Shown: positions 1-64,000 of the stretch, piece by piece
Layout of the letters: the number at the start of each line of letters is the position of its first letter
Position numbering within the stretch: the first letter of the stretch is position 1
Origin: Bacteroidota bacterium
GTDB taxonomy: Bacteria > Bacteroidota > Bacteroidia > JABEUT01
Length of the DNA: 64,000 nucleotides
Direction: 5' to 3'
NCBI GenBank assembly: GCA_013288345.1
Contig: JABDCA010000001.1
Coordinates: 141,532 to 205,531 of the forward strand
Notes under the pieces: model-generated
Seen by the model: the letters and a program-made list of their open reading frames with translations, nothing else
Databases searched by the model: none
Told to the model about the DNA's origin: nothing
Made by a program: the position numbers and the translations under genes

Positions 1-172
1 CATTAAAACCACATCCTATAAAGCCATAGTGCCCTATTGAAAAACTTGTTCCGTAGTCACGCGCTGCACCTGTAAAGTTCGACATCTTTGTCCATGGATT
101 TGATGCACTCAAACTTATAGTACACAAAATAAAAAATGTAGCTATTATGGCCTTAATGTTAATTTTTTTCAT
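1..172 (-). CDS. Kelch-repeat-like secreted protein, N-terminal part only
   Basis: The reading frame starts at an ATG at 170-172 and runs off the left edge of the window, so only the first 57 codons are present. It opens with a signal peptide (Lys-Lys start, then a hydrophobic stretch) and continues with WTKMSNFTGAARDYGTSFS and a Gly-rich GHYGFIGCGF segment. In Bacteroidota this pattern (W-x-x-K/M-x-x-F-x-G-x-A-R, then G-F/Y-I-G) is typical of the first blade of secreted kelch or galactose-oxidase-like beta-propellers, often with T9SS tails. The family call rests on this short stretch; the C-terminus is not visible. Confidence 0.6.
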   Translation of the reverse strand, partial: MKKINIKAIIATFFILCTISLSASNPWTKMSNFTGAARDYGTSFSIGHYGFIGCGFN

Positions 173-204
173 GATTTGTTTTTTATAGTGGTTATTAGTG
201 CCAG

Positions 205-212
205 CAAATGTA
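205..212 (-). promoter_or_regulatory. Putative -7 promoter element (TAnnTTTG) of the kelch-like gene
   Basis: On the minus strand TACATTTG matches the Bacteroidota -7 consensus TAnnTTTG, 33 nt before the ATG at 172. No clear -33 TTTG is seen. The assignment is by consensus and position only. Confidence 0.4.
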
Positions 213-399
213 GCATAAATTTTGGGTTTATAATAGAAAACAGACCATACTTTCAATAAAACTTCACAATATGCTGACGATCTACTGAATAAGCGCTTGG
301 CTCTATTTCAAATCGTGTCTCACTTTTTACGTTTTTAATAGCTTGTTGTTATTTAAGCCCTGTACATTTTATTCAAAAAGCTATGAAGGCAACAAATAT

Positions 400-407
400 T
401 ATATTTG
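400..407 (+). promoter_or_regulatory. Putative -7 promoter element of the FkbM methyltransferase gene
   Basis: TATATTTG matches TAnnTTTG. Transcription would start near 413, downstream of the TTG at 405 that opens the longest frame. This favours the ATG at 456 as the true start, with a leader of about 43 nt. Confidence 0.4.
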
Positions 408-455
408 TTACTTGCCGTTACTCAATATTGCACGAAAATCATTAATAAGCACATT

Positions 456-1574
456 ATGTTTTTAGAATTATTAAAGCAAGAATTATTAAAAAACAGTTCG
501 AACTATTATATTGATAATTATGACTCCTATACTTTTGGAGACAAAAAGCCCTTTAAGAAAGCTCTTATAAATTCAGGAAAGAGAATATTCTTTAGTAAGC
601 CAGCACTCACTTTTTTATTAAGTAATGATTTTCTATATAAAAAAGTACTCTTGGGTTCAATTTTGAAATTTGATAAGTATCTGGAACCCCTTGAATTTTT
701 CTACAATAATCTGGCATCTCAAGAGTCGAAGGAATTATTTTTAAATCTGGTTGCATTCAGGTTACTTGGTTATGTTAAAGTAAGATTGCCATTAAGTTCT
801 CCTGTATATTGGAATGGCATTAAGGCAATGGAAAATATACAAGACAAAAGCAAGTCGTTAGATGTACCTTCCTTTCCCTGGAAATTGTATTTGCATGACA
901 TGCATTCAGCAGGATTTCCTATAAAAGTATATTTAAACTCTAAAGCTGCCTATACTACTTTTGTTGTACAACAATATATAAAGAATGTTAATGGAAAGAG
1001 TCTTGGCCCAAACGAAGGTGATATTGTATTAGATTTAGGAGGATGCTATGGAGATACTTCAATATTTTTCAGCCATTTAATAGGAAAGCAAGGCAAAGTA
1101 TATACGTTTGAGTTTATACCAGGTAATCTTTCGGTTTTTAATAAAAATCTTGCCTTAAATCCTGCACTAAAAGATAATATTGAGATTGTGCAGCACCCTA
1201 TTTGGGATACTTCTGACAAAAAAATATACTTTAAAGATGCAGGTGCAGCCAGTCATATTAGCTTCAATAATTTTGAAGGTAGCACAGGCAAATGTTCCAC
1301 TATTACTATTGATGATTTTGTTTCAAGATACAATATTCAAAAACTTAACTTTATTAAGGCTGATATTGAAGGGGCCGAGCCAAATGCTATTAAAGGAGCT
1401 ATAAATACCTTAAAAAGATTTACCCCTACACTGGCGTTATCAATTTATCACAGTATGGGTGACTTTACCGGCATAATCAAACAAATTGACGATCTTAAAT
1501 TAGGTTATAAGTTTTACCTTGGCCACTATACCATATATGCCAGTGAAACAATATTGTATGCAGTAAAAGAATAG
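456..1574 (+). CDS. FkbM family SAM-dependent methyltransferase
   Basis: A 372-residue protein, predicted to transfer a methyl group from S-adenosylmethionine, usually onto a sugar or other small hydroxylated substrate. The C-terminal half carries the Rossmann SAM-binding motif VLDLGG (residues about 191-196), an acidic FEF segment at the end of the next strand, and the FkbM hallmark DIEGAE (about 303-308). The N-terminal 150 residues match no family I can name. The longest frame begins at a TTG at 405, but a promoter-like TATATTTG ends at 407, so I use the ATG at 456. The gene stands alone between a long hairpin terminator and a divergently transcribed kelch-like gene. No glycan cluster surrounds it, so the substrate is unknown. 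Confidence 0.85.
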   Translation: MFLELLKQELLKNSSNYYIDNYDSYTFGDKKPFKKALINSGKRIFFSKPALTFLLSNDFLYKKVLLGSILKFDKYLEPLEFFYNNLASQESKELFLNLVAFRLLGYVKVRLPLSSPVYWNGIKAMENIQDKSKSLDVPSFPWKLYLHDMHSAGFPIKVYLNSKAAYTTFVVQQYIKNVNGKSLGPNEGDIVLDLGGCYGDTSIFFSHLIGKQGKVYTFEFIPGNLSVFNKNLALNPALKDNIEIVQHPIWDTSDKKIYFKDAGAASHISFNNFEGSTGKCSTITIDDFVSRYNIQKLNFIKADIEGAEPNAIKGAINTLKRFTPTLALSIYHSMGDFTGIIKQIDDLKLGYKFYLGHYTIYASETILYAVKE

Positions 1575-1590
1575 TAAACTTCTATATTAA

Positions 1591-1635
1591 TTCATACTAA
1601 AAAGCCCCGCAAAATGTGGGGCTTTTTAGTATGAA
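1591..1635. terminator. Bidirectional intrinsic terminator
   Basis: A perfect 18-bp inverted repeat (1591-1608 and 1618-1635) around a 9-nt loop, with a GGGGC/GCCCC core flanked by A and T runs. It lies 17 nt after the FkbM stop codon and reads as a terminator on either strand. Confidence 0.85.
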
Positions 1636-1698
1636 TCTCATAAACATGACAGAATTACATATATTTACAATAACAGCAAACCCTCAGGTTATATTTTA

Positions 1699-3747
1699 AT
1701 GAAGCTTACTTCAATCCTTTTTAGTTCTGCAAAGATTCAGATAATATTATTGTTATTTGTTCCCTTAACAACTCTTTTCTCACAAAATCTTGTCCCAAAC
1801 TGGAGCTTTGAACAATATTCTGCATGTCCTACCGGCTTTACCCAAATTGCTAATGCCATTGGCTGGTATCCATCTTATGTTGATAATTGCTGCAGTTATC
1901 AGGTAGAATATTTAAATGCTTGCGGAACATCAGGCTTCCAGGTCCCGTCAAATGTTTGGGGGAACCATGCGGCAAGTACAGGTGTAGCCTATATGTCTCA
2001 GGTTACGATGGCGCCAAGCGTTACAACAAATTACCGTGAAAACATTTATGCTAAACTGATAAGCCCACTGGTTCCAGGTGAAAAGTATTATGTTTCTATG
2101 AGAGTAGTTAGTGCTACTGATTGCCAGAATACTACAAATAACGATGGCATCAAGTTCTCTACCAATTCTTATTTTTCCGTTAACAACATTGCAGCTGTTC
2201 ATTCTACTACTGTTATTACTGATCAGGTAAACTGGACAACCATATCCGGGTGTTACGTAGCTGATAGTGCTTATACCTATATTGGTGTTGGTAATTTTTT
2301 TGACGATGCTCATACTACTATTACTACTTCCTGCCTGGGTTGTTCAAACCAATATCCTGGTTATTATGTAGATGATATTTCGGTTATACCTATGACAATT
2401 GGTGGGAATACAGCAATTTGTGCAGGTGATACATCAATATTAACCGCATCTGGCGGCTCATCGTATTTATGGAGTAACGGAAACACAACAAGCTCAATCT
2501 CAGTTACCCCTGCAACAACTACAATCTACTCTGTAACAGTAATTAATAGTAGTTGTAACTGGGATACTTCAATTGTAGTAACCCCTGCAGGTGGTGTAAA
2601 TGCAGGCATAAGTAAGGATACATCAATCTGTTCCGGAAGCAACATAATTCTTACTGCAACAGGTGGTACTACTTATATATGGAATACCGGAGCTACAACA
2701 AGCAGCATCAGTGTATCGCCTACCAGTAATTCTACTTACACTGTGATAGTAAGTGCCGGTAAAAATTGTAAAGACACTACTATTCAAACACAGGTAAATA
2801 TCAATCCTCCCGGTCGTGGGATAACCATAAGCGGGAATAACCCCTTATGCAGTAACGGCGGCTCTGATACTTTAATTGTGCATGGAGCTACTACTTATTT
2901 ATGGAGCACAGGATCTACGGCTAGTACAATAATTGTTACTCCGGGACAGGATTCAACATATTCTGTAATAACTAATAATGGAGGCTGTAATTGGGATACT
3001 TCAATTAATGTTATGGCTACCGGGTCTATTAATGCTAATATTACTAAAGATATGTCTGTTTGCCCAGATAGCAGAGTTACTTTAGATGCAAAAGGTGGAA
3101 ATAGTTACTTATGGAGCACAGGTGCAACAACAAGCAGCATAAATGTATCTCCTGCATCTACTACAACTTATTCCGTAACTGTTGGTGCAGAAAAAGACTG
3201 CAAGGATACTACCCTTGCTACTATAGTAACAGTATATAGTGCAGGAACAATCAATCTTTGTTGCTCGTCTTCCATTCAATTGGGCGATAGTGTAATGCTT
3301 AAAACCACTTCATCAGGTAATTATATTTGGCTTCCAACAGGTACAAGCATGTGTGATACTTGCTCTAGTATATATGTTAAGCCATCTGAAACTACAACTT
3401 ATCTTATTCAGACCACTACAAACCAGGGCTGTATTTTGCGCGATTCTGTAATAATAACGATTGAAGGTTGTGGTATATCGTGGATACCGAATGCATTTAC
3501 ACCAAACGGTGATAACTTAAATGCTACATTTTATCCTAAAGGATCGTGCATTGTTTCATACGAAATGTATATATTTAATAAGTGGGGAGGGCTTATTTAT
3601 GAAACCAAAGTAAGTAAGCCATGGAATGGGCAAATTTATAACAATGGCAATACCGCACAAGAAGATACATATGTATATGAACTTATTATAAATACATCCG
3701 ACAAAATTCAAAGAACCTATATTGGGAAAGTAACTGTTCTAAAATAA
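1699..3747 (+). CDS. Secreted Ig/PKD-like repeat protein with CHU_C gliding-motility C-terminal domain
   Basis: A 682-residue surface protein. A signal peptide ends near residue 29 (TTLFSQ). It is followed by a globular Cys-containing domain of about 200 residues (NLVPNWSFEQYSACP start, YVDDISVIP end). Next come four or five Ig/PKD-like units from about residue 236 to 590, each with a YLWS-G-TTSSI-V-P-TTTYSV core. The C-terminal domain from about 595 (WIPNAFTPNGDN, then IFNKWG and PWNG) is the gliding-motility/CHU_C domain, which works as a type B T9SS export signal. The protein is therefore probably released or attached outside the outer membrane. The next gene is a paralogue with the same N-terminal domain and fewer repeats, 45 bp downstream and possibly co-transcribed. 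The ligand is unknown. Confidence 0.85.
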   Translation: MKLTSILFSSAKIQIILLLFVPLTTLFSQNLVPNWSFEQYSACPTGFTQIANAIGWYPSYVDNCCSYQVEYLNACGTSGFQVPSNVWGNHAASTGVAYMSQVTMAPSVTTNYRENIYAKLISPLVPGEKYYVSMRVVSATDCQNTTNNDGIKFSTNSYFSVNNIAAVHSTTVITDQVNWTTISGCYVADSAYTYIGVGNFFDDAHTTITTSCLGCSNQYPGYYVDDISVIPMTIGGNTAICAGDTSILTASGGSSYLWSNGNTTSSISVTPATTTIYSVTVINSSCNWDTSIVVTPAGGVNAGISKDTSICSGSNIILTATGGTTYIWNTGATTSSISVSPTSNSTYTVIVSAGKNCKDTTIQTQVNINPPGRGITISGNNPLCSNGGSDTLIVHGATTYLWSTGSTASTIIVTPGQDSTYSVITNNGGCNWDTSINVMATGSINANITKDMSVCPDSRVTLDAKGGNSYLWSTGATTSSINVSPASTTTYSVTVGAEKDCKDTTLATIVTVYSAGTINLCCSSSIQLGDSVMLKTTSSGNYIWLPTGTSMCDTCSSIYVKPSETTTYLIQTTTNQGCILRDSVIITIEGCGISWIPNAFTPNGDNLNATFYPKGSCIVSYEMYIFNKWGGLIYETKVSKPWNGQIYNNGNTAQEDTYVYELIINTSDKIQRTYIGKVTVLK

Positions 3748-3792
3748 ATTTCATTTGCTTTGCATCGAATATAATCTCCCTGCCGAACTACT

Positions 3793-5193
3793 ATGAAGCT
3801 TTTTCCTATTCTTTTTTTTCAGATCGTACTCTTTTTATTGGCGTCAATAACTCCATTATTTGCTCAAAATCTTGTCCCTAACTGGAGTTTCGAACAATAT
3901 TCTGCATGCCCAACCGGTTTTACCCAAATTGCTAATGCAATTGGTTGGTATCCATCCTATGTTGATAATTGTTGTGGTTATCAGGTAGAATATTTAAATG
4001 CTTGTGGAACATCTGGCTTCCAGGTTCCATCAAATGTTTGGGGATATCATAACGCAAGCACAGGCGTAGCCTATATGTCGCAGGTGACTATGGCACCAAC
4101 AGTTAAAAAAGATTACCGTGAAAATATTTATGCTAAACTGATAAGTCCACTGGTGTCTGGTGAAACCTATTATATTTCGATGAAGGTAGTTAGCGCTACT
4201 GATTGTGAGAATACTACAAATAACGATGGAGTAAAATTTTCGACCGATACTATATTTTCAGTTAATAATATTGCAGCTGTTCATTCTACTTCTGTAATTA
4301 CAGATCAGGTAAATTGGACGACAATATCAGGATGCTACATGGCGGACAGTGCTTACACCTACATTGGAGTTGGCAATTTTTTTGATGATGCGCATACTAC
4401 TGTGTCTTTTTCTTGCCCAAGTTGCAGCAATGCTTATCCGGGGTATTATGTAGATGATATTTCAGTAATACCTATTGCCCTCTCGGGAAATACAAATGTT
4501 TGTTCCGGTGATACTTCAAGGTTAACTGCTTCTGGTGGAGATTCATATTTATGGAACACTGGGAACACCACGAGTTCTATTCTTGTTAAACCCATAATTA
4601 CAACAACTTATTCTGTTACTATTACTAACCCCGATTGTACCTTTAATAAAACAATAATGGTGAATGTAGATAGTATGCCAATACTCACAATAAGCGGGCC
4701 GCAATCAATTTGCGAAGGTGGTTCAGCTAATTTAACTGTAACAGGAGCCAATTCATTTAGTTGGAGTCCTGCTTTAGGGCTTAGCTCTATTAATATAGCC
4801 AACCCTATTGCAAATCCGGCTATTACTACAACTTATACAGTTACCGGTATAGCGGGAGGTGGTTGTAAGTATATTGGAAAAGATTCTATAACAATAGTGG
4901 TAAAGAAATGTGATAGCGTTGATATTTACATTCCAAATATATTTACTCCTAATGGAGACAACAAAAATGACCTGTTTGTTGTAACTGCTGAAGGCATAAA
5001 CAACTATCATATTGAAGTATTTAACCGCTGGGGAGAAAAGCTATTTGAGTCTAATACACCTAATACACCTTGGAATGGCAAAAACTTAAATGGTATTATG
5101 CAGTCTGATGGAGCATATTACTATATAATTACCGGCAATTATCCTAATGGAAATCTTCTCAAAAAGGATGGGTTCTTGCAATTACTAAAATAG
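3793..5193 (+). CDS. Secreted CHU_C surface protein, shorter tandem paralogue
   Basis: A 466-residue protein with the same plan as the gene before it. A signal peptide ends near residue 25 (TPLFAQ). The N-terminal domain up to about residue 230 is nearly identical to the upstream protein. Only two Ig/PKD-like units follow (about 233-375), and a CHU_C C-terminal domain starts at about 379 (YIPNIFTPNGDN, later EVFNRWGEKLF). The second repeat and the tail differ more from the paralogue than the N-terminal domain does. The pair therefore looks like a tandem duplication followed by repeat loss or gain, or by exchange of the C-terminal half. Export by T9SS is expected; the target of the shared N-terminal domain is unknown. 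Confidence 0.85.
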   Translation: MKLFPILFFQIVLFLLASITPLFAQNLVPNWSFEQYSACPTGFTQIANAIGWYPSYVDNCCGYQVEYLNACGTSGFQVPSNVWGYHNASTGVAYMSQVTMAPTVKKDYRENIYAKLISPLVSGETYYISMKVVSATDCENTTNNDGVKFSTDTIFSVNNIAAVHSTSVITDQVNWTTISGCYMADSAYTYIGVGNFFDDAHTTVSFSCPSCSNAYPGYYVDDISVIPIALSGNTNVCSGDTSRLTASGGDSYLWNTGNTTSSILVKPIITTTYSVTITNPDCTFNKTIMVNVDSMPILTISGPQSICEGGSANLTVTGANSFSWSPALGLSSINIANPIANPAITTTYTVTGIAGGGCKYIGKDSITIVVKKCDSVDIYIPNIFTPNGDNKNDLFVVTAEGINNYHIEVFNRWGEKLFESNTPNTPWNGKNLNGIMQSDGAYYYIITGNYPNGNLLKKDGFLQLLK

Positions 5194-5194
5194 A

Positions 5195-5225
5195 AAAGGG
5201 GACCATTCACGGTCCCCTTTAAATT
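5195..5225 (+). terminator. Intrinsic terminator after the CHU_C pair
   Basis: The inverted repeat AAAGGGGACC / GGTCCCCTTT (5195-5204 and 5211-5220) has a 6-nt loop and starts directly after the stop codon, followed by an A/T-rich run. It can also serve the convergent lipoprotein gene. Confidence 0.75.
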
Positions 5226-5239
5226 TTCATAATATAAAG

Positions 5240-5665
5240 TTACGGTATGAGTGTAGCCTTAATTGCCATACCATACGAAGGAGGGCCACTGCTAAAATTA
5301 TCTGCATATAATGTTACGCTTCCAACAGTATATGAAAATCTATAACCGCCGCCGCCAGCAACAACATCGGGCCAACTAAACCAGCCGGGCTGACCTGTAT
5401 ACCAGTCTTCTACTTGTATAGTTCCATTAACTACAATTGCTGAAGTTATATTTGCATTACTATAAGTATATGTATATTCATTTGCGCCAGCGCTTACCCA
5501 AGAGCCAGAAGCAACGTAAAAGCTATCTGTTGCTGCGACAATTGCAGGCCCTGTGGGACCTTGGGGGCCAGTAGCACCTGCAGGGCCAGTTGCCCCGTCT
5601 TTACTACACCCAATGATGCTTGCTATGGCAATAGCAAATGATAATAGAATAATGCTTTTTTTCAT
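5240..5665 (-). CDS. Small lipoprotein with a short collagen-like stretch
   Basis: A 141-residue exported protein. It starts MKKSIILLSF, and the hydrophobic signal ends at a lipobox-like IIGC, so the Cys near residue 20 should be acylated. Immediately after it come Gly-X-Y triplets (GATGPAGATGPQGPTGPA), then a domain rich in Tyr, Ser and Val with no family I recognise. A longer frame exists upstream, but a TAnnTTTG element at 5699-5706 and the classical signal sequence favour the ATG at 5665. Short collagen-like necks after a lipobox are common in Bacteroidota surface lipoproteins. The distal domain may form a trimer, but that is inference. Confidence 0.75.
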   Translation of the reverse strand: MKKSIILLSFAIAIASIIGCSKDGATGPAGATGPQGPTGPAIVAATDSFYVASGSWVSAGANEYTYTYSNANITSAIVVNGTIQVEDWYTGQPGWFSWPDVVAGGGGYRFSYTVGSVTLYADNFSSGPPSYGMAIKATLIP

Positions 5666-5698
5666 AGAATAAGGAATTGAATTAATGGTTAATTTAAG

Positions 5699-5706
5699 CA
5701 AAACTA
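5699..5706 (-). promoter_or_regulatory. Putative -7 element of the collagen-like lipoprotein gene
   Basis: Minus-strand TAGTTTTG matches TAnnTTTG and lies 34 nt before the ATG at 5665. It is inside the longer upstream frame, which argues against the longer start. Confidence 0.4.
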
Positions 5707-5737
5707 ACAATTACTTGCTTGCTCACTCCTACGTCAC

Positions 5738-6391
5738 TCAATTAATTTTCTTGATTACCTTAACAGGCACGCCCACAGCCGTTACATTAGCAGGAACAGC
5801 ATTTACAACTACACCTCCGGCACCAATTATAGAATTTTCTCCAACACTTGCGTCGGGTATAACAATTGCGCCAGTACCTAAAAAAGCATCGCGCCCTATT
5901 TTCACCCGGCCTGCAGTGTGAACACCCGGGCCAAGGTTTGCGCCATCTTCGATAATATTATCGTGGTCTATGGTTGCAGCAGTGTGAATATTTACGCAAT
6001 TACCAATACGCGTACCTGTAACAATTATAACCCCTTGGCCTATATAGCAACCTTTACCAATAATCACATCCGAATCTAAATGAACTGTAGGATGAATGGC
6101 ATTTATAAGTTCAAGCCCAGCTTGAATAATCTTATCTGCTAATTGACGTCTTAATGGGTTGTTACCTATTGCAACAATAGCTGCTTTAACACCCATTTCA
6201 TTTTTTAATTGAACTAACTTATCAGTTGTGCCAATAACTTTTATTCCTTTTATTTCAGCGCCTGTTTTGCTTTTATCATCATCTACAAAACCTACAACTT
6301 GATATTTATCACCGGCATGCAGCATTTCAAGCACAACTTTTGCATGGCCATCAGCCCTTGCACCAATAATTATAGTTGGAATTTTTTTCAT
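5738..6391 (-). CDS. NeuD/PglD-family sugar O- or N-acyltransferase
   Basis: A 217-residue protein of the left-handed beta-helix acyltransferase class. The N-terminus (KKIPTIIIGARADGHAKVV, then VVGFVDDD) is the PglB-type Rossmann-like substrate-binding domain seen in NeuD and PglD. From about residue 95 hexapeptide repeats follow (DVIIGKGCYIGQGVIIVTGTR), with the central HTAATIDHDN segment whose His is the usual catalytic base. Family members acetylate nucleotide-linked or glycan-linked sugars with acetyl-CoA. No sugar-synthesis genes lie next to it, so the acceptor cannot be named. Confidence 0.85.
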   Translation of the reverse strand: MKKIPTIIIGARADGHAKVVLEMLHAGDKYQVVGFVDDDKSKTGAEIKGIKVIGTTDKLVQLKNEMGVKAAIVAIGNNPLRRQLADKIIQAGLELINAIHPTVHLDSDVIIGKGCYIGQGVIIVTGTRIGNCVNIHTAATIDHDNIIEDGANLGPGVHTAGRVKIGRDAFLGTGAIVIPDASVGENSIIGAGGVVVNAVPANVTAVGVPVKVIKKIN

Positions 6392-6456
6392 GATTATTAT
6401 GTAGCGAAAATAAGGCTTTTACCCGAGTAATGAAATCAGACGACAGAACAAGTTTA

Positions 6457-8562
6457 CTATTTAACTACCACAACCCTCGTTATGCTCTGCAAAACCTCAC
6501 CATCGTATAAGGCAACCAGGTAAATACCTCTGCTAAAGTAGCTGCAATTAATTAATTTCTCTTGATCTTGCATAGTTTCTTCCATAACCATACGTCCCGA
6601 TATATCATATATTTTGACTTGCAATGGGGCTTGCAATGGTTGTGAACACTTAATAGTAAACGATCCATTATTAGGATTCGGATAAATAATAGTTGAATTA
6701 GAAGTAGTTAAAGCTTCATCGATACCAGTATATATAGCTTGCTTACCAAAGAAGAAAATTAAAATATCCTTCATAACCGTATCCCGTGTAGCAGCAGGGT
6801 ATATTGTTTCGAAGGGGTATGACATATAAACCAATTTTCCCGTTTTTGTTCCACCATTAAATACTCCTGCATAATGTATGCAAGCATATTCGGTATCTAT
6901 TGAAGTATTGTAATGCAAATCTGCTGTAGCGCCATTAATAGGTGCAATAGCATCAGGATAATTTACATTATATGTGCCATGTGTACCGTTATCAAAATTC
7001 ACAGTATCCTTTACGCCAAAAATAGAAGTACCAAGAGGGCTTACAATACTTGAATAATAAATACTTGCAGTATTATCAGGTGCATCTGAAATATAGCGGG
7101 CTTTTAAATAATTACTGTAAAACAATTTATCTGCGGCACTTCCTGCGCCTGACAGATCATATCCAATTTCAGATCCTGAAGTAAATAAGTATCCACCGTG
7201 TTGTAAATATGTTGCTATATAATTTTGCTCAGCAGGCGTAAAAGAAGAATCAACGGTACTTTCTTCACCCAATATCCAATCTACCGCAGAATAGTTTTTC
7301 AATGAAACCAGCTTATCAGTGATTGCTTTATGGGTGCAGCTCTCAGTATATTTATTATTAGCATAAAGTGCTCTTCCATGTTGAATAGTAAAATTATAGG
7401 TATTCCCGACAACTACTCGTTCGAAACCGCTCACAAGTAATGAACTGTCGTTTCTACTGGTAGGCACCGCAGCCAATACTTCCGACATACTTGATGTAGC
7501 ACCGCTAAGCGAATCGTAGGCCATAATTTTCACGAAATATAATTTATCTGTAGTTAATCCGGGTATAACTAAATTGCTCTTGGGCACTTTCACATATTCG
7601 TGATAGTTAACGCCATCTGTACTTGTATAAATATTATAGTGCGTTACACCCGTATCATTCTTTATAACCAATTTTAACGATGTTGGTGTATTACGCAACA
7701 AAGCAAACGACAATGGAGTTTTCAAAGTAATCCAATAAGGGTACCAAGGTTGTGCTATAACTCCTTCATCACTCAAAATTGAATCTTCTGTAGAAGCTTC
7801 TAACACTGACTGTATAGTGGTAGGTATCGAATCATTTAGCGTACAATTATTTTGCACTAACCTTATACCATGGCTGTAATCCATATAGGTATCGGCATGT
7901 ACATTAGTCATGGGTTGTATGTAAGTACCATTGGTATAATACCAGCCAAAAATAACAACACGGTTAGCTGTATTGTATATCAGGTTCGATATTACCACGT
8001 CTTTCTGATCACCACTTACTAATTGCCCTAACGGATGAGCAGGTAAAAAATTATCCCTTGCACTATCTACCAACGAATCGTGATGGGCAAAAACAGGGAC
8101 TGTACTCATCAGTGGTCCGGGAGCAATAGGTTGAGGGCTAAGCTTCACCTTTGCCGCCGACCAAACATCTCCAACCATCTTGCGGGTACATAAGGTCATA
8201 CCCGTTAGGCTACCAATTTTAGTAGCCAACATAGGGCTCATAGGACACAAAAAATAATCACTATCTATACCAATAGGTACATAATCTGGGGCAACATAAT
8301 AAGTAACCTTTTGCTTAATAGATTTTATAGTTGCGGTAGATGTAACTGAGTCGAGATTGCGATAAAAATTTGGCACATTACCTGCAACGATCTGAGCATA
8401 TATCATATTCTCACGATTGGTAAGGCTTAACCCGGAGGAAGCAATAGTTGCCTCGAATTGGCTACCAGAAAGTGCAGTTTTGGAACGTGCTGGCAGGTTA
8501 AGCACCTGAGTGAATGCGACAGTTGATAACAATAAAAGTAGTAATAAGGAAAGCTTTTTCAT
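6457..8562 (-). CDS. Large secreted protein with FN3-like and GATase-like regions and T9SS type A tail
   Basis: A 701-residue exported protein. A signal peptide (KKLSLLLLLLLSTVAFTQ) is followed by about 260 residues I cannot assign, and then a fibronectin-III-like segment (about 290-370, ending TTDKLYFVKIMAYDS). A glutamine-amidotransferase-like region around 400-580 (VDWILGEESTVDSSFTPAEQ, then YLQHGGYLFTSGSEIGYDLS) resembles the fold found in some Bacteroidota proteins annotated as xanthan lyase; I see no proof of an enzyme activity. The last 80 residues (IYPNPNNGSFTIK ... YDISGRMV ... SRGIYLVAL) are a type A T9SS sorting domain, so the protein should be on or outside the outer membrane. It is a single gene between two divergent or convergent neighbours. 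Confidence 0.75.
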   Translation of the reverse strand: MKKLSLLLLLLLSTVAFTQVLNLPARSKTALSGSQFEATIASSGLSLTNRENMIYAQIVAGNVPNFYRNLDSVTSTATIKSIKQKVTYYVAPDYVPIGIDSDYFLCPMSPMLATKIGSLTGMTLCTRKMVGDVWSAAKVKLSPQPIAPGPLMSTVPVFAHHDSLVDSARDNFLPAHPLGQLVSGDQKDVVISNLIYNTANRVVIFGWYYTNGTYIQPMTNVHADTYMDYSHGIRLVQNNCTLNDSIPTTIQSVLEASTEDSILSDEGVIAQPWYPYWITLKTPLSFALLRNTPTSLKLVIKNDTGVTHYNIYTSTDGVNYHEYVKVPKSNLVIPGLTTDKLYFVKIMAYDSLSGATSSMSEVLAAVPTSRNDSSLLVSGFERVVVGNTYNFTIQHGRALYANNKYTESCTHKAITDKLVSLKNYSAVDWILGEESTVDSSFTPAEQNYIATYLQHGGYLFTSGSEIGYDLSGAGSAADKLFYSNYLKARYISDAPDNTASIYYSSIVSPLGTSIFGVKDTVNFDNGTHGTYNVNYPDAIAPINGATADLHYNTSIDTEYACIHYAGVFNGGTKTGKLVYMSYPFETIYPAATRDTVMKDILIFFFGKQAIYTGIDEALTTSNSTIIYPNPNNGSFTIKCSQPLQAPLQVKIYDISGRMVMEETMQDQEKLINCSYFSRGIYLVALYDGEVLQSITRVVVVK

Positions 8563-8648
8563 TTACAGGGAATAAATGTTAAAGCTAAGATAAACTATTT
8601 TCCTTTCGCTACCATAAACTGTTTAGTTAAACCTTTCTTGCTTTTTAT

Positions 8649-8656
8649 TATCTTTG
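8649..8656 (+). promoter_or_regulatory. Putative -7 element of the FMN reductase gene
   Basis: TATCTTTG matches TAnnTTTG and lies 26 nt before the ATG at 8682. No convincing -33 element is seen. Confidence 0.4.
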
Positions 8657-8681
8657 GTTTAACCAATTCAGAATCATACTT

Positions 8682-9254
8682 ATGCCTGAAACCAAACCCC
8701 ATTTTGTAATTATTTCTGCCAGCGTACGCGAAGGAAGAAAGAGCCACAGGTTAGCTTTATACTTTAAGAAATTTATTGAGGAACAGAACCTCGCTTCAGT
8801 TGAAATTACTGACTTGAAAGAATACCAATTCCCTATTTTTAATGAGCGCTTGCGGCTTCAAAAGAATCCAACAGAAAAAGTACTCGAGTTTGCAGGAAAA
8901 ATAAAAAATGCAGATGGGGTCATTATTGTTACACCGGAGTATAATGGAGGTTATCCGGCCAGTTTAAAAAATGTTGTTGATCTTTTGTACGATGAATGGC
9001 ATCATAAACCAATTGCAATATCTACTGTATCTGATGGGATATTCGGAGGCACACAGGTAATTACTTCGCTACAATTCTCTTTATGGAAAATACGCTCTAT
9101 TGTTGTTCCTGCTATGTTCCCGTCTCCCAGCATCGATAAAAACTTTGCTGAAGATGGTACACCCGTTAATAAAGAAGCAACTGATAAACGTGCAACTGCT
9201 TTTGTAAATGAACTATTATGGTTTATTGAAGCAGTAAAAAAAATGAAACCTTAA
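8682..9254 (+). CDS. NAD(P)H-dependent FMN reductase (flavodoxin fold)
   Basis: A 190-residue cytosolic flavoprotein. The N-terminal HFVIISASVREGRKSHRLA holds the S-x-R phosphate-binding loop of the NADPH-dependent FMN reductase family, and VTPEYNGGYPASLKNVVDLL is the characteristic P-E-Y-N-x-G/S-x-P-x-x-L-K-N motif. These enzymes reduce FMN, quinones or azo compounds with NAD(P)H; the physiological substrate is not evident. The gene stands alone, and its 3' end overlaps the convergent patatin gene by 4 bp. Confidence 0.88.
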   Translation: MPETKPHFVIISASVREGRKSHRLALYFKKFIEEQNLASVEITDLKEYQFPIFNERLRLQKNPTEKVLEFAGKIKNADGVIIVTPEYNGGYPASLKNVVDLLYDEWHHKPIAISTVSDGIFGGTQVITSLQFSLWKIRSIVVPAMFPSPSIDKNFAEDGTPVNKEATDKRATAFVNELLWFIEAVKKMKP

Positions 9255-10225
9255 TCGCGGGTTAGCAATTCAACTATATCAGATAAAGTTTTTTCATTTG
9301 TCTTTACAAAGCCCTCACCCGCACTAGCCAACGATGTAATATTATCGACAGCTACGTTATCCATCTCCTTGTTCAGGCCATGTAACGATGGCTGTAAGCG
9401 TATGTATGTAGAGGCGGGTTTATTTTTAAATATATCATCCAACTGAAAATTCACCATATCGCTATGTGCATCAAAAGCAATATTAGCTAGCATTCGCGCC
9501 CAATTTTTTTCGCTGTTATCATCAGTTTGGGCATCGGTATAAGCGGTTGTAGCTAATCCGGTACCTAATGAAAGCAGGAAGAAGCTATCGGCTTGCGGAA
9601 AAGTGATCTTAGCCTGCATGTAAGCAAAAAAAGCAGGGTTGTATGCAAATATGCTTCCATCTACAAAGGTATAAGGCCTTTCTGCCATACTGTTGGCTTT
9701 AGCAGGAGGAAACACACCCGGCAATGCGGAAGTAGAACGGATTACAGAACGAATAAAAAAATCAGACCTAGGGTCACCTACTGCTTTGTGCGATAAGAAT
9801 AAATAGGGCTCGGTATGTATTAAGTCGTATGCTGTAATGCAACAAGGTTTTATAAGCTGGCTCAGTTTTAAGTCTTTAAAAAACAACCTCAATTGCGCCT
9901 CTAGGCCTTCGGGTGAGTATTTGTGAAACCCTGCATTCTCCTGTGCAGTAAATGATGAGCCTCCATAGGCAAAATAAAATTCTGCTGCTTGCCTTGCTGT
10001 GAACCTGGGGCGTTTAGCATCAGTTTCATCAGGAGCAAGATAAACGCAGGTAAGCAAACCACCAGTACTAGTACCAGTTATAAAATCAAAATAATCTGAT
10101 AAACGAATGTTGGGATCATTCTTAACCTGTTGCAATCTTTCTTCAAGCGCGGCTAAAAAGGTAGCGGGTAATATTCCACGTATCCCTCCGCCATCAATAG
10201 ATAGTATATTAATTGTTTTACCCAT
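9251..10225 (-). CDS. Patatin-like phospholipase
   Basis: A 324-residue member of the patatin / bacterial phospholipase A2-like family. The oxyanion loop DGGGIRG sits at about residues 11-17, the nucleophile elbow GTSTG at 51-55 (Ser53), and the catalytic Asp in VDGS at about 189. All the residues of a Ser-Asp dyad are therefore present, and no signal peptide is seen, so it should act on acyl lipids from the cytosol. The start overlaps the upstream symporter gene by 8 bp, making it the third gene of a tightly coupled operon. The length and motif set resemble CapV-type CBASS effectors, but no nucleotide cyclase is nearby. Confidence 0.88.
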   Translation of the reverse strand: MGKTINILSIDGGGIRGILPATFLAALEERLQQVKNDPNIRLSDYFDFITGTSTGGLLTCVYLAPDETDAKRPRFTARQAAEFYFAYGGSSFTAQENAGFHKYSPEGLEAQLRLFFKDLKLSQLIKPCCITAYDLIHTEPYLFLSHKAVGDPRSDFFIRSVIRSTSALPGVFPPAKANSMAERPYTFVDGSIFAYNPAFFAYMQAKITFPQADSFFLLSLGTGLATTAYTDAQTDDNSEKNWARMLANIAFDAHSDMVNFQLDDIFKNKPASTYIRLQPSLHGLNKEMDNVAVDNITSLASAGEGFVKTNEKTLSDIVELLTRD

Positions 10226-11681
10226 ACATTTCTTGCTGTTTACTACCTAAGCCCGATAGTAAAAGCCCAATAAAGGTAATGAAAGCATTCATAATAAGCA
10301 ATTCGAAGCCAAACTGGTAGCCGTTAAACCAGTTTTTAGATTGCCAATCAAGCACATAACATATAATAGGCGCAAGCAGGCATATTACAGGAATCCATTT
10401 ATCATTTGCCTTTGCCTTGGTCAATAATCCGAAGGAATATAAGCCCAGCAATGGGCCATAGGTATAACCAGCCACCTTAAATACATCATTAATAATAATA
10501 GGGTCATTTATCATACGATATATAACTATAACCAAGATGAGCACCAGAGCCATAAGCATGTGTATATTCTTTCGGGTGCGTTCTTGTTTCTCTTTTTCTT
10601 TCTCCTTTATATCTAATATATCTACACAAAATGAAGTAGTAAGTGCAGTAAGTGCAGAATCAGCGCTGGCGAACGATGCTGCTGTTATTCCCATTACAAA
10701 AAGGAAAGCCACGATTGCGCCAAAATATCCTTGTGTAGCTAACATAGGATAAAGTCCATCTGGTTTTGCAGGAAGCGGTATATTTTTAATTTCAGCAAAA
10801 GCATATAATAGCGTACCTAAGGCAAGAAACATTAGTACTACAATTGCCTGAACAATACTGAACCAAAAAATATTTTTCTGCGATTCCCCTAACGTTTTGC
10901 AAGTAAGGTTCTTTTGCATCATATCCTGGTCAAGGCCCGTCATGGCAATGGCTATAAATACACCAGCAAAAAATTGCTTGAAGAAGAATAGTTTGCTGTT
11001 ATAATCCCAATAAAACATTTTGGAATAGGGAGATGCAGCAACTGTTTTAGCAAGGTCGGTAATATGAAGATGTAATGATTGCGAAATAAGGAATATACTG
11101 CCTACGAGTGCAGCTAACAGGAAGAAGGTTTGCAAAGCATCTGTCCATATAATGGTTTTCATTCCACCACTGCGTGTATATAGCCATATAAGCAGCACAA
11201 TAACGGACGCACTCACTACAAATGGAATATTCCATTGATTAAAAATGCAACCTTGCAATACATCTACAGCCACATATATTCTAAATGATGCCCCAATAAT
11301 TCTCGATAATAGAAAATACGATGCACCGGTTTTATATCCGTAACGTCCGAAACGTTCTTTTAAATAAGTATAGATAGATGTAAGTTGCATGCGATAAAAC
11401 ACAGGCATTAGCATGCCTGCAATTATCCAGTATCCTAATATATAACCCAATACAACCTGATAGTAAGAAAAGCCTCCTGCTTTTACTGCACCAGGCACTG
11501 AGACAAAGGTCACCCCCGATATGGAGGAGCCTATCATACCAAATGCTATAAGATACCATGGTGATTTCCTGTTAGCCAGGAAAAAGCCTTCATTGGTGCT
11601 ATTACGCCCGGTAATATACGATACCAGCATAAGTACAGCAAAGTATGATACAAGGCAAATAAATATGGCTGTGGCTGACAC
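10218..11681 (-). CDS. Sodium:solute symporter (SSS family)
   Basis: A 487-residue integral membrane protein with about 13 hydrophobic helices. Its sequence (TGRNSTNEGFFLANRKSPWY, then GMIGSSISGVTFVSVPG near the start, and GITAASFASADSALTAL further on) is typical of the SSS/SLC5 family, which couples Na+ entry to uptake of sugars, amino acids, vitamins or sialic acid. The substrate cannot be told from sequence alone. It starts with GTG, overlapping the stop codon of the upstream small gene by one base (TAGTG), and its end overlaps the patatin gene by 8 bp, so translation of the three genes is probably coupled. Confidence 0.85.
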   Translation of the reverse strand: MSATAIFICLVSYFAVLMLVSYITGRNSTNEGFFLANRKSPWYLIAFGMIGSSISGVTFVSVPGAVKAGGFSYYQVVLGYILGYWIIAGMLMPVFYRMQLTSIYTYLKERFGRYGYKTGASYFLLSRIIGASFRIYVAVDVLQGCIFNQWNIPFVVSASVIVLLIWLYTRSGGMKTIIWTDALQTFFLLAALVGSIFLISQSLHLHITDLAKTVAASPYSKMFYWDYNSKLFFFKQFFAGVFIAIAMTGLDQDMMQKNLTCKTLGESQKNIFWFSIVQAIVVLMFLALGTLLYAFAEIKNIPLPAKPDGLYPMLATQGYFGAIVAFLFVMGITAASFASADSALTALTTSFCVDILDIKEKEKEKQERTRKNIHMLMALVLILVIVIYRMINDPIIINDVFKVAGYTYGPLLGLYSFGLLTKAKANDKWIPVICLLAPIICYVLDWQSKNWFNGYQFGFELLIMNAFITFIGLLLSGLGSKQQEMYG

Positions 11682-12061
11682 TATTCTATCTTTTTACCGG
11701 AATACATCTTCCGGGTAATTAGCTTTTGTATTACCCTTTTCAATATTATTTCTCCCAGGCAGCGGTAATAAATATCTACCGGCATTCCTTTAAGAGTGGC
11801 AAGTTGTTGTTCATTTATATCGATCCTGTATAATACTTCAGAAAGTTGCGGAGTAATTTCGGGCAAGTATTTCTCCAATAATTTCACCAACAATTCCGCT
11901 ACATTATCTCCTTTCAGCATTTCAGCGGCAACTTTAACAACATCTTCAACACCCAAATCTTTATTTAATTGGCTAAGTACTTCTTTCCAAAAATCGGGGT
12001 TAGAGGTATATTGGCTATACTGCTCTAAATAGGTAAAATCGTTTGGAACAAGTTCGTTCAT
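11681..12061 (-). CDS. Conserved-looking hypothetical protein, first gene of the symporter-patatin operon
   Basis: A 126-residue, probably cytosolic, all-helical protein (MNELVPNDFTYLEQYSQYT start, EIILKRVIQKLITRKM end) without a signal peptide or clear domain. I do not recognise the family. It heads a three-gene operon with one-base and 8-base overlaps, so it is probably made in step with the symporter and the phospholipase. A TAnnTTTG element at 12083-12090 is the likely operon promoter. The coding call is supported by the overlap structure and normal codon use. Confidence 0.7.
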   Translation of the reverse strand: MNELVPNDFTYLEQYSQYTSNPDFWKEVLSQLNKDLGVEDVVKVAAEMLKGDNVAELLVKLLEKYLPEITPQLSEVLYRIDINEQQLATLKGMPVDIYYRCLGEIILKRVIQKLITRKMYSGKKIE

Positions 12062-12082
12062 AGGCTTAACTTTATTTCACAT

Positions 12083-12090
12083 CAAACTTA
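12083..12090 (-). promoter_or_regulatory. Putative -7 element of the symporter-patatin operon
   Basis: Minus-strand TAAGTTTG matches TAnnTTTG, 22 nt before the ATG at 12061. A nested palindromic repeat lies just upstream. Confidence 0.4.
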
Positions 12091-12098
12091 ATGTTTTT

Positions 12099-12185
12099 AA
12101 TGGAACACGGATGCCACTGATTATGCGGATTTATACAGATTTAATCCGTATTTATCTGTAACATCGGTGTCATCCGTGTTCCATT
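12099..12185. repeat. Nested palindromic intergenic repeat (CACGGAT family)
   Basis: Outer arms 12099-12121 and 12163-12185 match at about 20 of 23 positions (AATGGAACACGGATG core). Inner arms around ACAGAT/ATCTGT (12134-12160) nest inside, so the 87 bp can fold into one long hairpin. Partial relatives lie at 49516-49560 and 51494-51545. It sits between divergent promoters. Confidence 0.75.
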
Positions 12186-12191
12186 GATATT

Positions 12192-12199
12192 TACATTTG
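12192..12199 (+). promoter_or_regulatory. Putative -7 element of the alkyltransferase-like gene
   Basis: TACATTTG matches TAnnTTTG only 4 nt before the ATG at 12204, which would give an almost leaderless transcript. Confidence 0.35.
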
Positions 12200-12203
12200 C
12201 TGT

Positions 12204-12533
12204 ATGAACGACTTTTACGACATGATATATGAAGTGGTGCGCCATGTGCCTAAGGGCAGAGTTACCTCGTACGGAGCTATTGCTAAATATTTGGGTTCAG
12301 CACAATCTTCGCGCTTAGTAGGTTGGGCTATGAACCAGGCTCATGGAAGGAACCCACCTGTTCCCGCACATAGGGTAGTTAACCGGTTGGGCATGTTATC
12401 GGGCAAGCATCACTTTGGTCACCCGAAATTGATGGAACAAATGCTTGCAAAAGAAGGCGTTAAGGTGAAGAAAGATGTGGTGCAGAACTTCAAGAAAGTC
12501 TTCTGGGACCCGGCTATTGAACTTAAACTTTAG
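12204..12533 (+). CDS. Alkyltransferase-like protein (ATL, MGMT family without the active Cys)
   Basis: A 109-residue cytosolic DNA-binding protein. It has the MGMT DNA-binding domain (GRVTSYGAIAKYLG, then SRLVGWAMNQ). The alkyl-acceptor motif PCHRV of true O6-alkylguanine transferases reads PAHRVV here (residues 54-59), so Ala55 replaces the acceptor Cys. ATL proteins with Trp or Ala at this site bind O6-alkylguanine, flip it out and hand the lesion to nucleotide excision repair rather than reversing it. That role is known for the family and inferred here. It is a single-gene unit next to interspersed repeats. Confidence 0.9.
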   Translation: MNDFYDMIYEVVRHVPKGRVTSYGAIAKYLGSAQSSRLVGWAMNQAHGRNPPVPAHRVVNRLGMLSGKHHFGHPKLMEQMLAKEGVKVKKDVVQNFKKVFWDPAIELKL

Positions 12534-12540
12534 GCCTTTT

Positions 12541-12672
12541 GCGTTAGGGATTATTCGTAACATGCCTATTTATTAATGAACTCATGAGGGCTTCGCCGTT
12601 GTAGCAGAAAGCCCACAGCGCAGCGAGGACTTGCAGCGGATAGCCCGACCCGACGTGAGGAGGGGAACGCCC
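12541..12672. repeat. Interspersed repeat, GCGTT...AACGCCC family, interrupted copy
   Basis: This copy starts GCGTTAGGGA and ends AGCGGATAGCCCGACCCGAC ... AGGGGAACGCCC, as does the uninterrupted copy at 41303-41385. Between GCGTTAGGGA and GTAGC it carries an extra 50 bp (12551-12600) that is absent from the other copy. The ends GCGTT and AACGC are inverted. No protein is encoded. Confidence 0.85.
12551..12600. repeat. 50-bp repeat nested inside the larger repeat
   Basis: The segment begins TTATTCGTAA and ends CTCATGAGGGCTTCGCCGTT. It aligns without gaps, with about eight mismatches, to 54810-54859, where the same 50 bp occur alone. It therefore behaves as a separate short element. Confidence 0.8.
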
Positions 12673-12719
12673 AAATAATTGTAAAAATAAATACCTAACT
12701 TTACCTAAAATTCCAGCAT

Positions 12720-13817
12720 ATGATAACCGAAGAACAAGTAATAGAAGCCCTTAAGAACGTAATAGACCCCGATTTCGATAAAGACATTGTTACCCTTGGC
12801 ATGGTAAAAGATGTTGTTGTGGATGGTAAGAAAGTAAACTTTACCGTAGTACTAACCACACCTGCCTGCCCCATGAAGGAGATGATACACAAGGCATGTA
12901 TTAATGCCATTATTTATTATGTAGATAAAGAAGCAGATGTGAATGTAAACATGACTGCCAAAGTAACTACCAAGAGAGAAGCTAAAGGAGCAGGTTCAGT
13001 ATTATCAGGGGTTAAAAATATTATTGCTGTAGCTTCAGGTAAAGGTGGTGTAGGCAAATCGACCGTTGCTGCTAACCTGGCTGTTGCGCTTGCTTTGCAA
13101 GGTGCAAAAGTAGGATTGCTGGATGCAGATATATATGGCCCATCGATACCGATGATGTTCGATGTGATAGATGAAAAGCCATTATTAGAAGATATAAATG
13201 GCAAAACCTATATGAAGCCCATTGAGAACTATGGAGTAAAAATGCTCTCCATTGGCTTCTTTGTTACCAATGCACAAGCAGTAGTATGGAGAGGGCCAAT
13301 GGCATCAAAGGCTTTCCAACAACTAATTAACGATGCTATTTGGGGCGATTTAGATTATATGATCATTGACCTGCCTCCCGGAACAGGTGATATTCAACTT
13401 TCACTCGTTTCCAGTGCAACCATTACCGGTGCGGTGGTAGTTAGCACCCCCCAAAACGTAGCACTTATGGATGTGCGTAAAGCAGTTAGCATGTTCGGAC
13501 ATAAAGATATTCGTGTACCGGTTTTAGGAATAGTAGAAAACATGGCTTACTTTACCCCTGCTGAATTACCAAATAATAAGTATTTCATCTTTGGTAAAGA
13601 CGGTGCTAAGAACTTAGCAGATGAATTAAAAGTGCCATTCCTGGGACAAATACCAATTGTACAAAGCATTTGCGAAGCTGGTGATGCTGGCCGCCCGGCG
13701 GTATTGCAAAAAGATACTCCGCAAGCAAAAGCCTTTTTAGATTTAGCTAGTAATGTTGCACAACAAGTTGCTATTGCTAACCATAGGAAGGAAGAGAAGC
13801 AGTTGGAGACTGCATAG
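12720..13817 (+). CDS. Mrp/NBP35-family P-loop ATPase, iron-sulfur cluster carrier
   Basis: A 365-residue cytosolic protein. The N-terminal 90 residues form a MIP18/DUF59 domain (NVIDPDFDKDIVTLGMVKD, with TTPACPMK near residue 45). The rest is the Mrp/ApbC ATPase with the deviant Walker A GKGGVGKST near residue 110, DADIYGPS, and DLPPGTGD. The family carries Fe-S clusters to apoproteins. In many members a C-x-x-C pair follows ENM-Y-F; here that place reads ENMAYFTPAELPNNKYFIFG with no Cys, as I would expect for the Bacteroidota version. How the cluster is held is therefore unclear. Confidence 0.9.
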   Translation: MITEEQVIEALKNVIDPDFDKDIVTLGMVKDVVVDGKKVNFTVVLTTPACPMKEMIHKACINAIIYYVDKEADVNVNMTAKVTTKREAKGAGSVLSGVKNIIAVASGKGGVGKSTVAANLAVALALQGAKVGLLDADIYGPSIPMMFDVIDEKPLLEDINGKTYMKPIENYGVKMLSIGFFVTNAQAVVWRGPMASKAFQQLINDAIWGDLDYMIIDLPPGTGDIQLSLVSSATITGAVVVSTPQNVALMDVRKAVSMFGHKDIRVPVLGIVENMAYFTPAELPNNKYFIFGKDGAKNLADELKVPFLGQIPIVQSICEAGDAGRPAVLQKDTPQAKAFLDLASNVAQQVAIANHRKEEKQLETA

Positions 13818-13837
13818 GCAGTGATGAATTATGAGTT

Positions 13838-14740
13838 ATGCTTAGAATACCACTCTCATTAAAAAAGATATTTATTATAGCACTAGTGATATTGCCATTC
13901 TTTGTTAATGCACAAACTATCAGCACTACACAAGCAGTACAACAGGCTGTAGTGATATTGCCATTCTCTGTTAATGCACAAACTATACATTCACTTGCTT
14001 ATTATGACTCACTAAAAACTAAGGAAGAAAAAACCCTAATGAATCTTTGTAAAAAAGCAAGGCACTCTAGGCGAGGTTTCTTAGCCCTATGTGTCGATTC
14101 AACTAATAAACCTATTTCAGGTATTAAATTAAGCTTGGATAGTACGGCCAACCTAGATAATGGAGAATGGAAAAATATATCTATAGCTACTGCAGTTACT
14201 GACATAAATGGGAGTTGTGTTTTTAGGCATTCGAATTACAATGTCGCTGTAAGTGTTTTTAATGCAAAAAATTTTGGCGATTCAGATTACCAAATGTTTA
14301 ATATACAGGTGGGAGAGAGTAGCGATGGAGATATAGTAATTCATCGTTTATCGAAAAAAGATATCGAAAACCATCAAATATATAGAAGACTTTACGCAGA
14401 ATATCATGCATCCGACATATCTCATTTGCATGATACAAATTATAGAGTAAAAAAGATGATTCTATTTGACTCTTTAACAAAAACAAAATTTATTCTTGAC
14501 TCTACACAAACTTACATAACAGCAATTGATTCTACAGGGAAAAAACTATGGGAAACTGACCCAAGAAAGAAAAGCAACATGATGATATATAGAATTAAAC
14601 ACCCGATAATTACTTCCTTTTATTTTTCCGTAAATATTTGGTCTAACCACAGAGAAGTTATTGGAATTGGATATGATAACTCTCAATTTGGTATGATCGA
14701 TAAAGCAACCGGAGAGTTCACATTTTTAGGGCAAGATTAA
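13838..14740 (+). CDS. Secreted hypothetical protein with a duplicated signal-peptide region
   Basis: A 300-residue exported protein. It starts MLRIPLSLKKIFIIALVILP and has a signal peptidase I site in FFVNAQT. A 66-bp tandem duplication (copies at 13884-13920 and 13950-13986) repeats this stretch, so FSVNAQT follows 22 residues later and the N-terminus contains two hydrophobic and cleavage segments. The mature part (LMNLCKKARHSRRGFLALC, then IKLSLDST and INGSCVFRHS) looks like a small beta-sandwich of the carboxypeptidase-regulatory type near residues 80-170, but I cannot name the family. It is 20 bp downstream of mrp and convergent with sucB. Function unknown. Confidence 0.7.
   Translation: MLRIPLSLKKIFIIALVILPFFVNAQTISTTQAVQQAVVILPFSVNAQTIHSLAYYDSLKTKEEKTLMNLCKKARHSRRGFLALCVDSTNKPISGIKLSLDSTANLDNGEWKNISIATAVTDINGSCVFRHSNYNVAVSVFNAKNFGDSDYQMFNIQVGESSDGDIVIHRLSKKDIENHQIYRRLYAEYHASDISHLHDTNYRVKKMILFDSLTKTKFILDSTQTYITAIDSTGKKLWETDPRKKSNMMIYRIKHPIITSFYFSVNIWSNHREVIGIGYDNSQFGMIDKATGEFTFLGQD
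13884..13986 (+). repeat. Tandem duplication inside a signal peptide
   Basis: Two 37-bp copies (13884-13920 and 13950-13986) differ at one base and are spaced 66 bp apart, which keeps the frame and adds 22 codons. Both encode VILPF-VNAQT. Confidence 0.9.
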
Positions 14741-14744
14741 GTTC

Positions 14745-15977
14745 TTACAAGCCCAACAATACTTCAGCAGGATCTTTGCTGCCAAAGAGCAACCTGTTTG
14801 GTTCTTCCAAGCCTTGTTTTACTTTCACCAGAAAACTAACCGATTCACGGCCATCAATAATGCGGTGGTCATAAGAGAGTGCTATATACATCATCGGATG
14901 TATTTCTACTTTGCCTTTTACTGCAACCGGGCGCTCTACTACATTGTGCATACCTAATATGGCACTTTGGGGTGGATTAATTATTGGGGTAGACATGAGC
15001 GAACCAAATACTCCACCATTAGTTATGGTAAAAGTTCCTCCGGTCATTTCCTCTAACGATAATTTATTGTCGCGTGCTTTTAGCGCAAGTTCTTTTATTT
15101 TACCTTCTATTTGGGCAAGGCTCATCATTTCTGCATTACGCAAAACTGGTACTACCAATCCTTTGGGTGCACTAACCGCCACAGCAATATCTGCATACTT
15201 GTGGTAAACAATTTCTTCTCCGTCAATCATAGCATTTACAGCAGGGAATGCTGCCAGAGCTTCAGTAACTGCTTTAGTAAAGAATGACATAAAGCCTAAA
15301 CGCACTCCATATTTTTCTTCAAACTTTTTGCCATATTTTTCACGTAAAGCAAGTATAGCGCTCATATCTACTTCGTTGAAAGTAGTAAGCATAGCGGTCT
15401 GATTTTTCACTGCTACCAAACGCTGTCCGAGTTTTTTACGAAGTGCTGACATCTTTTGCCTATCCTCATCTCTTATTCCCTGGAACGGTGATGAAGTATC
15501 TAAAGTGAAACCTTGTGCCATGGCATTCATCACATCGCTCTTGGTAACTCTTCCGCCTTTGCCGGTACCATTTACCGAAGGAATATTGCTTTCAGCCATC
15601 ATTTTTTTAGCTGCAGGTGATGGAGTACCTTTTGCATATGAAGTTTCTACTTCAGCTACCTTAACGGGCGCTGGTGCTGCTTTTTGTGCTGCCGGTTTTG
15701 CTTCTGCCCCAGCAGGCTTCGCAACTGTTGCAGGTGCTTTAGCATCGGTATCTACTTTTGCAATAATGCTGCCAACCTTAACGGTATCGCCATCCTTTAC
15801 CAATACTTTTAACTGTCCGGCCTGCTCACTATTCACAGTAAGCGTAGCCTTGTCAGAATCTATTTCGCATATCTCTTCTTCCTTTTGAACATACTCGCCA
15901 TCTTTTTTGAGCCAACGTGCAATCTGCACTTCTGAAATTGATTCACCTGGACTTGGTACTTTAATATCTAATATCAT
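14745..15977 (-). CDS. sucB: 2-oxoglutarate dehydrogenase E2, dihydrolipoamide succinyltransferase
   Basis: A 410-residue TCA-cycle enzyme that moves the succinyl group from E1 onto CoA. The N-terminal lipoyl domain has its lipoylation site in DSDKAT (Lys43). An Ala/Pro/Lys linker (about 80-110) leads to the peripheral subunit-binding domain ([14 protein letters not shown] ... [11 protein letters not shown]). The catalytic domain ends with [10 protein letters not shown], giving the active-site His371 and Asp375. Length and layout are normal. The gene follows sucA with a 24-bp gap on the same strand, so the two are one operon. Confidence 0.95.
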
Positions 15978-16001
15978 AGCTACGCTATTAAAATGTTGTT
16001 T

Positions 16002-18734
16002 TTATTTTACTAACACCTTACCAAATATTGTATCGAGTATTGTGTTCTTCTCTTTTTCGCTTAACTTTTTAGAACCTGTTGCAGGGCTTGCACTTTCAGG
16101 ACGAGACACGCATTTAAACTTCACCTGTGGCAGCATGCGGGTAATGAATAACCATGCACCCATGTTCTCAGGCTCTTCCTGAACCCATATATACTCTTTC
16201 GCCTTTTTATATTTAGCTAATAGAGCATTAAATTGCTTGTGTGGGAAAGGATACAATTGCTCCATACGAATAAGTGCAACATCATCATTGCCTTCTTTTT
16301 CTTTCTTTTCGAGCAAATCGTAATACACTTTACCTGTACTAAATACAAGCCTTGTGGCATTCACATTGCCATCGTCAATTATCTCTTTAAAACCACCTTG
16401 TGTAAAATCACTAACCTTCGATACACATTTAGGATGACGCAATAAGCTCTTAGGTGTAAAGGCTATCAATGGTTTGCGTATAGGTGCATGTAATTGCCTC
16501 CTTAGTGCATGGAAGAAATTAGCAGGTGTGGTTGGATCTATAACATACATATTGTTTTCGGCACAGAGCATTAAAAAACGCTCCATACGTGCACTGGAGT
16601 GCTCTGCTCCCTGGCCTTCGTAGCCATGTGGTAAAAAGAGACAGATACCATTCATTCGACGCCATTTATCTTCGGCACTGCTCAGGTATTGATCAATAAT
16701 AATTTGCGCACCGTTGGCAAAATCACCAAACTGTGCTTCCCAAATGGTAAGTGTTTTAGGCGATGACATAGCATAACCATATTCAAAACCCAATACGGCA
16801 TACTCTGAAAGGTGCGAATTGTATATTTCAAACTTGGCTTGCTTATCAGCTATATGTTCAAGTGGTGTGTATTGCTCTTCTGAATCTGTAATAGTCAAAA
16901 CAGCATGGCGATGCGAGAAAGTTCCACGCTCTACATCTTGCCCGGTGAAACGCACAGGGAAGCCTTCATTTAATAATGAACCATAGGCAAGCAATTCTCC
17001 CATTCCCCAATCTAATGCACCTTCGCCTTTAAGCATGGCTTTACGGTCGGCTTGCAGTTTTACAATTTTACTGAAGAAGTTCTTATCCTTAGGCAAGTCG
17101 GTTATCTTCTCCCCTATCTCCATGAATAACTTCTTATCTACCGATGTATCAGGCGATTTTTCAAAGTCTTTCTCGTCTGCTATGCGTATACCTTTCCACA
17201 CTCCTTCAAGGAATGATGTTACTCTTGTTTTACGTATTTGCTTCGATTCATTCAACCTATCCTGCAAAGTTTCCCTAAACTCATCCTCTATCTTTTTCAA
17301 ATCGGCATCACTTACCACACCCTCTTCTTTAAGCTTGTCGAGGTAAATTTTACGCGGATCGGGGTGAGCAGCAATAGCTTTATATAATAATGGCTGGGTA
17401 AAACGTGGCTCATCACCTTCGTTGTGTCCATACTTTCTGTATCCTAATAAGTCAATAAACACATCACGGTGAAAGGTCTGACGGAACTCAATAGCCAGCA
17501 TTACTGTTTGCACTACTGCTTCTACATCATCACCATTAACGTGAAACACTGGCGATAGTATCACCTTTGCCACATCGGTACAATAGGTACTACTCCGGGC
17601 GTCAACATAATTGGTTGTAAAGCCAATCTGGTTATTGGTCACAATATGTATGCTGCCACCTGTGCGATAAGCTTCAAGCTTTGCCATTTGCACGGTTTCA
17701 TATACAACACCTTGCCCTGCAATTGCAGCATCGCCATGTATAAGTATGGTAACTACCTTATTAAAATCTTTATTATAAGTCTGTTCCAATTTAGCACGTG
17801 TAATGCCTTCGGTAACAGGGCCAACAGTTTCTAAGTGCGATGGATTAGGTGTAAGGCTTAAGTGAACCTTATTGCCATCTCGCGTTACCACATTGGCAGA
17901 ATAACCAAGGTGATACTTTACATCGCCTCCAAAAAGTGCATCAGCATCAAACTCTTTACCTTCAAATTCGTTAAAAATGTCTTCGTATGTTTTCTTGAAA
18001 ATATTGGCAAGTACATTCAATCTTCCGCGGTGCGCCATACCTACTACTACTTCTTGTATGCCCAATGCAGCACCTCTTTGTATAATACCATTTATAGCAG
18101 GTATAGCCGATTCAACACCTTCCATCGAAAAGCGTTTTTCGCCAACAAACTTGGTTTGCAGGAAATTCTCGAATACTACTGCCTTACTTATATCTTGCAA
18201 TATTTCACGCTTTTGTTCTGCTGTAAAACTTGGCTGGTTGCGGGTCGATTCCATTTTATCCTGCAACCACTTCACCACTTTCTGGTTACGTATGTGGGTA
18301 TATTCTACACCAATGCTCTGGCAATAGGTTTGTTTAAGGAAAGCAATAATATCGCTCAGCTTTGCAGCACCAAGGCCAATTTCAGAGCCCGCGGCAAAAA
18401 CAATATCCATATCGGCTTGTGTTAAGCCTAACAATTCTATTTCATCTAACGAGGGGTAGTACTTTCTTCGTTCGCGAACCGGATTTGTATTGGTAAATAA
18501 ATGGCCCGATGAACGATATAGATTGATGAGGTTAATAACGGCAAATTCCTTGCGCACTTGTTCAGGCACCTGCCCACCTTCCGAAAGGTCGGAATAGTTT
18601 TTGCGGGCAAACTCAAAGCCTTCGAAAAATTTTTGCCAAGATTCATCTATTGATGAACTATCCTGTAAATACTTTTTGTAAAGATCATCGATAAGAGAAG
18701 GATCTGAATTACCGAGATATGAATACTTATCCAT
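16002..18734 (-). CDS. sucA: 2-oxoglutarate dehydrogenase E1 (thiamine diphosphate-dependent)
   Basis: A 910-residue subunit that decarboxylates 2-oxoglutarate and transfers the succinyl group to lipoyl-E2. The N-terminus (YLGNSDPSLIDDLYKKYLQD) is the usual E2-interaction helix. The ThDP-binding half contains VVVGMAHRGRLNVL, HGDAAIAGQGVVYE and VTNNQIGFTT, and the C-terminal transketolase-like half has HGYEGQGAEHSSARMERFL. Length is typical. It is first in an operon with sucB, and a TAnnTTTG element at 18754-18761 marks the likely promoter. The E3 subunit gene is not in the window. Confidence 0.96.
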   Translation of the reverse strand: MDKYSYLGNSDPSLIDDLYKKYLQDSSSIDESWQKFFEGFEFARKNYSDLSEGGQVPEQVRKEFAVINLINLYRSSGHLFTNTNPVRERRKYYPSLDEIELLGLTQADMDIVFAAGSEIGLGAAKLSDIIAFLKQTYCQSIGVEYTHIRNQKVVKWLQDKMESTRNQPSFTAEQKREILQDISKAVVFENFLQTKFVGEKRFSMEGVESAIPAINGIIQRGAALGIQEVVVGMAHRGRLNVLANIFKKTYEDIFNEFEGKEFDADALFGGDVKYHLGYSANVVTRDGNKVHLSLTPNPSHLETVGPVTEGITRAKLEQTYNKDFNKVVTILIHGDAAIAGQGVVYETVQMAKLEAYRTGGSIHIVTNNQIGFTTNYVDARSSTYCTDVAKVILSPVFHVNGDDVEAVVQTVMLAIEFRQTFHRDVFIDLLGYRKYGHNEGDEPRFTQPLLYKAIAAHPDPRKIYLDKLKEEGVVSDADLKKIEDEFRETLQDRLNESKQIRKTRVTSFLEGVWKGIRIADEKDFEKSPDTSVDKKLFMEIGEKITDLPKDKNFFSKIVKLQADRKAMLKGEGALDWGMGELLAYGSLLNEGFPVRFTGQDVERGTFSHRHAVLTITDSEEQYTPLEHIADKQAKFEIYNSHLSEYAVLGFEYGYAMSSPKTLTIWEAQFGDFANGAQIIIDQYLSSAEDKWRRMNGICLFLPHGYEGQGAEHSSARMERFLMLCAENNMYVIDPTTPANFFHALRRQLHAPIRKPLIAFTPKSLLRHPKCVSKVSDFTQGGFKEIIDDGNVNATRLVFSTGKVYYDLLEKKEKEGNDDVALIRMEQLYPFPHKQFNALLAKYKKAKEYIWVQEEPENMGAWLFITRMLPQVKFKCVSRPESASPATGSKKLSEKEKNTILDTIFGKVLVK

Positions 18735-18753
18735 ACTGTTTTTAATAGGGTTG

Positions 18754-18761
18754 CAAAGTTA
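18754..18761 (-). promoter_or_regulatory. Putative -7 element of the sucA-sucB operon
   Basis: Minus-strand TAACTTTG matches TAnnTTTG, 20 nt before the sucA start. Confidence 0.45.
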
Positions 18762-18780
18762 TCTATTTTGGCAAAACTAA

Positions 18781-18826
18781 CCACGGAGACACGGAGAGCA
18801 CAAAGATTCACGGAGATTAACCTTTG
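18781..18826. repeat. Fragment of a CACGGAGACACGGAG-type intergenic repeat
   Basis: The segment contains CCACGGAGACACGGAG and, 20 bases on, TCACGGAGATT. Relatives are at 51573-51650 and, on the opposite strand, 54920-54993. Such degenerate direct repeats are common between Bacteroidota genes; no function is known to me. Confidence 0.5.
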
Positions 18827-18849
18827 TGCAGCTTTGGATAAGTATGGTT

Positions 18850-18949
18850 GGGTTAACAAAAGTTAACACTTTTCGGGGTATACACTCCATATAATACATT
18901 GATTTTCAGCTTAATTAAGGTTAACACGGGCCTAAAAGTGTTAACCCAC
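18850..18949 (+). other. Copy 1 of a non-coding module ending in GTGTTAACCCAC
   Basis: It lies in the 369-bp gap between sucA and the TPR gene. It starts GGGTTAACAAAA and ends TTAAGGTTAACACGGGCC followed by TAAAAGTGTTAACCCAC (18933-18949). The latter matches TAAAAGTGTATACCCAC at 55150-55166 in 15 of 17 positions. Four GTTAAC sites (18852, 18862, 18920, 18940) and a 12-bp inverted repeat (18862-18873 with 18934-18945) lie inside it. It is related to the modules at 54702-54797 and 55074-55170. No gene is seen in the gap. Confidence 0.6.
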
Positions 18950-19103
18950 AACAAGTAATTGATTATGAGATAGTTTTCGCTTTTTGCTCAATTTTTGAAC
19001 TCCTCAAAATATATATATTTATCCCACTCAATATAAGAATTAATGGAACCATTCATCATCCAAAAAAAAGATAGGTTTTAAAATACGTAAGAAAAAAAAC
19101 AAA

Positions 19104-20216
19104 ATGAAGAACTTTTTAAACAGTCTTTTTTCACATTCAAAATTATCCCCTGAAGATTATTATAAGAGTGGGAAAAATAAAATTGAACAAAATAATTATC
19201 GAGGGGCAATAGAAGATTTCAGCAAAGGGATTGAATTACTACAAATTCAAAATAAGAATGAAGTTCAAAAACACTCTAATAGTTCTGAATCATGGAAAAC
19301 TATGGTTAGCGATCTTGTAAATGGAAATCTTGGCCCATTTTTTACTATGAGAGCTTTTGCTAAAGAAAAATTAGGTGATTATAATGGCGCAGCCCAAGAC
19401 CAATTAGCGAATACTAAGTTATTCCCATTTATTGCTCACGGATTTCATAATCTTGGAGAATTAAAAATTAGAATGGGGAATTACAATGAAGCTATTGAAG
19501 CTTTTACAAAAACCATTGAATTAACAGAAAAGGCCCAAGATTCTAATGGGTTAATTACAGGATTTGAAGCCATTGATCTAACCTATATGGGGCGTGGTTT
19601 TGCAAAAAATGAAATAAAGGATTTTGCTGGGGCAATATTAGATTATACTGTAGCCTTAGAAATAAGTCCAGACTGGATTCAAGGTTATAACCAAAGGGCG
19701 CGTTGTTATATGGCTATCGGTGAGAAAGATAAGAATGAAAACAATTTCACCAATGCTATTAACGACTTCAATGTAATTATTGACAATAAACCAGATGGGT
19801 ATCTCTATTGTAATAGAGGAAGGTGCAAATTAATGTTACAAGATTACCATGGAGCGTATATTGACCTTACAAAATCCATTACATTAAAACCGAATGATTT
19901 TCTTCCTTATTTCTTTAGAGGACTTGTTTATGTAAACTTAAACAATAACAAAGAGACTATATCTGATTTTACTAAAGTATCAAAGAATTATAAAGTTGCA
20001 ATATCTGATTTTACTAAAGTTATCGAACTTGACCCTAAATATGGTGAGGCCTACTTACATAGGGGTTTATGTAAGAGGTGCTTAAATGATTCAGAAGGAG
20101 CAAATCTAGATCTGACTAAAGCAGAAGCACTTGGTCAAAGTTTGCCCCCAGGAGGAATAAAAGGAAGTATGGTTATTACTGTCTACGAAGCCACTTATTA
20201 CTTACCTAAGGAATAA
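19104..20216 (+). CDS. Tetratricopeptide repeat protein
   Basis: A 370-residue protein made almost entirely of TPR units (for example NYRGAIEDFSKGIELL, NYNEAIEAFTKTIELTEKA and VAISDFTKVIELDPKYGEAY), seven or eight in number. It has no signal peptide, so it is probably a cytosolic protein-interaction scaffold. Near the C-terminus a 42-bp near-repeat (starting at 19959 and 20001) duplicates ISDFTKV within one repeat unit and gives an abnormally spaced TPR. The gene is more AT-rich than its neighbours and stands alone between a repeat-rich gap and a convergent glycosyltransferase. A partner cannot be named. Confidence 0.85.
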   Translation: MKNFLNSLFSHSKLSPEDYYKSGKNKIEQNNYRGAIEDFSKGIELLQIQNKNEVQKHSNSSESWKTMVSDLVNGNLGPFFTMRAFAKEKLGDYNGAAQDQLANTKLFPFIAHGFHNLGELKIRMGNYNEAIEAFTKTIELTEKAQDSNGLITGFEAIDLTYMGRGFAKNEIKDFAGAILDYTVALEISPDWIQGYNQRARCYMAIGEKDKNENNFTNAINDFNVIIDNKPDGYLYCNRGRCKLMLQDYHGAYIDLTKSITLKPNDFLPYFFRGLVYVNLNNNKETISDFTKVSKNYKVAISDFTKVIELDPKYGEAYLHRGLCKRCLNDSEGANLDLTKAEALGQSLPPGGIKGSMVITVYEATYYLPKE

Positions 20217-20226
20217 AATTACCCGT

Positions 20227-21561
20227 TTACATAATACTATCCAAAACCTTAGCAAGCTCTCCTGTAAGCATTTTACGTGAATACTTTTCGGTATTTACGC
20301 CTTCACTTAGCAATTTACCTGCTTTAAAATTATTGTAATAGTAAAGGATATTCTTTTCAAGAGCTACCTCATCATCATAATCTGATAAAAGGCCGGCATT
20401 AGTTTCAGTCAGAATTTTATCAGCATCACCACCAGTGGGGCCAATACATAAAATGGGGCGCTTAGCTGCCATGTACTCAAAAAACTTACCCGTTGTAATG
20501 CCCATAGAATTAGGAGTCCTGTTTATGAGCAACATAAGTACCTGTGCTTGTTTTTGCACAATAGTTACATCGTGATGCGAGAGGTACGAAATTTTATTCA
20601 GGTTAGGAACAAGTCCATTCTTCTCAATATCCTCCTGTACAAAAATATCTACTTTGCCTACTAACTTTATTTCCAAATCCTTAGCAAACGCTGCATCTTT
20701 TTTTACCAAACCGGCAAGCACCTTCCACAATGTGGCAGGGTTTCTAGATTTGTCGAGTGTACCAATGTGCGCCATGCTGAATTTTGCATCAGGCTTTACT
20801 TCACTGGAACTCTCATAATCTCCCGGGTCAAATCCATTCGATATAAAATGGAATTTCCTGGCCACTTCCGGAGTGAATTTTCCAGGTGCGCTCTTTTTAA
20901 GTATCTCTTCCAATTCGGCTAACCATGTTTTACCCACGCAAGTAACTATGTCAGCATTATTTAACACTTCAATTTCGAGTCGCTTATGCTTTTTATCTGC
21001 AAATGGAAGTAACATCAGCTTCGAATAGAAATCGATGTTCGTCCACGGGTCCCTGAAATCAGCTATCCAGGGAATATTTATTTTTTTCTTGATCTCGTTT
21101 GCTATCAGGTGCATGCTGTGTGGCGGACCGGTTGATACAACTGCATCGACAGGATTTTGCTTAAGGTAAGCTGAAAGATATTTTACCGAAGGCTTTACCC
21201 AAAATGCTCTTGCATCAGGTATAAAAAAATTACCACGTATCCATACTGCTACTTTTTCAAACTTCTTTGGCTTTTTAGATTCCGAAAGGAAGGCTGCATT
21301 TATTTTATCGCCTTTTTTCTGTCCTATAAATCTCTTATAGGCAGTATAGGGTTCCCAAATTTGTGTTTTGAGAACTGTTATTCCTTCAGGCACATCTTTT
21401 GCAAGCGAATCATCATTAATAGGAGACTCCGGATTTTCGGGAGTATATATTACCGGCTCCCAGCCAAAATCGCGTAAATATTTAACAAACTTGAGCCAAC
21501 GTTGCACCCCTGCCCCACCACTTGGCGGCCAGTAGTAAGTAATAATAAGGACCTTCTTCAT
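20227..21561 (-). CDS. GT4-type glycosyltransferase
   Basis: A 444-residue glycosyltransferase of the GT-B fold. The start KKVLIITYYWPPSGGAGVQR is the typical N-terminal loop of Bacteroidota GT4 proteins that act on cell-envelope glycans. The C-terminal half has MGITTGKFFEYMAAKRPILC with the E-Y-M donor-sugar motif region. The start is only 1 bp after the end of the YfhO-type gene, so the pair is coupled. The donor and acceptor are unknown; a role in surface glycan assembly is inferred from the fold and the partner. Confidence 0.85.
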   Translation of the reverse strand: MKKVLIITYYWPPSGGAGVQRWLKFVKYLRDFGWEPVIYTPENPESPINDDSLAKDVPEGITVLKTQIWEPYTAYKRFIGQKKGDKINAAFLSESKKPKKFEKVAVWIRGNFFIPDARAFWVKPSVKYLSAYLKQNPVDAVVSTGPPHSMHLIANEIKKKINIPWIADFRDPWTNIDFYSKLMLLPFADKKHKRLEIEVLNNADIVTCVGKTWLAELEEILKKSAPGKFTPEVARKFHFISNGFDPGDYESSSEVKPDAKFSMAHIGTLDKSRNPATLWKVLAGLVKKDAAFAKDLEIKLVGKVDIFVQEDIEKNGLVPNLNKISYLSHHDVTIVQKQAQVLMLLINRTPNSMGITTGKFFEYMAAKRPILCIGPTGGDADKILTETNAGLLSDYDDEVALEKNILYYYNNFKAGKLLSEGVNTEKYSRKMLTGELAKVLDSIM

Positions 21562-21562
21562 T

Positions 21563-24067
21563 TTATTCAGTTGGCTTCTTCTTCAATTGCGCAAACATCA
21601 AACCAAGCGCGCTTAATAAAAGCAACAGCGAACTTGCGAAAGATATTTTTTCGCCTATAGCATAGGGCTTAGGTTCGAACTTGAATTCTATTGTATGATT
21701 GCCCGAAGGAATGATCATAGCCCTTAACACATAATTCACACGTATATAATCAGTAGGCTTTCCATCTATAGTCGCATTCCATCCCGGCTTGTAATACATT
21801 TCAGAAAACACTGCGAGTTGTTGTGCATTCGATTGCGAATTATAAACCAGATCATTCGGCAAGTACGATTTCATTTTGATAACTGATGTTGAATCATGCC
21901 CTAATGTTCCCGTCTTTAGGTAATCGCTAAAACGTGTATCAACAATAGCTGTTCGCTTAGGGTCAAAATGCGAAAGCCCCATTATTTCAGAATCGGCATT
22001 GGCGACAATTTTGTAATTATCTACAAACCATGCATTGCCTAAGGCATCAGGATTTTTTTGCGGCATGTTGCCTTCTCCATTTTTACCACCTACTATAAAG
22101 TATTTGGTGTTAAGCATATTAAGCACCGACATATTGCCCCGTTCAATTTGATACGAAAGCAATTCATCGTAGCGTTTCATTTTTACACCACTATAACCAC
22201 CCAACGATTTATGGAAGTATGAAGTACGGCTATCCTGATCAGGGCGCACTGTTGTATTATACACGCGGTAATCAAGCGATGTATCTTGCTGAATAGCTAA
22301 ATCAGCCTGATCAGGCTGATAAGGCACTTGCACCGCTTTTTTACTTGTGAAATTTTTGTCATTGAGGTATCGCCTGTTTACATTATACATATCTACCATT
22401 ACAAAGAACAAAAGACCCCAAACAAAAAACCTGGCATCGATCTTCTTTTTGCAATACACCCAAACAAGTCCGGCAGCTAATACAATAAATATGAGTGTGC
22501 GGCCTGCATCGCCAGTAAATATTTTCTTCCGGGCTTGTGTTACGGCAGGGGTTACATTACCCAGGTATTGCTCTATCTGCTCAGTACTTGCGTTAGGGCT
22601 TCCCTGTTTCAAGCGTTGTACCCACTCATCCATTTCGCCTTTGCTCTGAAAATTATTGAAAGCAGTTGGCATAACATAACATAACAATGCAAAGCCTCCT
22701 GTAACAGCCAGTGCAATAAAAAATATCCGTTGGCCAGTCATGTTCTTAAAGAACTTAACCGGAATAGATTCCTTAAAAAAGTCTTTATCCTTAAGTAATC
22801 TGTCAATTGCCAATGCCGCCATTATAGGGATGGTAAGTTCAGCAATAACCAATATCATAGATACGGAACGGAAGTTGTTAAACAAAGGGAAATGTGCAAA
22901 GAAAAAATCGAAAATTCCAGTGCCAATTATCAGTGCTGGGTTTCTTCCCCATGACAATGCAATAGACAGAATGGTGGTAACAATTAAAAACCACTTGAGC
23001 GAGCCCTTTATAAGGAACATACCCATTAGGGCAAAGAAACATATAATGGCGCCTACATACACCGGACCTGAAGTGAAGGGCTGGTCGCCATAGTATTGTG
23101 AAAAATCAGCATATATCTGGCTCTGGTTTTCATCCAGGTCTTTTGGAGCCCCCGCCACTGTACCAATAGGTTCAGATGCACCACCTTTGTAATTAGGAAT
23201 AAGCAATGTCATTGTTTCACTAACGCCATAACTCCAACCCGTTGCATAATCTTTAGTAAGGCCTGTAGATGCGTTTTCTTTATTCAGTGTAAGTTCCGAT
23301 TTTCCACGGCTTGAGTATTTGCCATACTCGTAGGTTAGCCAAAGGCTGGTAATATTTGTACCCAAGGCAATTAAGGCACCTGCACCCAATAAAGCAACTG
23401 TTTTAAAGTACGATGGTATTTGCTTTTCTTTTATAGCAGAAATCAATTGAGCTATACCATACACACCAAGTGCCATAAATAAATAATAGGTTACCTGTAT
23501 ATGCCCTGCATACAACTCCATACCCAAGGCAATGGAAGCAAGCACAGTGCCCGCAAGCCGTTTGCCTTTAAAGGCAAGTATTACACCCGCAAGCACAGCA
23601 GGCATGTATGACATGGCGTTCGCTTCGGAATTATGCCCTGCAGAAAGAACAATAAAAAAGAATGAGGAAAAAGCAAAAGCAAATGAGCCTAATATAGCAA
23701 CCCATGAATCTACCTCTAGTACCAGCATTAAAATATAGAAGCTAACACAGGCAAAGAAAATAGTACCCGATGGAAATGGCATGATGTGGGCAACTATCAG
23801 AAAAATATACTGCATTAAGTTAGCACCATATAAGGTAGCTACCTGGTAAGCAGGCATACCACAAAAGAGTGAGTTGGTCCACAACGGTTCGGTATGAAAG
23901 TGGGCACGGAAATCCATTACTTCTTTAGATACCCCCAGGTAATTTACAATATCGCTTTGTTCAAGCGCCTTGCCCGTAACTACAGGCCAAAAATAAATTA
24001 CAGGAATAAGTATAAACAGGCCAAGCGCTATTAAATGCGGTTGCCATTGTTTGAATTTGTTTTGCAT
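21563..24067 (-). CDS. YfhO-family polytopic membrane protein
   Basis: A protein of 834 residues with about 14 membrane helices and a soluble C-terminal part (LPNDLVYNSQSNAQQLAVFS, then YKPGWNATIDGKPTDYIRVN) before a last helix. This layout and the PGW-A-IDGK motif match the YfhO family of bacterial membrane proteins, which are related to GT-C glycosyltransferases and linked to lipoteichoic or surface glycan modification in Firmicutes. The longest frame starts at 24088, but a TATCTTTG promoter element at 24086-24093 overlaps that start, so I use the ATG at 24067. It is followed by a coupled GT4 glycosyltransferase. Confidence 0.85.
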   Translation of the reverse strand: MQNKFKQWQPHLIALGLFILIPVIYFWPVVTGKALEQSDIVNYLGVSKEVMDFRAHFHTEPLWTNSLFCGMPAYQVATLYGANLMQYIFLIVAHIMPFPSGTIFFACVSFYILMLVLEVDSWVAILGSFAFAFSSFFFIVLSAGHNSEANAMSYMPAVLAGVILAFKGKRLAGTVLASIALGMELYAGHIQVTYYLFMALGVYGIAQLISAIKEKQIPSYFKTVALLGAGALIALGTNITSLWLTYEYGKYSSRGKSELTLNKENASTGLTKDYATGWSYGVSETMTLLIPNYKGGASEPIGTVAGAPKDLDENQSQIYADFSQYYGDQPFTSGPVYVGAIICFFALMGMFLIKGSLKWFLIVTTILSIALSWGRNPALIIGTGIFDFFFAHFPLFNNFRSVSMILVIAELTIPIMAALAIDRLLKDKDFFKESIPVKFFKNMTGQRIFFIALAVTGGFALLCYVMPTAFNNFQSKGEMDEWVQRLKQGSPNASTEQIEQYLGNVTPAVTQARKKIFTGDAGRTLIFIVLAAGLVWVYCKKKIDARFFVWGLLFFVMVDMYNVNRRYLNDKNFTSKKAVQVPYQPDQADLAIQQDTSLDYRVYNTTVRPDQDSRTSYFHKSLGGYSGVKMKRYDELLSYQIERGNMSVLNMLNTKYFIVGGKNGEGNMPQKNPDALGNAWFVDNYKIVANADSEIMGLSHFDPKRTAIVDTRFSDYLKTGTLGHDSTSVIKMKSYLPNDLVYNSQSNAQQLAVFSEMYYKPGWNATIDGKPTDYIRVNYVLRAMIIPSGNHTIEFKFEPKPYAIGEKISFASSLLLLLSALGLMFAQLKKKPTE

Positions 24068-24085
24068 AATGGGTGTATAAAGAAA

Positions 24086-24093
24086 CAAAGATA
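24086..24093 (-). promoter_or_regulatory. Putative promoter of the YfhO-GT4 pair
   Basis: Minus-strand TATCTTTG matches TAnnTTTG, with CTTG 18 nt further upstream as a possible -33 element. It lies 19 nt before the ATG at 24067. Confidence 0.5.
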
Positions 24094-24142
24094 AGATACT
24101 TTGTAATTACTCAAGCCTCAACTGTTTATCACTAAAAATGGC

Positions 24143-24985
24143 TTATGCAATGGCACTTTCATCGGGCAATTCTGCCATTACTTCAATAGCCCGTTCAGGG
24201 AAATCGGTAATTATACCATCAACACCCATACCAATATGTTGCCTCATGTCATCCTTATCATTCTCAGTCCATACAAGGGCTTTCATACCCAAATCGTGTA
24301 TTCTGCCAAGCCATTTTTCGGTAGCATATTTATAGTAAAGTCCGCAGGTATCCGGGATAAAAGTAAGGCCCTGCATACGAGTCTTTAAAAAGCGGGGGTT
24401 CTTAATTAGCATTCCAATTTGGCAGCCAGTATTCTTAGTGTGCAATACATTTAACGGCCGCATATCGAACGATTGTATCAGGATGCGATTATTAATGTTA
24501 AAGGGCATTAATTCGTTAAGAACAAGTTCAATAAATTCTTCAGGAGGAGGGTTTAGGGCATAATCATTAACCCAGCTGCTTTTTATTTCGATATTGTAAA
24601 CAATCTGCGGCAAATTATTATTGCTTCTAAATGATTCTACAGCCTGAATTACTTCAGCCAGTAAAGGTTTATGGGTACGTACTCTTTTCTGTTCAGGGAA
24701 ATCCGGGTTACCCAATAAGCCACAATCGTATTGCTGAATTAGTGAATAATCCATTCGATAAAGACTCTTACGCCTTAAAAAATTTATGTTCGAATTATCG
24801 GGCTTGGTGCAGGTAAGCGGGTTCATCCATGGTTCGTGCGATACTACCACCTTTTTATCTTTCGATATTACCACATCCATTTCAATGCCATATATATCAA
24901 GGGCAGCAGCATACAAAAACCCCTCAATGGTGTTTTCGGGGTATACCCCTCTTGCTCCTCTATGTCCGTATATAATAGTGTGCAT
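24143..24985 (-). CDS. Glycerophosphodiester phosphodiesterase
   Basis: A 280-residue TIM-barrel enzyme that hydrolyses glycerophosphodiesters to glycerol-3-phosphate and an alcohol. The N-terminus has the GDPD signature GHRGARGVYPENT and, after it, IEMDVVISKDKKVVVSHEP with the metal-binding Glu and Asp and the catalytic second His. A C-terminal GVDGIITDFPERA closes the barrel. No signal peptide is present, so it should be cytosolic. A frame extends 33 bp upstream, but the promoter-like element at 25001-25008 lies inside that extension, so the ATG at 24985 is preferred. Confidence 0.92.
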   Translation of the reverse strand: MHTIIYGHRGARGVYPENTIEGFLYAAALDIYGIEMDVVISKDKKVVVSHEPWMNPLTCTKPDNSNINFLRRKSLYRMDYSLIQQYDCGLLGNPDFPEQKRVRTHKPLLAEVIQAVESFRSNNNLPQIVYNIEIKSSWVNDYALNPPPEEFIELVLNELMPFNINNRILIQSFDMRPLNVLHTKNTGCQIGMLIKNPRFLKTRMQGLTFIPDTCGLYYKYATEKWLGRIHDLGMKALVWTENDKDDMRQHIGMGVDGIITDFPERAIEVMAELPDESAIA

Positions 24986-25000
24986 CGCTCTTAATAATTC

Positions 25001-25008
25001 CAAATATA
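25001..25008 (-). promoter_or_regulatory. Putative -7 element of the GDPD gene
   Basis: Minus-strand TATATTTG matches TAnnTTTG, 16 nt before the ATG at 24985, and excludes the upstream alternative start. Confidence 0.42.
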
Positions 25009-25072
25009 ATATTTGCACACCAATCAGTGAAATTATGTAACATTGTCAGGCTCATTTCGCATAAAACCTCCA

Positions 25073-26152
25073 ATGAGAAAACTGCTATTACTTTTTTCTT
25101 TCTGTTTGTTTTCCTTTATCCTGCATGCTTATCCGGCTGATACTGCAGCGCATCACCACAAAAAAAACATTGTTGCAAAATTTATACCGGTAATATCGTA
25201 CGCACCTGAAACGCGTTTTTTATTCGGTTTTGGCGGCCTTGTAACTTTCCAACTGAACAAGGACAGTGCTACAAACCACTCATTAGTAGAAGCTTTTGTG
25301 GCCTATACACAAAACAAACAGGATTATGTTTATGTTCCGTATCAGCTATATACCAAACATAACAACTATTATTTTGAAGGTGAAATAGACTACTATAACT
25401 ACAGTTATTATTACTGGGGCATTGGCACCGAAAGAGTGAATAAAGAACTGTATGATGTGCGCTTTCCGCGTATATCGGTCAATGCATACCGGAAAGTATT
25501 ACCTCACTTTTATGCCGGGTTAGATTATTACTATGAAAACGATAATATATGGAAGACTGCTGACAGTGGGGTGCTGCATACAGGAGAAATATTGGGCAGT
25601 AAAGGCTCGGCAAGTTCGGGTGCAGGCATTAATTTGTTTTACGATACACGCGATAGTATTTATTATCCTCGCCACGGATGGTACATAAAAGCGACATCCT
25701 ATTTTAATTCTCCAACATTAGGTTCTACTTATGCTTATAATAAAATTGTAAGCGATGTTTCCTGGTACAAAAGTTTATCGCAAAGGTTAGTATTGGCACT
25801 TAATGAACACACCCAACTTACCTGGGGCACTATACCGTTTAACCAATTAGCATTGGTGGGTGGCACAAAACAAATACGCGGGTATTATGCCGGTTATTAC
25901 CGCGATGATGATCTTACCTTTTTACAAGGTGAATTACGGATGCATTTAAAAGGCAGGTTTGCAGTCGTGGCATTTGGCTCGGCATCATTAATTGGTAATG
26001 CTCATGTATTCCCGGAAACACCTGCACCTATTTTTGCCGAAGGAATAGGCTTACGCTATAATTACAATGTAAAGCACCACATTAATGTACGGGGCGATAT
26101 AGGCTTTGGGAATACTGTTGAGTATTATTTAACTATCCAGGAAGCATTTTAA
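25073..26152 (+). CDS. Outer-membrane Omp85/BamA-like beta-barrel protein
   Basis: A 359-residue exported protein. A signal peptide (RKLLLLFSFCLFSFILHAYP) is followed directly by a barrel with alternating aromatic strands. The hallmark of the Omp85 C-terminal 'surface antigen' domain is visible: LVGGTKQIRGYYAG holds the IRGY version of the conserved VRGF/Y loop-6 motif, and the preceding FYDTRDSIYYPRHGWYI is the D-x-R-x-x-x-x-P-x-x-G strand. POTRA domains are absent, so this is a short member and not BamA itself. I start at the ATG at 25073, which gives a normal signal sequence. The role is unknown; transport or lipid insertion at the outer membrane is possible. Confidence 0.85.
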   Translation: MRKLLLLFSFCLFSFILHAYPADTAAHHHKKNIVAKFIPVISYAPETRFLFGFGGLVTFQLNKDSATNHSLVEAFVAYTQNKQDYVYVPYQLYTKHNNYYFEGEIDYYNYSYYYWGIGTERVNKELYDVRFPRISVNAYRKVLPHFYAGLDYYYENDNIWKTADSGVLHTGEILGSKGSASSGAGINLFYDTRDSIYYPRHGWYIKATSYFNSPTLGSTYAYNKIVSDVSWYKSLSQRLVLALNEHTQLTWGTIPFNQLALVGGTKQIRGYYAGYYRDDDLTFLQGELRMHLKGRFAVVAFGSASLIGNAHVFPETPAPIFAEGIGLRYNYNVKHHINVRGDIGFGNTVEYYLTIQEAF

Positions 26153-26157
26153 CTATC

Positions 26158-26628
26158 CTAGAATTTCTTCGCTTCTTCCGCTTTGTCCTTATTGGTTATC
26201 CATTCATTCAACTGCCTCACCATGGTGCGGCACTCAACCGTGCCTGTAGTATAGCAAGGGCACATTTTCTCAACAAAGTAGTAATTGCCTTTTACAAAGT
26301 TCATGCTGTTTTGCCTAATGTCTTCATTTGAAACAACCAAACAATTCGACATAGCATAATACATATTCGATTTTTGGTTCATAGCAACAGAATCGCTTTT
26401 CACATAATCGAAAATGTAAAACTCAACTGGCGGTATTTTTACTTTGGTGCATTCGAATTTCCATACTGCTATTGTCCTTTTACCAAGCATAGGTATATAT
26501 GAGGTATCCTTTATCAGTTGACCTGTCCAGCCCACAGGTATTTTCATAGTCAGAACCATCTTTTTCAGATCCTGGCCAAAACCAAGAACGCTTATACAGG
26601 TGAATAGTAAGGCGATAAATGCTTTCAT
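26158..26628 (-). CDS. Secreted hypothetical protein
   Basis: A 156-residue exported protein. A signal peptide (MKAFIALLFTCISVLGFGQ) is followed by a small domain with four Cys, two of them in KMCPCYTTGTVECRTM near the C-terminus, and a charged tail. I do not recognise the family. The promoter-like CAAACTTA at 26647-26654 lies upstream of the ATG at 26628 and overlaps the longer start at 26649. The gene is convergent with the Omp85-like gene (5 bp between stops). Confidence 0.65.
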   Translation of the reverse strand: MKAFIALLFTCISVLGFGQDLKKMVLTMKIPVGWTGQLIKDTSYIPMLGKRTIAVWKFECTKVKIPPVEFYIFDYVKSDSVAMNQKSNMYYAMSNCLVVSNEDIRQNSMNFVKGNYYFVEKMCPCYTTGTVECRTMVRQLNEWITNKDKAEEAKKF

Positions 26629-26646
26629 AATGCGATTATGTTTCAG

Positions 26647-26654
26647 CAAACTTA
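26647..26654 (-). promoter_or_regulatory. Putative -7 element of the secreted hypothetical gene
   Basis: Minus-strand TAAGTTTG matches TAnnTTTG, 19 nt before the ATG at 26628. Confidence 0.4.
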
Positions 26655-26766
26655 TGCAAACTGCTTTCTTGTTTTAAGCCCGGAAATTTTTTTTATTCAC
26701 CGTTACTATCTTATAAAGTTGGCAATCAGATAAATTTTCTTTCTTTTGCATAAATAGAAATTCAGC

Positions 26767-29529
26767 ATGACACCCGACCATCCCCGCAAATTGTTTTTAC
26801 TCGATGCTATGGCATTGATCTACAGGGCATATTTTGCCTTTGCTTCTAATCCGCGTGTAACATCAAAGGGGCTGAACACCTCTGCCATGTTTGGGTTTAC
26901 TAATACCCTACTCGAGGTATTTGAAAAAGAAAAGCCAACACACATGGCTATCGTTTTCGATACACATGCGCCAACTGTCCGCCACGATATGGATGCCAAT
27001 TATAAAGCCAACCGTGCCGATACCCCGGAAGATATTATTTCGGCAGTACCTTATATTGTAAAAATTGCTGAGGCATTTAAAATACCTGTATTGCTTAAAG
27101 ATGGTTACGAAGCCGATGATATTATTGGAACACTTTCGGTAGAAGCTGAAAAACAGGGGTTCTGTGTATATATGATGACTCCCGATAAAGACTATGGGCA
27201 ATTGGTTACCGACAATGTTATCATATACAAACCATCAAATAAAGGAAAGCCGGCAGAAATGCTTGGGGTAAAAGAAATATGTGCTAAATATGGCATTACC
27301 AGCACCAAACAGGTAATTGATATACTTGGCTTAATGGGCGATGCAGTAGATAACATACCAGGCATACCAGGCGTGGGTGAAAAAACTGCTTTGCAATTGG
27401 TACATGAATTTGGCAGTGTAGAAAATGTATTGGCAAATACCGACAAACTAAAAGGCAAGCTGAAAGAAAAAGTAGAGATGAACAAGCAAAAGGCTATCGA
27501 TTCGAAGAAATTGGCAACCATTATTTGCGATGTTCCGCTGCCATTCAGCTTAGATGAGATGGAATTAGGCACACCTGATAAAAAACTTTTGCTGGAAGTA
27601 TTTAACGAATTGGAATTTAAAACATTTGCAGTAAGGGCTATAAAAGATTTCTTCCCCGGAGAAAGCTTTAAGGTAGAGAACGGGCAAGCAATTCAGCATA
27701 CAGAAACAAAGACTGAAGGAAGTATTGAAGCACCAGTTATAACAGAAAGCGAACACGTAATTGGTTCTAAAAAAATTGAAGGTAAATATGAACTGGTCCA
27801 AAACATCGAATCCTTAAAAAATAAAATACAGAATCCTGCACAATTAGGATTTTACATTGCCATACAAAGTGGTGAATGCCTTGGCATGGCTTTCAGCCCC
27901 AAAGAGGGTGAAGCTTATTTTATAAATGCACCTCATAAAGAAGAATGGCATTTACTGAAAGACATTTTCGAGAGTACTAGTCCGAAGATAGGTTACGATA
28001 TTAAAAAGTGTATTAAATTTTTGCATGGTAAGGGAGTACAGGTAAAAGGAGATTTTTTTGATGTACTTATTGCACATTTCCTGGTACGTCCTGAAAGCAA
28101 TCATTCTATACCCGATATTTCATCAACCACACTTAGCCTGGCCATATCAGAGTTTGGCGCTGAAACCCGTAAGCCTTTGAAAGAGCAGTTGAGCATGGAT
28201 ATGATATCGAGTGAACAAATAATGCAAATATGCTGCGAACGTGCCGATGTATTGTTCAGGTTAAAGGATACGCTTACGAAAAAGATAGAAGAAGTAGGAG
28301 CTAAACGCTTATTCAATGAAGTAGAAATTCCGTTGGAGAATGTGTTGGCGGAAATGGAGCTGGAAGGAATAAAAGTAGATAAAGGCGCCTTAAAGGAGAT
28401 TTCGGTTGCATTACAAAATGATATTGAGGGCCTGAAGAAAGAGATACAAACCATGGCCGGGCTTGAGTTTAACATTGACTCACCCAAGCAGGTTGGTGAA
28501 GTGCTTTTTGAAAGATTAAAAATATCAGATAAAGCCAAAAAGACTAAAACCGGCCAATATTCAACAGGTGAAGAGGTGTTAACTGAGTTATCGGACAAAC
28601 ACCCGGTGGTACAAAAAATATTGGACTACCGCGAATTACAAAAATTAAAGAACACCTATGTAGATGCACTACCGTTGTTGGTTGATTCAAAAACAGGCAG
28701 ACTACACACTACCTTTAACCAGGTGGTTGCGGTTACAGGCAGGCTAAGTTCTGAGGACCCTAACCTGCAAAACATTCCCATCCGTACTGAAAGAGGGCGA
28801 GAGATACGCAAGGCATTTATACCCGGTGATGAAAATAAAGTTTTACTATCAGCCGATTATTCTCAGATAGAATTAAGAATAATAGCATCGCTTAGTGAAG
28901 ATGCAGCTATGATAGAAGCTTTTAAACAAAACGTAGATATACATTCAGCAACCGCTTCCAGAATTTATAATGTAGCCTTAGATGGAGTAACTTCTGAAAT
29001 GCGCAGGAATGCCAAGACAGTAAACTTTGGTATCATATACGGTATATCGGCATTTGGTTTATCACAACGTTTAGGTATTGCTCGCAAAGAAGCATCGGAT
29101 ATAATTAACCAGTACTTTACCCAATATGCTGCTGTTAAAGAATACATGGATAAGAGCATTGCTAACGCAAGACAAAAGGGTTATGTAGAAACCCTTATGG
29201 GCAGAAAACGTTATCTGGCTGATATTAATTCTAAAAATTATGCTGTACGTGGTTTTGCTGAGCGAAATGCAATAAATGCACCTATTCAGGGCTCAGCAGC
29301 CGATATGATAAAGATTGCCATGATCAATATTGCCCACGAGATTAAGAAATTAAGCCTGCGTTCGAAGATGATATTGACCGTTCATGACGAATTGGTTTTT
29401 GATGCCTATCCTAACGAAATGGATATATTAAAACCAATGGTTGAGCATAAAATGAAAACAGCTATGACACTTAATGTACCTATAGATGTAAATATGGGTG
29501 TAGGTAAGAATTGGTTAGAGGCGCACTAA
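26767..29529 (+). CDS. polA: DNA polymerase I with intact 5'-nuclease and polymerase but degenerate 3'-5' exonuclease
   Basis: A 920-residue polymerase for Okazaki-fragment processing and repair. The 5'-nuclease domain (1-290) keeps its acidic residues (FLLDAMALIYRAY, GYEADDIIG, TPDKDYGQLV, LMGDAVDNIPGIPGVGEKT). The polymerase domain has motif A SADYSQIELRI, motif B RRNAKTVNFGIIYG (Phe at the ribose-discrimination helix) and motif C TVHDELVFD. The middle exonuclease domain has lost its metal ligands: the DxE of exo I reads YIAIQSG (363-369), exo II reads GYDIKKC (409-415) with Cys for the Asp, and exo III has Ile488 and Arg492 where Y-x-x-x-D is expected. Proofreading is therefore probably absent. 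The gene is monocistronic. Confidence 0.95.
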   Translation: MTPDHPRKLFLLDAMALIYRAYFAFASNPRVTSKGLNTSAMFGFTNTLLEVFEKEKPTHMAIVFDTHAPTVRHDMDANYKANRADTPEDIISAVPYIVKIAEAFKIPVLLKDGYEADDIIGTLSVEAEKQGFCVYMMTPDKDYGQLVTDNVIIYKPSNKGKPAEMLGVKEICAKYGITSTKQVIDILGLMGDAVDNIPGIPGVGEKTALQLVHEFGSVENVLANTDKLKGKLKEKVEMNKQKAIDSKKLATIICDVPLPFSLDEMELGTPDKKLLLEVFNELEFKTFAVRAIKDFFPGESFKVENGQAIQHTETKTEGSIEAPVITESEHVIGSKKIEGKYELVQNIESLKNKIQNPAQLGFYIAIQSGECLGMAFSPKEGEAYFINAPHKEEWHLLKDIFESTSPKIGYDIKKCIKFLHGKGVQVKGDFFDVLIAHFLVRPESNHSIPDISSTTLSLAISEFGAETRKPLKEQLSMDMISSEQIMQICCERADVLFRLKDTLTKKIEEVGAKRLFNEVEIPLENVLAEMELEGIKVDKGALKEISVALQNDIEGLKKEIQTMAGLEFNIDSPKQVGEVLFERLKISDKAKKTKTGQYSTGEEVLTELSDKHPVVQKILDYRELQKLKNTYVDALPLLVDSKTGRLHTTFNQVVAVTGRLSSEDPNLQNIPIRTERGREIRKAFIPGDENKVLLSADYSQIELRIIASLSEDAAMIEAFKQNVDIHSATASRIYNVALDGVTSEMRRNAKTVNFGIIYGISAFGLSQRLGIARKEASDIINQYFTQYAAVKEYMDKSIANARQKGYVETLMGRKRYLADINSKNYAVRGFAERNAINAPIQGSAADMIKIAMINIAHEIKKLSLRSKMILTVHDELVFDAYPNEMDILKPMVEHKMKTAMTLNVPIDVNMGVGKNWLEAH

Positions 29530-29663
29530 AAGAAACCAAAGCCCACCCAATCCTCGCAAAGGGAGGACTTGTTGTGTTCCATATTCTTGTATTCTATTCG
29601 TGTAATTCGTGGCTATCTCTGTTAAAAACTGTTAATCTTTAAGTCAATCAGGGTTTTGTGATA

Positions 29664-29671
29664 TACCTTTG
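29664..29671 (+). promoter_or_regulatory. Putative -7 element before the small Cys-rich genes
   Basis: TACCTTTG matches TAnnTTTG and ends 5 nt before the ATG at 29677. Confidence 0.35.
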
Positions 29672-29676
29672 TATCC

Positions 29677-30036
29677 ATGAAACTGGCAGCATCTATATTA
29701 TTGTTTTTCTTTTCCTTTTTAACTGTGCAGCCTTTATTGTCTGTAGTTGAATCATTTCACACAGAGAAGAAAGCGACTTGCACCATGTCTTGCTGCAATC
29801 AGCATAAAGAAAAGAAAGCCCCTGCACCAATGAAAGGCATGTGTGGCGATATGTCGTGTAATCCTTTTGGTGAATATGCCTGTTGCACAGGATTCATCGT
29901 TTCAAATAACATTCTCTTTAGCTTCACGCCTCAACGGACAAGCAAAAATTCTATACTCTTTACCCAATCTTATATTTCGCGCTTTGCATCTGATTGCTGG
30001 CGCCCGCCCGAAAATACTGTGTCCATACCCGGATAA
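29677..30036 (+). CDS. Small exported Cys-rich protein
   Basis: A 119-residue exported protein. A signal peptide (KLAASILLFFFSFLTVQPLL) is followed by CTMSCCNQH, MCGDMSCNPFGEYACC and SDCWRPPEN, giving about nine Cys with His and Met nearby. This spacing suggests metal binding (copper or zinc). Small proteins of this style often sit beside copper-handling genes in Bacteroidota, but none is visible here and I cannot name the family. A second Cys-rich gene follows 35 bp downstream and ends at a strong terminator, so the two form one small operon. Confidence 0.65.
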   Translation: MKLAASILLFFFSFLTVQPLLSVVESFHTEKKATCTMSCCNQHKEKKAPAPMKGMCGDMSCNPFGEYACCTGFIVSNNILFSFTPQRTSKNSILFTQSYISRFASDCWRPPENTVSIPG

Positions 30037-30071
30037 AATAAACAGTATTTTAATTTTTTAAATTCAATATT

Positions 30072-30293
30072 ATGAAACGTAAACTTGTTATAGCAGGTTC
30101 AGCTATGCTTCTTGCATTGTCTGCTCTTGCACAGAATGGTACAACTGATAAAAACACAAAGGATAAACCTTGTTGCACAGCTTGCACCAAACATTGCGGA
30201 TGCGATAAAAGCTGTTGCACAAATGGCAAATGCGATAAGAACAATTGTTCGCATGAGGCCTGCAGCAAACCGAAAAGCGGTAGCAGCAAATAA
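30072..30293 (+). CDS. Small exported metallothionein-like Cys-rich protein
   Basis: A 73-residue protein with a signal peptide (MKRKLVIAGSAMLLALSALA, cleavage near AQN). The mature part of about 52 residues has ten Cys in pairs and C-x-C or C-x-x-C spacings (PCCTAC, HCGCDKSCC), mixed with Lys, Asp and His. It resembles a periplasmic metal-chelating peptide, but it is too short for a family call. A second open frame on the same strand (30112-30300) is a shadow. It lies between the first Cys-rich gene and a terminator. Confidence 0.65.
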   Translation: MKRKLVIAGSAMLLALSALAQNGTTDKNTKDKPCCTACTKHCGCDKSCCTNGKCDKNNCSHEACSKPKSGSSK

Positions 30294-30313
30294 GGTGTAA
30301 TCTTGTTACATTT

Positions 30314-30340
30314 AAAGGGAGGCTAATTGCCTCCCTTTTT
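30314..30340 (+). terminator. Intrinsic terminator after the Cys-rich pair
   Basis: Ten-bp perfect stem AAAGGGAGGC / GCCTCCCTTT (30314-30323 and 30329-30338) with a 5-nt loop and a following T run. It lies 20 nt after the stop codon. Confidence 0.85.
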
Positions 30341-30788
30341 ATATAGAAAAATGGAACTTGGTTTCTACCCTTTCTTTCAATGCTTTGTTCATCAACTCAA
30401 AGCCTTGTTTGGTATTTACATCCAGCATCTTTGTAAACAATGGAATTAGTATTCCCCTGAATTGCTCCCTCTGCACAAATGTAGTTGTACCGTTTCCGTT
30501 ATCGGTAAGTTCAAAAATATGTTCGCCATCAAAAAGGCCTGGCACAATCATATGGCCAAGCCATCGGAAACTTTTGTTCACATCAAACTTCAACACATTG
30601 GGTTTAAAGGTCATGCTTCTGGCACCGGGTGGCTCAATTCTTACTTCTATTTTATTATTTGTCTTTACATTGCCTCTCAGCCATTTCAAGAAAGGATTCC
30701 AGTTAGGGTAGTCACCAAAATTGGTAAGCACCTTCCATACTTTATCAGGCGTGGCATTTATTATTATATCAGTTTTTATTTCCTTCAT
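30339..30788 (-). CDS. SRPBCC (START-like) domain protein
   Basis: A 149-residue cytosolic protein of the Bet v 1/START superfamily. The start (KEIKTDIIINATPDKVWKVL, then FGDYPNWNPFLKW) is typical of the polyketide-cyclase/dehydrase-like SRPBCC family, which forms a hydrophobic ligand pocket. The ligand is not predictable. The frame could start 18 bp earlier, but a TAnnTTTG element at 30804-30811 overlaps that start, so the ATG at 30788 is used. The gene stands alone, convergent with the Cys-rich operon. Confidence 0.85.
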   Translation of the reverse strand: MKEIKTDIIINATPDKVWKVLTNFGDYPNWNPFLKWLRGNVKTNNKIEVRIEPPGARSMTFKPNVLKFDVNKSFRWLGHMIVPGLFDGEHIFELTDNGNGTTTFVQREQFRGILIPLFTKMLDVNTKQGFELMNKALKERVETKFHFSI

Positions 30789-30803
30789 GGTGTAAATTTT
30801 AAT

Positions 30804-30811
30804 CAAATCTA
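30804..30811 (-). promoter_or_regulatory. Putative -7 element of the SRPBCC gene
   Basis: Minus-strand TAGATTTG matches TAnnTTTG, 16 nt before the ATG at 30788. Confidence 0.4.
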
Positions 30812-30912
30812 CAATTGATAATACCCGTCATCCAGAGCAAATAGGTGGCAGAACTTATAAAGTCGGTGAAAGGCAGAAAAAGTCGGTAAATACCGAACCT
30901 TTTATAAAAGAA

Positions 30913-30940
30913 GAAGCCGGTATATTGCTATACCGGCTTC
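30913..30940 (-). terminator. Intrinsic terminator of the T9SS beta-repeat gene
   Basis: A perfect 12-bp stem GAAGCCGGTATA / TATACCGGCTTC with a 4-nt loop. On the minus strand it is followed by TTCTTTTA and lies 26 nt after the stop codon at 30966. Confidence 0.85.
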
Positions 30941-30965
30941 AAACCATAAACCAACAAGAATTTAA

Positions 30966-33218
30966 TTACATTTTAATGAACTTCTGTACAACAATCATTT
31001 TGTCGTTATGGAACTTTACGAAATAATTACCCGGAGCTAATGTGTTAACCGGAATAGCAGCTTCGGTACCTGAGATGGTAAACGAACCTACAACCTGACC
31101 AAGTACATTATACACATCGGCATAAAGCACGCCGGTATTTGCTGTGTAATTTTTCACGTAAAGGTTTTCAGATACCGGGTTAGGGTATATTGAAATCGCG
31201 CTGTTCTTTACAATCTGATCGATTCCTGTAACTGCATTCCTATTGAATACAGCAAAGGGGCTCATAGAAGTAATAGCAGATCTTTGTATACTGAACATTC
31301 CACCAGCAACAACAGTTGCATTTAACGAATCAGTTACTTTATCCCAAGCGCCTGCAGTGTAATGTGCAATATAATCGCCTGTGCGTATAAAGCCATTTAC
31401 TTCACTTGCCGGAGACCAGGTCAACTGCATATCGGCATTAAGGCCCGAAGTAATACTGGTTTGAAATAACCAGGTTGAGTTTACCATAGGTTGGGTTGCA
31501 GATAATAATGCACCTGATGTACCCGATACATAAACACCCTTTGTAACATTTACTCCTACTGTGCCTGTAGATGAACCTACATTAAGCATTATGCTAGCCG
31601 GGGAATAAGTAATAGCAGTACCTACAGGGAATGTATCAACAACAGATACGGCAGCATTCCTTGTTAAGTAGCCGCCTGCATTAGTAATAACATACGAATT
31701 AGCATTTGCACCGGTGATAGAACCAGTTGTTGCAATTTGTAAGTTATTGCTTCCTGTATTGATATGGCCATTCGTTAAATTCAATTTTCCGTTAACAACC
31801 AAATCAGAACCTAACATTACTGAACCTGCAGCGCCGATATTCACATCGAAATTATTAACTGCATTGCCCGGATATGTAAACGATAATGAATCACTTGTAG
31901 ATGAAGATGCCATAACCGACACATTCGAAACCGAGGTAGAGAATACTTTACCTGTACCAAGTGCTGCAATATCACCCTTTATAGAAAGATTATGCCCGTT
32001 GAGAACTAATGTTCCTGCTTTCAGGTTAATAGTATCGACAACCATATCGGTACCCATTGTTACTGTATTGGCGTTACCAACGTTCAGCACGAAATTACCT
32101 ATACTAGCACCAACAAGTGATATAGTAGGAAGAATTGAAGCGCTGCCATTTATAACTAAACCTGATTTAGAATTCACCATTAATGAACCGGTTCCAACAA
32201 AGCCACCGTTTAAGGTAAGCATTGCTCCATTCATATTTAGGTTACTACCACCTGTAAGTGTTAAAGTACTATCTACTGCAAGATCAGTTGAAAGTGTAGC
32301 AGTTTTACCTGAACCCACATTTAATGTCAACCCATTCAATAAACGCGATGCGCTTGTAAATGCAATGTTTGAAGATAATGTACCTGGAGTATTAATTACA
32401 AGGTCAGCTTTAGCATCACCTGTAATAGTACCGGTACCAGTTACAACGCCATTTACGGTAAGTTTATGTGCACTAAGTATCAATGCGCCGCTAACCATTT
32501 TCAACGAATCATTAAGTATAATACTCGATGCCAGTGTTACGCTATTTCCTGCCAACACATTTACTGTCATACTATTTAATCCTGTGCCGCTTAATTCAAG
32601 GCCAGATGTGATAGAAGGAGATATATAGTTTACATTATACTTTGATGTAAGTCCTAATGTACCACCACTTGTCATGATAGCACCGCCCTTTACATTAATA
32701 ACAGAGCCTGTTCCCATAGTAAGGCTTCCACCAGTCATAACTGTAAGAGTACCGCTGTTTGTAAGTGTATCGTTTATCATCATTACTGCAGGAGTACTAA
32801 GTGCAACAATTGCATTTGAAACTGTATTAGCTGTAAGAGTTCCTGAAAATGAAAATATACTTCCTGCCATCATTATTACTTTATTGGCAATAATTGTACC
32901 AGAACCTGAAAAGGTTCCTGCCATTACAATAATTGAATTGGTAGCCGAAGTCATTGTACCTGTTAAAGCAACTGTTCCGCCTGCTGCGCCGTTAAGCACT
33001 ATAGTGCTATCCATAGTAATTATTATTCCTGTACCAATGGTTACCTGGTCAAGTGGAGTTAAAATAAATTTAGGAGCTACTCCGCCCCAGGTAACAGGAT
33101 CGCTCCAGTTACCCGATTTTGCAGCAATATATGCTGCGCCTGAAGCAAGACTACTGCAAAGCGTTCCCGCCAGCAATACCATGCCAATTTTTGTTGAATT
33201 TAATAGATTAATTTTCAT
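30966..33218 (-). CDS. Secreted repetitive beta-helix-like protein with T9SS type A tail
   Basis: A 750-residue exported protein. After the signal peptide comes a SGNWSDPVTWGGVAP segment, which is typical of the start of Bacteroidota adhesin-like and G8-like proteins. A long region of degenerate repeats rich in Gly, Thr, Ser, Val and Leu follows (about 60-560: LTLNGGFVGTGSLMVNSKSG, VNGVVTGTGTITGDAKAD), probably a beta-solenoid. The last 80 residues (ISIYPNPVSENLYVKNY ... VYNVLGQVVGSF) form a type A T9SS sorting domain, so the protein is exported and probably anchored to the surface. Two long antisense frames on the plus strand arise from codon bias and are not genes. Function probably adhesive; unproven. 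Confidence 0.8.
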   Translation of the reverse strand: MKINLLNSTKIGMVLLAGTLCSSLASGAAYIAAKSGNWSDPVTWGGVAPKFILTPLDQVTIGTGIIITMDSTIVLNGAAGGTVALTGTMTSATNSIIVMAGTFSGSGTIIANKVIMMAGSIFSFSGTLTANTVSNAIVALSTPAVMMINDTLTNSGTLTVMTGGSLTMGTGSVINVKGGAIMTSGGTLGLTSKYNVNYISPSITSGLELSGTGLNSMTVNVLAGNSVTLASSIILNDSLKMVSGALILSAHKLTVNGVVTGTGTITGDAKADLVINTPGTLSSNIAFTSASRLLNGLTLNVGSGKTATLSTDLAVDSTLTLTGGSNLNMNGAMLTLNGGFVGTGSLMVNSKSGLVINGSASILPTISLVGASIGNFVLNVGNANTVTMGTDMVVDTINLKAGTLVLNGHNLSIKGDIAALGTGKVFSTSVSNVSVMASSSTSDSLSFTYPGNAVNNFDVNIGAAGSVMLGSDLVVNGKLNLTNGHINTGSNNLQIATTGSITGANANSYVITNAGGYLTRNAAVSVVDTFPVGTAITYSPASIMLNVGSSTGTVGVNVTKGVYVSGTSGALLSATQPMVNSTWLFQTSITSGLNADMQLTWSPASEVNGFIRTGDYIAHYTAGAWDKVTDSLNATVVAGGMFSIQRSAITSMSPFAVFNRNAVTGIDQIVKNSAISIYPNPVSENLYVKNYTANTGVLYADVYNVLGQVVGSFTISGTEAAIPVNTLAPGNYFVKFHNDKMIVVQKFIKM

Positions 33219-33316
33219 GATTTTTATTTTTAGATTATTAGTAAATTATTGAGTGGCAAAAGTGGGTGCATTCCGCGATTGGAGCGTTATATAGAAACCG
33301 AAATACTTTATATAGA

Positions 33317-33877
33317 TTACATGTTTTCCAGGTTGCTATTGCGCTTTTCACTCAATCGCTTGTAGTAAGAAGGCGATAAGCCGGTAATCTTTTTAAACTG
33401 GCTTGATAAATGCGCCACACTGCTGTAATGCATTTTTTCAGATATCTCTGAAAGATTAAGCTCGTCATACAGTATTAGTTCCTTAACCCTTTCAATTTTA
33501 TTTATGATAATATACTGCTGTATGGTCATGCCTTTCACATCTGAGAAAGTGTTAGACAAATAAGTATAGTCGTATTTTAATTTCTCACTTATATAATCAG
33601 AGTAATTCATTTTTGGCAATTCATCTCCATAGTGAATCATCTCTATGATAACGCTTTTTATTTTTTCAATAAGTATGTTTTTCTTGTCTTCCATTAACTC
33701 CAGTCCCGACTTAAGTAAGTTCCGTCTCAGCTTTTCGTGTTGCTCCTTAGTTATTCCTGCAGGAAGATCAACTACACCCAAATCAATAGCCACATACTGA
33801 ATTCCGAGTTTTTTTAACTCTTCTTTCACTATCATTCTGCACCGCAGACTAACCATATATTTAATGTATAACTTCAA
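33317..33877 (-). CDS. AraC-family transcriptional regulator with degenerate HMA-like N-terminus
   Basis: A 187-residue DNA-binding protein. The C-terminal 100 residues are the two helix-turn-helix motifs of the AraC/XylS family (GMTIQQYIIINKIERVKELI, then LSEISEKMHYSSVAHLSSQF and FKKITGLSPSYYK). The N-terminus (LYIKYMVSLRCRMIVKEELK) resembles the heavy-metal-associated-like leader found in a Bacteroidota AraC subfamily, with only one of the usual two Cys. I place the start at a TTG at 33877: a TAGCTTTG promoter element at 33904-33911 lies downstream of the ATG candidates at 33967, 33928 and 33919, and AGCAGG is 5 nt before the TTG. The ATG at 33856 is the alternative. Paired palindromes upstream suggest autoregulation. 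Confidence 0.75.
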   Translation of the reverse strand: MKLYIKYMVSLRCRMIVKEELKKLGIQYVAIDLGVVDLPAGITKEQHEKLRRNLLKSGLELMEDKKNILIEKIKSVIIEMIHYGDELPKMNYSDYISEKLKYDYTYLSNTFSDVKGMTIQQYIIINKIERVKELILYDELNLSEISEKMHYSSVAHLSSQFKKITGLSPSYYKRLSEKRNSNLENM

Positions 33878-33903
33878 AACAACCTGCTTATATTGGTTAT
33901 AAG

Positions 33904-33911
33904 CAAAGCTA
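33904..33911 (-). promoter_or_regulatory. Putative -7 element of the AraC regulator gene
   Basis: Minus-strand TAGCTTTG matches TAnnTTTG, 26 nt before the TTG start at 33877. Confidence 0.42.
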
Positions 33912-33920
33912 CTATGCATG

Positions 33921-34008
33921 CAATACATGCATATTGCAATGGTTTGTTTAATAGTTACAAAAATCACAGTTTAAATCCTTCTATCCACGCTCAATACATC
34001 ATGTATTG
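33921..34008. promoter_or_regulatory. Two operator-like palindromes upstream of the AraC gene
   Basis: CAATACATGCATATTG (33921-33936) and CAATACATCATGTATTG (33992-34008) share CAATACAT and a TATTG or GTATTG right arm, 71 bp apart. The second is a perfect 8-bp inverted repeat around one base. The first lies just upstream of the -7 element. They are likely regulator sites; the regulator identity is inferred from position. Confidence 0.5.
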
Positions 34009-34030
34009 GTGATTATCAGAAGGTATAAGC

Positions 34031-35467
34031 TCAGTGCTTAGCTATAGGCGTAAGGCCCATTTCTTTGCCTTTTTCAATCATGTAGTTAAAGGCTTCTTCG
34101 CGCTTGTTAGGTATAATGCCTTCCAACACTGCCTCACGTATGGCATCTTTAATAAGGCCAACCTTTAGTGAAGGGCCAATGCCAAAATATTCCATTATAT
34201 CTTGCCCGGTAACAGGTGGTTGCCAGTTGCGCAAATTATCTTTCTCTTCTACCTCTTTTAGTTTTTGCCTTACCAGTTGAAAATTTTTGAGGTAGCGTTT
34301 TTGTTTCCCAAAGTCTTTAGTTGTAATATCCGCTTCGCATAGTAACATCAGGTCATCAATATCATTGCCGGCATCGGCCAAAAGCCTGCGTACTGCCGAA
34401 TCGGTAACGGTCTCTTGTGCTAATACAATTGGCCTTAAATGCAGCAAAACCATTTTCTGCACATATTTCATTTTTTCATTTTGCGGCAACTTCAAGTCTG
34501 CAAATATGCCTGGTACCATGCGCGCACCTTTATCTTCGTGCCCATGAAAGGTCCAGCCTACTTTAGAATCGAAACGCTTGGTGGGTGGCTTTGCAATATC
34601 GTGAAGCACGGCTGACCAACGCAACCACAGATCTTTTGTACGCAGCGAAAGGTTATCCAATACCTGCAAGGTATGGTAGAAATTATCTTTATGGCCCATA
34701 CCGTTCACTATCTCTACCCCATGCAGAACAACCATTTGAGGGAAGATACGATGAAGTAAGCCGCTATCGAAAAGCAACTCAAACCCAATAGAAGGAATAT
34801 CGGCTAGTATTATTTTATTCAGCTCTTCAGCAATTCGTTCCTTCGATATTATCCCGATCCTGTCTTTGTTCCTGCCGATAGATGCGAAAGATTCAGCTTC
34901 TATTGTAAAATCTAACTGGGCAGCAAAACGTATAGCACGCATCATCCGCAGCGGGTCATCACTATATGTTAAATCGGGAGCAAGAGGAGTGCGTATTATC
35001 CTGTCTTCAATATCTTTTACACCGTTGAAAGGGTCTAACAATACACCGTAATTTTTTTTATTCAAACCGATCGCAAGTGCGTTAATGGTAAAATCTCTGC
35101 GCTTCTGATCATCTTCAAGCGTACCATCTTCCACCACAGGCTTGCGCGATTCGCGGTTATATGATTCCTTTCTTGCTCCTACAAATTCAATATCATAATC
35201 ATCGTAAACAATTTGGGCTGTGCCAAATGTTTTATACACGTTCACTTTCTTATCACCCAGGCGGGCAGCAACCTTCAAGGCCATATCTATACCTTTACCT
35301 ACTACTACAATATCAATGTCCTTACTGGGGCGGTAAAGTATAGCATCACGCACAAAGCCTCCTACCACATAAGCCTCCATGCCCATTTCATCTGCCACTT
35401 CCGAAACGACCTTAAACACAGGGTGCGAAAGCGCTTCTATCATTGGTATATTTTGTTCCGTGCTCAC
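34031..35467 (-). CDS. cca: CCA tRNA nucleotidyltransferase / poly(A) polymerase family, with HD domain
   Basis: A 478-residue enzyme that builds or repairs the CCA end of tRNAs. The class II head has YVVGGFVRDAIL (residues about 33-44) and the catalytic DID at 50-52. RRDFTINALA and DPLRMMRAIRFAAQL are the later nucleotidyltransferase motifs. An HD phosphohydrolase domain follows (DNFYHTLQVLDNL, LHDIAKPPTKRF). It begins with GTG overlapping the tsaC-type stop by 4 bp, ending a four-gene coupled series. CCA- versus poly(A)-adding specificity cannot be proven from sequence; CCA addition is the usual assignment here. Confidence 0.92.
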   Translation of the reverse strand: MSTEQNIPMIEALSHPVFKVVSEVADEMGMEAYVVGGFVRDAILYRPSKDIDIVVVGKGIDMALKVAARLGDKKVNVYKTFGTAQIVYDDYDIEFVGARKESYNRESRKPVVEDGTLEDDQKRRDFTINALAIGLNKKNYGVLLDPFNGVKDIEDRIIRTPLAPDLTYSDDPLRMMRAIRFAAQLDFTIEAESFASIGRNKDRIGIISKERIAEELNKIILADIPSIGFELLFDSGLLHRIFPQMVVLHGVEIVNGMGHKDNFYHTLQVLDNLSLRTKDLWLRWSAVLHDIAKPPTKRFDSKVGWTFHGHEDKGARMVPGIFADLKLPQNEKMKYVQKMVLLHLRPIVLAQETVTDSAVRRLLADAGNDIDDLMLLCEADITTKDFGKQKRYLKNFQLVRQKLKEVEEKDNLRNWQPPVTGQDIMEYFGIGPSLKVGLIKDAIREAVLEGIIPNKREEAFNYMIEKGKEMGLTPIAKH

Positions 35468-36024
35468 TTTCTTATTATCTCAATTGTTCCGTCCATACCA
35501 ATTTTGATTATGCTCGAAGGGGTAACTTTCTTTGTTTCATGCTGCCTCAAATTTACCACATAATCTACACTACTTTTTATCGTATCACTTATTGCATCAA
35601 AGTTTTCAGGTGCAGGTTCTCCGCTAATATTTGCCGATGTAGATACCAGTGGTTTACGTATGGTATTGAATAGCATTCTGCAAAACTCATCTTTAACCAC
35701 CCTTATGCCAATACTTCCGTCTTCCGCAACCAGTAAACGGGAAATACCCCTCGCTTTAGGATAAATAATTGTAAGAGGGTTCTCTGCGTATTCTACCAAA
35801 TCCTTTGCCACTTCAGGAGTTTCAGCGTAAAAACCAACCTGGTCGGGGTAGGCCACTAAAATTATCATGCTTTTAGATGAAGGCCTTTGCTTGATACTAA
35901 ATATTTTCTGAACAGCCTCTTCGTTGGTTGCATCGCATCCTATACCCCAAATAGTATCTGTAGGGTATAAAATAGTTCCTCCGTTACGTAGTATAGCAGC
36001 ACACTTTTTTACTTCTTCAATCAT
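35464..36024 (-). CDS. Threonylcarbamoyl-AMP synthase (Sua5/YciO/YrdC)
   Basis: A 186-residue protein for the first step of t6A synthesis at tRNA position 37, making threonylcarbamoyl-AMP from threonine, bicarbonate and ATP. The start (GGTILYPTDTIWGIGCDATN) and the K-R-x-x-x-K-S segment (IKQRPSSKSMIILV) are the YrdC nucleotide-binding features. It is the short TsaC-like form without the Sua5 C-terminal domain. It overlaps its neighbours by 4 bp on both sides, linking two tRNA-maturation genes with the upstream membrane/TPR genes. Confidence 0.9.
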   Translation of the reverse strand: MIEEVKKCAAILRNGGTILYPTDTIWGIGCDATNEEAVQKIFSIKQRPSSKSMIILVAYPDQVGFYAETPEVAKDLVEYAENPLTIIYPKARGISRLLVAEDGSIGIRVVKDEFCRMLFNTIRKPLVSTSANISGEPAPENFDAISDTIKSSVDYVVNLRQHETKKVTPSSIIKIGMDGTIEIIRK

Positions 36025-38333
36025 TTGGTAGCCGTAGGATGATCGATTTGCTGCTTGAGGTAGTTTATGTACTGATCTTTAACATCGAACTTAGCGTTAC
36101 GCGCCTGTAATGCATTATCCAGTGCATTCTTGTAGTCTTTTAGTTTTTCGTAAGTAACAGCGAGGTCAAATAAACACTGTCCGTTAGTAGGGTCGAGTTT
36201 ATGGTAGTAGTTTAAATCGGCTAACGCATTTTTATAGTCGCCCATATCCCACTCTGCTGCACCACGGTCAAGGTAAGTAACCTGCCTGTCAGGGTTTATT
36301 TTAATAAGGCTCGAAAAATCAGCAACCGCTTTTGCATACATGCCCGCATATAAATAGGTACTTGCCCTGTTCTCCAACAGTTTTTCAGAGAGTGGTTGTA
36401 AACTTCCGGCATAATCATAATCTATCAATGCCTTATCGTATCTCTTCATCATCGAATAGGTAATAGCCCTGTCGAGGTGAGCATCAAAATTGGTACTATC
36501 CATTTTCAATGCCATGTTATACGAAATAAGAGAACTGTCGAATTGCTTTCTGAGTCCGTAAATATTTGCAATGTTGCTGTATGTGCCTGCATCAGCCAAA
36601 TGTATCTTCACCAATGTTACATAGTTTGTATAAGCACTATCGTAATACGCAAAATTGGTCGGGCCCAAATCAGCATAATAGTTGCCAAGGTTCTTATAAG
36701 CGGTTTGCACCCGGAATGGATATTTTTTAATTACATCTTCCCACAAAGTCTTGGTATTGTGCCAAACTCTGGTTCGGTCGTAACAGATGTATGCCAGCAT
36801 TATGGTAAAACCAAGCATAAGTCCTTGCATAGGGATTTTGTATACTGGCAATTTTTCAATAAACAATCCGGCAAAGTAAACCACCAGAAAGAAAATACCG
36901 AAATAAGCCACATACGAATACCTATCGGCCATTATAGCGGGACCTGAAGACACAAACTGCAGTACAAATAATACGTTGAACAAAAAGAAGCCAAGGCCGA
37001 AAATAACAATGCGCAAATATTTTTCTCCTGCACGGTATGCTATATAAATTGGTACTGCCAAAATTGCAAGAGCCACGACAGGGCCAATATAAAAGTAGAA
37101 TGGCATGAAACCATCTGTATCAGTATTCGGGTAAGGATAGTAGGAACATAAATGCAATGGTACAAATGCCTTGGCCACATACATACAAAAGCCATATGCA
37201 GCAAACATAAGCCGCTGAAGGATTGTAAATGCACCGAATGAAGCCACAGCGCCGCTGGCCTTTTGCGCATGCCATGCCCATATACCACTTGTCAGAGATA
37301 TAAAGAAGAATGGAAATTTCTCTAATATCATATTAGATAATTCCTGTTCCTTAAGCCAATTCATAACGTACTTCCACAAAACAAATAATCCGCCAAAAAT
37401 TACGACCAACAGCAAAATGGGAGTAATATGGCTTATTTTCAAATGAACTAAAATTGCATCAATTGAAATATTTACTAAAAGATTTGCTTTAATTACTACC
37501 CATATAATCAAAACAGATATTATTACAATTGAACCAAAAGCAATCATGTCTTTTATTAAACCCTTCTTTTCTATGTCTCGCTTTAATAAAACATCTATTG
37601 CATAAAGAGAAAATGGAAATACTACCGCAAGTGGCTTTGATGCTAAAGAGCATAAATAGAATATGAAAACAAGAAATAATCTTAAATTATTTTTTTGAAG
37701 TTTTATATAAGCAATCATTCCTAAGAAGTAAAACATAGCGTACAGTACATCTTTACGCTCTGCCAGCCACGATACAGATTCTACGTGCATAGGATGCACA
37801 CCAAAAAATAAGGCGCCTAATGCAGCCAACCATAGCTTGCCTTTAATCTCGCCATAGCCTTTTTCCTCCATTGCCTCTAATAGCAATAACACTAAAAAGA
37901 ATACGGTACATGTACCCATTACATGTATAGATACATTGGTTAGGTAATACGCATGCGGATCCATTTTCGATGTGTAGTAGTTCCATGCTATGGTCAGCAT
38001 GGTAATAGGGTGGTAATAGTTATTAGTGATATTGTGGAACAATATCATCTTCAGGTTTTCATTGGTAAGGTTTTTGATATATGGATTTGTTTCCACATAC
38101 AAACCATCGTCCCAATTGGTAAATTGGTTCTTCAACGTATAGCTATAGCAAATGAAAGTGGTAACAATAACTATTAACAACAGAGCCCACTTAAGTATAG
38201 AATCATCCGGCTTACTTATATCATTTAAAACAGGCACAGCATCTTTTGCCTTAGAATTCTGGGTGCGCTGTTGAGGAGCCTGCACAGTAGGTTTAGGTTG
38301 CTGTAGTCTGTATTTATTACTCTTCTTGCTCAT
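36021..38333 (-). CDS. TMTC-like polytopic membrane protein with C-terminal TPR domain (copy 2)
   Basis: A 770-residue protein. About 11-13 membrane helices are followed by a TPR domain from about residue 540 to the end. Motifs NQFTNWDDGLYVE and GVHPMHVESVSWLAERKDVL match the GT-C-like membrane part of TMTC proteins, whose eukaryotic members are O-mannosyltransferases of cadherins; bacterial homologues are common but little studied. A lumenal glycosyltransferase role is inferred. It overlaps both neighbours by 4 bp (ATGA). An Asn/Lys-rich, TPR-less segment precedes the first helix (residues 1-45). The paralogue lies directly upstream. Confidence 0.8.
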   Translation of the reverse strand: MSKKSNKYRLQQPKPTVQAPQQRTQNSKAKDAVPVLNDISKPDDSILKWALLLIVIVTTFICYSYTLKNQFTNWDDGLYVETNPYIKNLTNENLKMILFHNITNNYYHPITMLTIAWNYYTSKMDPHAYYLTNVSIHVMGTCTVFFLVLLLLEAMEEKGYGEIKGKLWLAALGALFFGVHPMHVESVSWLAERKDVLYAMFYFLGMIAYIKLQKNNLRLFLVFIFYLCSLASKPLAVVFPFSLYAIDVLLKRDIEKKGLIKDMIAFGSIVIISVLIIWVVIKANLLVNISIDAILVHLKISHITPILLLVVIFGGLFVLWKYVMNWLKEQELSNMILEKFPFFFISLTSGIWAWHAQKASGAVASFGAFTILQRLMFAAYGFCMYVAKAFVPLHLCSYYPYPNTDTDGFMPFYFYIGPVVALAILAVPIYIAYRAGEKYLRIVIFGLGFFLFNVLFVLQFVSSGPAIMADRYSYVAYFGIFFLVVYFAGLFIEKLPVYKIPMQGLMLGFTIMLAYICYDRTRVWHNTKTLWEDVIKKYPFRVQTAYKNLGNYYADLGPTNFAYYDSAYTNYVTLVKIHLADAGTYSNIANIYGLRKQFDSSLISYNMALKMDSTNFDAHLDRAITYSMMKRYDKALIDYDYAGSLQPLSEKLLENRASTYLYAGMYAKAVADFSSLIKINPDRQVTYLDRGAAEWDMGDYKNALADLNYYHKLDPTNGQCLFDLAVTYEKLKDYKNALDNALQARNAKFDVKDQYINYLKQQIDHPTATK

Positions 38334-40339
38334 TTTCCTGCACTTGCAATATGTTTTTGCAAGTCATTAATATAATCGTCGTTTACCTGTAGTCCCAATT
38401 TTCTGGCTGTCATTGCATCTTGCAAAGCAGCTTGATAATTACCTGTTTCTTGATATGCTTGCGAACGGTAAATATACACGTTATTAGAAGTGGTGTTTAA
38501 CTGTATCGACATATCTAAATCGGCAATAGCTTCTTTGTATTTCTTCATTTTTAAATACGTACGGCCCCTGCTAAAATAAGCATCAGCATATTCCGGGTCG
38601 AGCTTAATAGCCATTGAATAATCATCGAAAGCAGAATCTATTTTACCCTTCATATCATACAAATTGCCCCTGTTGCAATACAATGATGCCTCACCCGCTT
38701 TTTTCGAAACCACAAATGAAAAGTCTTTGAGCGCTTTATCGTATTCGCTTACAAAGCAGTAAGCAATACCTCTATTCATATAGGCTTCGGTATAGTTATT
38801 ATCGAAAGCTATAGCGGAATCACAATCGGCAATTGCCTGTTTATAATTACCCATTACTCTGAAAATATCGGAGCGGTTCGTTAATGCCTCCGGAAATTGA
38901 GCCTTCAGATGAATGGCCTCATTGAAATTTACCAAAGCGGTATCTAATATTTTTTTCTTTTGATAAAAGGAACCCAGGTTATTATAAGCAATAGGCACTC
39001 GTTTATATTGTTGTATAACATTGGTCCAAAGTGTTCCGCTATTACTCCATACCTTATTCCGTTCGTATGTCCCGTATGCAAGATACCCGCCATAGCATAT
39101 CATTAAAACGATTAATGGGTATCTATACGTCGCATATTTTTTATTCTCTAATACATCAACTGCGCTTTTTCCGGCAATAAAAAACAGGCCAATTGAACAG
39201 AGGTACGAATACCGTTCTGCCATCATAGCCCCACCCACAGGTAATAATTGCAAAAGCAAAAATATATTGGCAACATAAAAGCCTGTGCCAAATACAATGG
39301 TTTTATTTTTATAATACCATGCAGCTAAGCCCACTAAGCCTACTGCAACAAGCGGGGCGATATAATAAAGAATAGAATAGGGCTTATCGGGGTATGGGTA
39401 ATAGGCTGAAAGCTCGTGAGGGTAAATAAGTTTTATGGTATAATTCATAAAACTATAGCCGGCAAATAAAATCCGTTCGAATAATGTATTAGCAGGTATG
39501 TCTTTAATAGCGCCTGTTTCCTTTTGGGCCTTTATTGCTATCCAGCCCATTATAATTGCCAGAATAAGAAAAGGAATTTTTTCAATGATTATTTTCCAGT
39601 CGAATTTTTTTTCTGCAACAGGTTCAGTTGCAATACTTCCTGCAATCGATAATCCCCCTACTGGTATTCGGTTCATATAATAATCTATAAACAACAGCAC
39701 TACCGGAAGTGTTACCGCCTGTGCCTTTGAAAGCAATGAAAGGCCGAATAAAAGGAAACTTAAAATAATCCACATTATTTTTCTCGGGCCATCTTTTATA
39801 TAAAACATATAAGCAATGAGCGAAGCCATGTAGAAGAATACATAAAGCACATCTTTGCGCTCTGCTACCCATGCAACCGATTCCACGTGCATTGGGTGAA
39901 TACCGAAAAGTAACGCTACAATAAAAGCCACTAGCGGGTTTTTAGTTAACAGTTGCACAAAAAAGAAAACCAGTGCCACATTACATAAATGAATGATAAT
40001 GCTTGTGGTATGAAAAGTATGCGCATCAAGTTTATCGAAATGAAAATCGATTGCCAGAGAAAGAACAGCAAGCGGGTGGTAGTTACCCATTACTGAAAGA
40101 GTAGAAAAAATGGTTTTTATGTTTTCCCAGGACAAGCTCTTTACAATGTTATTTTCAGTGACATACTGAACATCGTCCCAGTTGGTAAAATCGTTCTTAA
40201 AGGCATTAGTGAAACAAGCCCATGTAATTAATACAGCAATGGTCAGGAAAGTCAAAATGTTTGCCAGTGAATTGGGTTCAGGAGCCGGCAAAGGTTTGGT
40301 TGCAGCCTTTTTTAGAGCTATGTTTTTCTTTTGAGCCAT
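38330..40339 (-). CDS. TMTC-like polytopic membrane protein with C-terminal TPR domain (copy 1)
   Basis: A 669-residue paralogue of the next gene. It shares the N-terminal F-x-N-WDD motif (KNDFTNWDDVQYVTENN) and GIHPMHVESVAWVAERKDVL, about 11-13 membrane helices, and a TPR domain (about 440-669) with units such as YTEAYMNRGIAYCFVSEYDK and YADAYFSRGRTYLKMKKYKE. It is the first gene of a four-gene operon joined by 4-nt overlaps. A TATTTTTG element at 40347-40354 lies only 8 nt before its start. A role in protein or surface-glycan glycosylation is inferred from the family; the acceptor is unknown. Confidence 0.8.
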   Translation of the reverse strand: MAQKKNIALKKAATKPLPAPEPNSLANILTFLTIAVLITWACFTNAFKNDFTNWDDVQYVTENNIVKSLSWENIKTIFSTLSVMGNYHPLAVLSLAIDFHFDKLDAHTFHTTSIIIHLCNVALVFFFVQLLTKNPLVAFIVALLFGIHPMHVESVAWVAERKDVLYVFFYMASLIAYMFYIKDGPRKIMWIILSFLLFGLSLLSKAQAVTLPVVLLFIDYYMNRIPVGGLSIAGSIATEPVAEKKFDWKIIIEKIPFLILAIIMGWIAIKAQKETGAIKDIPANTLFERILFAGYSFMNYTIKLIYPHELSAYYPYPDKPYSILYYIAPLVAVGLVGLAAWYYKNKTIVFGTGFYVANIFLLLQLLPVGGAMMAERYSYLCSIGLFFIAGKSAVDVLENKKYATYRYPLIVLMICYGGYLAYGTYERNKVWSNSGTLWTNVIQQYKRVPIAYNNLGSFYQKKKILDTALVNFNEAIHLKAQFPEALTNRSDIFRVMGNYKQAIADCDSAIAFDNNYTEAYMNRGIAYCFVSEYDKALKDFSFVVSKKAGEASLYCNRGNLYDMKGKIDSAFDDYSMAIKLDPEYADAYFSRGRTYLKMKKYKEAIADLDMSIQLNTTSNNVYIYRSQAYQETGNYQAALQDAMTARKLGLQVNDDYINDLQKHIASAGK

Positions 40340-40346
40340 GCTAAGG

Positions 40347-40354
40347 CAAAAATA
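40347..40354 (-). promoter_or_regulatory. Putative -7 element of the TMTC-tsaC-cca operon
   Basis: Minus-strand TATTTTTG matches TAnnTTTG but is only 8 nt before the start, so a nearly leaderless transcript would result. Confidence 0.35.
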
Positions 40355-40377
40355 ATTATTTCCTGCCCTTTATAACA

Positions 40378-41193
40378 CTATACGGGTACATTAAACTCCC
40401 TTAGTGTTTCGTTGAGTGATGTTTTAGTGTCAGTACTTTCTTTTCTCTTGCCAATAATTAAAGCACAAGGAACTGAATACGTTCCGGCAGGGAACTTTTT
40501 CTCGTAACTACCCGGTATAACTACCGAACGGGGTGGTACAATTCCTCTATATTCAACAGGCTTATCGCCACTTACATCAATAATTTTGGTCGATTGGGTA
40601 AGCACAACGTTAGCGCCAAGCACCGCTTCTTTTTGCACCCTCACACCCTCTACCACAATACAGCGCGAACCCACAAAACAGTTATCCTCTATAATCACGG
40701 GGGCAGCTTGTGGCGGCTCAAGTACCCCACCAATACCTACCCCACCGCTTAAGTGAACATTTTTACCGATCTGGGCGCAGGAACCTACAGTGGCCCAGGT
40801 ATCAATCATAGTACCGCTATCTACATAGGCGCCAATATTTACATACGATGGCATCATTATAACACCCGGTGCAAGATACGAAGCATAGCGGGCAAGGCCA
40901 TGGGGTACGGCGCGTACACCGATAGATTCAAAATTTTTCTTTAATGGTATTTTATCGTAGAATTCAAGATCTCCCGCCTTTATGGTTCCCATTTTTTGGG
41001 TTTGAAAGAAAAGCAGAATGGCTTTTTTTACCCATTCATTTACCTTCCAGCCCTCGCCATCGGGTTGGGCAACACGCAAGATGCCCTTGTCCAGCTTTTC
41101 CATAGTATCTGCCACAGTCTTTCGCACATCATCATTCTTTACCAGGTCGCGGTTAAGCCATGCACTTTCAATAAGTTCAATCTCTTTGCTCAT
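40378..41193 (-). CDS. dapD: 2,3,4,5-tetrahydropyridine-2,6-dicarboxylate N-succinyltransferase
   Basis: A 271-residue lysine and diaminopimelate biosynthesis enzyme that succinylates tetrahydrodipicolinate with succinyl-CoA. The N-terminal helical domain (LIESAWLNRDLVKNDDVRKT) is followed by the left-handed beta-helix, with VNIGAYVDSGTMIDTWATVG and GVLEPPQAAPVIIEDNCFVG, both diagnostic of DapD. Length is standard. It implies meso-diaminopimelate in the peptidoglycan by the succinylase route. A TATATTTG promoter element at 41212-41219 lies upstream. Confidence 0.95.
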   Translation of the reverse strand: MSKEIELIESAWLNRDLVKNDDVRKTVADTMEKLDKGILRVAQPDGEGWKVNEWVKKAILLFFQTQKMGTIKAGDLEFYDKIPLKKNFESIGVRAVPHGLARYASYLAPGVIMMPSYVNIGAYVDSGTMIDTWATVGSCAQIGKNVHLSGGVGIGGVLEPPQAAPVIIEDNCFVGSRCIVVEGVRVQKEAVLGANVVLTQSTKIIDVSGDKPVEYRGIVPPRSVVIPGSYEKKFPAGTYSVPCALIIGKRKESTDTKTSLNETLREFNVPV

Positions 41194-41211
41194 AGGTTAT
41201 GTAATACATAG

Positions 41212-41219
41212 CAAATATA
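41212..41219 (-). promoter_or_regulatory. Putative -7 element of dapD
   Basis: Minus-strand TATATTTG matches TAnnTTTG, 19 nt before the dapD start. Confidence 0.42.
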
Positions 41220-41302
41220 ATTAAATGGTTTTATGCCTCTTACGCCCCAAACGACTAAAGTGACTTTGAATAAACGTTGTGTTTGAAGCTATTCGGCTGT
41301 TC

Positions 41303-41385
41303 GCGTTAGGGATAGTAGCGGTTACCCCGGAGCGCAGCGAGGAGTAATAGCGGATAGCCCGACCCGACGAAGGAGGGGAACGCCC
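41303..41385. repeat. Interspersed repeat, GCGTT...AACGCCC family, uninterrupted copy
   Basis: 83 bp starting GCGTTAGGGATAGTAGCGG and ending GACGAAGGAGGGGAACGCCC, with GGAGCGCAGCGAGGAG in the middle. It matches 12541-12672 except for the 50-bp insert there. It lies in the 282-bp gap between the divergent dapD and ruvX genes, where no gene is seen. Confidence 0.85.
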
Positions 41386-41459
41386 AAATTAGGTTACACT
41401 GTGAAAACCTCACAGAGCTTTGTAGTAAACCTAATATCAAAGGGGGAGTAGTTTAATTT

Positions 41460-41467
41460 TACCTTTG
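41460..41467 (+). promoter_or_regulatory. Putative -7 element of ruvX
   Basis: TACCTTTG matches TAnnTTTG and lies 8 nt before the ATG at 41476. The repeat at 41303-41385 ends 74 bp upstream. Confidence 0.38.
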
Positions 41468-41475
41468 CACGTATT

Positions 41476-41916
41476 ATGAGGGTATTAGCAATAGATTACG
41501 GTACGGTTAGGATTGGTATAGCAGTTACCGACCCGCAGCAAATTATAGCTACAGGGCTTACAACCGTTGCCAATAAAGAAATATTTACTTTTTTAGTCAA
41601 TTATTTACAAAAGGAAAAGGTAGAAAGCTTTGTAATAGGCGAGCCTAAGCACATGGATAACACTCCTTCGCAAAGTGCTGCGGCCATTGAAAAATTCACA
41701 GAGCAACTGGCAGCTAAATTCCCCGGCATGCCCATTTACAGGGTTGATGAACGGCTTACCTCACGTATGGCCTTTCAGACTATGATAGACGGAGGACTGA
41801 AGAAAAAAGACAGGCAAAATAAAGGCACTGTAGATATGGTTAGCGCGGCACTCATACTGCAATCTTTTATGGAAATGAAGAAAGAAGGCAGATTACCCCC
41901 CGATATTTCAGCGTAA
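41476..41916 (+). CDS. ruvX: RuvX/YqgF-family Holliday junction resolvase-like nuclease
   Basis: A 146-residue RNase H-fold protein. The N-terminal LAIDYGTVRIGIAVTDP carries the first catalytic Asp, IGEPKHMDN the second acidic segment, and VDERLTSRMA the third Glu-Arg motif. Members of the YqgF family process the 16S rRNA 5' end in E. coli and are annotated as pre-16S rRNA nuclease or resolvase. It starts a short run of plus-strand genes with peptide deformylase and a TPR lipoprotein. Confidence 0.92.
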   Translation: MRVLAIDYGTVRIGIAVTDPQQIIATGLTTVANKEIFTFLVNYLQKEKVESFVIGEPKHMDNTPSQSAAAIEKFTEQLAAKFPGMPIYRVDERLTSRMAFQTMIDGGLKKKDRQNKGTVDMVSAALILQSFMEMKKEGRLPPDISA

Positions 41917-41952
41917 CTCTTAATTTTGTAGGCTTCACTGATATTATTACCT

Positions 41953-42531
41953 ATGGTTTTACCAATTGTTGCATACGGAGATGCGGTTTTGAAAAAGAAA
42001 GCTCAGGAAATTTCTGCCGGTTACCCTGACCTGGATAAGGTCCTTCAAAACATGTTCGACACTATGCACAATGCTAAAGGTGTTGGACTTGCTGCACCAC
42101 AGGTAGGCCTTTCTATACGTATATTTATTGTAGATGCTTCGCCTTATGCCGAAGATCAGGAAGATGAAAAAAAGCAAAAGGAGTTGGCTAATTTCAGAAA
42201 GATATTTATCAACCCTGTTATATTAAATGAAAATGGCCAGCCCTGGAAATTTAATGAAGGCTGCCTGAGCATACCAACCATTAGGGAAGATGTGGAGAGG
42301 ATGCCAAATATCCGCATAAAATACCTCGATGAAAACTTTAAGTCGCATGATGAAAAGTATGATGGAGTAAGAGCTAGGATCATACAACACGAATACGACC
42401 ATGTGGAAGGTATTTTGTTTGTAGATAAAATAAACCCGTTGAGAAAAAGGTTATTAAAAAGAAAGCTCACCGATTTATCTAAAGGATACGTTGATGTAGC
42501 GTACCGAATGAAATTTCCATTAAAAAAATAA
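41953..42531 (+). CDS. def: Peptide deformylase
   Basis: A 192-residue metalloenzyme that removes the N-formyl group from new proteins. The three motifs are intact: GVGLAAPQVG (about 41-50), EGCLSIP with the metal-binding Cys, and QHEYDHVEG with the two metal-binding His and the catalytic Glu. A Lys/Glu-rich insert (QEDEKKQKELANFRK) sits between the first two. The gene lies 36 bp after ruvX and 2 bp before a TPR lipoprotein gene. Confidence 0.96.
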   Translation: MVLPIVAYGDAVLKKKAQEISAGYPDLDKVLQNMFDTMHNAKGVGLAAPQVGLSIRIFIVDASPYAEDQEDEKKQKELANFRKIFINPVILNENGQPWKFNEGCLSIPTIREDVERMPNIRIKYLDENFKSHDEKYDGVRARIIQHEYDHVEGILFVDKINPLRKRLLKRKLTDLSKGYVDVAYRMKFPLKK

Positions 42532-42533
42532 AT

Positions 42534-43130
42534 ATGAAAAAGCTAGTAATGCTTGCAGGCACCTATTGCCTGATAATGTCAGTAATTAGCTGCGGTAATA
42601 AACAGCAAGGCCAAACACAAACCATCAACAATGCTCCTGCTAAAGACACCAGCAAAGCAGGTTTACTGCAAACAGTGAGGGCAGTTGAGGCCAAATTAAA
42701 AACTTCGCCTACACTTGATGCTTATACAGCAAATCTTGCTATAAGCGCTTACCTCGACTATGCAAAGTATTACCCGACTGATACATTATCTGCTGCATTT
42801 TTATTTAACGCAGGTGGCCTTGCATCGAGCACCGCACAGTACCCAAGGGCAATAACATTGTACCAAAACGTAAGTTCAAAATTCCCGCAAAGCAGACTGA
42901 TACCTGAATGCCTATTAGTAGAAGGTTTTATTTACGACAACAACCTGAATGATACTGCCAATGCCCGCAAAAAATATAACGAGTTGGTAGAAAAATACCC
43001 ACACGATAGCCTTGCCATACAGGCAAAACAAGCCATGAAGTTTTTAGGCAAAACGCCCGATGAAATAGGCAAAGAATTTGAAGAGCAGAATAAAACAAAG
43101 CCCAAAGAACATAAAAAGGCAAAAGCCTAA
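42534..43130 (+). CDS. Lipoprotein with TPR-like repeats
   Basis: A 198-residue exported protein. The signal peptide ends in the lipobox-like VISCGNK, so Cys20 is probably acylated. The rest has TPR-like helices (PTDTLSAAFLFNAGGLASST, YPRAITLYQNVSSKFPQSR, ANARKKYNELVEKYPHDSLA) as in YbgF/CpoB- or BamD-type envelope proteins, and a Lys-rich tail. Its start is 2 bp after def, so it is co-transcribed. A precise role is not clear. Confidence 0.8.
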   Translation: MKKLVMLAGTYCLIMSVISCGNKQQGQTQTINNAPAKDTSKAGLLQTVRAVEAKLKTSPTLDAYTANLAISAYLDYAKYYPTDTLSAAFLFNAGGLASSTAQYPRAITLYQNVSSKFPQSRLIPECLLVEGFIYDNNLNDTANARKKYNELVEKYPHDSLAIQAKQAMKFLGKTPDEIGKEFEEQNKTKPKEHKKAKA

Positions 43131-43145
43131 GAAACAAACGAACAT

Positions 43146-43175
43146 AAAAAAACCCGGAATATTCCGGGTTTTTTT
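43146..43175. terminator. Bidirectional intrinsic terminator
   Basis: A perfect 30-bp palindrome with core ACCCGGAAT / ATTCCGGGT flanked by seven A and seven T. It serves the def lipoprotein operon and the convergent collagen-like gene. Confidence 0.9.
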
Positions 43176-43191
43176 ATGACTATTATATTTC

Positions 43192-44994
43192 TTATTTGAT
43201 TTTCTTCTTCTTGCCTAACACAACAGCAGAACGGTTTTCCACTATCTTTTTCATAGCAACTGTACCGGTCTTTTCGTATGCCGGGAACCTTGCATCTTCG
43301 TACTTCGATACAACTTCACTGTTATAAGAAGTGTTTTTACGATTAGCTATTACATGGTACGAAAACTTCACATTTGATGAACCAGAATGAAGTTCTTTTA
43401 CTGTAAAGCTGGCAGCTGTTTTATCAGTTACAAATACACCATTACAGTCGCCTTCTAATTGTATATATACTCTTAATGGATGTTTGTCGTTAACTGTAAC
43501 ATTACCGGCAAAAACAGCATCTAAGTTAATTTGCGCTACGCCATTCACTAACTCACCTTCGCCATAATCTTCGAATAATACTTCCGGTGCTTCAGGGCAG
43601 AACATAACAACATCCTTGCCACTTAAGTCCTGTACAATTGTTGATGCAGTTCCGTTACCAATTACTTTATAAGCAAGTCCTCCATTAAATGCACCAACCG
43701 ATGCCTGAGAAATATTTGCTGCACCTGTCTTTACGCTATCTTCAAAAAAACCACCTTCTGCGTTAGTTGCTTTCGATGCCGCGGCAGCATAACCCGTTAC
43801 ACCTGCATTTTTACCGGTAAATGAACCACCTGCGTAAGAACCTGCAAGCGTAAGTGCAAAGCCACCTGCAGCATGTATATCGTTACCAAGTACTGCTGAA
43901 AAACCTCCCGAGTCAATACCCCAAATACCGGTAGTAAACTGGCCAGCCTTAACATCGTACCCATATATGGCAGTACCTGATGCAACACTGTTGTATCCCA
44001 TTACACCTACAGGATTAGCTCCGTCTGATTGGCCAAATACACCTGCACCACCCGTTGCGGCTGCATCACTAATGTATCCTAATGCACCAAATCCACTGCC
44101 CACATCCTGGCCAAATAAGCCAATACCACTATTACTATACCCGTTAATTGCATTGGTACCTGCACCTGCAGTAATTACACCTGCTACACCGGCACTATAA
44201 ACCGAAAACACATCGCCTGCAAGCGGGGTAGTGTTGTTAAATACACCCTGACCATTTGCATTGGTAATACGCATATTTTCAATGCTATTGGTTTTGAATA
44301 TCAGATCGGCAGCGCTGGTAGTACCTAAAAAATTAGCTGCAGTAATACCGGAGTTACCTGTTGTTAACCAGGCAGCAGCAGTACTTGTTATAGGTCCGCC
44401 TGAGCCGGCTGTACCATTAACTGTAACTGTACCTGAAGTATTGTAAACTACTGTAGAAAGCGTCCATGAAGGGCCTGTTGCACCAGTGGCACCTGTAGGG
44501 CCCGTTGCACCTGTTGCTCCGGGAGTACCTGAACCAAAACCTGTAGGGCCTGTTGGGCCGGTAGGGCCGGGAACAACACTTGCAGGGCCTGTAGGACCCA
44601 TTGGACCAACCGGGCCGGCAACTGTATCAGCAGGGCCTGTAGGGCCTGTTGCACCGGCAGCACCTGCAGGGCCGGCAGGACCTGTTGCGCCTGCACCCGA
44701 AGGTTGACAGAGCGATTGCCATGCTGGCTTACTGTTATTATAAAAGCAATAACAATTCGAATCGGTATTATAAATAATAAGACTTGGCGCAGGGGCCGCA
44801 ATAGCGTTCATTTGCAGCGTATTCATACGCGGAATCAACATACCCTGCGTGGTAGATTGCATTTCAACTATTGCTGAAGGATCGGGGGTATTGGTTCCAA
44901 TACCTACGTTGTTCTGTGCAGATGCATTAATAGAAAAGCATGTAAGGAAAATGCCGCCTACCAAAGCTTTGCTAATACATGTAAATTTTTTCAT
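43192..44994 (-). CDS. Secreted protein with collagen-like Gly-X-Y region
   Basis: A 600-residue exported protein. A signal peptide ([13 protein letters not shown]) is followed by a [20 protein letters not shown] segment that is typical of Bacteroidota tail-fibre-like surface proteins. Then comes a collagen-like region at about residues 100-178, in which runs of Gly-Ala-Thr/Gly-Pro-Thr triplets are broken by DTVA, SVVP and GFGS, and a long beta-rich region with VMGYN-, IYGYD- and VTGYA-type repeats. The C-terminus ([20 protein letters not shown]) is basic. I see no clear T9SS tail. It may form trimers on the surface. The plus-strand frames opposite the collagen part are shadows. Confidence 0.8.
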
Positions 44995-45061
44995 AACAGA
45001 TAATTTAGGGGAAAATTACTTAAGCCAGGGATTTTGTTATAAAATCGTTGAATATTATAGA

Positions 45062-45069
45062 CAAATATA
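45062..45069 (-). promoter_or_regulatory. Putative -7 element of the collagen-like gene
   Basis: Minus-strand TATATTTG matches TAnnTTTG, 68 nt before the ATG at 44994. Confidence 0.35.
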
Positions 45070-45101
45070 GAAATTTTTATTTCAAATACCAAATAAAAAC
45101 A

Positions 45102-45130
45102 ATAAAAGCGGGCAAAATGCCCGCTTTTAT
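45102..45130 (-). terminator. Intrinsic terminator of the DUF4412 gene
   Basis: Perfect 12-bp stem ATAAAAGCGGGC / GCCCGCTTTTAT (45102-45113 and 45119-45130), 5-nt loop. On the minus strand it is followed by a TTGTTTTTATTT run and lies about 32 nt after the stop codon. Confidence 0.85.
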
Positions 45131-45161
45131 TTCAAATATTTAGCCGAATGTAGGGTACTAC

Positions 45162-45872
45162 TTAGTTACCTCCTCCACCGCCTGCATCTTGTTGAATGTC
45201 TTTCATCATTTCCTGTTCAGATGCAACTACTTTGTAACCCTTTGCAGGAATTACAAAAAGCGTATCAGAGAGTGCTTTCTTCTCTACTGTTTGAACACTT
45301 AAATTTACTCTCATTCCCCTCATCATAGAGCTAAACTGCATTGGGAATCCTTTTAAGCCTTTAAACTGGCCCATATCTTCGCTATACGGTAATTGATCGG
45401 TATAATAAACAGTAACTGTATTTTTATCGCCTGTTTTAGGGCTGGTAACAGTAACGAGCGCTGCATGACATAAGTAACCTGCAATGGTCTTGGTACTATC
45501 TATAAGCTTTATTTCAGGTGTGTTTTCAGGTGTGGTCTTTGGTTTATTCGGGTCCGATTTAATTTCGTATTTATTGCCCATCATATCCACCAGGGTAACT
45601 GTTTCTTTTGTTTTCCTGTCGGCTATAACTATACGGTGCATCATGCCGGCCATTACTTCAGTCCTTACCTTATCACCTTTAATGTAATTTTTTGTAGAAC
45701 TGCCACTCTGGTTCATCATTGCAGCCATTTGCGAGGTAGAAGGATCGCTTGAAGTAAATGACATACTAAAGGTTACGACACCTTCAAACGGGCTATCGCC
45801 CGTAGGAGCCGAAAACGCAAAAAGAGTTGTTGCTGCTACTCCAATAAGTGCAACTTTTGTAAACTTTTTCAT
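45162..45872 (-). CDS. Exported DUF4412-family protein
   Basis: A 236-residue exported protein with a signal peptide (IGVAATTLFAFSAPTGDSPF). The mature part (EGVVTFSMSFTSSD, VRTEVMAGMMHRIVIADRKT, LCHAALVTVTS, VYYTDQLPYSED) matches the DUF4412 family of Bacteroidota periplasmic proteins of unknown function. The tail is Gly-rich. A paralogue of the same fold lies directly upstream, 60 bp away on the same strand, so both could be one operon. Confidence 0.78.
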   Translation of the reverse strand: MKKFTKVALIGVAATTLFAFSAPTGDSPFEGVVTFSMSFTSSDPSTSQMAAMMNQSGSSTKNYIKGDKVRTEVMAGMMHRIVIADRKTKETVTLVDMMGNKYEIKSDPNKPKTTPENTPEIKLIDSTKTIAGYLCHAALVTVTSPKTGDKNTVTVYYTDQLPYSEDMGQFKGLKGFPMQFSSMMRGMRVNLSVQTVEKKALSDTLFVIPAKGYKVVASEQEMMKDIQQDAGGGGGN

Positions 45873-45932
45873 GAAACTATATTTTAGGGTTAATGAATTA
45901 AATAAAAAGAACTAAAGGAATATTGATTCGTT

Positions 45933-46616
45933 TTATTGAAAGCCTTTATACAAATCATCGATTTGTTGCTTGGTTATCATCTTATAATCACCAGGCAATT
46001 TAAATACATTATCATCTATTTTATCAGGCTCAACTTTATCAGCAGTAAACTCCATATAAAAACCATACTTGGCAATACGGTATTGCATCAATACCCCATG
46101 TATAGAGTTAAACGGGGTAGCCCAATTCGGATCTTCCTGTTTTATATCCTCGGTATAATAGAGCTCGACATCAGGCGCTTTACCATCGTTAGCCTTACCA
46201 ATTGCTTTTTTGCAGGTATAGCCTGCAATAACTTTCGTTTCACTGGTTTCGGTAACAGTAAACTGAATATCGTGTGTAAGTTCTTTATTTACAGCTGCGG
46301 TATCAGCTATATAAGCCCACTTTTTATTTAACATCCTAACCATTTGGGTTATTTTCTTGTTAGGCTCATCATTAATAAATGATGTTTCAAATAAGCCCAT
46401 ACCTGCTATAAGTTCAGCATACGATACATTATTTTTAAACTTAACGGTCATTTTATCGGGAGCCATTTTAGCCATAGGATTGGCCGAATCAAGCACAACA
46501 ATTTTGTACTCTATCGTTCCTTCTGAAATACCACCATGAAAAAGACTGTGCTTACAACCTGTAAAGACGTAGGCCAGACAACAAAAAACAAAGGCTGTAC
46601 TGAGTAACTTTTTCAA
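45933..46616 (-). CDS. DUF4412-like lipoprotein
   Basis: A 227-residue exported lipoprotein. Its signal ends at TGCKH, so Cys21 is the acylation site. It resembles the downstream DUF4412 protein (TIEYKIVVLDSANPMAKMAP, AELIAGMGLFETSFINDEPN, IAGYTCKKAIGKAN, ELYYTEDIKQEDPNW) but diverges in the second half. A TACTTTTG element at 46637-46644 upstream marks a promoter for this gene and perhaps both. Confidence 0.75.
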   Translation of the reverse strand: MKKLLSTAFVFCCLAYVFTGCKHSLFHGGISEGTIEYKIVVLDSANPMAKMAPDKMTVKFKNNVSYAELIAGMGLFETSFINDEPNKKITQMVRMLNKKWAYIADTAAVNKELTHDIQFTVTETSETKVIAGYTCKKAIGKANDGKAPDVELYYTEDIKQEDPNWATPFNSIHGVLMQYRIAKYGFYMEFTADKVEPDKIDDNVFKLPGDYKMITKQQIDDLYKGFQ

Positions 46617-46636
46617 ATTTAATTTTTTAGGCAGTA

Positions 46637-46644
46637 CAAAAGTA
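46637..46644 (-). promoter_or_regulatory. Putative -7 element of the DUF4412 pair
   Basis: Minus-strand TACTTTTG matches TAnnTTTG, 21 nt before the start at 46616. Confidence 0.42.
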
Positions 46645-46693
46645 ATTTTATATGTGAATCAACCAAATTTTAGGACGAATCATTTATTATTCG

Positions 46694-47965
46694 CTAATTG
46701 ATGTACTCAAACCCGGTATAAGGAACAATAGCTTTGGGTATTCTTATTCCTTTATCGGTCTGGTTATTTTCAAGTAACGATGCAACAATACGGGGCAACG
46801 CCAATGCACTGCCATTAAGGGTATGTGCAAGCCTTGGTTTATCTTTTCCTTTTTTAATACGCAGCTTCATACGGTTGCTCTGGAAGGTTTCGAAATTAGA
46901 TACAGAGCTAACCTCAAGCCATCTTTTTTGTGCGCCCGAATAAACTTCCATATCGTACGTAAGTGCCGATGCAAAACTCATATCGCCACCACAAAGTTTA
47001 AGTGTACGGAATGGCAACTCCAATGTCTTCAATAAGCCTGCTACATATTCGCGCATTTCTTCTAATGCTTCATACGATTTTTCAGGGTGTTGTATTTGCA
47101 CTATTTCTACTTTATCAAACTGGTGCAAACGATTAAGTCCGCGCACCTCTTTACCATACGAACCGGCCTCACGCCTGAAGCATGGTGTGTATCCGCAATT
47201 TTTTATCGGCAAGGTTTCTTCTTCAACAATCGTATCGCGGTAAATGTTAGTAATAGGTACTTCGGCAGTAGGTATAAGATACAGGTCATCTAATACTACG
47301 TGGTACATCTGTCCTTCTTTATCGGGCAACTGGCCTGTACCATAGCCGCTATCCTTATTAATTAAGATAGGCGGTTCAATTTCTAAGTATCCAGCTTCGG
47401 TAGCTTTATCTAAAAAAAAGTTAATAAGCGCCCGTTGCAACCTGGCGCCTTTGCCTTTATAAATAGGAAATCCGGCACCGGTTATTTTTACACCCAATTC
47501 AAAATCAATAAGGTCGTATTTTTTTGCAAGCTCCCAATGGGGTAAAGCAGTTTCAGGTAGCTGTGGCAAATCGCCATGTGTAAATACTACTTCATTATCT
47601 TCAGGGGTTTTACCTTTAGGTACTGTTTTATTCGGGATGTTCGGGAGTAGCACTAATTTATCCAGCAATACCTGATCAGCTATTTTAGCCTCAGCTTCAA
47701 GCTTTGTAATTTCTTCTTTCCAATTAGCAGTGCTGCCTTTCAAATCATCAGCTTCCTGCTTCTTCCCTGCCTTATATAAATCGCCAATCTCTTTCGATGC
47801 TTTATTTAATCGGGCCAGCACATCATCTAATTTTGTCTGGATGGCGCGTTTGTTCTCATCGAGTGTAAGTATTTCGCTTACTAAAGTTTTGGCATCAATG
47901 TTCTTTACCGCTAAACGGGTAATAACATCATCAGTATTTTGTCGTATGTAGGCTATTTCGAGCAT
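46694..47965 (-). CDS. serS: Seryl-tRNA synthetase
   Basis: A 423-residue class II synthetase that charges tRNA-Ser (and tRNA-Sec where present). The N-terminal coiled-coil arm (about 20-105, Lys/Glu/Leu-rich) reaches for the tRNA. The catalytic domain has motif 2 FRREAGSYGKEVRGL and motif 3 LNGSALALPRIVASLLEN. Length is typical. It is a single-gene unit with a TATCTTTG promoter element at 47984-47991. Confidence 0.97.
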   Translation of the reverse strand: MLEIAYIRQNTDDVITRLAVKNIDAKTLVSEILTLDENKRAIQTKLDDVLARLNKASKEIGDLYKAGKKQEADDLKGSTANWKEEITKLEAEAKIADQVLLDKLVLLPNIPNKTVPKGKTPEDNEVVFTHGDLPQLPETALPHWELAKKYDLIDFELGVKITGAGFPIYKGKGARLQRALINFFLDKATEAGYLEIEPPILINKDSGYGTGQLPDKEGQMYHVVLDDLYLIPTAEVPITNIYRDTIVEEETLPIKNCGYTPCFRREAGSYGKEVRGLNRLHQFDKVEIVQIQHPEKSYEALEEMREYVAGLLKTLELPFRTLKLCGGDMSFASALTYDMEVYSGAQKRWLEVSSVSNFETFQSNRMKLRIKKGKDKPRLAHTLNGSALALPRIVASLLENNQTDKGIRIPKAIVPYTGFEYIN

Positions 47966-47983
47966 GGCTTAAAAAATTTGAAG

Positions 47984-47991
47984 CAAAGATA
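47984..47991 (-). promoter_or_regulatory. Putative -7 element of serS
   Basis: Minus-strand TATCTTTG matches TAnnTTTG, 19 nt before the ATG at 47965. Confidence 0.45.
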
Positions 47992-48019
47992 AAATCTTGA
48001 TATTAACTAAAAATGAAAA

Positions 48020-48052
48020 ATCCTGCCTATGAGCAAAAGCCACAGGCAGGAT
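48020..48052 (-). terminator. Intrinsic terminator of the rplU-rpmA operon
   Basis: Arms ATCCTGCCT and AGGCAGGAT (48020-48028 and 48044-48052), with further TG/CA pairing in the loop. On the minus strand a TTTTTCATTTTT run follows. It lies 25 nt after the rpmA stop. Confidence 0.75.
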
Positions 48053-48076
48053 AATATGATTGATTCCTGCTATTGG

Positions 48077-48349
48077 TTAAGCGGAAGCAGTTTCTGTAAC
48101 CGGGGTTACAGCAACGTATCTCCTGTCTTCTCTTTTAACAGTAAATACAACAGTACCGTCGATCAATGCAAAAATGGTATGGTCTTTACCAATACCAACA
48201 CCTTTGCCCGGGTGGTACGAAGTACCCCTTTGGCGAAGAATTACATTACCTGCCTTGGCAGTTTGACCGCCAAATATTTTAACACCGAGGCGCTTACCGT
48301 GCGACTCTCTACCGTTTCTGGAACTACCAACACCTTTTTTGTGTGCCAT
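48077..48349 (-). CDS. rpmA: 50S ribosomal protein L27
   Basis: A 90-residue ribosomal protein. The start [16 protein letters not shown], with GVKIFGGQ and [15 protein letters not shown] after it, is the L27 signature. Length is normal. It is 27 bp downstream of rplU and forms the usual L21-L27 pair. Confidence 0.96.
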
Positions 48350-48376
48350 GACTCTTGAACTTTAAATGTTATCTAT

Positions 48377-48886
48377 TTATTCTTTAGATTTTTTCTTTGG
48401 AGCTGCTTTCTTAGCTGCCGGCTTCTTTTCCTTTGCTTCAGCTTTAGGGGCTGCTGCTTTCTTTTTAGGAGCTGCTGCTTTTTTCTTTGGAGCTGCTTCA
48501 GCTGTTACAGCTTCAGCCTTAGGAGCTTTCTTAGCTCTTTTCTCAGGTGCGATATCTTCTTTCATGGTTTCACCTTTACCGAAAATGCCTTGAATAAATA
48601 ACTCGGTAAGAGCTTGCCTGTGACCGTTAAAACGGCGGTATCCTTTCCTTCTTTTATGTTTGAAGATATGAACCTTGTCGTCTTTTACATGGCCCATTAC
48701 TTTTGCAATAACACGGGTGCCATCTACAAAAGGAAGACCAACAACTACGTCGCCTTCATTATCCACTAGCATTACTTTATCAAATTCAAGGTTAGTACCT
48801 TCTTCTGATTCGAGGCGGTTAACATACAGCTTCTGAGCTTTTTTTACTTTGTGCTGTAGTCCTCCTATTTCAACAATTGCGTACAT
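48377..48886 (-). CDS. rplU: 50S ribosomal protein L21 with long Lys/Ala-rich tail
   Basis: A 169-residue protein. Residues 1-103 are normal L21 (MYAIVEIGGLQHKV, then HIFKHKRRKGYRRFNGHRQ). From about 110 to the end runs an Ala/Lys/Pro-rich tail (APKKKAAAPKKKAAAPKAEA) like histone-H1-type linkers. Such tails are known on Bacteroidota ribosomal proteins. The function of the tail is not known; binding to RNA or DNA is only inferred. It is first in the L21-L27 operon. Confidence 0.93.
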   Translation of the reverse strand: MYAIVEIGGLQHKVKKAQKLYVNRLESEEGTNLEFDKVMLVDNEGDVVVGLPFVDGTRVIAKVMGHVKDDKVHIFKHKRRKGYRRFNGHRQALTELFIQGIFGKGETMKEDIAPEKRAKKAPKAEAVTAEAAPKKKAAAPKKKAAAPKAEAKEKKPAAKKAAPKKKSKE

Positions 48887-48927
48887 GATGGTCGATTTAT
48901 TGTATTTAGGTTTTTCTTTAAGGGCTG

Positions 48928-48935
48928 CAAAGGTA
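48928..48935 (-). promoter_or_regulatory. Putative -7 element of the rplU-rpmA operon
   Basis: Minus-strand TACCTTTG matches TAnnTTTG, 42 nt before the rplU start. Confidence 0.42.
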
Positions 48936-48993
48936 ATATATTTTTCATACCTGAATAGCTCTAATACCCTATTTTTGTCAAAAATAATGAATT

Positions 48994-49515
48994 ATGGCAT
49001 TAATAAAGGCTGTTAAGGGCATAAAACCGGTATTTGGCAACAATTGTTACCTGGCCGAAAACGCAACCGTAGTAGGCGAAGTAACCATGGGCGACGATTG
49101 CAGTGTATGGTTCAATGCGGTAGTGCGGGGAGACGTTAATTTTATAAAAATTGGCAATAAGGTAAATATTCAGGATGGGGCGGTTATACATTGTACATAC
49201 CAAAAAACCGGGACCACCATAGGTAATAATGTATCTATAGGCCATAATGCTCTTGTGCATGGCTGCACTTTACACGATAATGTATTAATAGGCATGGGTG
49301 CCATAGTAATGGACAACGCTATAGTGAACAGCAATTGTATAATAGCTGCCGGAGCGGTGGTTTTAGAAGGAACTATTGTAGAGGAAGGCAGCGTTTATGC
49401 CGGGGTACCTGCCAAAAAGGTTAAAAGTATTAACCCGGAACTACTTAAGGGTGAGGTACATAGAATAGCCAGTAACTATTTAATGTATTCGAGCTGGTTT
49501 AAAGAGGAGAACTAA
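48994..49515 (+). CDS. Gamma-class carbonic anhydrase-like protein
   Basis: A 173-residue left-handed beta-helix protein of the gamma-carbonic anhydrase family (YrdA/PaaY-like). The three metal-binding His lie in GAVIHC, SIGHNAL and LVHGC. The segment CSVWFNAVVRGDVNFIKIG is a family hallmark. Members interconvert CO2 and bicarbonate or act as acyltransferase-like proteins; which applies here is not clear. The gene stands alone on the plus strand and is followed by repeat sequence. Confidence 0.88.
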   Translation: MALIKAVKGIKPVFGNNCYLAENATVVGEVTMGDDCSVWFNAVVRGDVNFIKIGNKVNIQDGAVIHCTYQKTGTTIGNNVSIGHNALVHGCTLHDNVLIGMGAIVMDNAIVNSNCIIAAGAVVLEGTIVEEGSVYAGVPAKKVKSINPELLKGEVHRIASNYLMYSSWFKEEN

Positions 49516-49560
49516 TAGAACACGGATAAGACTGATTTAGCTGATTAACACAGATAAGAA
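49516..49560. repeat. Partial copy of the CACGGAT intergenic repeat
   Basis: TAGAACACGGATAAGACTGA followed by AACACAGATAAGAA resembles one arm of the nested palindrome at 12099-12185. It lies directly after the gamma-carbonic anhydrase stop codon. Confidence 0.55.
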
Positions 49561-49587
49561 CCGTATTTTTCTTTGATTCTATTAACG

Positions 49588-49645
49588 CCAAACCCCTAAA
49601 GGGTTAGAACCTATAGTGTATTTCAAAGCCCCTTTAGGGGTTTGG
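49588..49645. repeat. Long inverted repeat with CCAAACCCCTAAAGGG arms
   Basis: Perfect 16-bp arms at 49588-49603 and 49630-49645 with a 26-nt loop, in the 217-bp gap after the gamma-carbonic anhydrase gene. There is no T run, so it is not a classic terminator. Similar C/T/A/G palindromes are common between Bacteroidota genes. Confidence 0.6.
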
Positions 49646-49682
49646 GGCAGACGCAAATAAAATAAAGGAACTTAATAAAAAC

Positions 49683-49709
49683 AAAAAAGCCCTGCATTGC
49701 TGCAGAGCT
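49683..49709 (-). terminator. Intrinsic terminator of the small Lys/Thr-rich gene
   Basis: Nine-bp stem (49688-49696 with 49701-49709, one G-U pair), 4-nt loop, followed by TTTTTT on the minus strand. Confidence 0.65.
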
Positions 49710-49732
49710 CTTTTATTTCGTTTTCCGAAAAA

Positions 49733-49924
49733 TTACTTAGCAGCTGGCTTGTCAGCAGCAGCTTTCTTTTCTTTCTTCTTTCCACCTTTCTTTTCGGTCT
49801 TGGTGGTCTTTTCGGTTTTGCTAGATGACTTGTCTGTCTTGGTTGTTGTTGTGGTCTTATCTTGTGCGAAAGATATGCCTGCGAACAGAACCATTGCTGC
49901 GAGAACTAAACTGATCTTTTTCAT
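49733..49924 (-). CDS. Small exported Lys/Thr-rich protein
   Basis: A 63-residue peptide. A signal peptide (KKISLVLAAMVLFAGISFAQ) is followed by a 43-residue low-complexity tail of Lys, Thr, Ser and Ala (TKTDKSSSKTEKTTKTEKK). It has its own TAnnTTTG promoter (49958-49965) and terminator, which supports a real gene. It resembles other tiny exported basic proteins of Bacteroidota. Function unknown. Confidence 0.65.
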   Translation of the reverse strand: MKKISLVLAAMVLFAGISFAQDKTTTTTKTDKSSSKTEKTTKTEKKGGKKKEKKAAADKPAAK

Positions 49925-49957
49925 GACTTTGTATTTTTAATTGTTAGTTTGATAGAA

Positions 49958-49965
49958 CAAAGGTA
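49958..49965 (-). promoter_or_regulatory. Putative -7 element of the small Lys/Thr-rich gene
   Basis: Minus-strand TACCTTTG matches TAnnTTTG, 34 nt before the start at 49924. Confidence 0.42.
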
Positions 49966-50023
49966 TTCTGCTTAAATGAAGATAAGATGAAGGAAATACT
50001 TCATAAACAGAATTAATACATTA

Positions 50024-51460
50024 TCAGTTCTTAATGTTCGTCAAAAAGTCAACCAATAACCTTACTCCTACACCTGTGCCACCTTTTGGCTTATAGTCAT
50101 ACGGGGCATTAATAAATGCGGGGCCTGCAATATCAAAGTGCATCCATGGGTACGATGTAAACTTCTCTAAGAACTTACCGGCAGTAATTGCACCAGCAAC
50201 AGGGCCACCAATATTTTTCATATCTGCAATTTCTGTCTTTAGTAAGTCTGCATACTCATCCCAGAATGGAAATTCCACCAGGCGTTCAAATACTTCTTTA
50301 CCGCTTTTTTTAAGTTTATCTTTTACTTTTTTATCTGCTGTACCCATAGCTACTATACCATATTTGCCAATTGCTGCTGCTGCTGCACCGGTTAATGTTG
50401 CAAGGTCAATAGCCAGTTCGGGATCATATTTTTTAGCATAGCTCAAAGCATCGGCCAATATCAGCCTGCCTTCAGCATCTGCGTTTAGCATTTCTACAGT
50501 CATGCCATTGTGCATGGTAAGTATATCGCCCGGTACATAGGCATTCATACCCGGACGGTTATCGGTTGCAGGTACAAGCCCAACCACGTAAACTGGTAAA
50601 TTAGCTTTTGCAATGGCATACATAGTACAACCTACTGCTGCACCACCGGCCATATCGCATTTCATTTCATCCATCGAATTGGCAGTAGGCTTTAAACTTA
50701 ATCCTCCTGTATCGTATACTACACCTTTACCCACTAATACGTATGGCTTTTTATTTTTTGCATGCTTAGGCTTCCATTCCATTACTGTAAAAGTAGGTGG
50801 GTCAATACTACCCAGGTTTACTGAAAGTAATCCACCCATTTTAAGGGCAGTTATCTTTGCTTTATTAAACACTTCTACTTTAAATCCTGCTTCCTTACCC
50901 ATTTTTTCAAACTCTTTTGCAAGGTCTGTTGCATTAAGATGATTCACTGGTTCGTTTACCAAATCACGAGCCTTGCAGGTAGCATCCACAATAATTTGTA
51001 AATGCTCAATATCCTTCGCCTTCACTTTTTTACTGTGAACGTTGATTGTTTTTAATGAGTTAGCAACCTTTTTAATATCTTGCCTATAATGTATAAACTG
51101 GTAGTTAGCCAAAGCCATGCCTTCGGTAAATGCCAGTATGTTTTCGGTATTACCTGTTAAATCAACAATGGTTGCTGATTCTGCTTTTGCAGTATTCATT
51201 ATACCACAAACACGACTACCTGCTTTACGACAGGCTTCTATGGTTTGAAATCCTTCTTTCTTCTTGTCTTCAATATATACCACTATACGGCGGTTATATT
51301 GATTCACATTTATAATATGCTCCTCAGCAGCAACCTGCTTCTTTACATAAGCATTCTCTTCAGGTGACAAGCCATGTTTCGAAAAATCAGTCTTGGCTGT
51401 TCCAACCAGTATAACGTTATCCTTTGCAGATACGCTTTCAGTATGTTTTAATGCGGTCAT
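50024..51460 (-). CDS. pepA: Leucyl aminopeptidase family M17
   Basis: A 478-residue cytosolic dizinc peptidase that releases N-terminal residues from peptides. The catalytic domain holds LVGKGVVYDTGGLSLKP (Lys and Asp ligands), MKCDMAGGAAVG and the hallmark MLNADAEGRLILADAL (Asp and Glu ligands, catalytic Arg). The N-terminal domain (1-160) is the more variable macro-like part. Length is close to E. coli PepA (503). It is a single-gene unit. Confidence 0.93.
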   Translation of the reverse strand: MTALKHTESVSAKDNVILVGTAKTDFSKHGLSPEENAYVKKQVAAEEHIINVNQYNRRIVVYIEDKKKEGFQTIEACRKAGSRVCGIMNTAKAESATIVDLTGNTENILAFTEGMALANYQFIHYRQDIKKVANSLKTINVHSKKVKAKDIEHLQIIVDATCKARDLVNEPVNHLNATDLAKEFEKMGKEAGFKVEVFNKAKITALKMGGLLSVNLGSIDPPTFTVMEWKPKHAKNKKPYVLVGKGVVYDTGGLSLKPTANSMDEMKCDMAGGAAVGCTMYAIAKANLPVYVVGLVPATDNRPGMNAYVPGDILTMHNGMTVEMLNADAEGRLILADALSYAKKYDPELAIDLATLTGAAAAAIGKYGIVAMGTADKKVKDKLKKSGKEVFERLVEFPFWDEYADLLKTEIADMKNIGGPVAGAITAGKFLEKFTSYPWMHFDIAGPAFINAPYDYKPKGGTGVGVRLLVDFLTNIKN

Positions 51461-51493
51461 GTTTATTTGTATTTTTGATGCAGTAAATATAAT

Positions 51494-51545
51494 AATAGAA
51501 CACAGATAAAACGGATATTACAGATTAACGCGGATCAAAATCATT
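51494..51545. repeat. Partial copy of the CACGGAT intergenic repeat
   Basis: ATAGAACACAGATAAAACGG followed by ACAGATTAACGCGGATC relates to 49516-49560 and 12099-12185. It lies between pepA and hemL. Confidence 0.5.
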
Positions 51546-51572
51546 CCATTATAACCGACATAACTAATATAT

Positions 51573-51650
51573 TGCCACCAAGTCACCAAAACACAAAGAA
51601 ACTGCACACTAAAATTTGGTGGAATTTTGTGATTTAGTGTTTTTGTGGCA
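51573..51650. repeat. Palindromic GCCACCAAGTCACC-type repeat upstream of hemL
   Basis: The left part GCCACCAAGTCACCAAAACA and the right part GATTTAGTGTTTTTGTGGCA are imperfect inverted copies. The right arm ends 17 nt before the hemL start and may lie in its leader. Confidence 0.5.
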
Positions 51651-51666
51651 GAAAAAAAAACTTGAT

Positions 51667-52959
51667 ATGCTGAAAAGAAAAGAATCTGAAAAGCTATTTG
51701 AAAAAGCAAAAACATATTTTCCGGGTGGAGTAAACTCTCCTGTACGGGCGTTTAAATCGGTCGGCGGAACACCTTTGTTCATTGACCAAGGAAGCGGTTC
51801 GCGTATATGGGATGCTGATGGCAACGAATATATTGACTATTGCTGTTCGTGGGGGCCACTTATACTGGGCCATTGCTACCCAGCGGTGGTAAACAAAGTA
51901 AAAAAGGCGATTGATAAAGGAATGTCGTTTGGTGCGCCTACCCGTTTAGAAAATGAATTAGCAGAACTGATACTGAAGAACAACAGCAATATTGAAAAGA
52001 TACGTTTTGTAAGTTCAGGTACCGAGGCCGTAATGTCGGCTATACGTTTAGCACGTGGCTATACCAAACGAAACAAAATAATTAAGTTCGATGGTTGCTA
52101 CCATGGCCACAACGATTCGCTTCTGGTAAAAGCCGGTTCGGGATTAGCTACATTCGGGCTTTCCTCTTCGGCAGGAATACCGGAAGCCTTTGCAAGAGAA
52201 ACTATTGTACTTCCGCTGAATGATGAAAAGGCAGTTAAAAAAGCTTTTTCGTTATATAAGAATGATATTGCCTGCATTATCATAGAGCCTGTTCCGGCTA
52301 ACAATGGCTTGCTGTTACAAAAGCGGGCGTTCTTAGAATTCCTTGCCGATATATGTGCAGCGAAAGGCAGTCTTTTAATTTTTGATGAAGTAATTTCAGG
52401 TTTCCGTATTGGCTTTGAGGGTGCAGCAGGTTATTATAATATTCAACCTGATATTGTTACTTATGGTAAAATAATTGGCGGTGGTATGCCTGTAGGTGCT
52501 TATGGCGCAAAGAATGAAGTAATGAAACACATATCGCCTGATGGTAATGTGTATCAGGCAGGAACCTTATCGGGCAACCCAGTTGCTATGGCAGGTGGTA
52601 TAGCCCAACTTACGGAATGTCTTAAACCCGGTTTTTATGAAAAGCTGGAAAAGAAAACCAAACGCCTTGTAAATGGTATTATGGATGGCGTACTTTCAGA
52701 TGACGGCTTTCGCATATTTTCTATTGGCTCCATTTTCTGGCCGGCGTTTACTCATAAAAAAGAAATTACGAAGTCTTCAGACATTGATGCAAAGAGTATG
52801 GAGAAATTCAAAAAATTGCATGCTGCACTTTTAGAAAGAAAGATTTACCTGGGGCCATCAGGTTACGAAGTAGGTTTTGTATCTTCCACCCATACCGATA
52901 GAGATATTGATATTACAATCAAGGCGTTTCGGGAGGCGTTGAAAATTGCGTTGCAATAA
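51667..52959 (+). CDS. hemL: Glutamate-1-semialdehyde 2,1-aminomutase
   Basis: A 430-residue PLP enzyme that converts glutamate-1-semialdehyde to 5-aminolevulinate, an early heme step. The start (KRKESEKLFEKAKTYFPGGV) and NSPVRAFKSVGG are typical of HemL. FVSSGTEAVMSAIRLARGYT, IFDEVISGFR and YGKIIGGGMPVG (PLP Lys268) are the PLP-binding motifs. A frame extends 51 bp upstream, but homologous length and the common start favour the ATG at 51667. No other heme gene is nearby. It is followed 15 bp later by an unrelated AT-rich gene cassette. Confidence 0.94.
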   Translation: MLKRKESEKLFEKAKTYFPGGVNSPVRAFKSVGGTPLFIDQGSGSRIWDADGNEYIDYCCSWGPLILGHCYPAVVNKVKKAIDKGMSFGAPTRLENELAELILKNNSNIEKIRFVSSGTEAVMSAIRLARGYTKRNKIIKFDGCYHGHNDSLLVKAGSGLATFGLSSSAGIPEAFARETIVLPLNDEKAVKKAFSLYKNDIACIIIEPVPANNGLLLQKRAFLEFLADICAAKGSLLIFDEVISGFRIGFEGAAGYYNIQPDIVTYGKIIGGGMPVGAYGAKNEVMKHISPDGNVYQAGTLSGNPVAMAGGIAQLTECLKPGFYEKLEKKTKRLVNGIMDGVLSDDGFRIFSIGSIFWPAFTHKKEITKSSDIDAKSMEKFKKLHAALLERKIYLGPSGYEVGFVSSTHTDRDIDITIKAFREALKIALQ

Positions 52960-52974
52960 GCCAATTTTTAAAAC

Positions 52975-53958
52975 ATGAGAAAAAAATTGCAAACATCAAC
53001 ACATATCTCCTCAACTGCATCCAAAACCAAGGTTAAAACTAGTGGGCAGGCGATAAAGCTTTCTAAATCACATATAAATAAAAAAAGGAAAGCAGTTTCT
53101 AAGGCCAATATATTTTTTTGGAATATCAGACCTCGGCCAACTCTTGAGCAATTAAAACTTTTATCAATCAGTATAGAACATTATGCTCCTGATATTGTAT
53201 GTATTGCAGAAGGTACATCATCGAAAGAAAAATGCAAAAAACTTTTGAAAACTTTTGAAAAACTCAAATACTCGTGTTATTATTCTCCACTATCAATAAA
53301 AAATAAAAGTCTTGGACTACCTTATAAATTCAAACCACTTGGCTTGAAAATCTTTGTTAAGGATAAAAATATTATTGCTGAACCATTTAGCTTTTCTGAC
53401 CAAAGAGCAAATGGCAGAATTATACAGATTAAGATAAAAAATGGAAAAGACTATGATTCGATTATTTTCATACATAATAAAGCAAAAAAAGGTGGAAAAG
53501 AATGGAATGATTATCAACGGGATACTCTTAGTCAACTAAAGGATATGCTATACGTAGGTAAAGCAGCTAGAGCTTCTAAAAGAAGTTTAATACTTGGTGA
53601 TTTCAACTTGGAGCCCTGGGATCACATACTTCGAAGCAAGGTATATATGAATACTTTTTTTCTAAATAACCATTATTCGATTTCAAAAAGAGAAAAAAAG
53701 GAGAGAATATATTTTAACCCTATTTCAAATGATCTCCATAATTCAAAAATCACTAATTTGGGGGGTACTTTTTATTCCAATTCAGACGGTTGGGCATTAT
53801 TTGATTTTGTTCTGTACGACAAAGATGAATCAAAAATAAATTATGAAATCATTAAATCAATTGGGAAAATAGATATACTTAATAATAATGCCACTCAAAC
53901 TAAATCATTTCTAAATTTCGATTTTGATCATCTACCAATACTAGTTACATTAAAATAA
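52975..53958 (+). CDS. Endonuclease/exonuclease/phosphatase (EEP) family protein
   Basis: A 327-residue protein of the EEP fold (DNase I, exonuclease III, synaptojanin). After a Lys-rich N-terminus (1-44) come FFWNIR (Asn50), CIAEG (Glu79), FIHNKAK (His167), LILGDFN (Asp209, Asn211), LFDFVLYD (Asp277) and FDFDHLPI (Asp318, His319). All catalytic positions of the family are therefore present, so it is probably an active Mg2+-dependent nuclease or phosphatase. The substrate is not predictable. It is strongly AT-rich, follows hemL after 15 bp and leads into an unknown gene after 6 bp. I see no secretion signal. Confidence 0.8.
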   Translation: MRKKLQTSTHISSTASKTKVKTSGQAIKLSKSHINKKRKAVSKANIFFWNIRPRPTLEQLKLLSISIEHYAPDIVCIAEGTSSKEKCKKLLKTFEKLKYSCYYSPLSIKNKSLGLPYKFKPLGLKIFVKDKNIIAEPFSFSDQRANGRIIQIKIKNGKDYDSIIFIHNKAKKGGKEWNDYQRDTLSQLKDMLYVGKAARASKRSLILGDFNLEPWDHILRSKVYMNTFFLNNHYSISKREKKERIYFNPISNDLHNSKITNLGGTFYSNSDGWALFDFVLYDKDESKINYEIIKSIGKIDILNNNATQTKSFLNFDFDHLPILVTLK

Positions 53959-53964
53959 AAGACT

Positions 53965-54447
53965 ATGAAAAAACTAAGCTTGACATTCCTAGAAGAATCG
54001 CATGAGGAGAATAATCCTATTTACAATATTCTTGTTAAATATGGAAATCAAATTACAAATTATGCTAAAGACTATTTTAGTTCAATAGTCACAACAACTT
54101 CAGTGGAAGGCGTATTTAAAGAATTTTCCTTATATATTATTGTTCCTGATATTGGTTTTGAATATCGAACTCTAAATGTAGAAATTATAAATATTGATGA
54201 AGTGCAAGTCAATTTATACACTTTAAAAACAAATCAAGTAGAGCCTTTTAAAGTGAATATTTCTAAAGGATATGGAAAATTAGATGCTAAAATAGCAGAC
54301 CTACTCAATAGACCATTAATAAATTACTCTTTTAAATTTCTCGTTAACCAAGTTAAAATAAAAAAAGAATATAGAAGAAGTATATCAATGAAAAGTAAAC
54401 TAAGCGATGACATCTCGAATAAAGATTTACTTTCTGATGATTTTTAA
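53965..54447 (+). CDS. Hypothetical protein, partner of the EEP gene
   Basis: A 160-residue protein that I do not recognise. It begins MKKLSLTFLEESHEENNPIY, has an acidic N-terminal part, a beta-rich middle (FSLYIIVPDIGFEYRTLNVE) and a tail rich in Lys, Asp and Ser (SMKSKLSDDISNKDLLSDDF). It has no membrane helix or signal peptide. The 6-bp spacing from the EEP gene and the shared AT-rich composition suggest the two are one operon and act together. Whether it inhibits, targets or senses for the nuclease is unknown. Confidence 0.7.
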   Translation: MKKLSLTFLEESHEENNPIYNILVKYGNQITNYAKDYFSSIVTTTSVEGVFKEFSLYIIVPDIGFEYRTLNVEIINIDEVQVNLYTLKTNQVEPFKVNISKGYGKLDAKIADLLNRPLINYSFKFLVNQVKIKKEYRRSISMKSKLSDDISNKDLLSDDF

Positions 54448-54673
54448 TAATTACATTTTGAAAATTAGACCTGTTGAAAATTAATTTATCTTTTTATTAC
54501 ATATAATAACTATATTATTTAAATTTGCGTTGTAGTACATCACCCTACCCACTCCCTGTCTGCCAACAGGCAGGCTTTCCCAAAGAGGGGCAGGAATAAA
54601 ATCTGTTCTTTGATTTAATAGCTTCATTTGTATAGTTTCATGAATGAAGGAGGTAAAAAAAAATGCTCTAGTA

Positions 54674-54698
54674 CGACATGGAGCGACATAAAACGACA
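54674..54698 (+). repeat. Three 10-bp-phased CGACA pentamers
   Basis: CGACA occurs at 54674, 54684 and 54694, exactly 10 bp apart (CGACATGGAG, CGACATAAAA, CGACA). They are on one face of the helix, as in an array of protein-binding sites. Confidence 0.75.
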
Positions 54699-54701
54699 GG
54701 A

Positions 54702-54797
54702 CAGGGGTAACAAAAAACAAGGTATTTTCTGAGCCTAAGTACTCATAATCAATAAGTTGATGGGTAACACAAACTAAAATGTGGGTACCCACTTTAA
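54702..54797 (+). other. Copy 2 of the non-coding module, ending in GTGGGTACCCAC
   Basis: It starts CAGGGGTAACAAAA, contains AATCAATAAGTTGATGGGTA, and ends in the perfect palindrome GTGGGTACCCAC (54781-54792) followed by TTTAA. Order and spacing match the copy at 55074-55170: CAGGGG to palindrome is 79 bp here and 80 bp there. Confidence 0.65.
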
Positions 54798-54809
54798 TTC
54801 AATTAAGAA

Positions 54810-54859
54810 TTATTCGTATCTCATTTATTTATTATTGAACTCATGAGGGCTACGCCGTT
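54810..54859. repeat. Solo copy of the 50-bp repeat
   Basis: It aligns without gaps to 12551-12600 with about eight mismatches. It is flanked by a 10-bp direct repeat AATTAAGAAT at 54801-54810 and 54870-54879, which may be a target-site duplication or simple AT-rich sequence. Confidence 0.75.
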
Positions 54860-54919
54860 ACGAATTAAAAATTAAGAATCAAAGACCTTTGCATGCTCTA
54901 CCGACCGTTGTTTTGGGGC

Positions 54920-54993
54920 TATATGTTTTCTTAGTGAGGCTTTGTGTGTCTTTTCTTGGTGTTCTTTGTGGTAAAAATCTTTGCGGCTTTGCG
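54920..54993. repeat. Degenerate CACGGAG-type repeat, reverse orientation
   Basis: TCTTAGTGAGGCTTTGTGTG, CTTGGTGTTCTTTGTGGT and CTTTGCGGCTTTGCGAG read as degenerate tandem phrases that correspond in reverse to the CACGGAG fragments at 18781-18826. Confidence 0.4.
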
Positions 54994-55013
54994 AGAAATA
55001 TTTCATTTATGAG

Positions 55014-55043
55014 AGTGAAAAATAAAAGCAGTAACCGCCAGTT
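55014..55043 (+). repeat. Direct repeat, left copy, flanking module copy 3
   Basis: AGTGAAAAATAAAAGC (55014-55029) followed after 4 bp by ACCGCCAGTT (55034-55043). The same two blocks, with a 5-bp spacer, occur at 55180-55210, where ACCGCCAGTT is the 3' end of the redoxin gene. The pair is attL/attR-like. Confidence 0.7.
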
Positions 55044-55170
55044 TCCGCCAAAAACCGCCATTTATGAATCGGGCAGGGGTTTACAAAATGAGATTATTTT
55101 TTGAATTTATGCAATTGAAAACCAATAAATTAAGGGTTTACAGGGCGGTAAAAGTGTATACCCACTTTTT
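55035..55170 (+). other. Three phased CCGCC pentamers plus copy 3 of the module
   Basis: CCGCC occurs at 55035, 55045 and 55055, 10 bp apart. CAGGGGTTTACAAAA follows at 55074, then ACCAATAAATTAAGGGTTTA, GGCGG, and TAAAAGTGTATACCCAC (55150-55166) with CACTTTTT pairing back to AAAAGTG. The layout mirrors the CGACA module before it and 18850-18949. Confidence 0.7.
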
Positions 55171-55179
55171 TAAGTGAAA

Positions 55180-55210
55180 AGTGAAAAATAAAAGCTCTAT
55201 ACCGCCAGTT
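55180..55210 (+). repeat. Direct repeat, right copy, overlapping the redoxin gene end
   Basis: AGTGAAAAATAAAAGC (55180-55195) plus ACCGCCAGTT (55201-55210). The latter encodes, on the minus strand, the last codons of the redoxin gene (QLAV). Confidence 0.7.
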
Positions 55211-56168
55211 GCTCAATTACAGGGAAAATAGTATCGGGTGTAAGTATTGAGCCCGGCCTATGAGGGTTTGTTGTATACAGCAGTATACCATTAATGTCTA
55301 CTAAAAAAGATGCAGGCAAAGGTATTCCATCGCCATATTTAGCGCTAGAATTATTGGACTGAAACATCATTCCGTAAGCTTTAGCAACCTCTGCTTTATC
55401 ATCACAAAGCATTTTATAATCGAGCCCCAGCCGCACAACCATTTCATGATTCACTCCAATAGAATCTGGCCCGATAGCCAATAACATTATATTTTTCTCT
55501 GCAAATTTCTCTTTATACTTTTCATATGTACGCAGCATAATGTGGCAAGTTGGGCACCAATCTCCCCGAACAAAAATGAGTAATACATGACGCTTTGCTT
55601 TATAATCTGATAGGGATACCTGGTTATTATCCTGATCTGTTAAGGTGAAGCCGGGTGCAGGCTTACCAAGGTCAATGGTAAATTTACGTACCACTGACCT
55701 GAGCGCTTTATAGTCTTGATTCATAGTTATGACCATATATGTATTAAAGGCTATAAGTGGTATAGGGAATACCCAACCCATCCAACCATTACTATAAAGT
55801 AAATTTCCGGCCACATAAAAGCCACTACCTAAAGCATAAAATAAGGGCTCCATCCATCCTATTTCAGTATGAGCTAAACGCTCAAAAAAAAGCGTTCTCA
55901 TACCTATCATAAGCGAAAAAAAGAAAATACCGGCTGCCAAAAATGGAGGTGCTCCTTTAAGCCCCATTGCATATCCTGCAATAAGTGCAGCAAAAAAGAA
56001 AAAATAAAACTGCCACTTTTGGGTTATTTTCTTGACCGCTAGTGCTGAGAACATATAAGCAACAATACCTAAGGCTGAAGCTGCAATATCATTCTTAAGC
56101 AGTATGAAAGCAATTGATGCTAAGGTGCTTAAAATTGCAACTGAAAGTATAATAGAATTTTTGTTCAT
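55197..56168 (-). CDS. Membrane-anchored peroxiredoxin/redoxin-like protein
   Basis: A 323-residue protein. The N-terminal half has about five membrane helices (LSTLASIAFILLKNDIAASA ... FFAALIAGYAMGLKGAPPFL ... PLIAFNTYMVITM). The C-terminal half (from about 170) is an AhpC/TSA-redoxin domain: LGKPAPGFTLTDQDNNQVSL, then GDWCPTCHIML, whose C-P-T-C pair is the active site. This is a membrane-tethered thiol peroxidase or thiol reductase, with the redox domain on one side of the inner membrane. The substrate is unknown. Its 3' end is duplicated in the adjacent non-coding module region. Confidence 0.82.
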   Translation of the reverse strand: MNKNSIILSVAILSTLASIAFILLKNDIAASALGIVAYMFSALAVKKITQKWQFYFFFFAALIAGYAMGLKGAPPFLAAGIFFFSLMIGMRTLFFERLAHTEIGWMEPLFYALGSGFYVAGNLLYSNGWMGWVFPIPLIAFNTYMVITMNQDYKALRSVVRKFTIDLGKPAPGFTLTDQDNNQVSLSDYKAKRHVLLIFVRGDWCPTCHIMLRTYEKYKEKFAEKNIMLLAIGPDSIGVNHEMVVRLGLDYKMLCDDKAEVAKAYGMMFQSNNSSAKYGDGIPLPASFLVDINGILLYTTNPHRPGSILTPDTIFPVIEQLAV

Positions 56169-56208
56169 TCAGGCAGATTATACTTTACGAAAATAATAAT
56201 TTTTCATC

Positions 56209-56216
56209 TAATTTTG
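56209..56216 (+). promoter_or_regulatory. Putative -7 element of the SprT-like gene
   Basis: TAATTTTG matches TAnnTTTG and ends 4 nt before the GTG at 56221. Confidence 0.35.
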
Positions 56217-56220
56217 CAGC

Positions 56221-56856
56221 GTGACCCAATTAGATAGGAACAAATCTGTTTTAGCAAAATACATTCCTGAAACCGCTATAGATACTATAGCTAATTGGGT
56301 GTATACTTTCGATTTTAAATTGAAGATAACAAAATCGAGGGCTTCGAAATATGGCGACTATCGCCCGCCATTTAAGGGAAAGAATCACCAGATAACAATT
56401 AACCACGACCTGAATAAATATGCTTTCCTGATTACACTGGTGCATGAAATTGCACACCTGAGTGCATGGAAAAAACATGGTAACAATATTCAAAGCCATG
56501 GTAAGGAATGGAAACATGAGTACCGTGTTTTACTACATCCCTTTTTAAATGAAACTGTATTCCCGTCTGATATTATTGCTGCATTAAAAGCATATATGCA
56601 CGACCCGGCTGCATCGGTTTGTAATGACAGGAGCCTTTTTAAGATTTTAAATAAATATAACACCAAACAAGACAATCTGAGTTTGTTAGAGGATCTTCCT
56701 TTGCAAACAGTTTTTGAGACCACAGGCAACGAGCAATTCATTAAGCAAAAGAAAATTCGTACCCGTTACTTATGCACTAAAATAAGTACCAAGCAAGAAT
56801 ACCTGTTCCATGGCTTATCGCAGGTAAAGCCGATAAGTAAAGAATTACTTAACTAA
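56221..56856 (+). CDS. SprT-like zinc metalloprotease
   Basis: A 211-residue cytosolic protein of the SprT-like family (SPRTN/Wss1-related). The zincin motif HEIAH lies at 75-79 within ITLVHEIAHLSAW, and the third ligand His is in SHGKEWK (about 93). The catalytic Glu is present. The C-terminal part (TRYLCTKISTKQ) has a single Cys only, so the zinc ribbon of larger relatives is reduced. In eukaryotes the family degrades proteins crosslinked to DNA; bacterial roles are little studied. It starts with GTG, and its 3' end overlaps the convergent aldehyde dehydrogenase by 12 bp. Confidence 0.85.
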   Translation: MTQLDRNKSVLAKYIPETAIDTIANWVYTFDFKLKITKSRASKYGDYRPPFKGKNHQITINHDLNKYAFLITLVHEIAHLSAWKKHGNNIQSHGKEWKHEYRVLLHPFLNETVFPSDIIAALKAYMHDPAASVCNDRSLFKILNKYNTKQDNLSLLEDLPLQTVFETTGNEQFIKQKKIRTRYLCTKISTKQEYLFHGLSQVKPISKELLN

Positions 56857-58257
56857 AATGCGGGGCTCCATCATTTCCATGATGGCATAACGGACACCTT
56901 CACGGCCAAGGCCTGAATCTTTTACGCCGCCATAAGGCATGTGGTCGGCACGGAAACTTGGCATATCATTTAATATTACTCCACCTACGTTCAGGTTATT
57001 AAAAGCATAGTCGGCCTCGCTAACTGAATTGGTAAATACACCAGCTTGTAAGCCGAACTTTGAGTTGTTTACTTTTTCAACGGCTTCTTCAAATGTGGTA
57101 AATGAATCGAGTATAACCACAGGACCAAATACTTCTTCGGCACAAACTTTCATATCGTCTTTAGCGCCAGTAATTATTGTAGGAAGATAAAAACCACCTT
57201 CTTTTTTACCACCACAAACAAGATTCGCTCCGGCATCTATAGCTTCTGCCACCCAAGCCTCTACCCTATCTGCATTAGCCTGATCTATCATTACCGATAC
57301 GTCAGTCTCAGTATCTTTGGGGTCTCCGTACTTAAGCGCTTCAGCACCTTTTTTAAATGCAGCAGTAAATGCTTCAAAAATATCTTTATGAATAAAAAAG
57401 CGCTGTGCATGTATACATATCTGCCCTGAATAGGAGAATCCGGCTACAAGGCTTTTCTTTACTACCTCATCTATATTTGCCTTGGCAGTTACAATAACAG
57501 CAGCATTGCCGCCCAACTCGAGCAGTACTCGTTTTTTGCCTGCGTTCTTTTTCATTTCCCAACCCACATCAGCGGAGCCGGTAAACGAAAGCACATTAAA
57601 ACGTTCGTCCAAAACCATTTTGTTGCCACTCTTCCTATCCATAGGCAATACCGAAAATGCACCGGCAGGAAGATTTGTTTTAGCAATGATCTTAGCCAGT
57701 TCTAACGATGATAGTGGAGTTGAAGAAGCAGGCTTGAGTATTATAGGGCATCCTGCTGCAATAGCCGGAGCCACTTTATGCGCAACCAGATTAATAGGGA
57801 AGTTAAATGGAGTAATACCTGCTACTAATCCTGAAGGAAAATATTTCACCAATCCCTCTTTTTTATTTCCGGCAGGTGTCCAGTCAATCGACATATATTC
57901 TTTAGGAAGGCGTTTAGCTTCTTCTGCTGCAACCAAAAATGTTTGTGCGGCTCTGTCTACTTCAGCCAATGCATAACGTATTGGTTTTGCTGATTCGTAA
58001 CACAATGTTTCGGCCAATAACTGGCGCGAAGAGGTTATAGCATCAGAAATGGAACGAAGTATAGTATACCTTTCATAGGCAGGCATCTCTGCCATTTGCT
58101 TACGGCAAGCAAGGGCTTTGTTTATAGCGGTTTCATATTGCTCGTCCGATGCCTGATAAGTACGGGCAAAAGCATATTCCTTAAATGGATTGTAAACATC
58201 TAAAACTTTAGCGCTTTTCTCGAAACTGCCTGCAATATATATTGGGTATTCAAGCAT
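56845..58257 (-). CDS. NAD(P)+-dependent aldehyde dehydrogenase
   Basis: A 470-residue cytosolic enzyme that oxidises an aldehyde to the acid. FNFPINLVAH (Asn152), ILKPASSTPLS (Lys175), SFTGSADVG, VLLELGGNAA (general base Glu247) and SGQICIHAQR (catalytic Cys281) are all present. The C-terminal EVFGPVV and GLGREGVRYAIMEM are typical of the lactaldehyde/succinate-semialdehyde/GAPN branch; the substrate cannot be set from sequence. It is a single-gene unit. Confidence 0.93.
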   Translation of the reverse strand: MLEYPIYIAGSFEKSAKVLDVYNPFKEYAFARTYQASDEQYETAINKALACRKQMAEMPAYERYTILRSISDAITSSRQLLAETLCYESAKPIRYALAEVDRAAQTFLVAAEEAKRLPKEYMSIDWTPAGNKKEGLVKYFPSGLVAGITPFNFPINLVAHKVAPAIAAGCPIILKPASSTPLSSLELAKIIAKTNLPAGAFSVLPMDRKSGNKMVLDERFNVLSFTGSADVGWEMKKNAGKKRVLLELGGNAAVIVTAKANIDEVVKKSLVAGFSYSGQICIHAQRFFIHKDIFEAFTAAFKKGAEALKYGDPKDTETDVSVMIDQANADRVEAWVAEAIDAGANLVCGGKKEGGFYLPTIITGAKDDMKVCAEEVFGPVVILDSFTTFEEAVEKVNNSKFGLQAGVFTNSVSEADYAFNNLNVGGVILNDMPSFRADHMPYGGVKDSGLGREGVRYAIMEMMEPRILVK

Positions 58258-58309
58258 GAAATAAGAAAATTAAGGCCTCTTATGACTATAAAATCTATAC
58301 AATTCAGCC

Positions 58310-58666
58310 TCAGTTAGGCTTTTGGGCAGGCGTAGCTGTTCCGCCGGTAGCAGGCGCACTAGGCTTTTGTTGCTGCTGTTGCTGAGGAAGATTAATATCG
58401 GCCGCCTTATCTTTAGTAGTAGATACTCCTGTACCACTGCTTGGAGTACTTGCGAAGAAAGAACTGGCCAAACTAAATACCAACAGAGCTATAGCAAGCA
58501 CCCAGGTTGCTTTTTCTAAAAAGTCGGTTGTTCTGCGAACACCTAATATTTGGTTTGATCCGCCAAATGATGAAGATAATCCTCCACCCTTTGAATCTTG
58601 TATAAGTACAACAAGTATTAACAGTATGCAGACAATAACTGTAAGTATTTCAAGAATCGTTTCCAT
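58310..58666 (-). CDS. secG: Protein translocase subunit SecG
   Basis: A 118-residue inner-membrane protein of the SecYEG channel. Two helices (about 1-22, TVIVCILLILVVLIQDSKGG, and 52-72, ATWVLAIALLVFSLASSFFA) enclose GLSSSFGGSNQILG, which is the SecG loop signature. The C-terminal 45 residues are a Gln/Pro/Ala-rich tail that is longer than in E. coli SecG (110 residues in total). It follows the TPR-tailed gene by 5 bp and is probably in one operon with it. Confidence 0.93.
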   Translation of the reverse strand: METILEILTVIVCILLILVVLIQDSKGGGLSSSFGGSNQILGVRRTTDFLEKATWVLAIALLVFSLASSFFASTPSSGTGVSTTKDKAADINLPQQQQQQKPSAPATGGTATPAQKPN

Positions 58667-58671
58667 GGTAT

Positions 58672-59646
58672 TTATTTATTCTTTTGTAAATCTATTTTAT
58701 GCCGGATTTCTTCAATTCGGGCCGCAAAATAAGTGCTTTTTTCGGGATTTTGCAATAATAAGCTTTCATAGGCCTTTAAAGCCTTTGGCAAATTGCCTTG
58801 TGTAAGGTATATTTTAGCCAGTGTTTCGCTTACTAAAGACTCATCATCCGTAACACTCAGTTTAGCTGCTTTCGAAGGCGAAAAGAACTCCGTTTTTGGC
58901 TTTGAAATGCGAGGTGCATTAGCCAGGAATTTATCAATAATATCAAGGGTTTTAGCCGGTGATGATGATTTAGGCATTTCCAGTCCTGCAACCTTTGCTT
59001 CGGGGAGTACTTTTAACCAATATTCGAAGCTATGTTTACCACTTAAATCAGCCTCAACTACATGCTTAATTTGAGGCTCAATATTTTTTACAGGCTCTTC
59101 AATTTTTTCTTTTTTCTCTATCGCCGGAAGCTCATTCAGGTTCTGTTCGCTTTGAATAACTGCAATATTGCTTAATATCTCCGTTTCAAGGAAAGTTTCT
59201 GATACAGGAGATAATGGTACTTCTTCTGCAACCTCTTTCTTTGGTAGTTCTGCTTCCTTAGGTGGTAATGAAACAACAATAGCTTCTACCTTCGGAATAT
59301 CTTTAACTATAGGAGTTTCAGTACTTTGGTAAACAAAGTTATACTTCTGTTCTTCCTTAACCTCAACATTTACTTCTATTGGCTTCACTTCCTTAGCAAC
59401 AACCTTTTGGTTTTGCTTGCGGAAGAGCAAATACATTGCCTTGCGGTTAGGGGCATAAGCAGAGGCAAGTTTAACCCGTGCAGCTACTTCGGTATCGTTA
59501 TCGTCGTACAATTGCTTTGCATAAAGTACTTGTGCCAACTGGAAATAAGGAAAGGTATGCACAATATCGCGCAGTGGCACTTTGGTATCAGTATCTGCCG
59601 AATTTGTACCTGTAGTAAGAAAGCTTATTATTTTTTCCTTGTCCAT
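58672..59646 (-). CDS. Hypothetical protein with C-terminal TPR, upstream of secG
   Basis: A 324-residue cytosolic protein. The N-terminal 80 residues (IVHTFPYFQLAQVLYAKQLY) form a small helical domain, a Lys/Glu/Pro-rich low-complexity linker spans about 85-225, and the C-terminus has a TPR (LAKIYLTQGNLPKALKAYES, then NPEKSTYFAARIEEI). I do not know its function; the close link to secG suggests a housekeeping context. The start is 2 bp from the frame start of the divergent NamZ-like gene, so the two promoters overlap. Confidence 0.72.
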   Translation of the reverse strand: MDKEKIISFLTTGTNSADTDTKVPLRDIVHTFPYFQLAQVLYAKQLYDDNDTEVAARVKLASAYAPNRKAMYLLFRKQNQKVVAKEVKPIEVNVEVKEEQKYNFVYQSTETPIVKDIPKVEAIVVSLPPKEAELPKKEVAEEVPLSPVSETFLETEILSNIAVIQSEQNLNELPAIEKKEKIEEPVKNIEPQIKHVVEADLSGKHSFEYWLKVLPEAKVAGLEMPKSSSPAKTLDIIDKFLANAPRISKPKTEFFSPSKAAKLSVTDDESLVSETLAKIYLTQGNLPKALKAYESLLLQNPEKSTYFAARIEEIRHKIDLQKNK

Positions 59647-59690
59647 TTATGAATAACTGCGTAGTTTTCTTATTTTTGACTTTTACGCTT

Positions 59691-60941
59691 ATGCATTACT
59701 CGCAAAGATACTTCTTCCTCTCAATTATAAAAGGCCAAACCCTGGCTTTAGTATGCTTCATGCTTTTGCTGGGCTATACTTCGCAGGCCCAGATCATGGC
59801 CAAGTCCGACTTTACCACCCTTACCGCAGCCGATGTAAAAGTGGGAGCCGAGCGTATGGAACAATACCTGACTATGCTGAAAGGCAAGAATGTAGCAGTG
59901 GTTACCAACCAAACATCATTGGTAAAAAAGACTTTATTGGTTGATACATTGCTGAGTTTAGGCATACACATTACCAAAATATTTGCCCCCGAGCATGGCT
60001 TTTACGGAACTGCTGATGCAGGAGCCACCATCAAAAATAGTAAGGATAAAAACGCCGCTTCAACCATCTCTATTATATCACTTTATGGCAAACACAACAA
60101 GCCTACCGTCGAAGACCTGAAAGGAGTTGATGTTGTAGTATATGATCTGCAAGATGTGGGTGTACGCTTCTTTACCTACTTATCTACCCTTCACTACGTA
60201 ATGGAAGCATGTGCCGAAAACAACAAACAATTTATAGTACTCGACAGGCCCAACCCAAATGGTTTTTTTGTGGATGGCCCCGTGCTTGATACCAATTTCA
60301 GGTCGTTTGTAGGGCTCGATCCTGTTCCTATTGTATATGGCATGACTCCTGCTGAATATGCACGTATGCTAAACGGAGAAAAATGGTTAAAGAATGGTAA
60401 GCAGTGTAACTTAACTTGCGTTTCGGTGCAGGGCTATACCCATAAGGACCTGTATGAATTGCCTGTAAAGCCATCACCGAATTTGCCAAATATGGCTGCC
60501 GTATATCTCTACCCTTCACTTGCTTTATTCGAAGGGACAGTGATAAGCGTAGGCCGAGGAACAGATACACCATTCCAGGTAATTGGCTGCCCCGAATTGC
60601 AAAATGCAACTTATACTTTTACCCCACAAAGCAAACCGGGTGCTACCGACCCCATGTATAAAGGACAACTTTGCCATGGCTACGACCTTCATGATTTTGG
60701 AGCTGTGCTAATGAAAAACTACCAAAAACTTTATTTCTTCTGGTTAAAAGGCACACTGAAGAATTACCCTAACCAATCTGCTTTTTTTAATTCGTATTTT
60801 AAATGCTTAGCGGGCACTGATAAGTTGCAAAAGCAAATTCAAGAGGGTATGACCGATGAAGATATCCGCAAAAGCTGGGAGCCTGAGCTAACTAAGTTTA
60901 AAGCTATTCGTAAAAGGTATTTGCTCTACGACGATTTTTAG
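59691..60941 (+). CDS. DUF1343-family exo-beta-N-acetylmuramidase (NamZ-like)
   Basis: A 416-residue exported enzyme of the DUF1343 family, whose characterised member NamZ removes MurNAc from the end of peptidoglycan fragments. The signal region (GQTLALVCFMLLLGYTSQAQ) is followed by VVTNQTS, IFAPEHGFYG, SLYGKHNKPT, YDLQDVGVRFFTYLSTL and VLDRPNPNGF, all diagnostic. The frame is open from 59649, but I start at the ATG at 59691; a start inside the hydrophobic segment is also possible. A role in cell-wall recycling or foraging is inferred. It overlaps the convergent aminotransferase by 4 bp. Confidence 0.88.
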   Translation: MHYSQRYFFLSIIKGQTLALVCFMLLLGYTSQAQIMAKSDFTTLTAADVKVGAERMEQYLTMLKGKNVAVVTNQTSLVKKTLLVDTLLSLGIHITKIFAPEHGFYGTADAGATIKNSKDKNAASTISIISLYGKHNKPTVEDLKGVDVVVYDLQDVGVRFFTYLSTLHYVMEACAENNKQFIVLDRPNPNGFFVDGPVLDTNFRSFVGLDPVPIVYGMTPAEYARMLNGEKWLKNGKQCNLTCVSVQGYTHKDLYELPVKPSPNLPNMAAVYLYPSLALFEGTVISVGRGTDTPFQVIGCPELQNATYTFTPQSKPGATDPMYKGQLCHGYDLHDFGAVLMKNYQKLYFFWLKGTLKNYPNQSAFFNSYFKCLAGTDKLQKQIQEGMTDEDIRKSWEPELTKFKAIRKRYLLYDDF

Positions 60942-62161
60942 GCCTTACCTGCCATTTCCTTTTTTACTGTTCTGCCGGGATAAACCTGCAAAGCCTTTTC
61001 AAGGCAAATCATTGCTTTTTTAAGTGAATCTACGTTCAACACATAGGCTATACGCACCTCGTTTTTACCGAAGCCAGGGCTAGAATAAAAGCCACTTGCA
61101 GGAGCAAGCATTACAGTTTGTTTTTCGTATTCAAATGATTCGAGCAACCATTGGCAGAATTTATCGGCATCATCTACCGGCAATGAAGCAAAGCAATAAA
61201 ATGCTCCACTAGGCATAGGGCAAAAAACACCTTCTATTTTATTGAGCAGGCCTACAACTGTATTACGACGGTTAACATACTCTGCCTCTACTTTATCAAA
61301 GTATGACTTAGGAACATCTACAGCAGCTTCACTGGCTACCTGGCCTATTGTAGGCGGACTTAACCTTGCCTGTGCAAACTTAAGCGCCGTTTCCATTACT
61401 TCTTTATTACGCGAAATAAATGCACCGATACGGAGGCCACAGGCGCTATAACGCTTCGAAACTGAATCGAGCATTATTACATTATCATCAACTCCTTTTA
61501 ATCGCATTACCGAAAAATGTTCTTTACCATCGTAACAGAACTCACGGTAAACCTCATCTACTAACAAAAAGAGGTTGTGCTTTTTCACCAATGCACCTAA
61601 TTGTTCTATCTCTTCCTTAGAGTATAAATAACCTGTAGGGTTATTGGGGTTGCATATCATTATACCCTTTGTGCGAGGGGTAATTATCTTTTCAAAATCA
61701 TGGATGGGAGGTAATGCAAAACCAGTCTTAATATCTGATGTTACCGGCTTAACCACTATACCTGCCGCAACACCAAAGCCATTGTAGTTGGCATAAAATG
61801 GTTCAGGTATTATTATTTCATCACCTTCGTTAAAGCAGGTCATCATTGCTATTTCAATAGCTTCCGATCCGCCTGTGGTAACCATTATCTGGGTAAAATC
61901 AAGCTCTATCTGATTGCGTTTATAATACTCAGCCAGTTTTTTGCGATAGCTTTCAATACCTGCGCTATGGCTGTATTCTATAATTTTATAAGGAAACTTA
62001 TATACAGCATTCAGCATCTCCTCAGGGGTCTCAATATCGGGTTGGCCAATATTAAGGTGATATACCTTTTTACCTTCTTTTTTTGCTTTTTCGGAATAAG
62101 GCACCAATTTACGAATTGGTGATGCAGGCATTGCGCTGCCTTTAACAGATACTTTAGGCAT
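60938..62161 (-). CDS. Class I/II PLP-dependent aminotransferase (aspartate aminotransferase-like)
   Basis: A 407-residue cytosolic fold-type I PLP enzyme. HLNIGQPDIETPEEM, ICNPNNPTGYLYSKEEIEQL, LFLLVDEVYREF and LDSVSKRYSACGLRIG (PLP Lys) are typical of the aspartate aminotransferase subgroup I family. The longest frame starts at 62245, but a TAAATTTG element at 62180-62187 lies between, so the ATG at 62161 (MPKVSVKGSAM) is used. Substrate specificity is not certain. Confidence 0.9.
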   Translation of the reverse strand: MPKVSVKGSAMPASPIRKLVPYSEKAKKEGKKVYHLNIGQPDIETPEEMLNAVYKFPYKIIEYSHSAGIESYRKKLAEYYKRNQIELDFTQIMVTTGGSEAIEIAMMTCFNEGDEIIIPEPFYANYNGFGVAAGIVVKPVTSDIKTGFALPPIHDFEKIITPRTKGIMICNPNNPTGYLYSKEEIEQLGALVKKHNLFLLVDEVYREFCYDGKEHFSVMRLKGVDDNVIMLDSVSKRYSACGLRIGAFISRNKEVMETALKFAQARLSPPTIGQVASEAAVDVPKSYFDKVEAEYVNRRNTVVGLLNKIEGVFCPMPSGAFYCFASLPVDDADKFCQWLLESFEYEKQTVMLAPASGFYSSPGFGKNEVRIAYVLNVDSLKKAMICLEKALQVYPGRTVKKEMAGKA

Positions 62162-62179
62162 AGTAGATGAATAAGGGTA

Positions 62180-62187
62180 CAAATTTA
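62180..62187 (-). promoter_or_regulatory. Putative -7 element of the aminotransferase gene
   Basis: Minus-strand TAAATTTG matches TAnnTTTG, 19 nt before the ATG at 62161. Confidence 0.42.
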
Positions 62188-62369
62188 AGCTTTCGAATGA
62201 GATTGAAAGAGAATATTGGATTATGAGGTTTAAACGGCTAAACATGCAATTTTTAATGAGAATTGTATAAGCCCTACCCTATATAGGATATGAATCTTTG
62301 CACTGTCGGTTTATACCTATACTAATTCACATAAAATTAATAATAATAATAATTCAAAAATCAAACAAA

Positions 62370-62831
62370 ATGGAAACCAAGAAAACAATTGACGCTTTAA
62401 ACAAGTTAGTTGAGATCAACAATGACAGGACTGAAGGGTATACAACAGCATTAAAGGAAACCAAAGATGCTGATTTAAAAAAAACCTTCACCCGGTTTAT
62501 AACTACCAGCCAAAAATGTAAAACTGAACTTGATAATGAAGTTTTAATGTTGGGTGGAAAACTAACCGAAGGAACTAAAACCACCGGTAAGTTATTCAGG
62601 CTTTGGATGGATACTAAAGCTGCACTTACAAACGATGACCGCCATGCCATACTTAATTCATGCGAAGCAGGTGAAGATGTTGCAGTTAGCGTTTACAAGG
62701 ACGTATTAAAAAACGACCTTGAGTATCTTACCAGCAAACAGAAAACCATAGTTGATAAACAATTTGCAATGATAAAGGCCGATCACGATCACGTAAAAAA
62801 AATGCGCGATATGGAGAAAGTGAGTAAATAA
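62370..62831 (+). CDS. PA2169/DUF2383-like four-helix-bundle protein
   Basis: A 153-residue, Lys-rich cytosolic protein predicted to be a four-helix bundle (KKTIDALNKLVEINNDRTEG, GEDVAVSVYKDVLKN, KQFAMIKADHDHVKKMRD). This matches the PA2169/DUF2383 family, which has a ferritin-like fold and is often stress-induced; the Asp-His-Asp-His near the end is typical, but metal binding is unproven. The frame is open from 62298, but the ATG at 62370 begins the conserved domain. It ends at a strong terminator and stands alone. Confidence 0.8.
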   Translation: METKKTIDALNKLVEINNDRTEGYTTALKETKDADLKKTFTRFITTSQKCKTELDNEVLMLGGKLTEGTKTTGKLFRLWMDTKAALTNDDRHAILNSCEAGEDVAVSVYKDVLKNDLEYLTSKQKTIVDKQFAMIKADHDHVKKMRDMEKVSK

Positions 62832-62847
62832 ACTCTCTTCTTTCATA

Positions 62848-62890
62848 ACAATAAAAAAGCCGTAATCAGTGATTACGGCTTTTTTATTGT
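62848..62890. terminator. Bidirectional intrinsic terminator
   Basis: A perfect 21-bp inverted repeat (62848-62868 and 62870-62890) around one base, with an A run, a GCCGTAATCA core and a T run. It serves the four-helix-bundle gene and the convergent T9SS gene. Confidence 0.9.
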
Positions 62891-62951
62891 GGCAGAATAT
62901 TGCTGACACTTTCTGCATTTATTAAGTTAAGATTTACCTTCCTATAGAAAA

Positions 62952-63839
62952 TTACTCTTTTGAAAACTGCTTTACAATATTTCCAGAAACTCTGCTGTAA
63001 AAATTAATCAGGTAGTAGCCAGAGGCCAGTGATGAGATATTTATGGGTTGCCCAGGAATATAGCGAGACGAAATGCAGAGCCTGCCCGCAACATCTGTAA
63101 TATCATACCTGTAAATATCGTTTAGGGTTGTATTAAGCTTCAACGAAGAATATGCAGGGTTCGGATAAAGTTCAAGAGTTATTGAATTTCGGGAAATTAC
63201 TGGAATACTATTCGGAGGACAAGGATGCCTAATGTCCCAATAACTTCCGCATGTTATACCTCCCTTATTATAGTATATAAGACTATTATAATCAGTTACG
63301 CCAAGGCTGTAATCATCAAAATAGTAATAACCGTCAGGTACTCCTTTATAAAACATAGATGTCACCGGGCCCTGCCAACCATAAACATAACAGGAATCCA
63401 TACCGATACATGAATAATCAGGTTGAGAAATAAACTCTACAGTGGTGCAATAAGGCTCGAGAGTATCAATATCATGGCATGTATAGTTGGGACTACAGGA
63501 AATATTTATTGCCCTTGAGCCAAAAATAGAAGAGTCAAGATTTGCAATAGTGTCCATTTCGATTCCACACCAAAAAGAGGAATCTGTACAATTGTAGCAA
63601 CTTTTAGGCATTTCAGCATAAACACTATCGGTATAATATAACGTATCATTATTTCCAGAATAGTGCTCACTTAATATAACCTTTAAATACCAAGTACCTC
63701 TTGTATTGCTAGCATACATTCGCGACTCAAACAGGTCACCTACATTGAAATTATATACCTGCCGGATAGTAAGGAAGTTTTGACAATATCCCGAAACAAA
63801 TAGAAAAAGTAGCAATGTGAAAAGTAGTGGTTTTCTCAT
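62952..63839 (-). CDS. Secreted Cys-rich protein with T9SS type A tail
   Basis: A 295-residue exported protein. A signal peptide (RKPLLFTLLLFLFVSGYCQ) is followed by a domain with ten or more Cys (MPKSCYNCTDSSFWCG, SCSPNYTCHDIDTLEPYCTT, YSCIGMDSCYV, GITCGSYW) that I do not recognise. The C-terminal 80 residues (LELYPNPAYSSLKLNTTLND, YDITDVAGRLCIS, LASGYYLINFY) are a type A T9SS sorting domain. It should be released or anchored at the surface. A TATATTTG promoter element at 63855-63862 lies 16 nt before the start. Confidence 0.8.
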   Translation of the reverse strand: MRKPLLFTLLLFLFVSGYCQNFLTIRQVYNFNVGDLFESRMYASNTRGTWYLKVILSEHYSGNNDTLYYTDSVYAEMPKSCYNCTDSSFWCGIEMDTIANLDSSIFGSRAINISCSPNYTCHDIDTLEPYCTTVEFISQPDYSCIGMDSCYVYGWQGPVTSMFYKGVPDGYYYFDDYSLGVTDYNSLIYYNKGGITCGSYWDIRHPCPPNSIPVISRNSITLELYPNPAYSSLKLNTTLNDIYRYDITDVAGRLCISSRYIPGQPINISSLASGYYLINFYSRVSGNIVKQFSKE

Positions 63840-63854
63840 ACCCTATATTTAAAT

Positions 63855-63862
63855 CAAATATA
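63855..63862 (-). promoter_or_regulatory. Putative -7 element of the Cys-rich T9SS gene
   Basis: Minus-strand TATATTTG matches TAnnTTTG, 16 nt before the start at 63839. The last 138 bp of the window show no other feature. Confidence 0.42.
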
Positions 63863-64000
63863 GTAAAGTGATTAGATTTTATGGCAACTAACTGAATTAG
63901 ACCATTTTATTAATTACATTATTTACTTTCTATTCAGGGAACTGCTGCTGTTGAAAAAAATACAGGGTAAATCTTCTTTTCACTATCTTTTTAATTATTT

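Follow-up and report, generated by a model that had tools for sequence, protein, structure and literature searches.

RAYT-REP systems combine one protein gene with the non-coding sites beside it, and these sites occur in many copies in the genome.

Phage packaging machines offer further points of comparison. The genome of Salmonella holds pac-like sequences, the pseudo-pac sites of phage P22 (excerpt of PMC11226127). In phage lambda, cosB has the order R3-I1(IHF)-R2-R1 and is bound by TerS together with IHF, as set out in the excerpted part of PMC4856287. The GTAs compared here are RcGTA, DsGTA, BaGTA and Dd1 (excerpts of PMC11841831, PMC7947584, PMC6854486 and PMC12946183). Discrete packaging peaks are described for DsGTA, and two for CcGTA (PMC11841831, in excerpt), and the excerpted text leaves the cause of the packaging peaks of the shibae GTA unexplained. 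For the TerS of RcGTA, the excerpted part of PMC6854486 does not implicate conserved equivalents of cos or pac, and that of PMC7947584 agrees for RcGTA. Among the matches listed from CC-licensed PMC papers, seen as excerpts, there was no described Bacteroidota GTA with sites such as those presented below.

The non-coding unit considered here lies in a window of 64 kb (the whole stretch of DNA that was analysed) from a 3.0-Mb MAG of 90 contigs, 87% complete (G000, the own genome). Judging from its sequence, the balance of probability tips slightly towards a composite recognition site for TerS-type proteins of a GTA-like system, probably a site at which packaging starts. The unit begins at a promoter-like box, and its 5' part lies outside 54674-55170, the interval described in an earlier, sequence-only reading of this DNA. 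Its features, together with a third, distant module, are the following:

54473..54527, + strand: promoter-like box GTTGAAAA...TTATTACATATA...TAAATTTG, the sole regex match in the window
54604..54613, + strand: boxA-like motif TGTTCTTTGA
54674..54698, + strand: module 1, phased triplet of CGACA at 10 bp, proposed TerS-2-type site
54704..54712, + strand: module 1, first arm GGGGTAACA
54747..54759, + strand: module 1, IHF-like site AATCAATAAGTTG with core YCAANNNNTTR
54762..54769, + strand: module 1, second arm GGGTAACA
54782..54790, - strand: module 1, inverted third arm, TGGGTACCC on the + strand
55035..55059, + strand: module 2, phased triplet of CCGCC at 10 bp, proposed TerS-2-type site
55076..55085, + strand: module 2, first arm GGGGTTTACA
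55120..55132, + strand: module 2, IHF-like site AACCAATAAATTA, which matches the core and not the full consensus
55134..55142, + strand: module 2, second arm GGGTTTACA
55155..55163, - strand: module 2, inverted third arm, TGTATACCC on the + strand
55199..55208, + strand: single ACCGCCAG, overlapping the end of the redoxin ORF (by eye)
18848..18949, + strand: module 3, a diverged arm block upstream of a sucA-like gene

The IHF-like sites were scored against what we take to be the IHF consensus, and boxA is presumably the right name for the TGTTCTTTGA motif. The repeats reported by the sequence-only reading are in place: CGACA starts at 54674, 54684 and 54694, at exact 10-bp spacing, and is followed by CAGGGGTAACA at 54702 and, 79 bp on, by GTGGGTACCCAC at 54781; CCGCC starts at 55035, 55045 and 55055 with the same exact spacing, followed by CAGGGGTTTACAAAA at 55074 and, 80 bp on, by GTGTATACCCAC at 55154. 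The proposed relationship between the modules holds for the block as a whole, which lies far above chance, but not for the literal motif CAGGGGTNNACAAAA, which is not enriched in the window (19 matches with up to three mismatches against 22 expected). The inverted arms of the reported palindrome are conserved, but the core is GGTNNACA...YCAANNNNTTR...GGTNNACA-N12-TGTNNACC and not CAGGGGTnACAAAA, and the third copy, module 3, exists but is weak (E 0.013 or 4e-4 in two covariance-model searches) and lacks pentamers. The single ACCGCCAG is possibly a remnant of a third array. Two further intergenic repeats, a CTGCCAACAGGCAGG hairpin at 54556-54577 and CTTTGTGG..CTTTGCGG strings at 54940-54998, were observed within or beside the units; by eye, strings similar to both occupy like slots in other units. 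For the redoxin neighbourhood, no clear orthologue adjoining a unit was found.

The unit belongs to a large family. A covariance model built from nine copies, two of them the window's and module 3 left out, found 36 places in the own genome at E≤0.0034 and 39 at E≤1; therefore, 27 of the 36 places lie outside the model. BLAST of 55030-55180 gave 35 own-genome matches at E≤1, many of them spanning the first-pentamer stretch only. The block of 92 bp consists of the arm GGTNNACA, an IHF-like site, a second arm and an inverted third arm; what is constant in ten copies is GGTNNACA, an AT-rich stretch, ATTGAAAAYCAATnnnTTR, the second arm, 12 bases and TGTNNACC. In the complete unit the promoter-like box comes first, followed in some copies by a boxA-like motif, then by the triplet of phased pentamers and last by the block. 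Of 30 own loci fetched, one at a contig edge was dropped, leaving 29 with full flanks. Within 600 bp upstream on the same strand, a phased triplet is present in 24 of these 29 (0, 3 and 0 in the controls), a promoter-like box in 19 (0/29 at three control positions, the regex having been drawn from the own-unit copies on which the count was made) and the boxA-like motif in seven (0/29 at each control position).

Both site types occur together at dozens of places in the own genome. The pattern CSRCM-N5-CSRCM-N5-CSRCM has 31 matches there, each made up of CCGCC alone or of CGACA alone, and in 25 of these triplets a block follows on the same strand in the next 400 bp, against 0.07 expected; conversely, 27 of the 36 blocks have a triplet upstream. 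The backwards control of this pattern (23 matches) carries no information, since CCGCC is unchanged by reversal. The IHF-like core YCAANNNNTTR is found in 26 of 29 own modules, against a shuffled mean of 0.86, at a position constant within one base in all 26, and the full consensus WATCAANNNNTTR in 12 of 29 against a shuffled mean of 0.14, these being counts over copies that are not independent, since they are related. A conserved unit, as had been claimed, is thereby borne out, with fixed order and spacing, phased repeats beside inverted arms and a preferred genetic context. The profile search that had been suggested, run with the nine-copy model, gave matches beyond the own genome as well, in 6 of 40 genomes in all, every one of the same genus; at E≤0.01 there were none in five of the 11 genus members and none in the 29 genomes outside the genus.

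Behind some arm blocks a third type of inverted repeat was observed (TGCGACAC..GTGTCGCA, TGGACAC..GTCCA and GGCACAC..GTGTGCC), at L044, L055, L059 and L062 in G004, L067 in G007, and L009 and L028 in G000; a regex matches it in 2 of 29 own units, and otherwise it was seen by eye in G004 and G007.

The arm sequences vary between and within genomes, and the first and third arms are mostly complementary, with standard pairs in 88.9% of 81 cells. It could be argued that these outer arms pair as the long-range stem of a structured RNA, transcribed as a unit with its promoter and boxA-like motif. The covariation score was reached by 3 of 500 shuffles, and two of nine modules fold, as ssDNA, with z < -4. 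However, the pairs changed on both sides number three, a value reached by 149 of 500 shuffles, the other seven folds have z > -2.4, and Rfam at the gathering threshold has no match in the window. Moreover, the inner arm copies the first arm, and inverted protein sites would give the same pattern, so a structured RNA is held to be very unlikely.

The sequence-only reading had proposed recombinase or integrase control or attachment sites, and from general knowledge phased direct repeats by inverted arms do resemble arm-type and core-type sites. The nearest ORFs on each side of the 29 own copies (58 ORFs of at least 110 aa, some cut by the locus edge) argue against this: no integrase, recombinase or transposase is found among all 25 PHROG families matched at E≤1e-10, and the 25 Pfam families listed, out of 80, include none either. 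A recurring context does exist, as had been anticipated, but it consists of TerS-like genes and the promoter box of phage genes and not of recombinase genes. Sites of a tyrosine recombinase are, in our view, extremely improbable. The REP/MITE and integron-attC readings were set aside by eye, with no transposase near.

The arm-IHF-arm-arm block stands directly beside genes of the TerS-1 family. Three blocks in three genomes directly follow a gene for a helix-turn-helix protein of 175-188 aa, and all three proteins match PHROG 24579, 'terminase small subunit' (E 3e-8 to 3e-4), as do six of seven members of the family at E≤0.1 (best 3e-12); all three also match Pfam HTH_Tnp_1_2 (E 1e-7 to 0.003, one of the three above the Pfam cut-off). 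In the 13 genomes searched, a set to which G009 does not belong, there are ten TerS-1 matches, exactly in the five genomes with blocks. Six of the ten lie within 60 bp of a block (model E 3e-12 to 0.008), and the remaining four, which are distant paralogues, have weaker blocks on one side, two at E 0.002 and 0.009 and two recognised by eye. An altered recognition helix (L068, L071) goes with an altered arm (GGTATCA, GGTTTC), by eye only. The AF2 model of a G005 paralogue is modest (pLDDT 71.8, pTM 0.41); the best viral fold match is a DNA-packaging small subunit (E 2.8e-5, TM 0.30), and comparison with PDB structures gave weak matches only, among them phBC6A51 (2ao9, E 0.9). A PDB sequence search with TerS-1 (A5) gave chance-level helix-turn-helix matches only. 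Searches with the family found no Y1 transposase and one weak IS3-transposase match (17 bits against a cut-off of 160). TerS-1 genes are not adjacent to TerL, and the matches suggest that their products are small-terminase-like.

A scan of GTDB genomes with TerS-1 gave eight loci, four being genus genes already found and four new, in Ferruginibacter, AM3_bin-0905 (two) and bog_950; in the class, five of 198 genomes have a match, of which two belong to the own genus and two others are weak. By eye only, arm-like blocks were recognised next to the relatives L078, L079, L080 and L083, and none next to L077; the covariance model found no block beside TerS-1 relatives outside the genus, including these four. 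A phage collection searched with the Ferruginibacter TerS-1 gave no match.

The phased pentamers directly follow some genes of a second family, TerS-2, other members of which precede TerL. TerS-2 is a small protein encoded before TerL in G000, G009 and G001; it has no PHROG match in two of two members and no Pfam match in the one scanned, and therefore its TerS role rests on position. Among its ten matches in the genus, four have 10-bp-phased pentamers within about 60 bp downstream, each reached by 0 of 2000 mono-shuffles: exact triplets after L172 (CCGCC), L174 (CGACA) and L179 (AGCCA), and a near-exact one after L175 (two CCGCC and one degenerate unit). The other six, including the own-genome member before TerL, have no significant phased triplet: L173 has CCGACA twice at 20 bp, which is not significant, and L177, L176, L178, L180 and the fragment L181 show none downstream. 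The CCGCC triplet of module 2 is also present after an orphan TerS-2 gene in the own genome (G000:C8). In G004, G005 and G007 the place before TerL is taken by a different small gene, and an inverted repeat lies between the two (by eye). Similar in look to the third inverted-repeat type is a repeat between the third small gene and TerL (L186, L187; by eye).

TerL follows the sites across the genus. Besides the own genome, relatives with 58-81% identity occur in G001, G004, G005, G007, G009 and G010, and none of the seven genus genomes that have blocks or uniform arrays of pentamers lacks TerL (Fisher 0.003, based on the author's own sorting into uniform and mixed). There is no TerL match in G003, G006 and G008, and G002 has only a distant homologue (35-42%). 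The pentamer pattern occurs in 9 of 11 genus genomes, of which G002, G006 and G008 have mixed pentamers only, as by chance. Absence was scored in MAGs that are 98% (G002), 70% (G003), 96% (G006) and 61% (G008) complete, and those of G001, G004, G005, G008 and G009 are 52-68% complete. G010 has TerS-2, TerL and uniform CGGCA arrays and no block. In six stretches (L117-L122) these arrays, spaced at 10 bp and accompanied by an inverted partner, are no farther than about 130 bp from a contig end, which suggests that the assembly broke at numerous, almost identical copies.

One promoter box is common to the units, the TerS genes and the phage structural clusters, and the window's box is of this type. 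Six of the 11 genomes in the genus have this box, GTTGWTNAAAAC...TANNTTTG, with 34 occurrences in all and 17 in the own genome, against 2 for the backwards control. Of the own-genome 17, thirteen have a block no more than 900 bp downstream; the other four precede TerS-2 and TerL (C2), the connector...endolysin cluster (C3) and two further genes (L149 on C24 and L150 on C32). Own-genome boxes also precede TerS-1 genes, and with a looser regex one lies just upstream of the own protease and capsid genes, the capsid being 91% identical to that of G005. Thirteen of the 34 boxes were fetched for reading; those of relatives precede the connector, protease and capsid (two), the holin, TerS-2 and TerL, and also groES-groEL (two) and two other small genes. 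The groES-groEL genes have the box in two species (L154, G009:C4; L159, G005:C23), and one flanking ORF of an own unit matches the groEL PHROG.

PHROGs and Pfam support the assignment of TerL, portal, protease, HK97-type capsid, gp6 connector, GH108 endolysin and GTA_holin_3TM. TerL, the gp6 connector and the endolysin were found in G000, and protease and capsid in G000, G004 and G005; the portal was seen only in G009 and G004 (the latter by tblastn) and the holin only in G005. In the own genome, C2 has LpxB, ComEC, PNPase and Mur ligase genes as neighbours, and C3, at two places, lies near PALP and glycosyltransferase genes; the connector...endolysin cluster with its PALP neighbour recurs in G005. 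No integrase or replication genes were noticed in the phage-cluster stretches listed, whose ORF starts were read by eye. The pN/pS ratio is below 0.5 in 13 of 13 pairs, with synonymous sites often saturated (capsid 0.12, protease 0.17, TerL 0.26-0.35, TerS 0.34-0.46, endolysin 0.42). Among the matches listed, the closest phage records share 37% identity with TerL and 32% with the capsid. A 5.5-kb contig filed as viral in IMG/VR (L195, IMGVR_UViG_3300010371_001257) carries protease and capsid beside a glycosyltransferase gene, by eye as in G005, and is probably chromosome, because the cluster adjoins this apparent host gene.

The shared promoter gives rise to the strongest rival explanation, namely that domesticated TerS-like proteins act as transcription regulators and the blocks as their operators or roadblocks, forming a regulon switch and not a packaging system. 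Most units carry the promoter box, which a packaging site would not need, and 19 of 29 own blocks lie downstream of it on the same strand. Some blocks have an operator-like position, flanked by the box and by a host gene, which is groES (in G009 only) or recR, where G000 and G009 have a unit upstream in the same place and orientation, with changed arms and with the triplet in G000 only. Against it, the phage structural clusters have the box and no block of their own (the covariance model found none in the stretches read, except a unit 6 kb from TerL), and by the ORF listing the genes on either side of 6 of 29 own units (the window's two included) converge, which leaves nothing downstream to regulate. 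In addition, arm-IHF-arm-arm is the layout of a packaging site. A regulatory role is considered fairly unlikely.

The number of copies invites another explanation, in which the units are non-coding mobile parasites (satellite-like or MITE-like), spread by packaging and insertion, and the TerS gene copies are their coding version. There are dozens of copies with subfamilies, the neighbours of TerS-1 differ between species, and the contig-end arrays of G010 fit as well. The sucA place of module 3 holds no module, by the model, in G004 and G005, the two relatives found; it offers no clean empty site, because the relatives differ over the whole intergenic stretch. However, the 58 flanking ORFs lack a transposase or recombinase, no target duplications were noticed in an unsystematic look, and the recR unit has kept its place in two species while its arms changed. 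This explanation appears unlikely, although spread as a packaging-linked parasite would be compatible with sites of packaging initiation.

The model favoured here is that of a GTA-like system made of domesticated phage genes spread over the chromosome of a soil Bacteroidota, with the unit as its probable starting site. We infer that TerS-1 would dock on the arms in the way that lambda TerS docks at R3-I1-R2-R1 of cosB, with a bend in the DNA at the IHF-like site, and that TerS-2, probably as an oligomer, would read the helically phased pentamers. The bound TerS would then recruit TerL, which would cut nearby and fill capsids with neighbouring chromosomal DNA. In this way the scattered sites would mark, on the host chromosome, where packaging starts. 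More tentatively, and with rather less confidence than in the recognition site itself, a Bacteroidota GTA may package host DNA from tens of purpose-built starts by means of several interchangeable TerS adaptors that each read a site type of their own; site and adaptor may co-evolve, and sites may spread by favouring their own transfer.

Compared with lambda, the unit appears laid out like cosB, with three arms, an IHF-like site between the first two (as sequence anatomy only) and, in gene-bearing copies, an adjoining TerS-like gene; the likeness is one of layout. Unlike cosB, there are tens of chromosomal copies, the third arm is inverted, phased pentamers are added and no cosN-like cut site was noticed by eye. 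As in RAYT-REP systems, one protein gene adjoins non-coding sites of which the genome holds many, but the protein is TerS-like, with no Y1 transposase match, and the site has 92 bp, three arms and an IHF-like site. Like the pseudo-pac sites of P22, these would be host sites recognised by a packaging machine, here as candidates, and unlike them they form a multi-copy family with conserved anatomy and a promoter box of their own.

The likeness to GTAs lies in phage head, packaging and lysis genes that reside in the host genome in several clusters among housekeeping genes and are kept under selection, and in the GTA_holin_3TM-family holin of G005. RcGTA-type packaging, in which TerS has no DNA-binding domain and starts are not discrete, differs from what was found, as TerS-1 contains a helix-turn-helix and candidate sites of a multi-copy family abut its gene; unlike the GTAs compared, the host is one of the Bacteroidota. 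A GTA-like system with such a TerS and scattered candidate starts would make the question of the shibae packaging peaks directly testable. If the proposal is true, this GTA would choose its DNA where the chromosome is marked and would thereby form a new variant among these systems. It would show that the choice of genes for transfer can be steered by hosts or by selfish sites.
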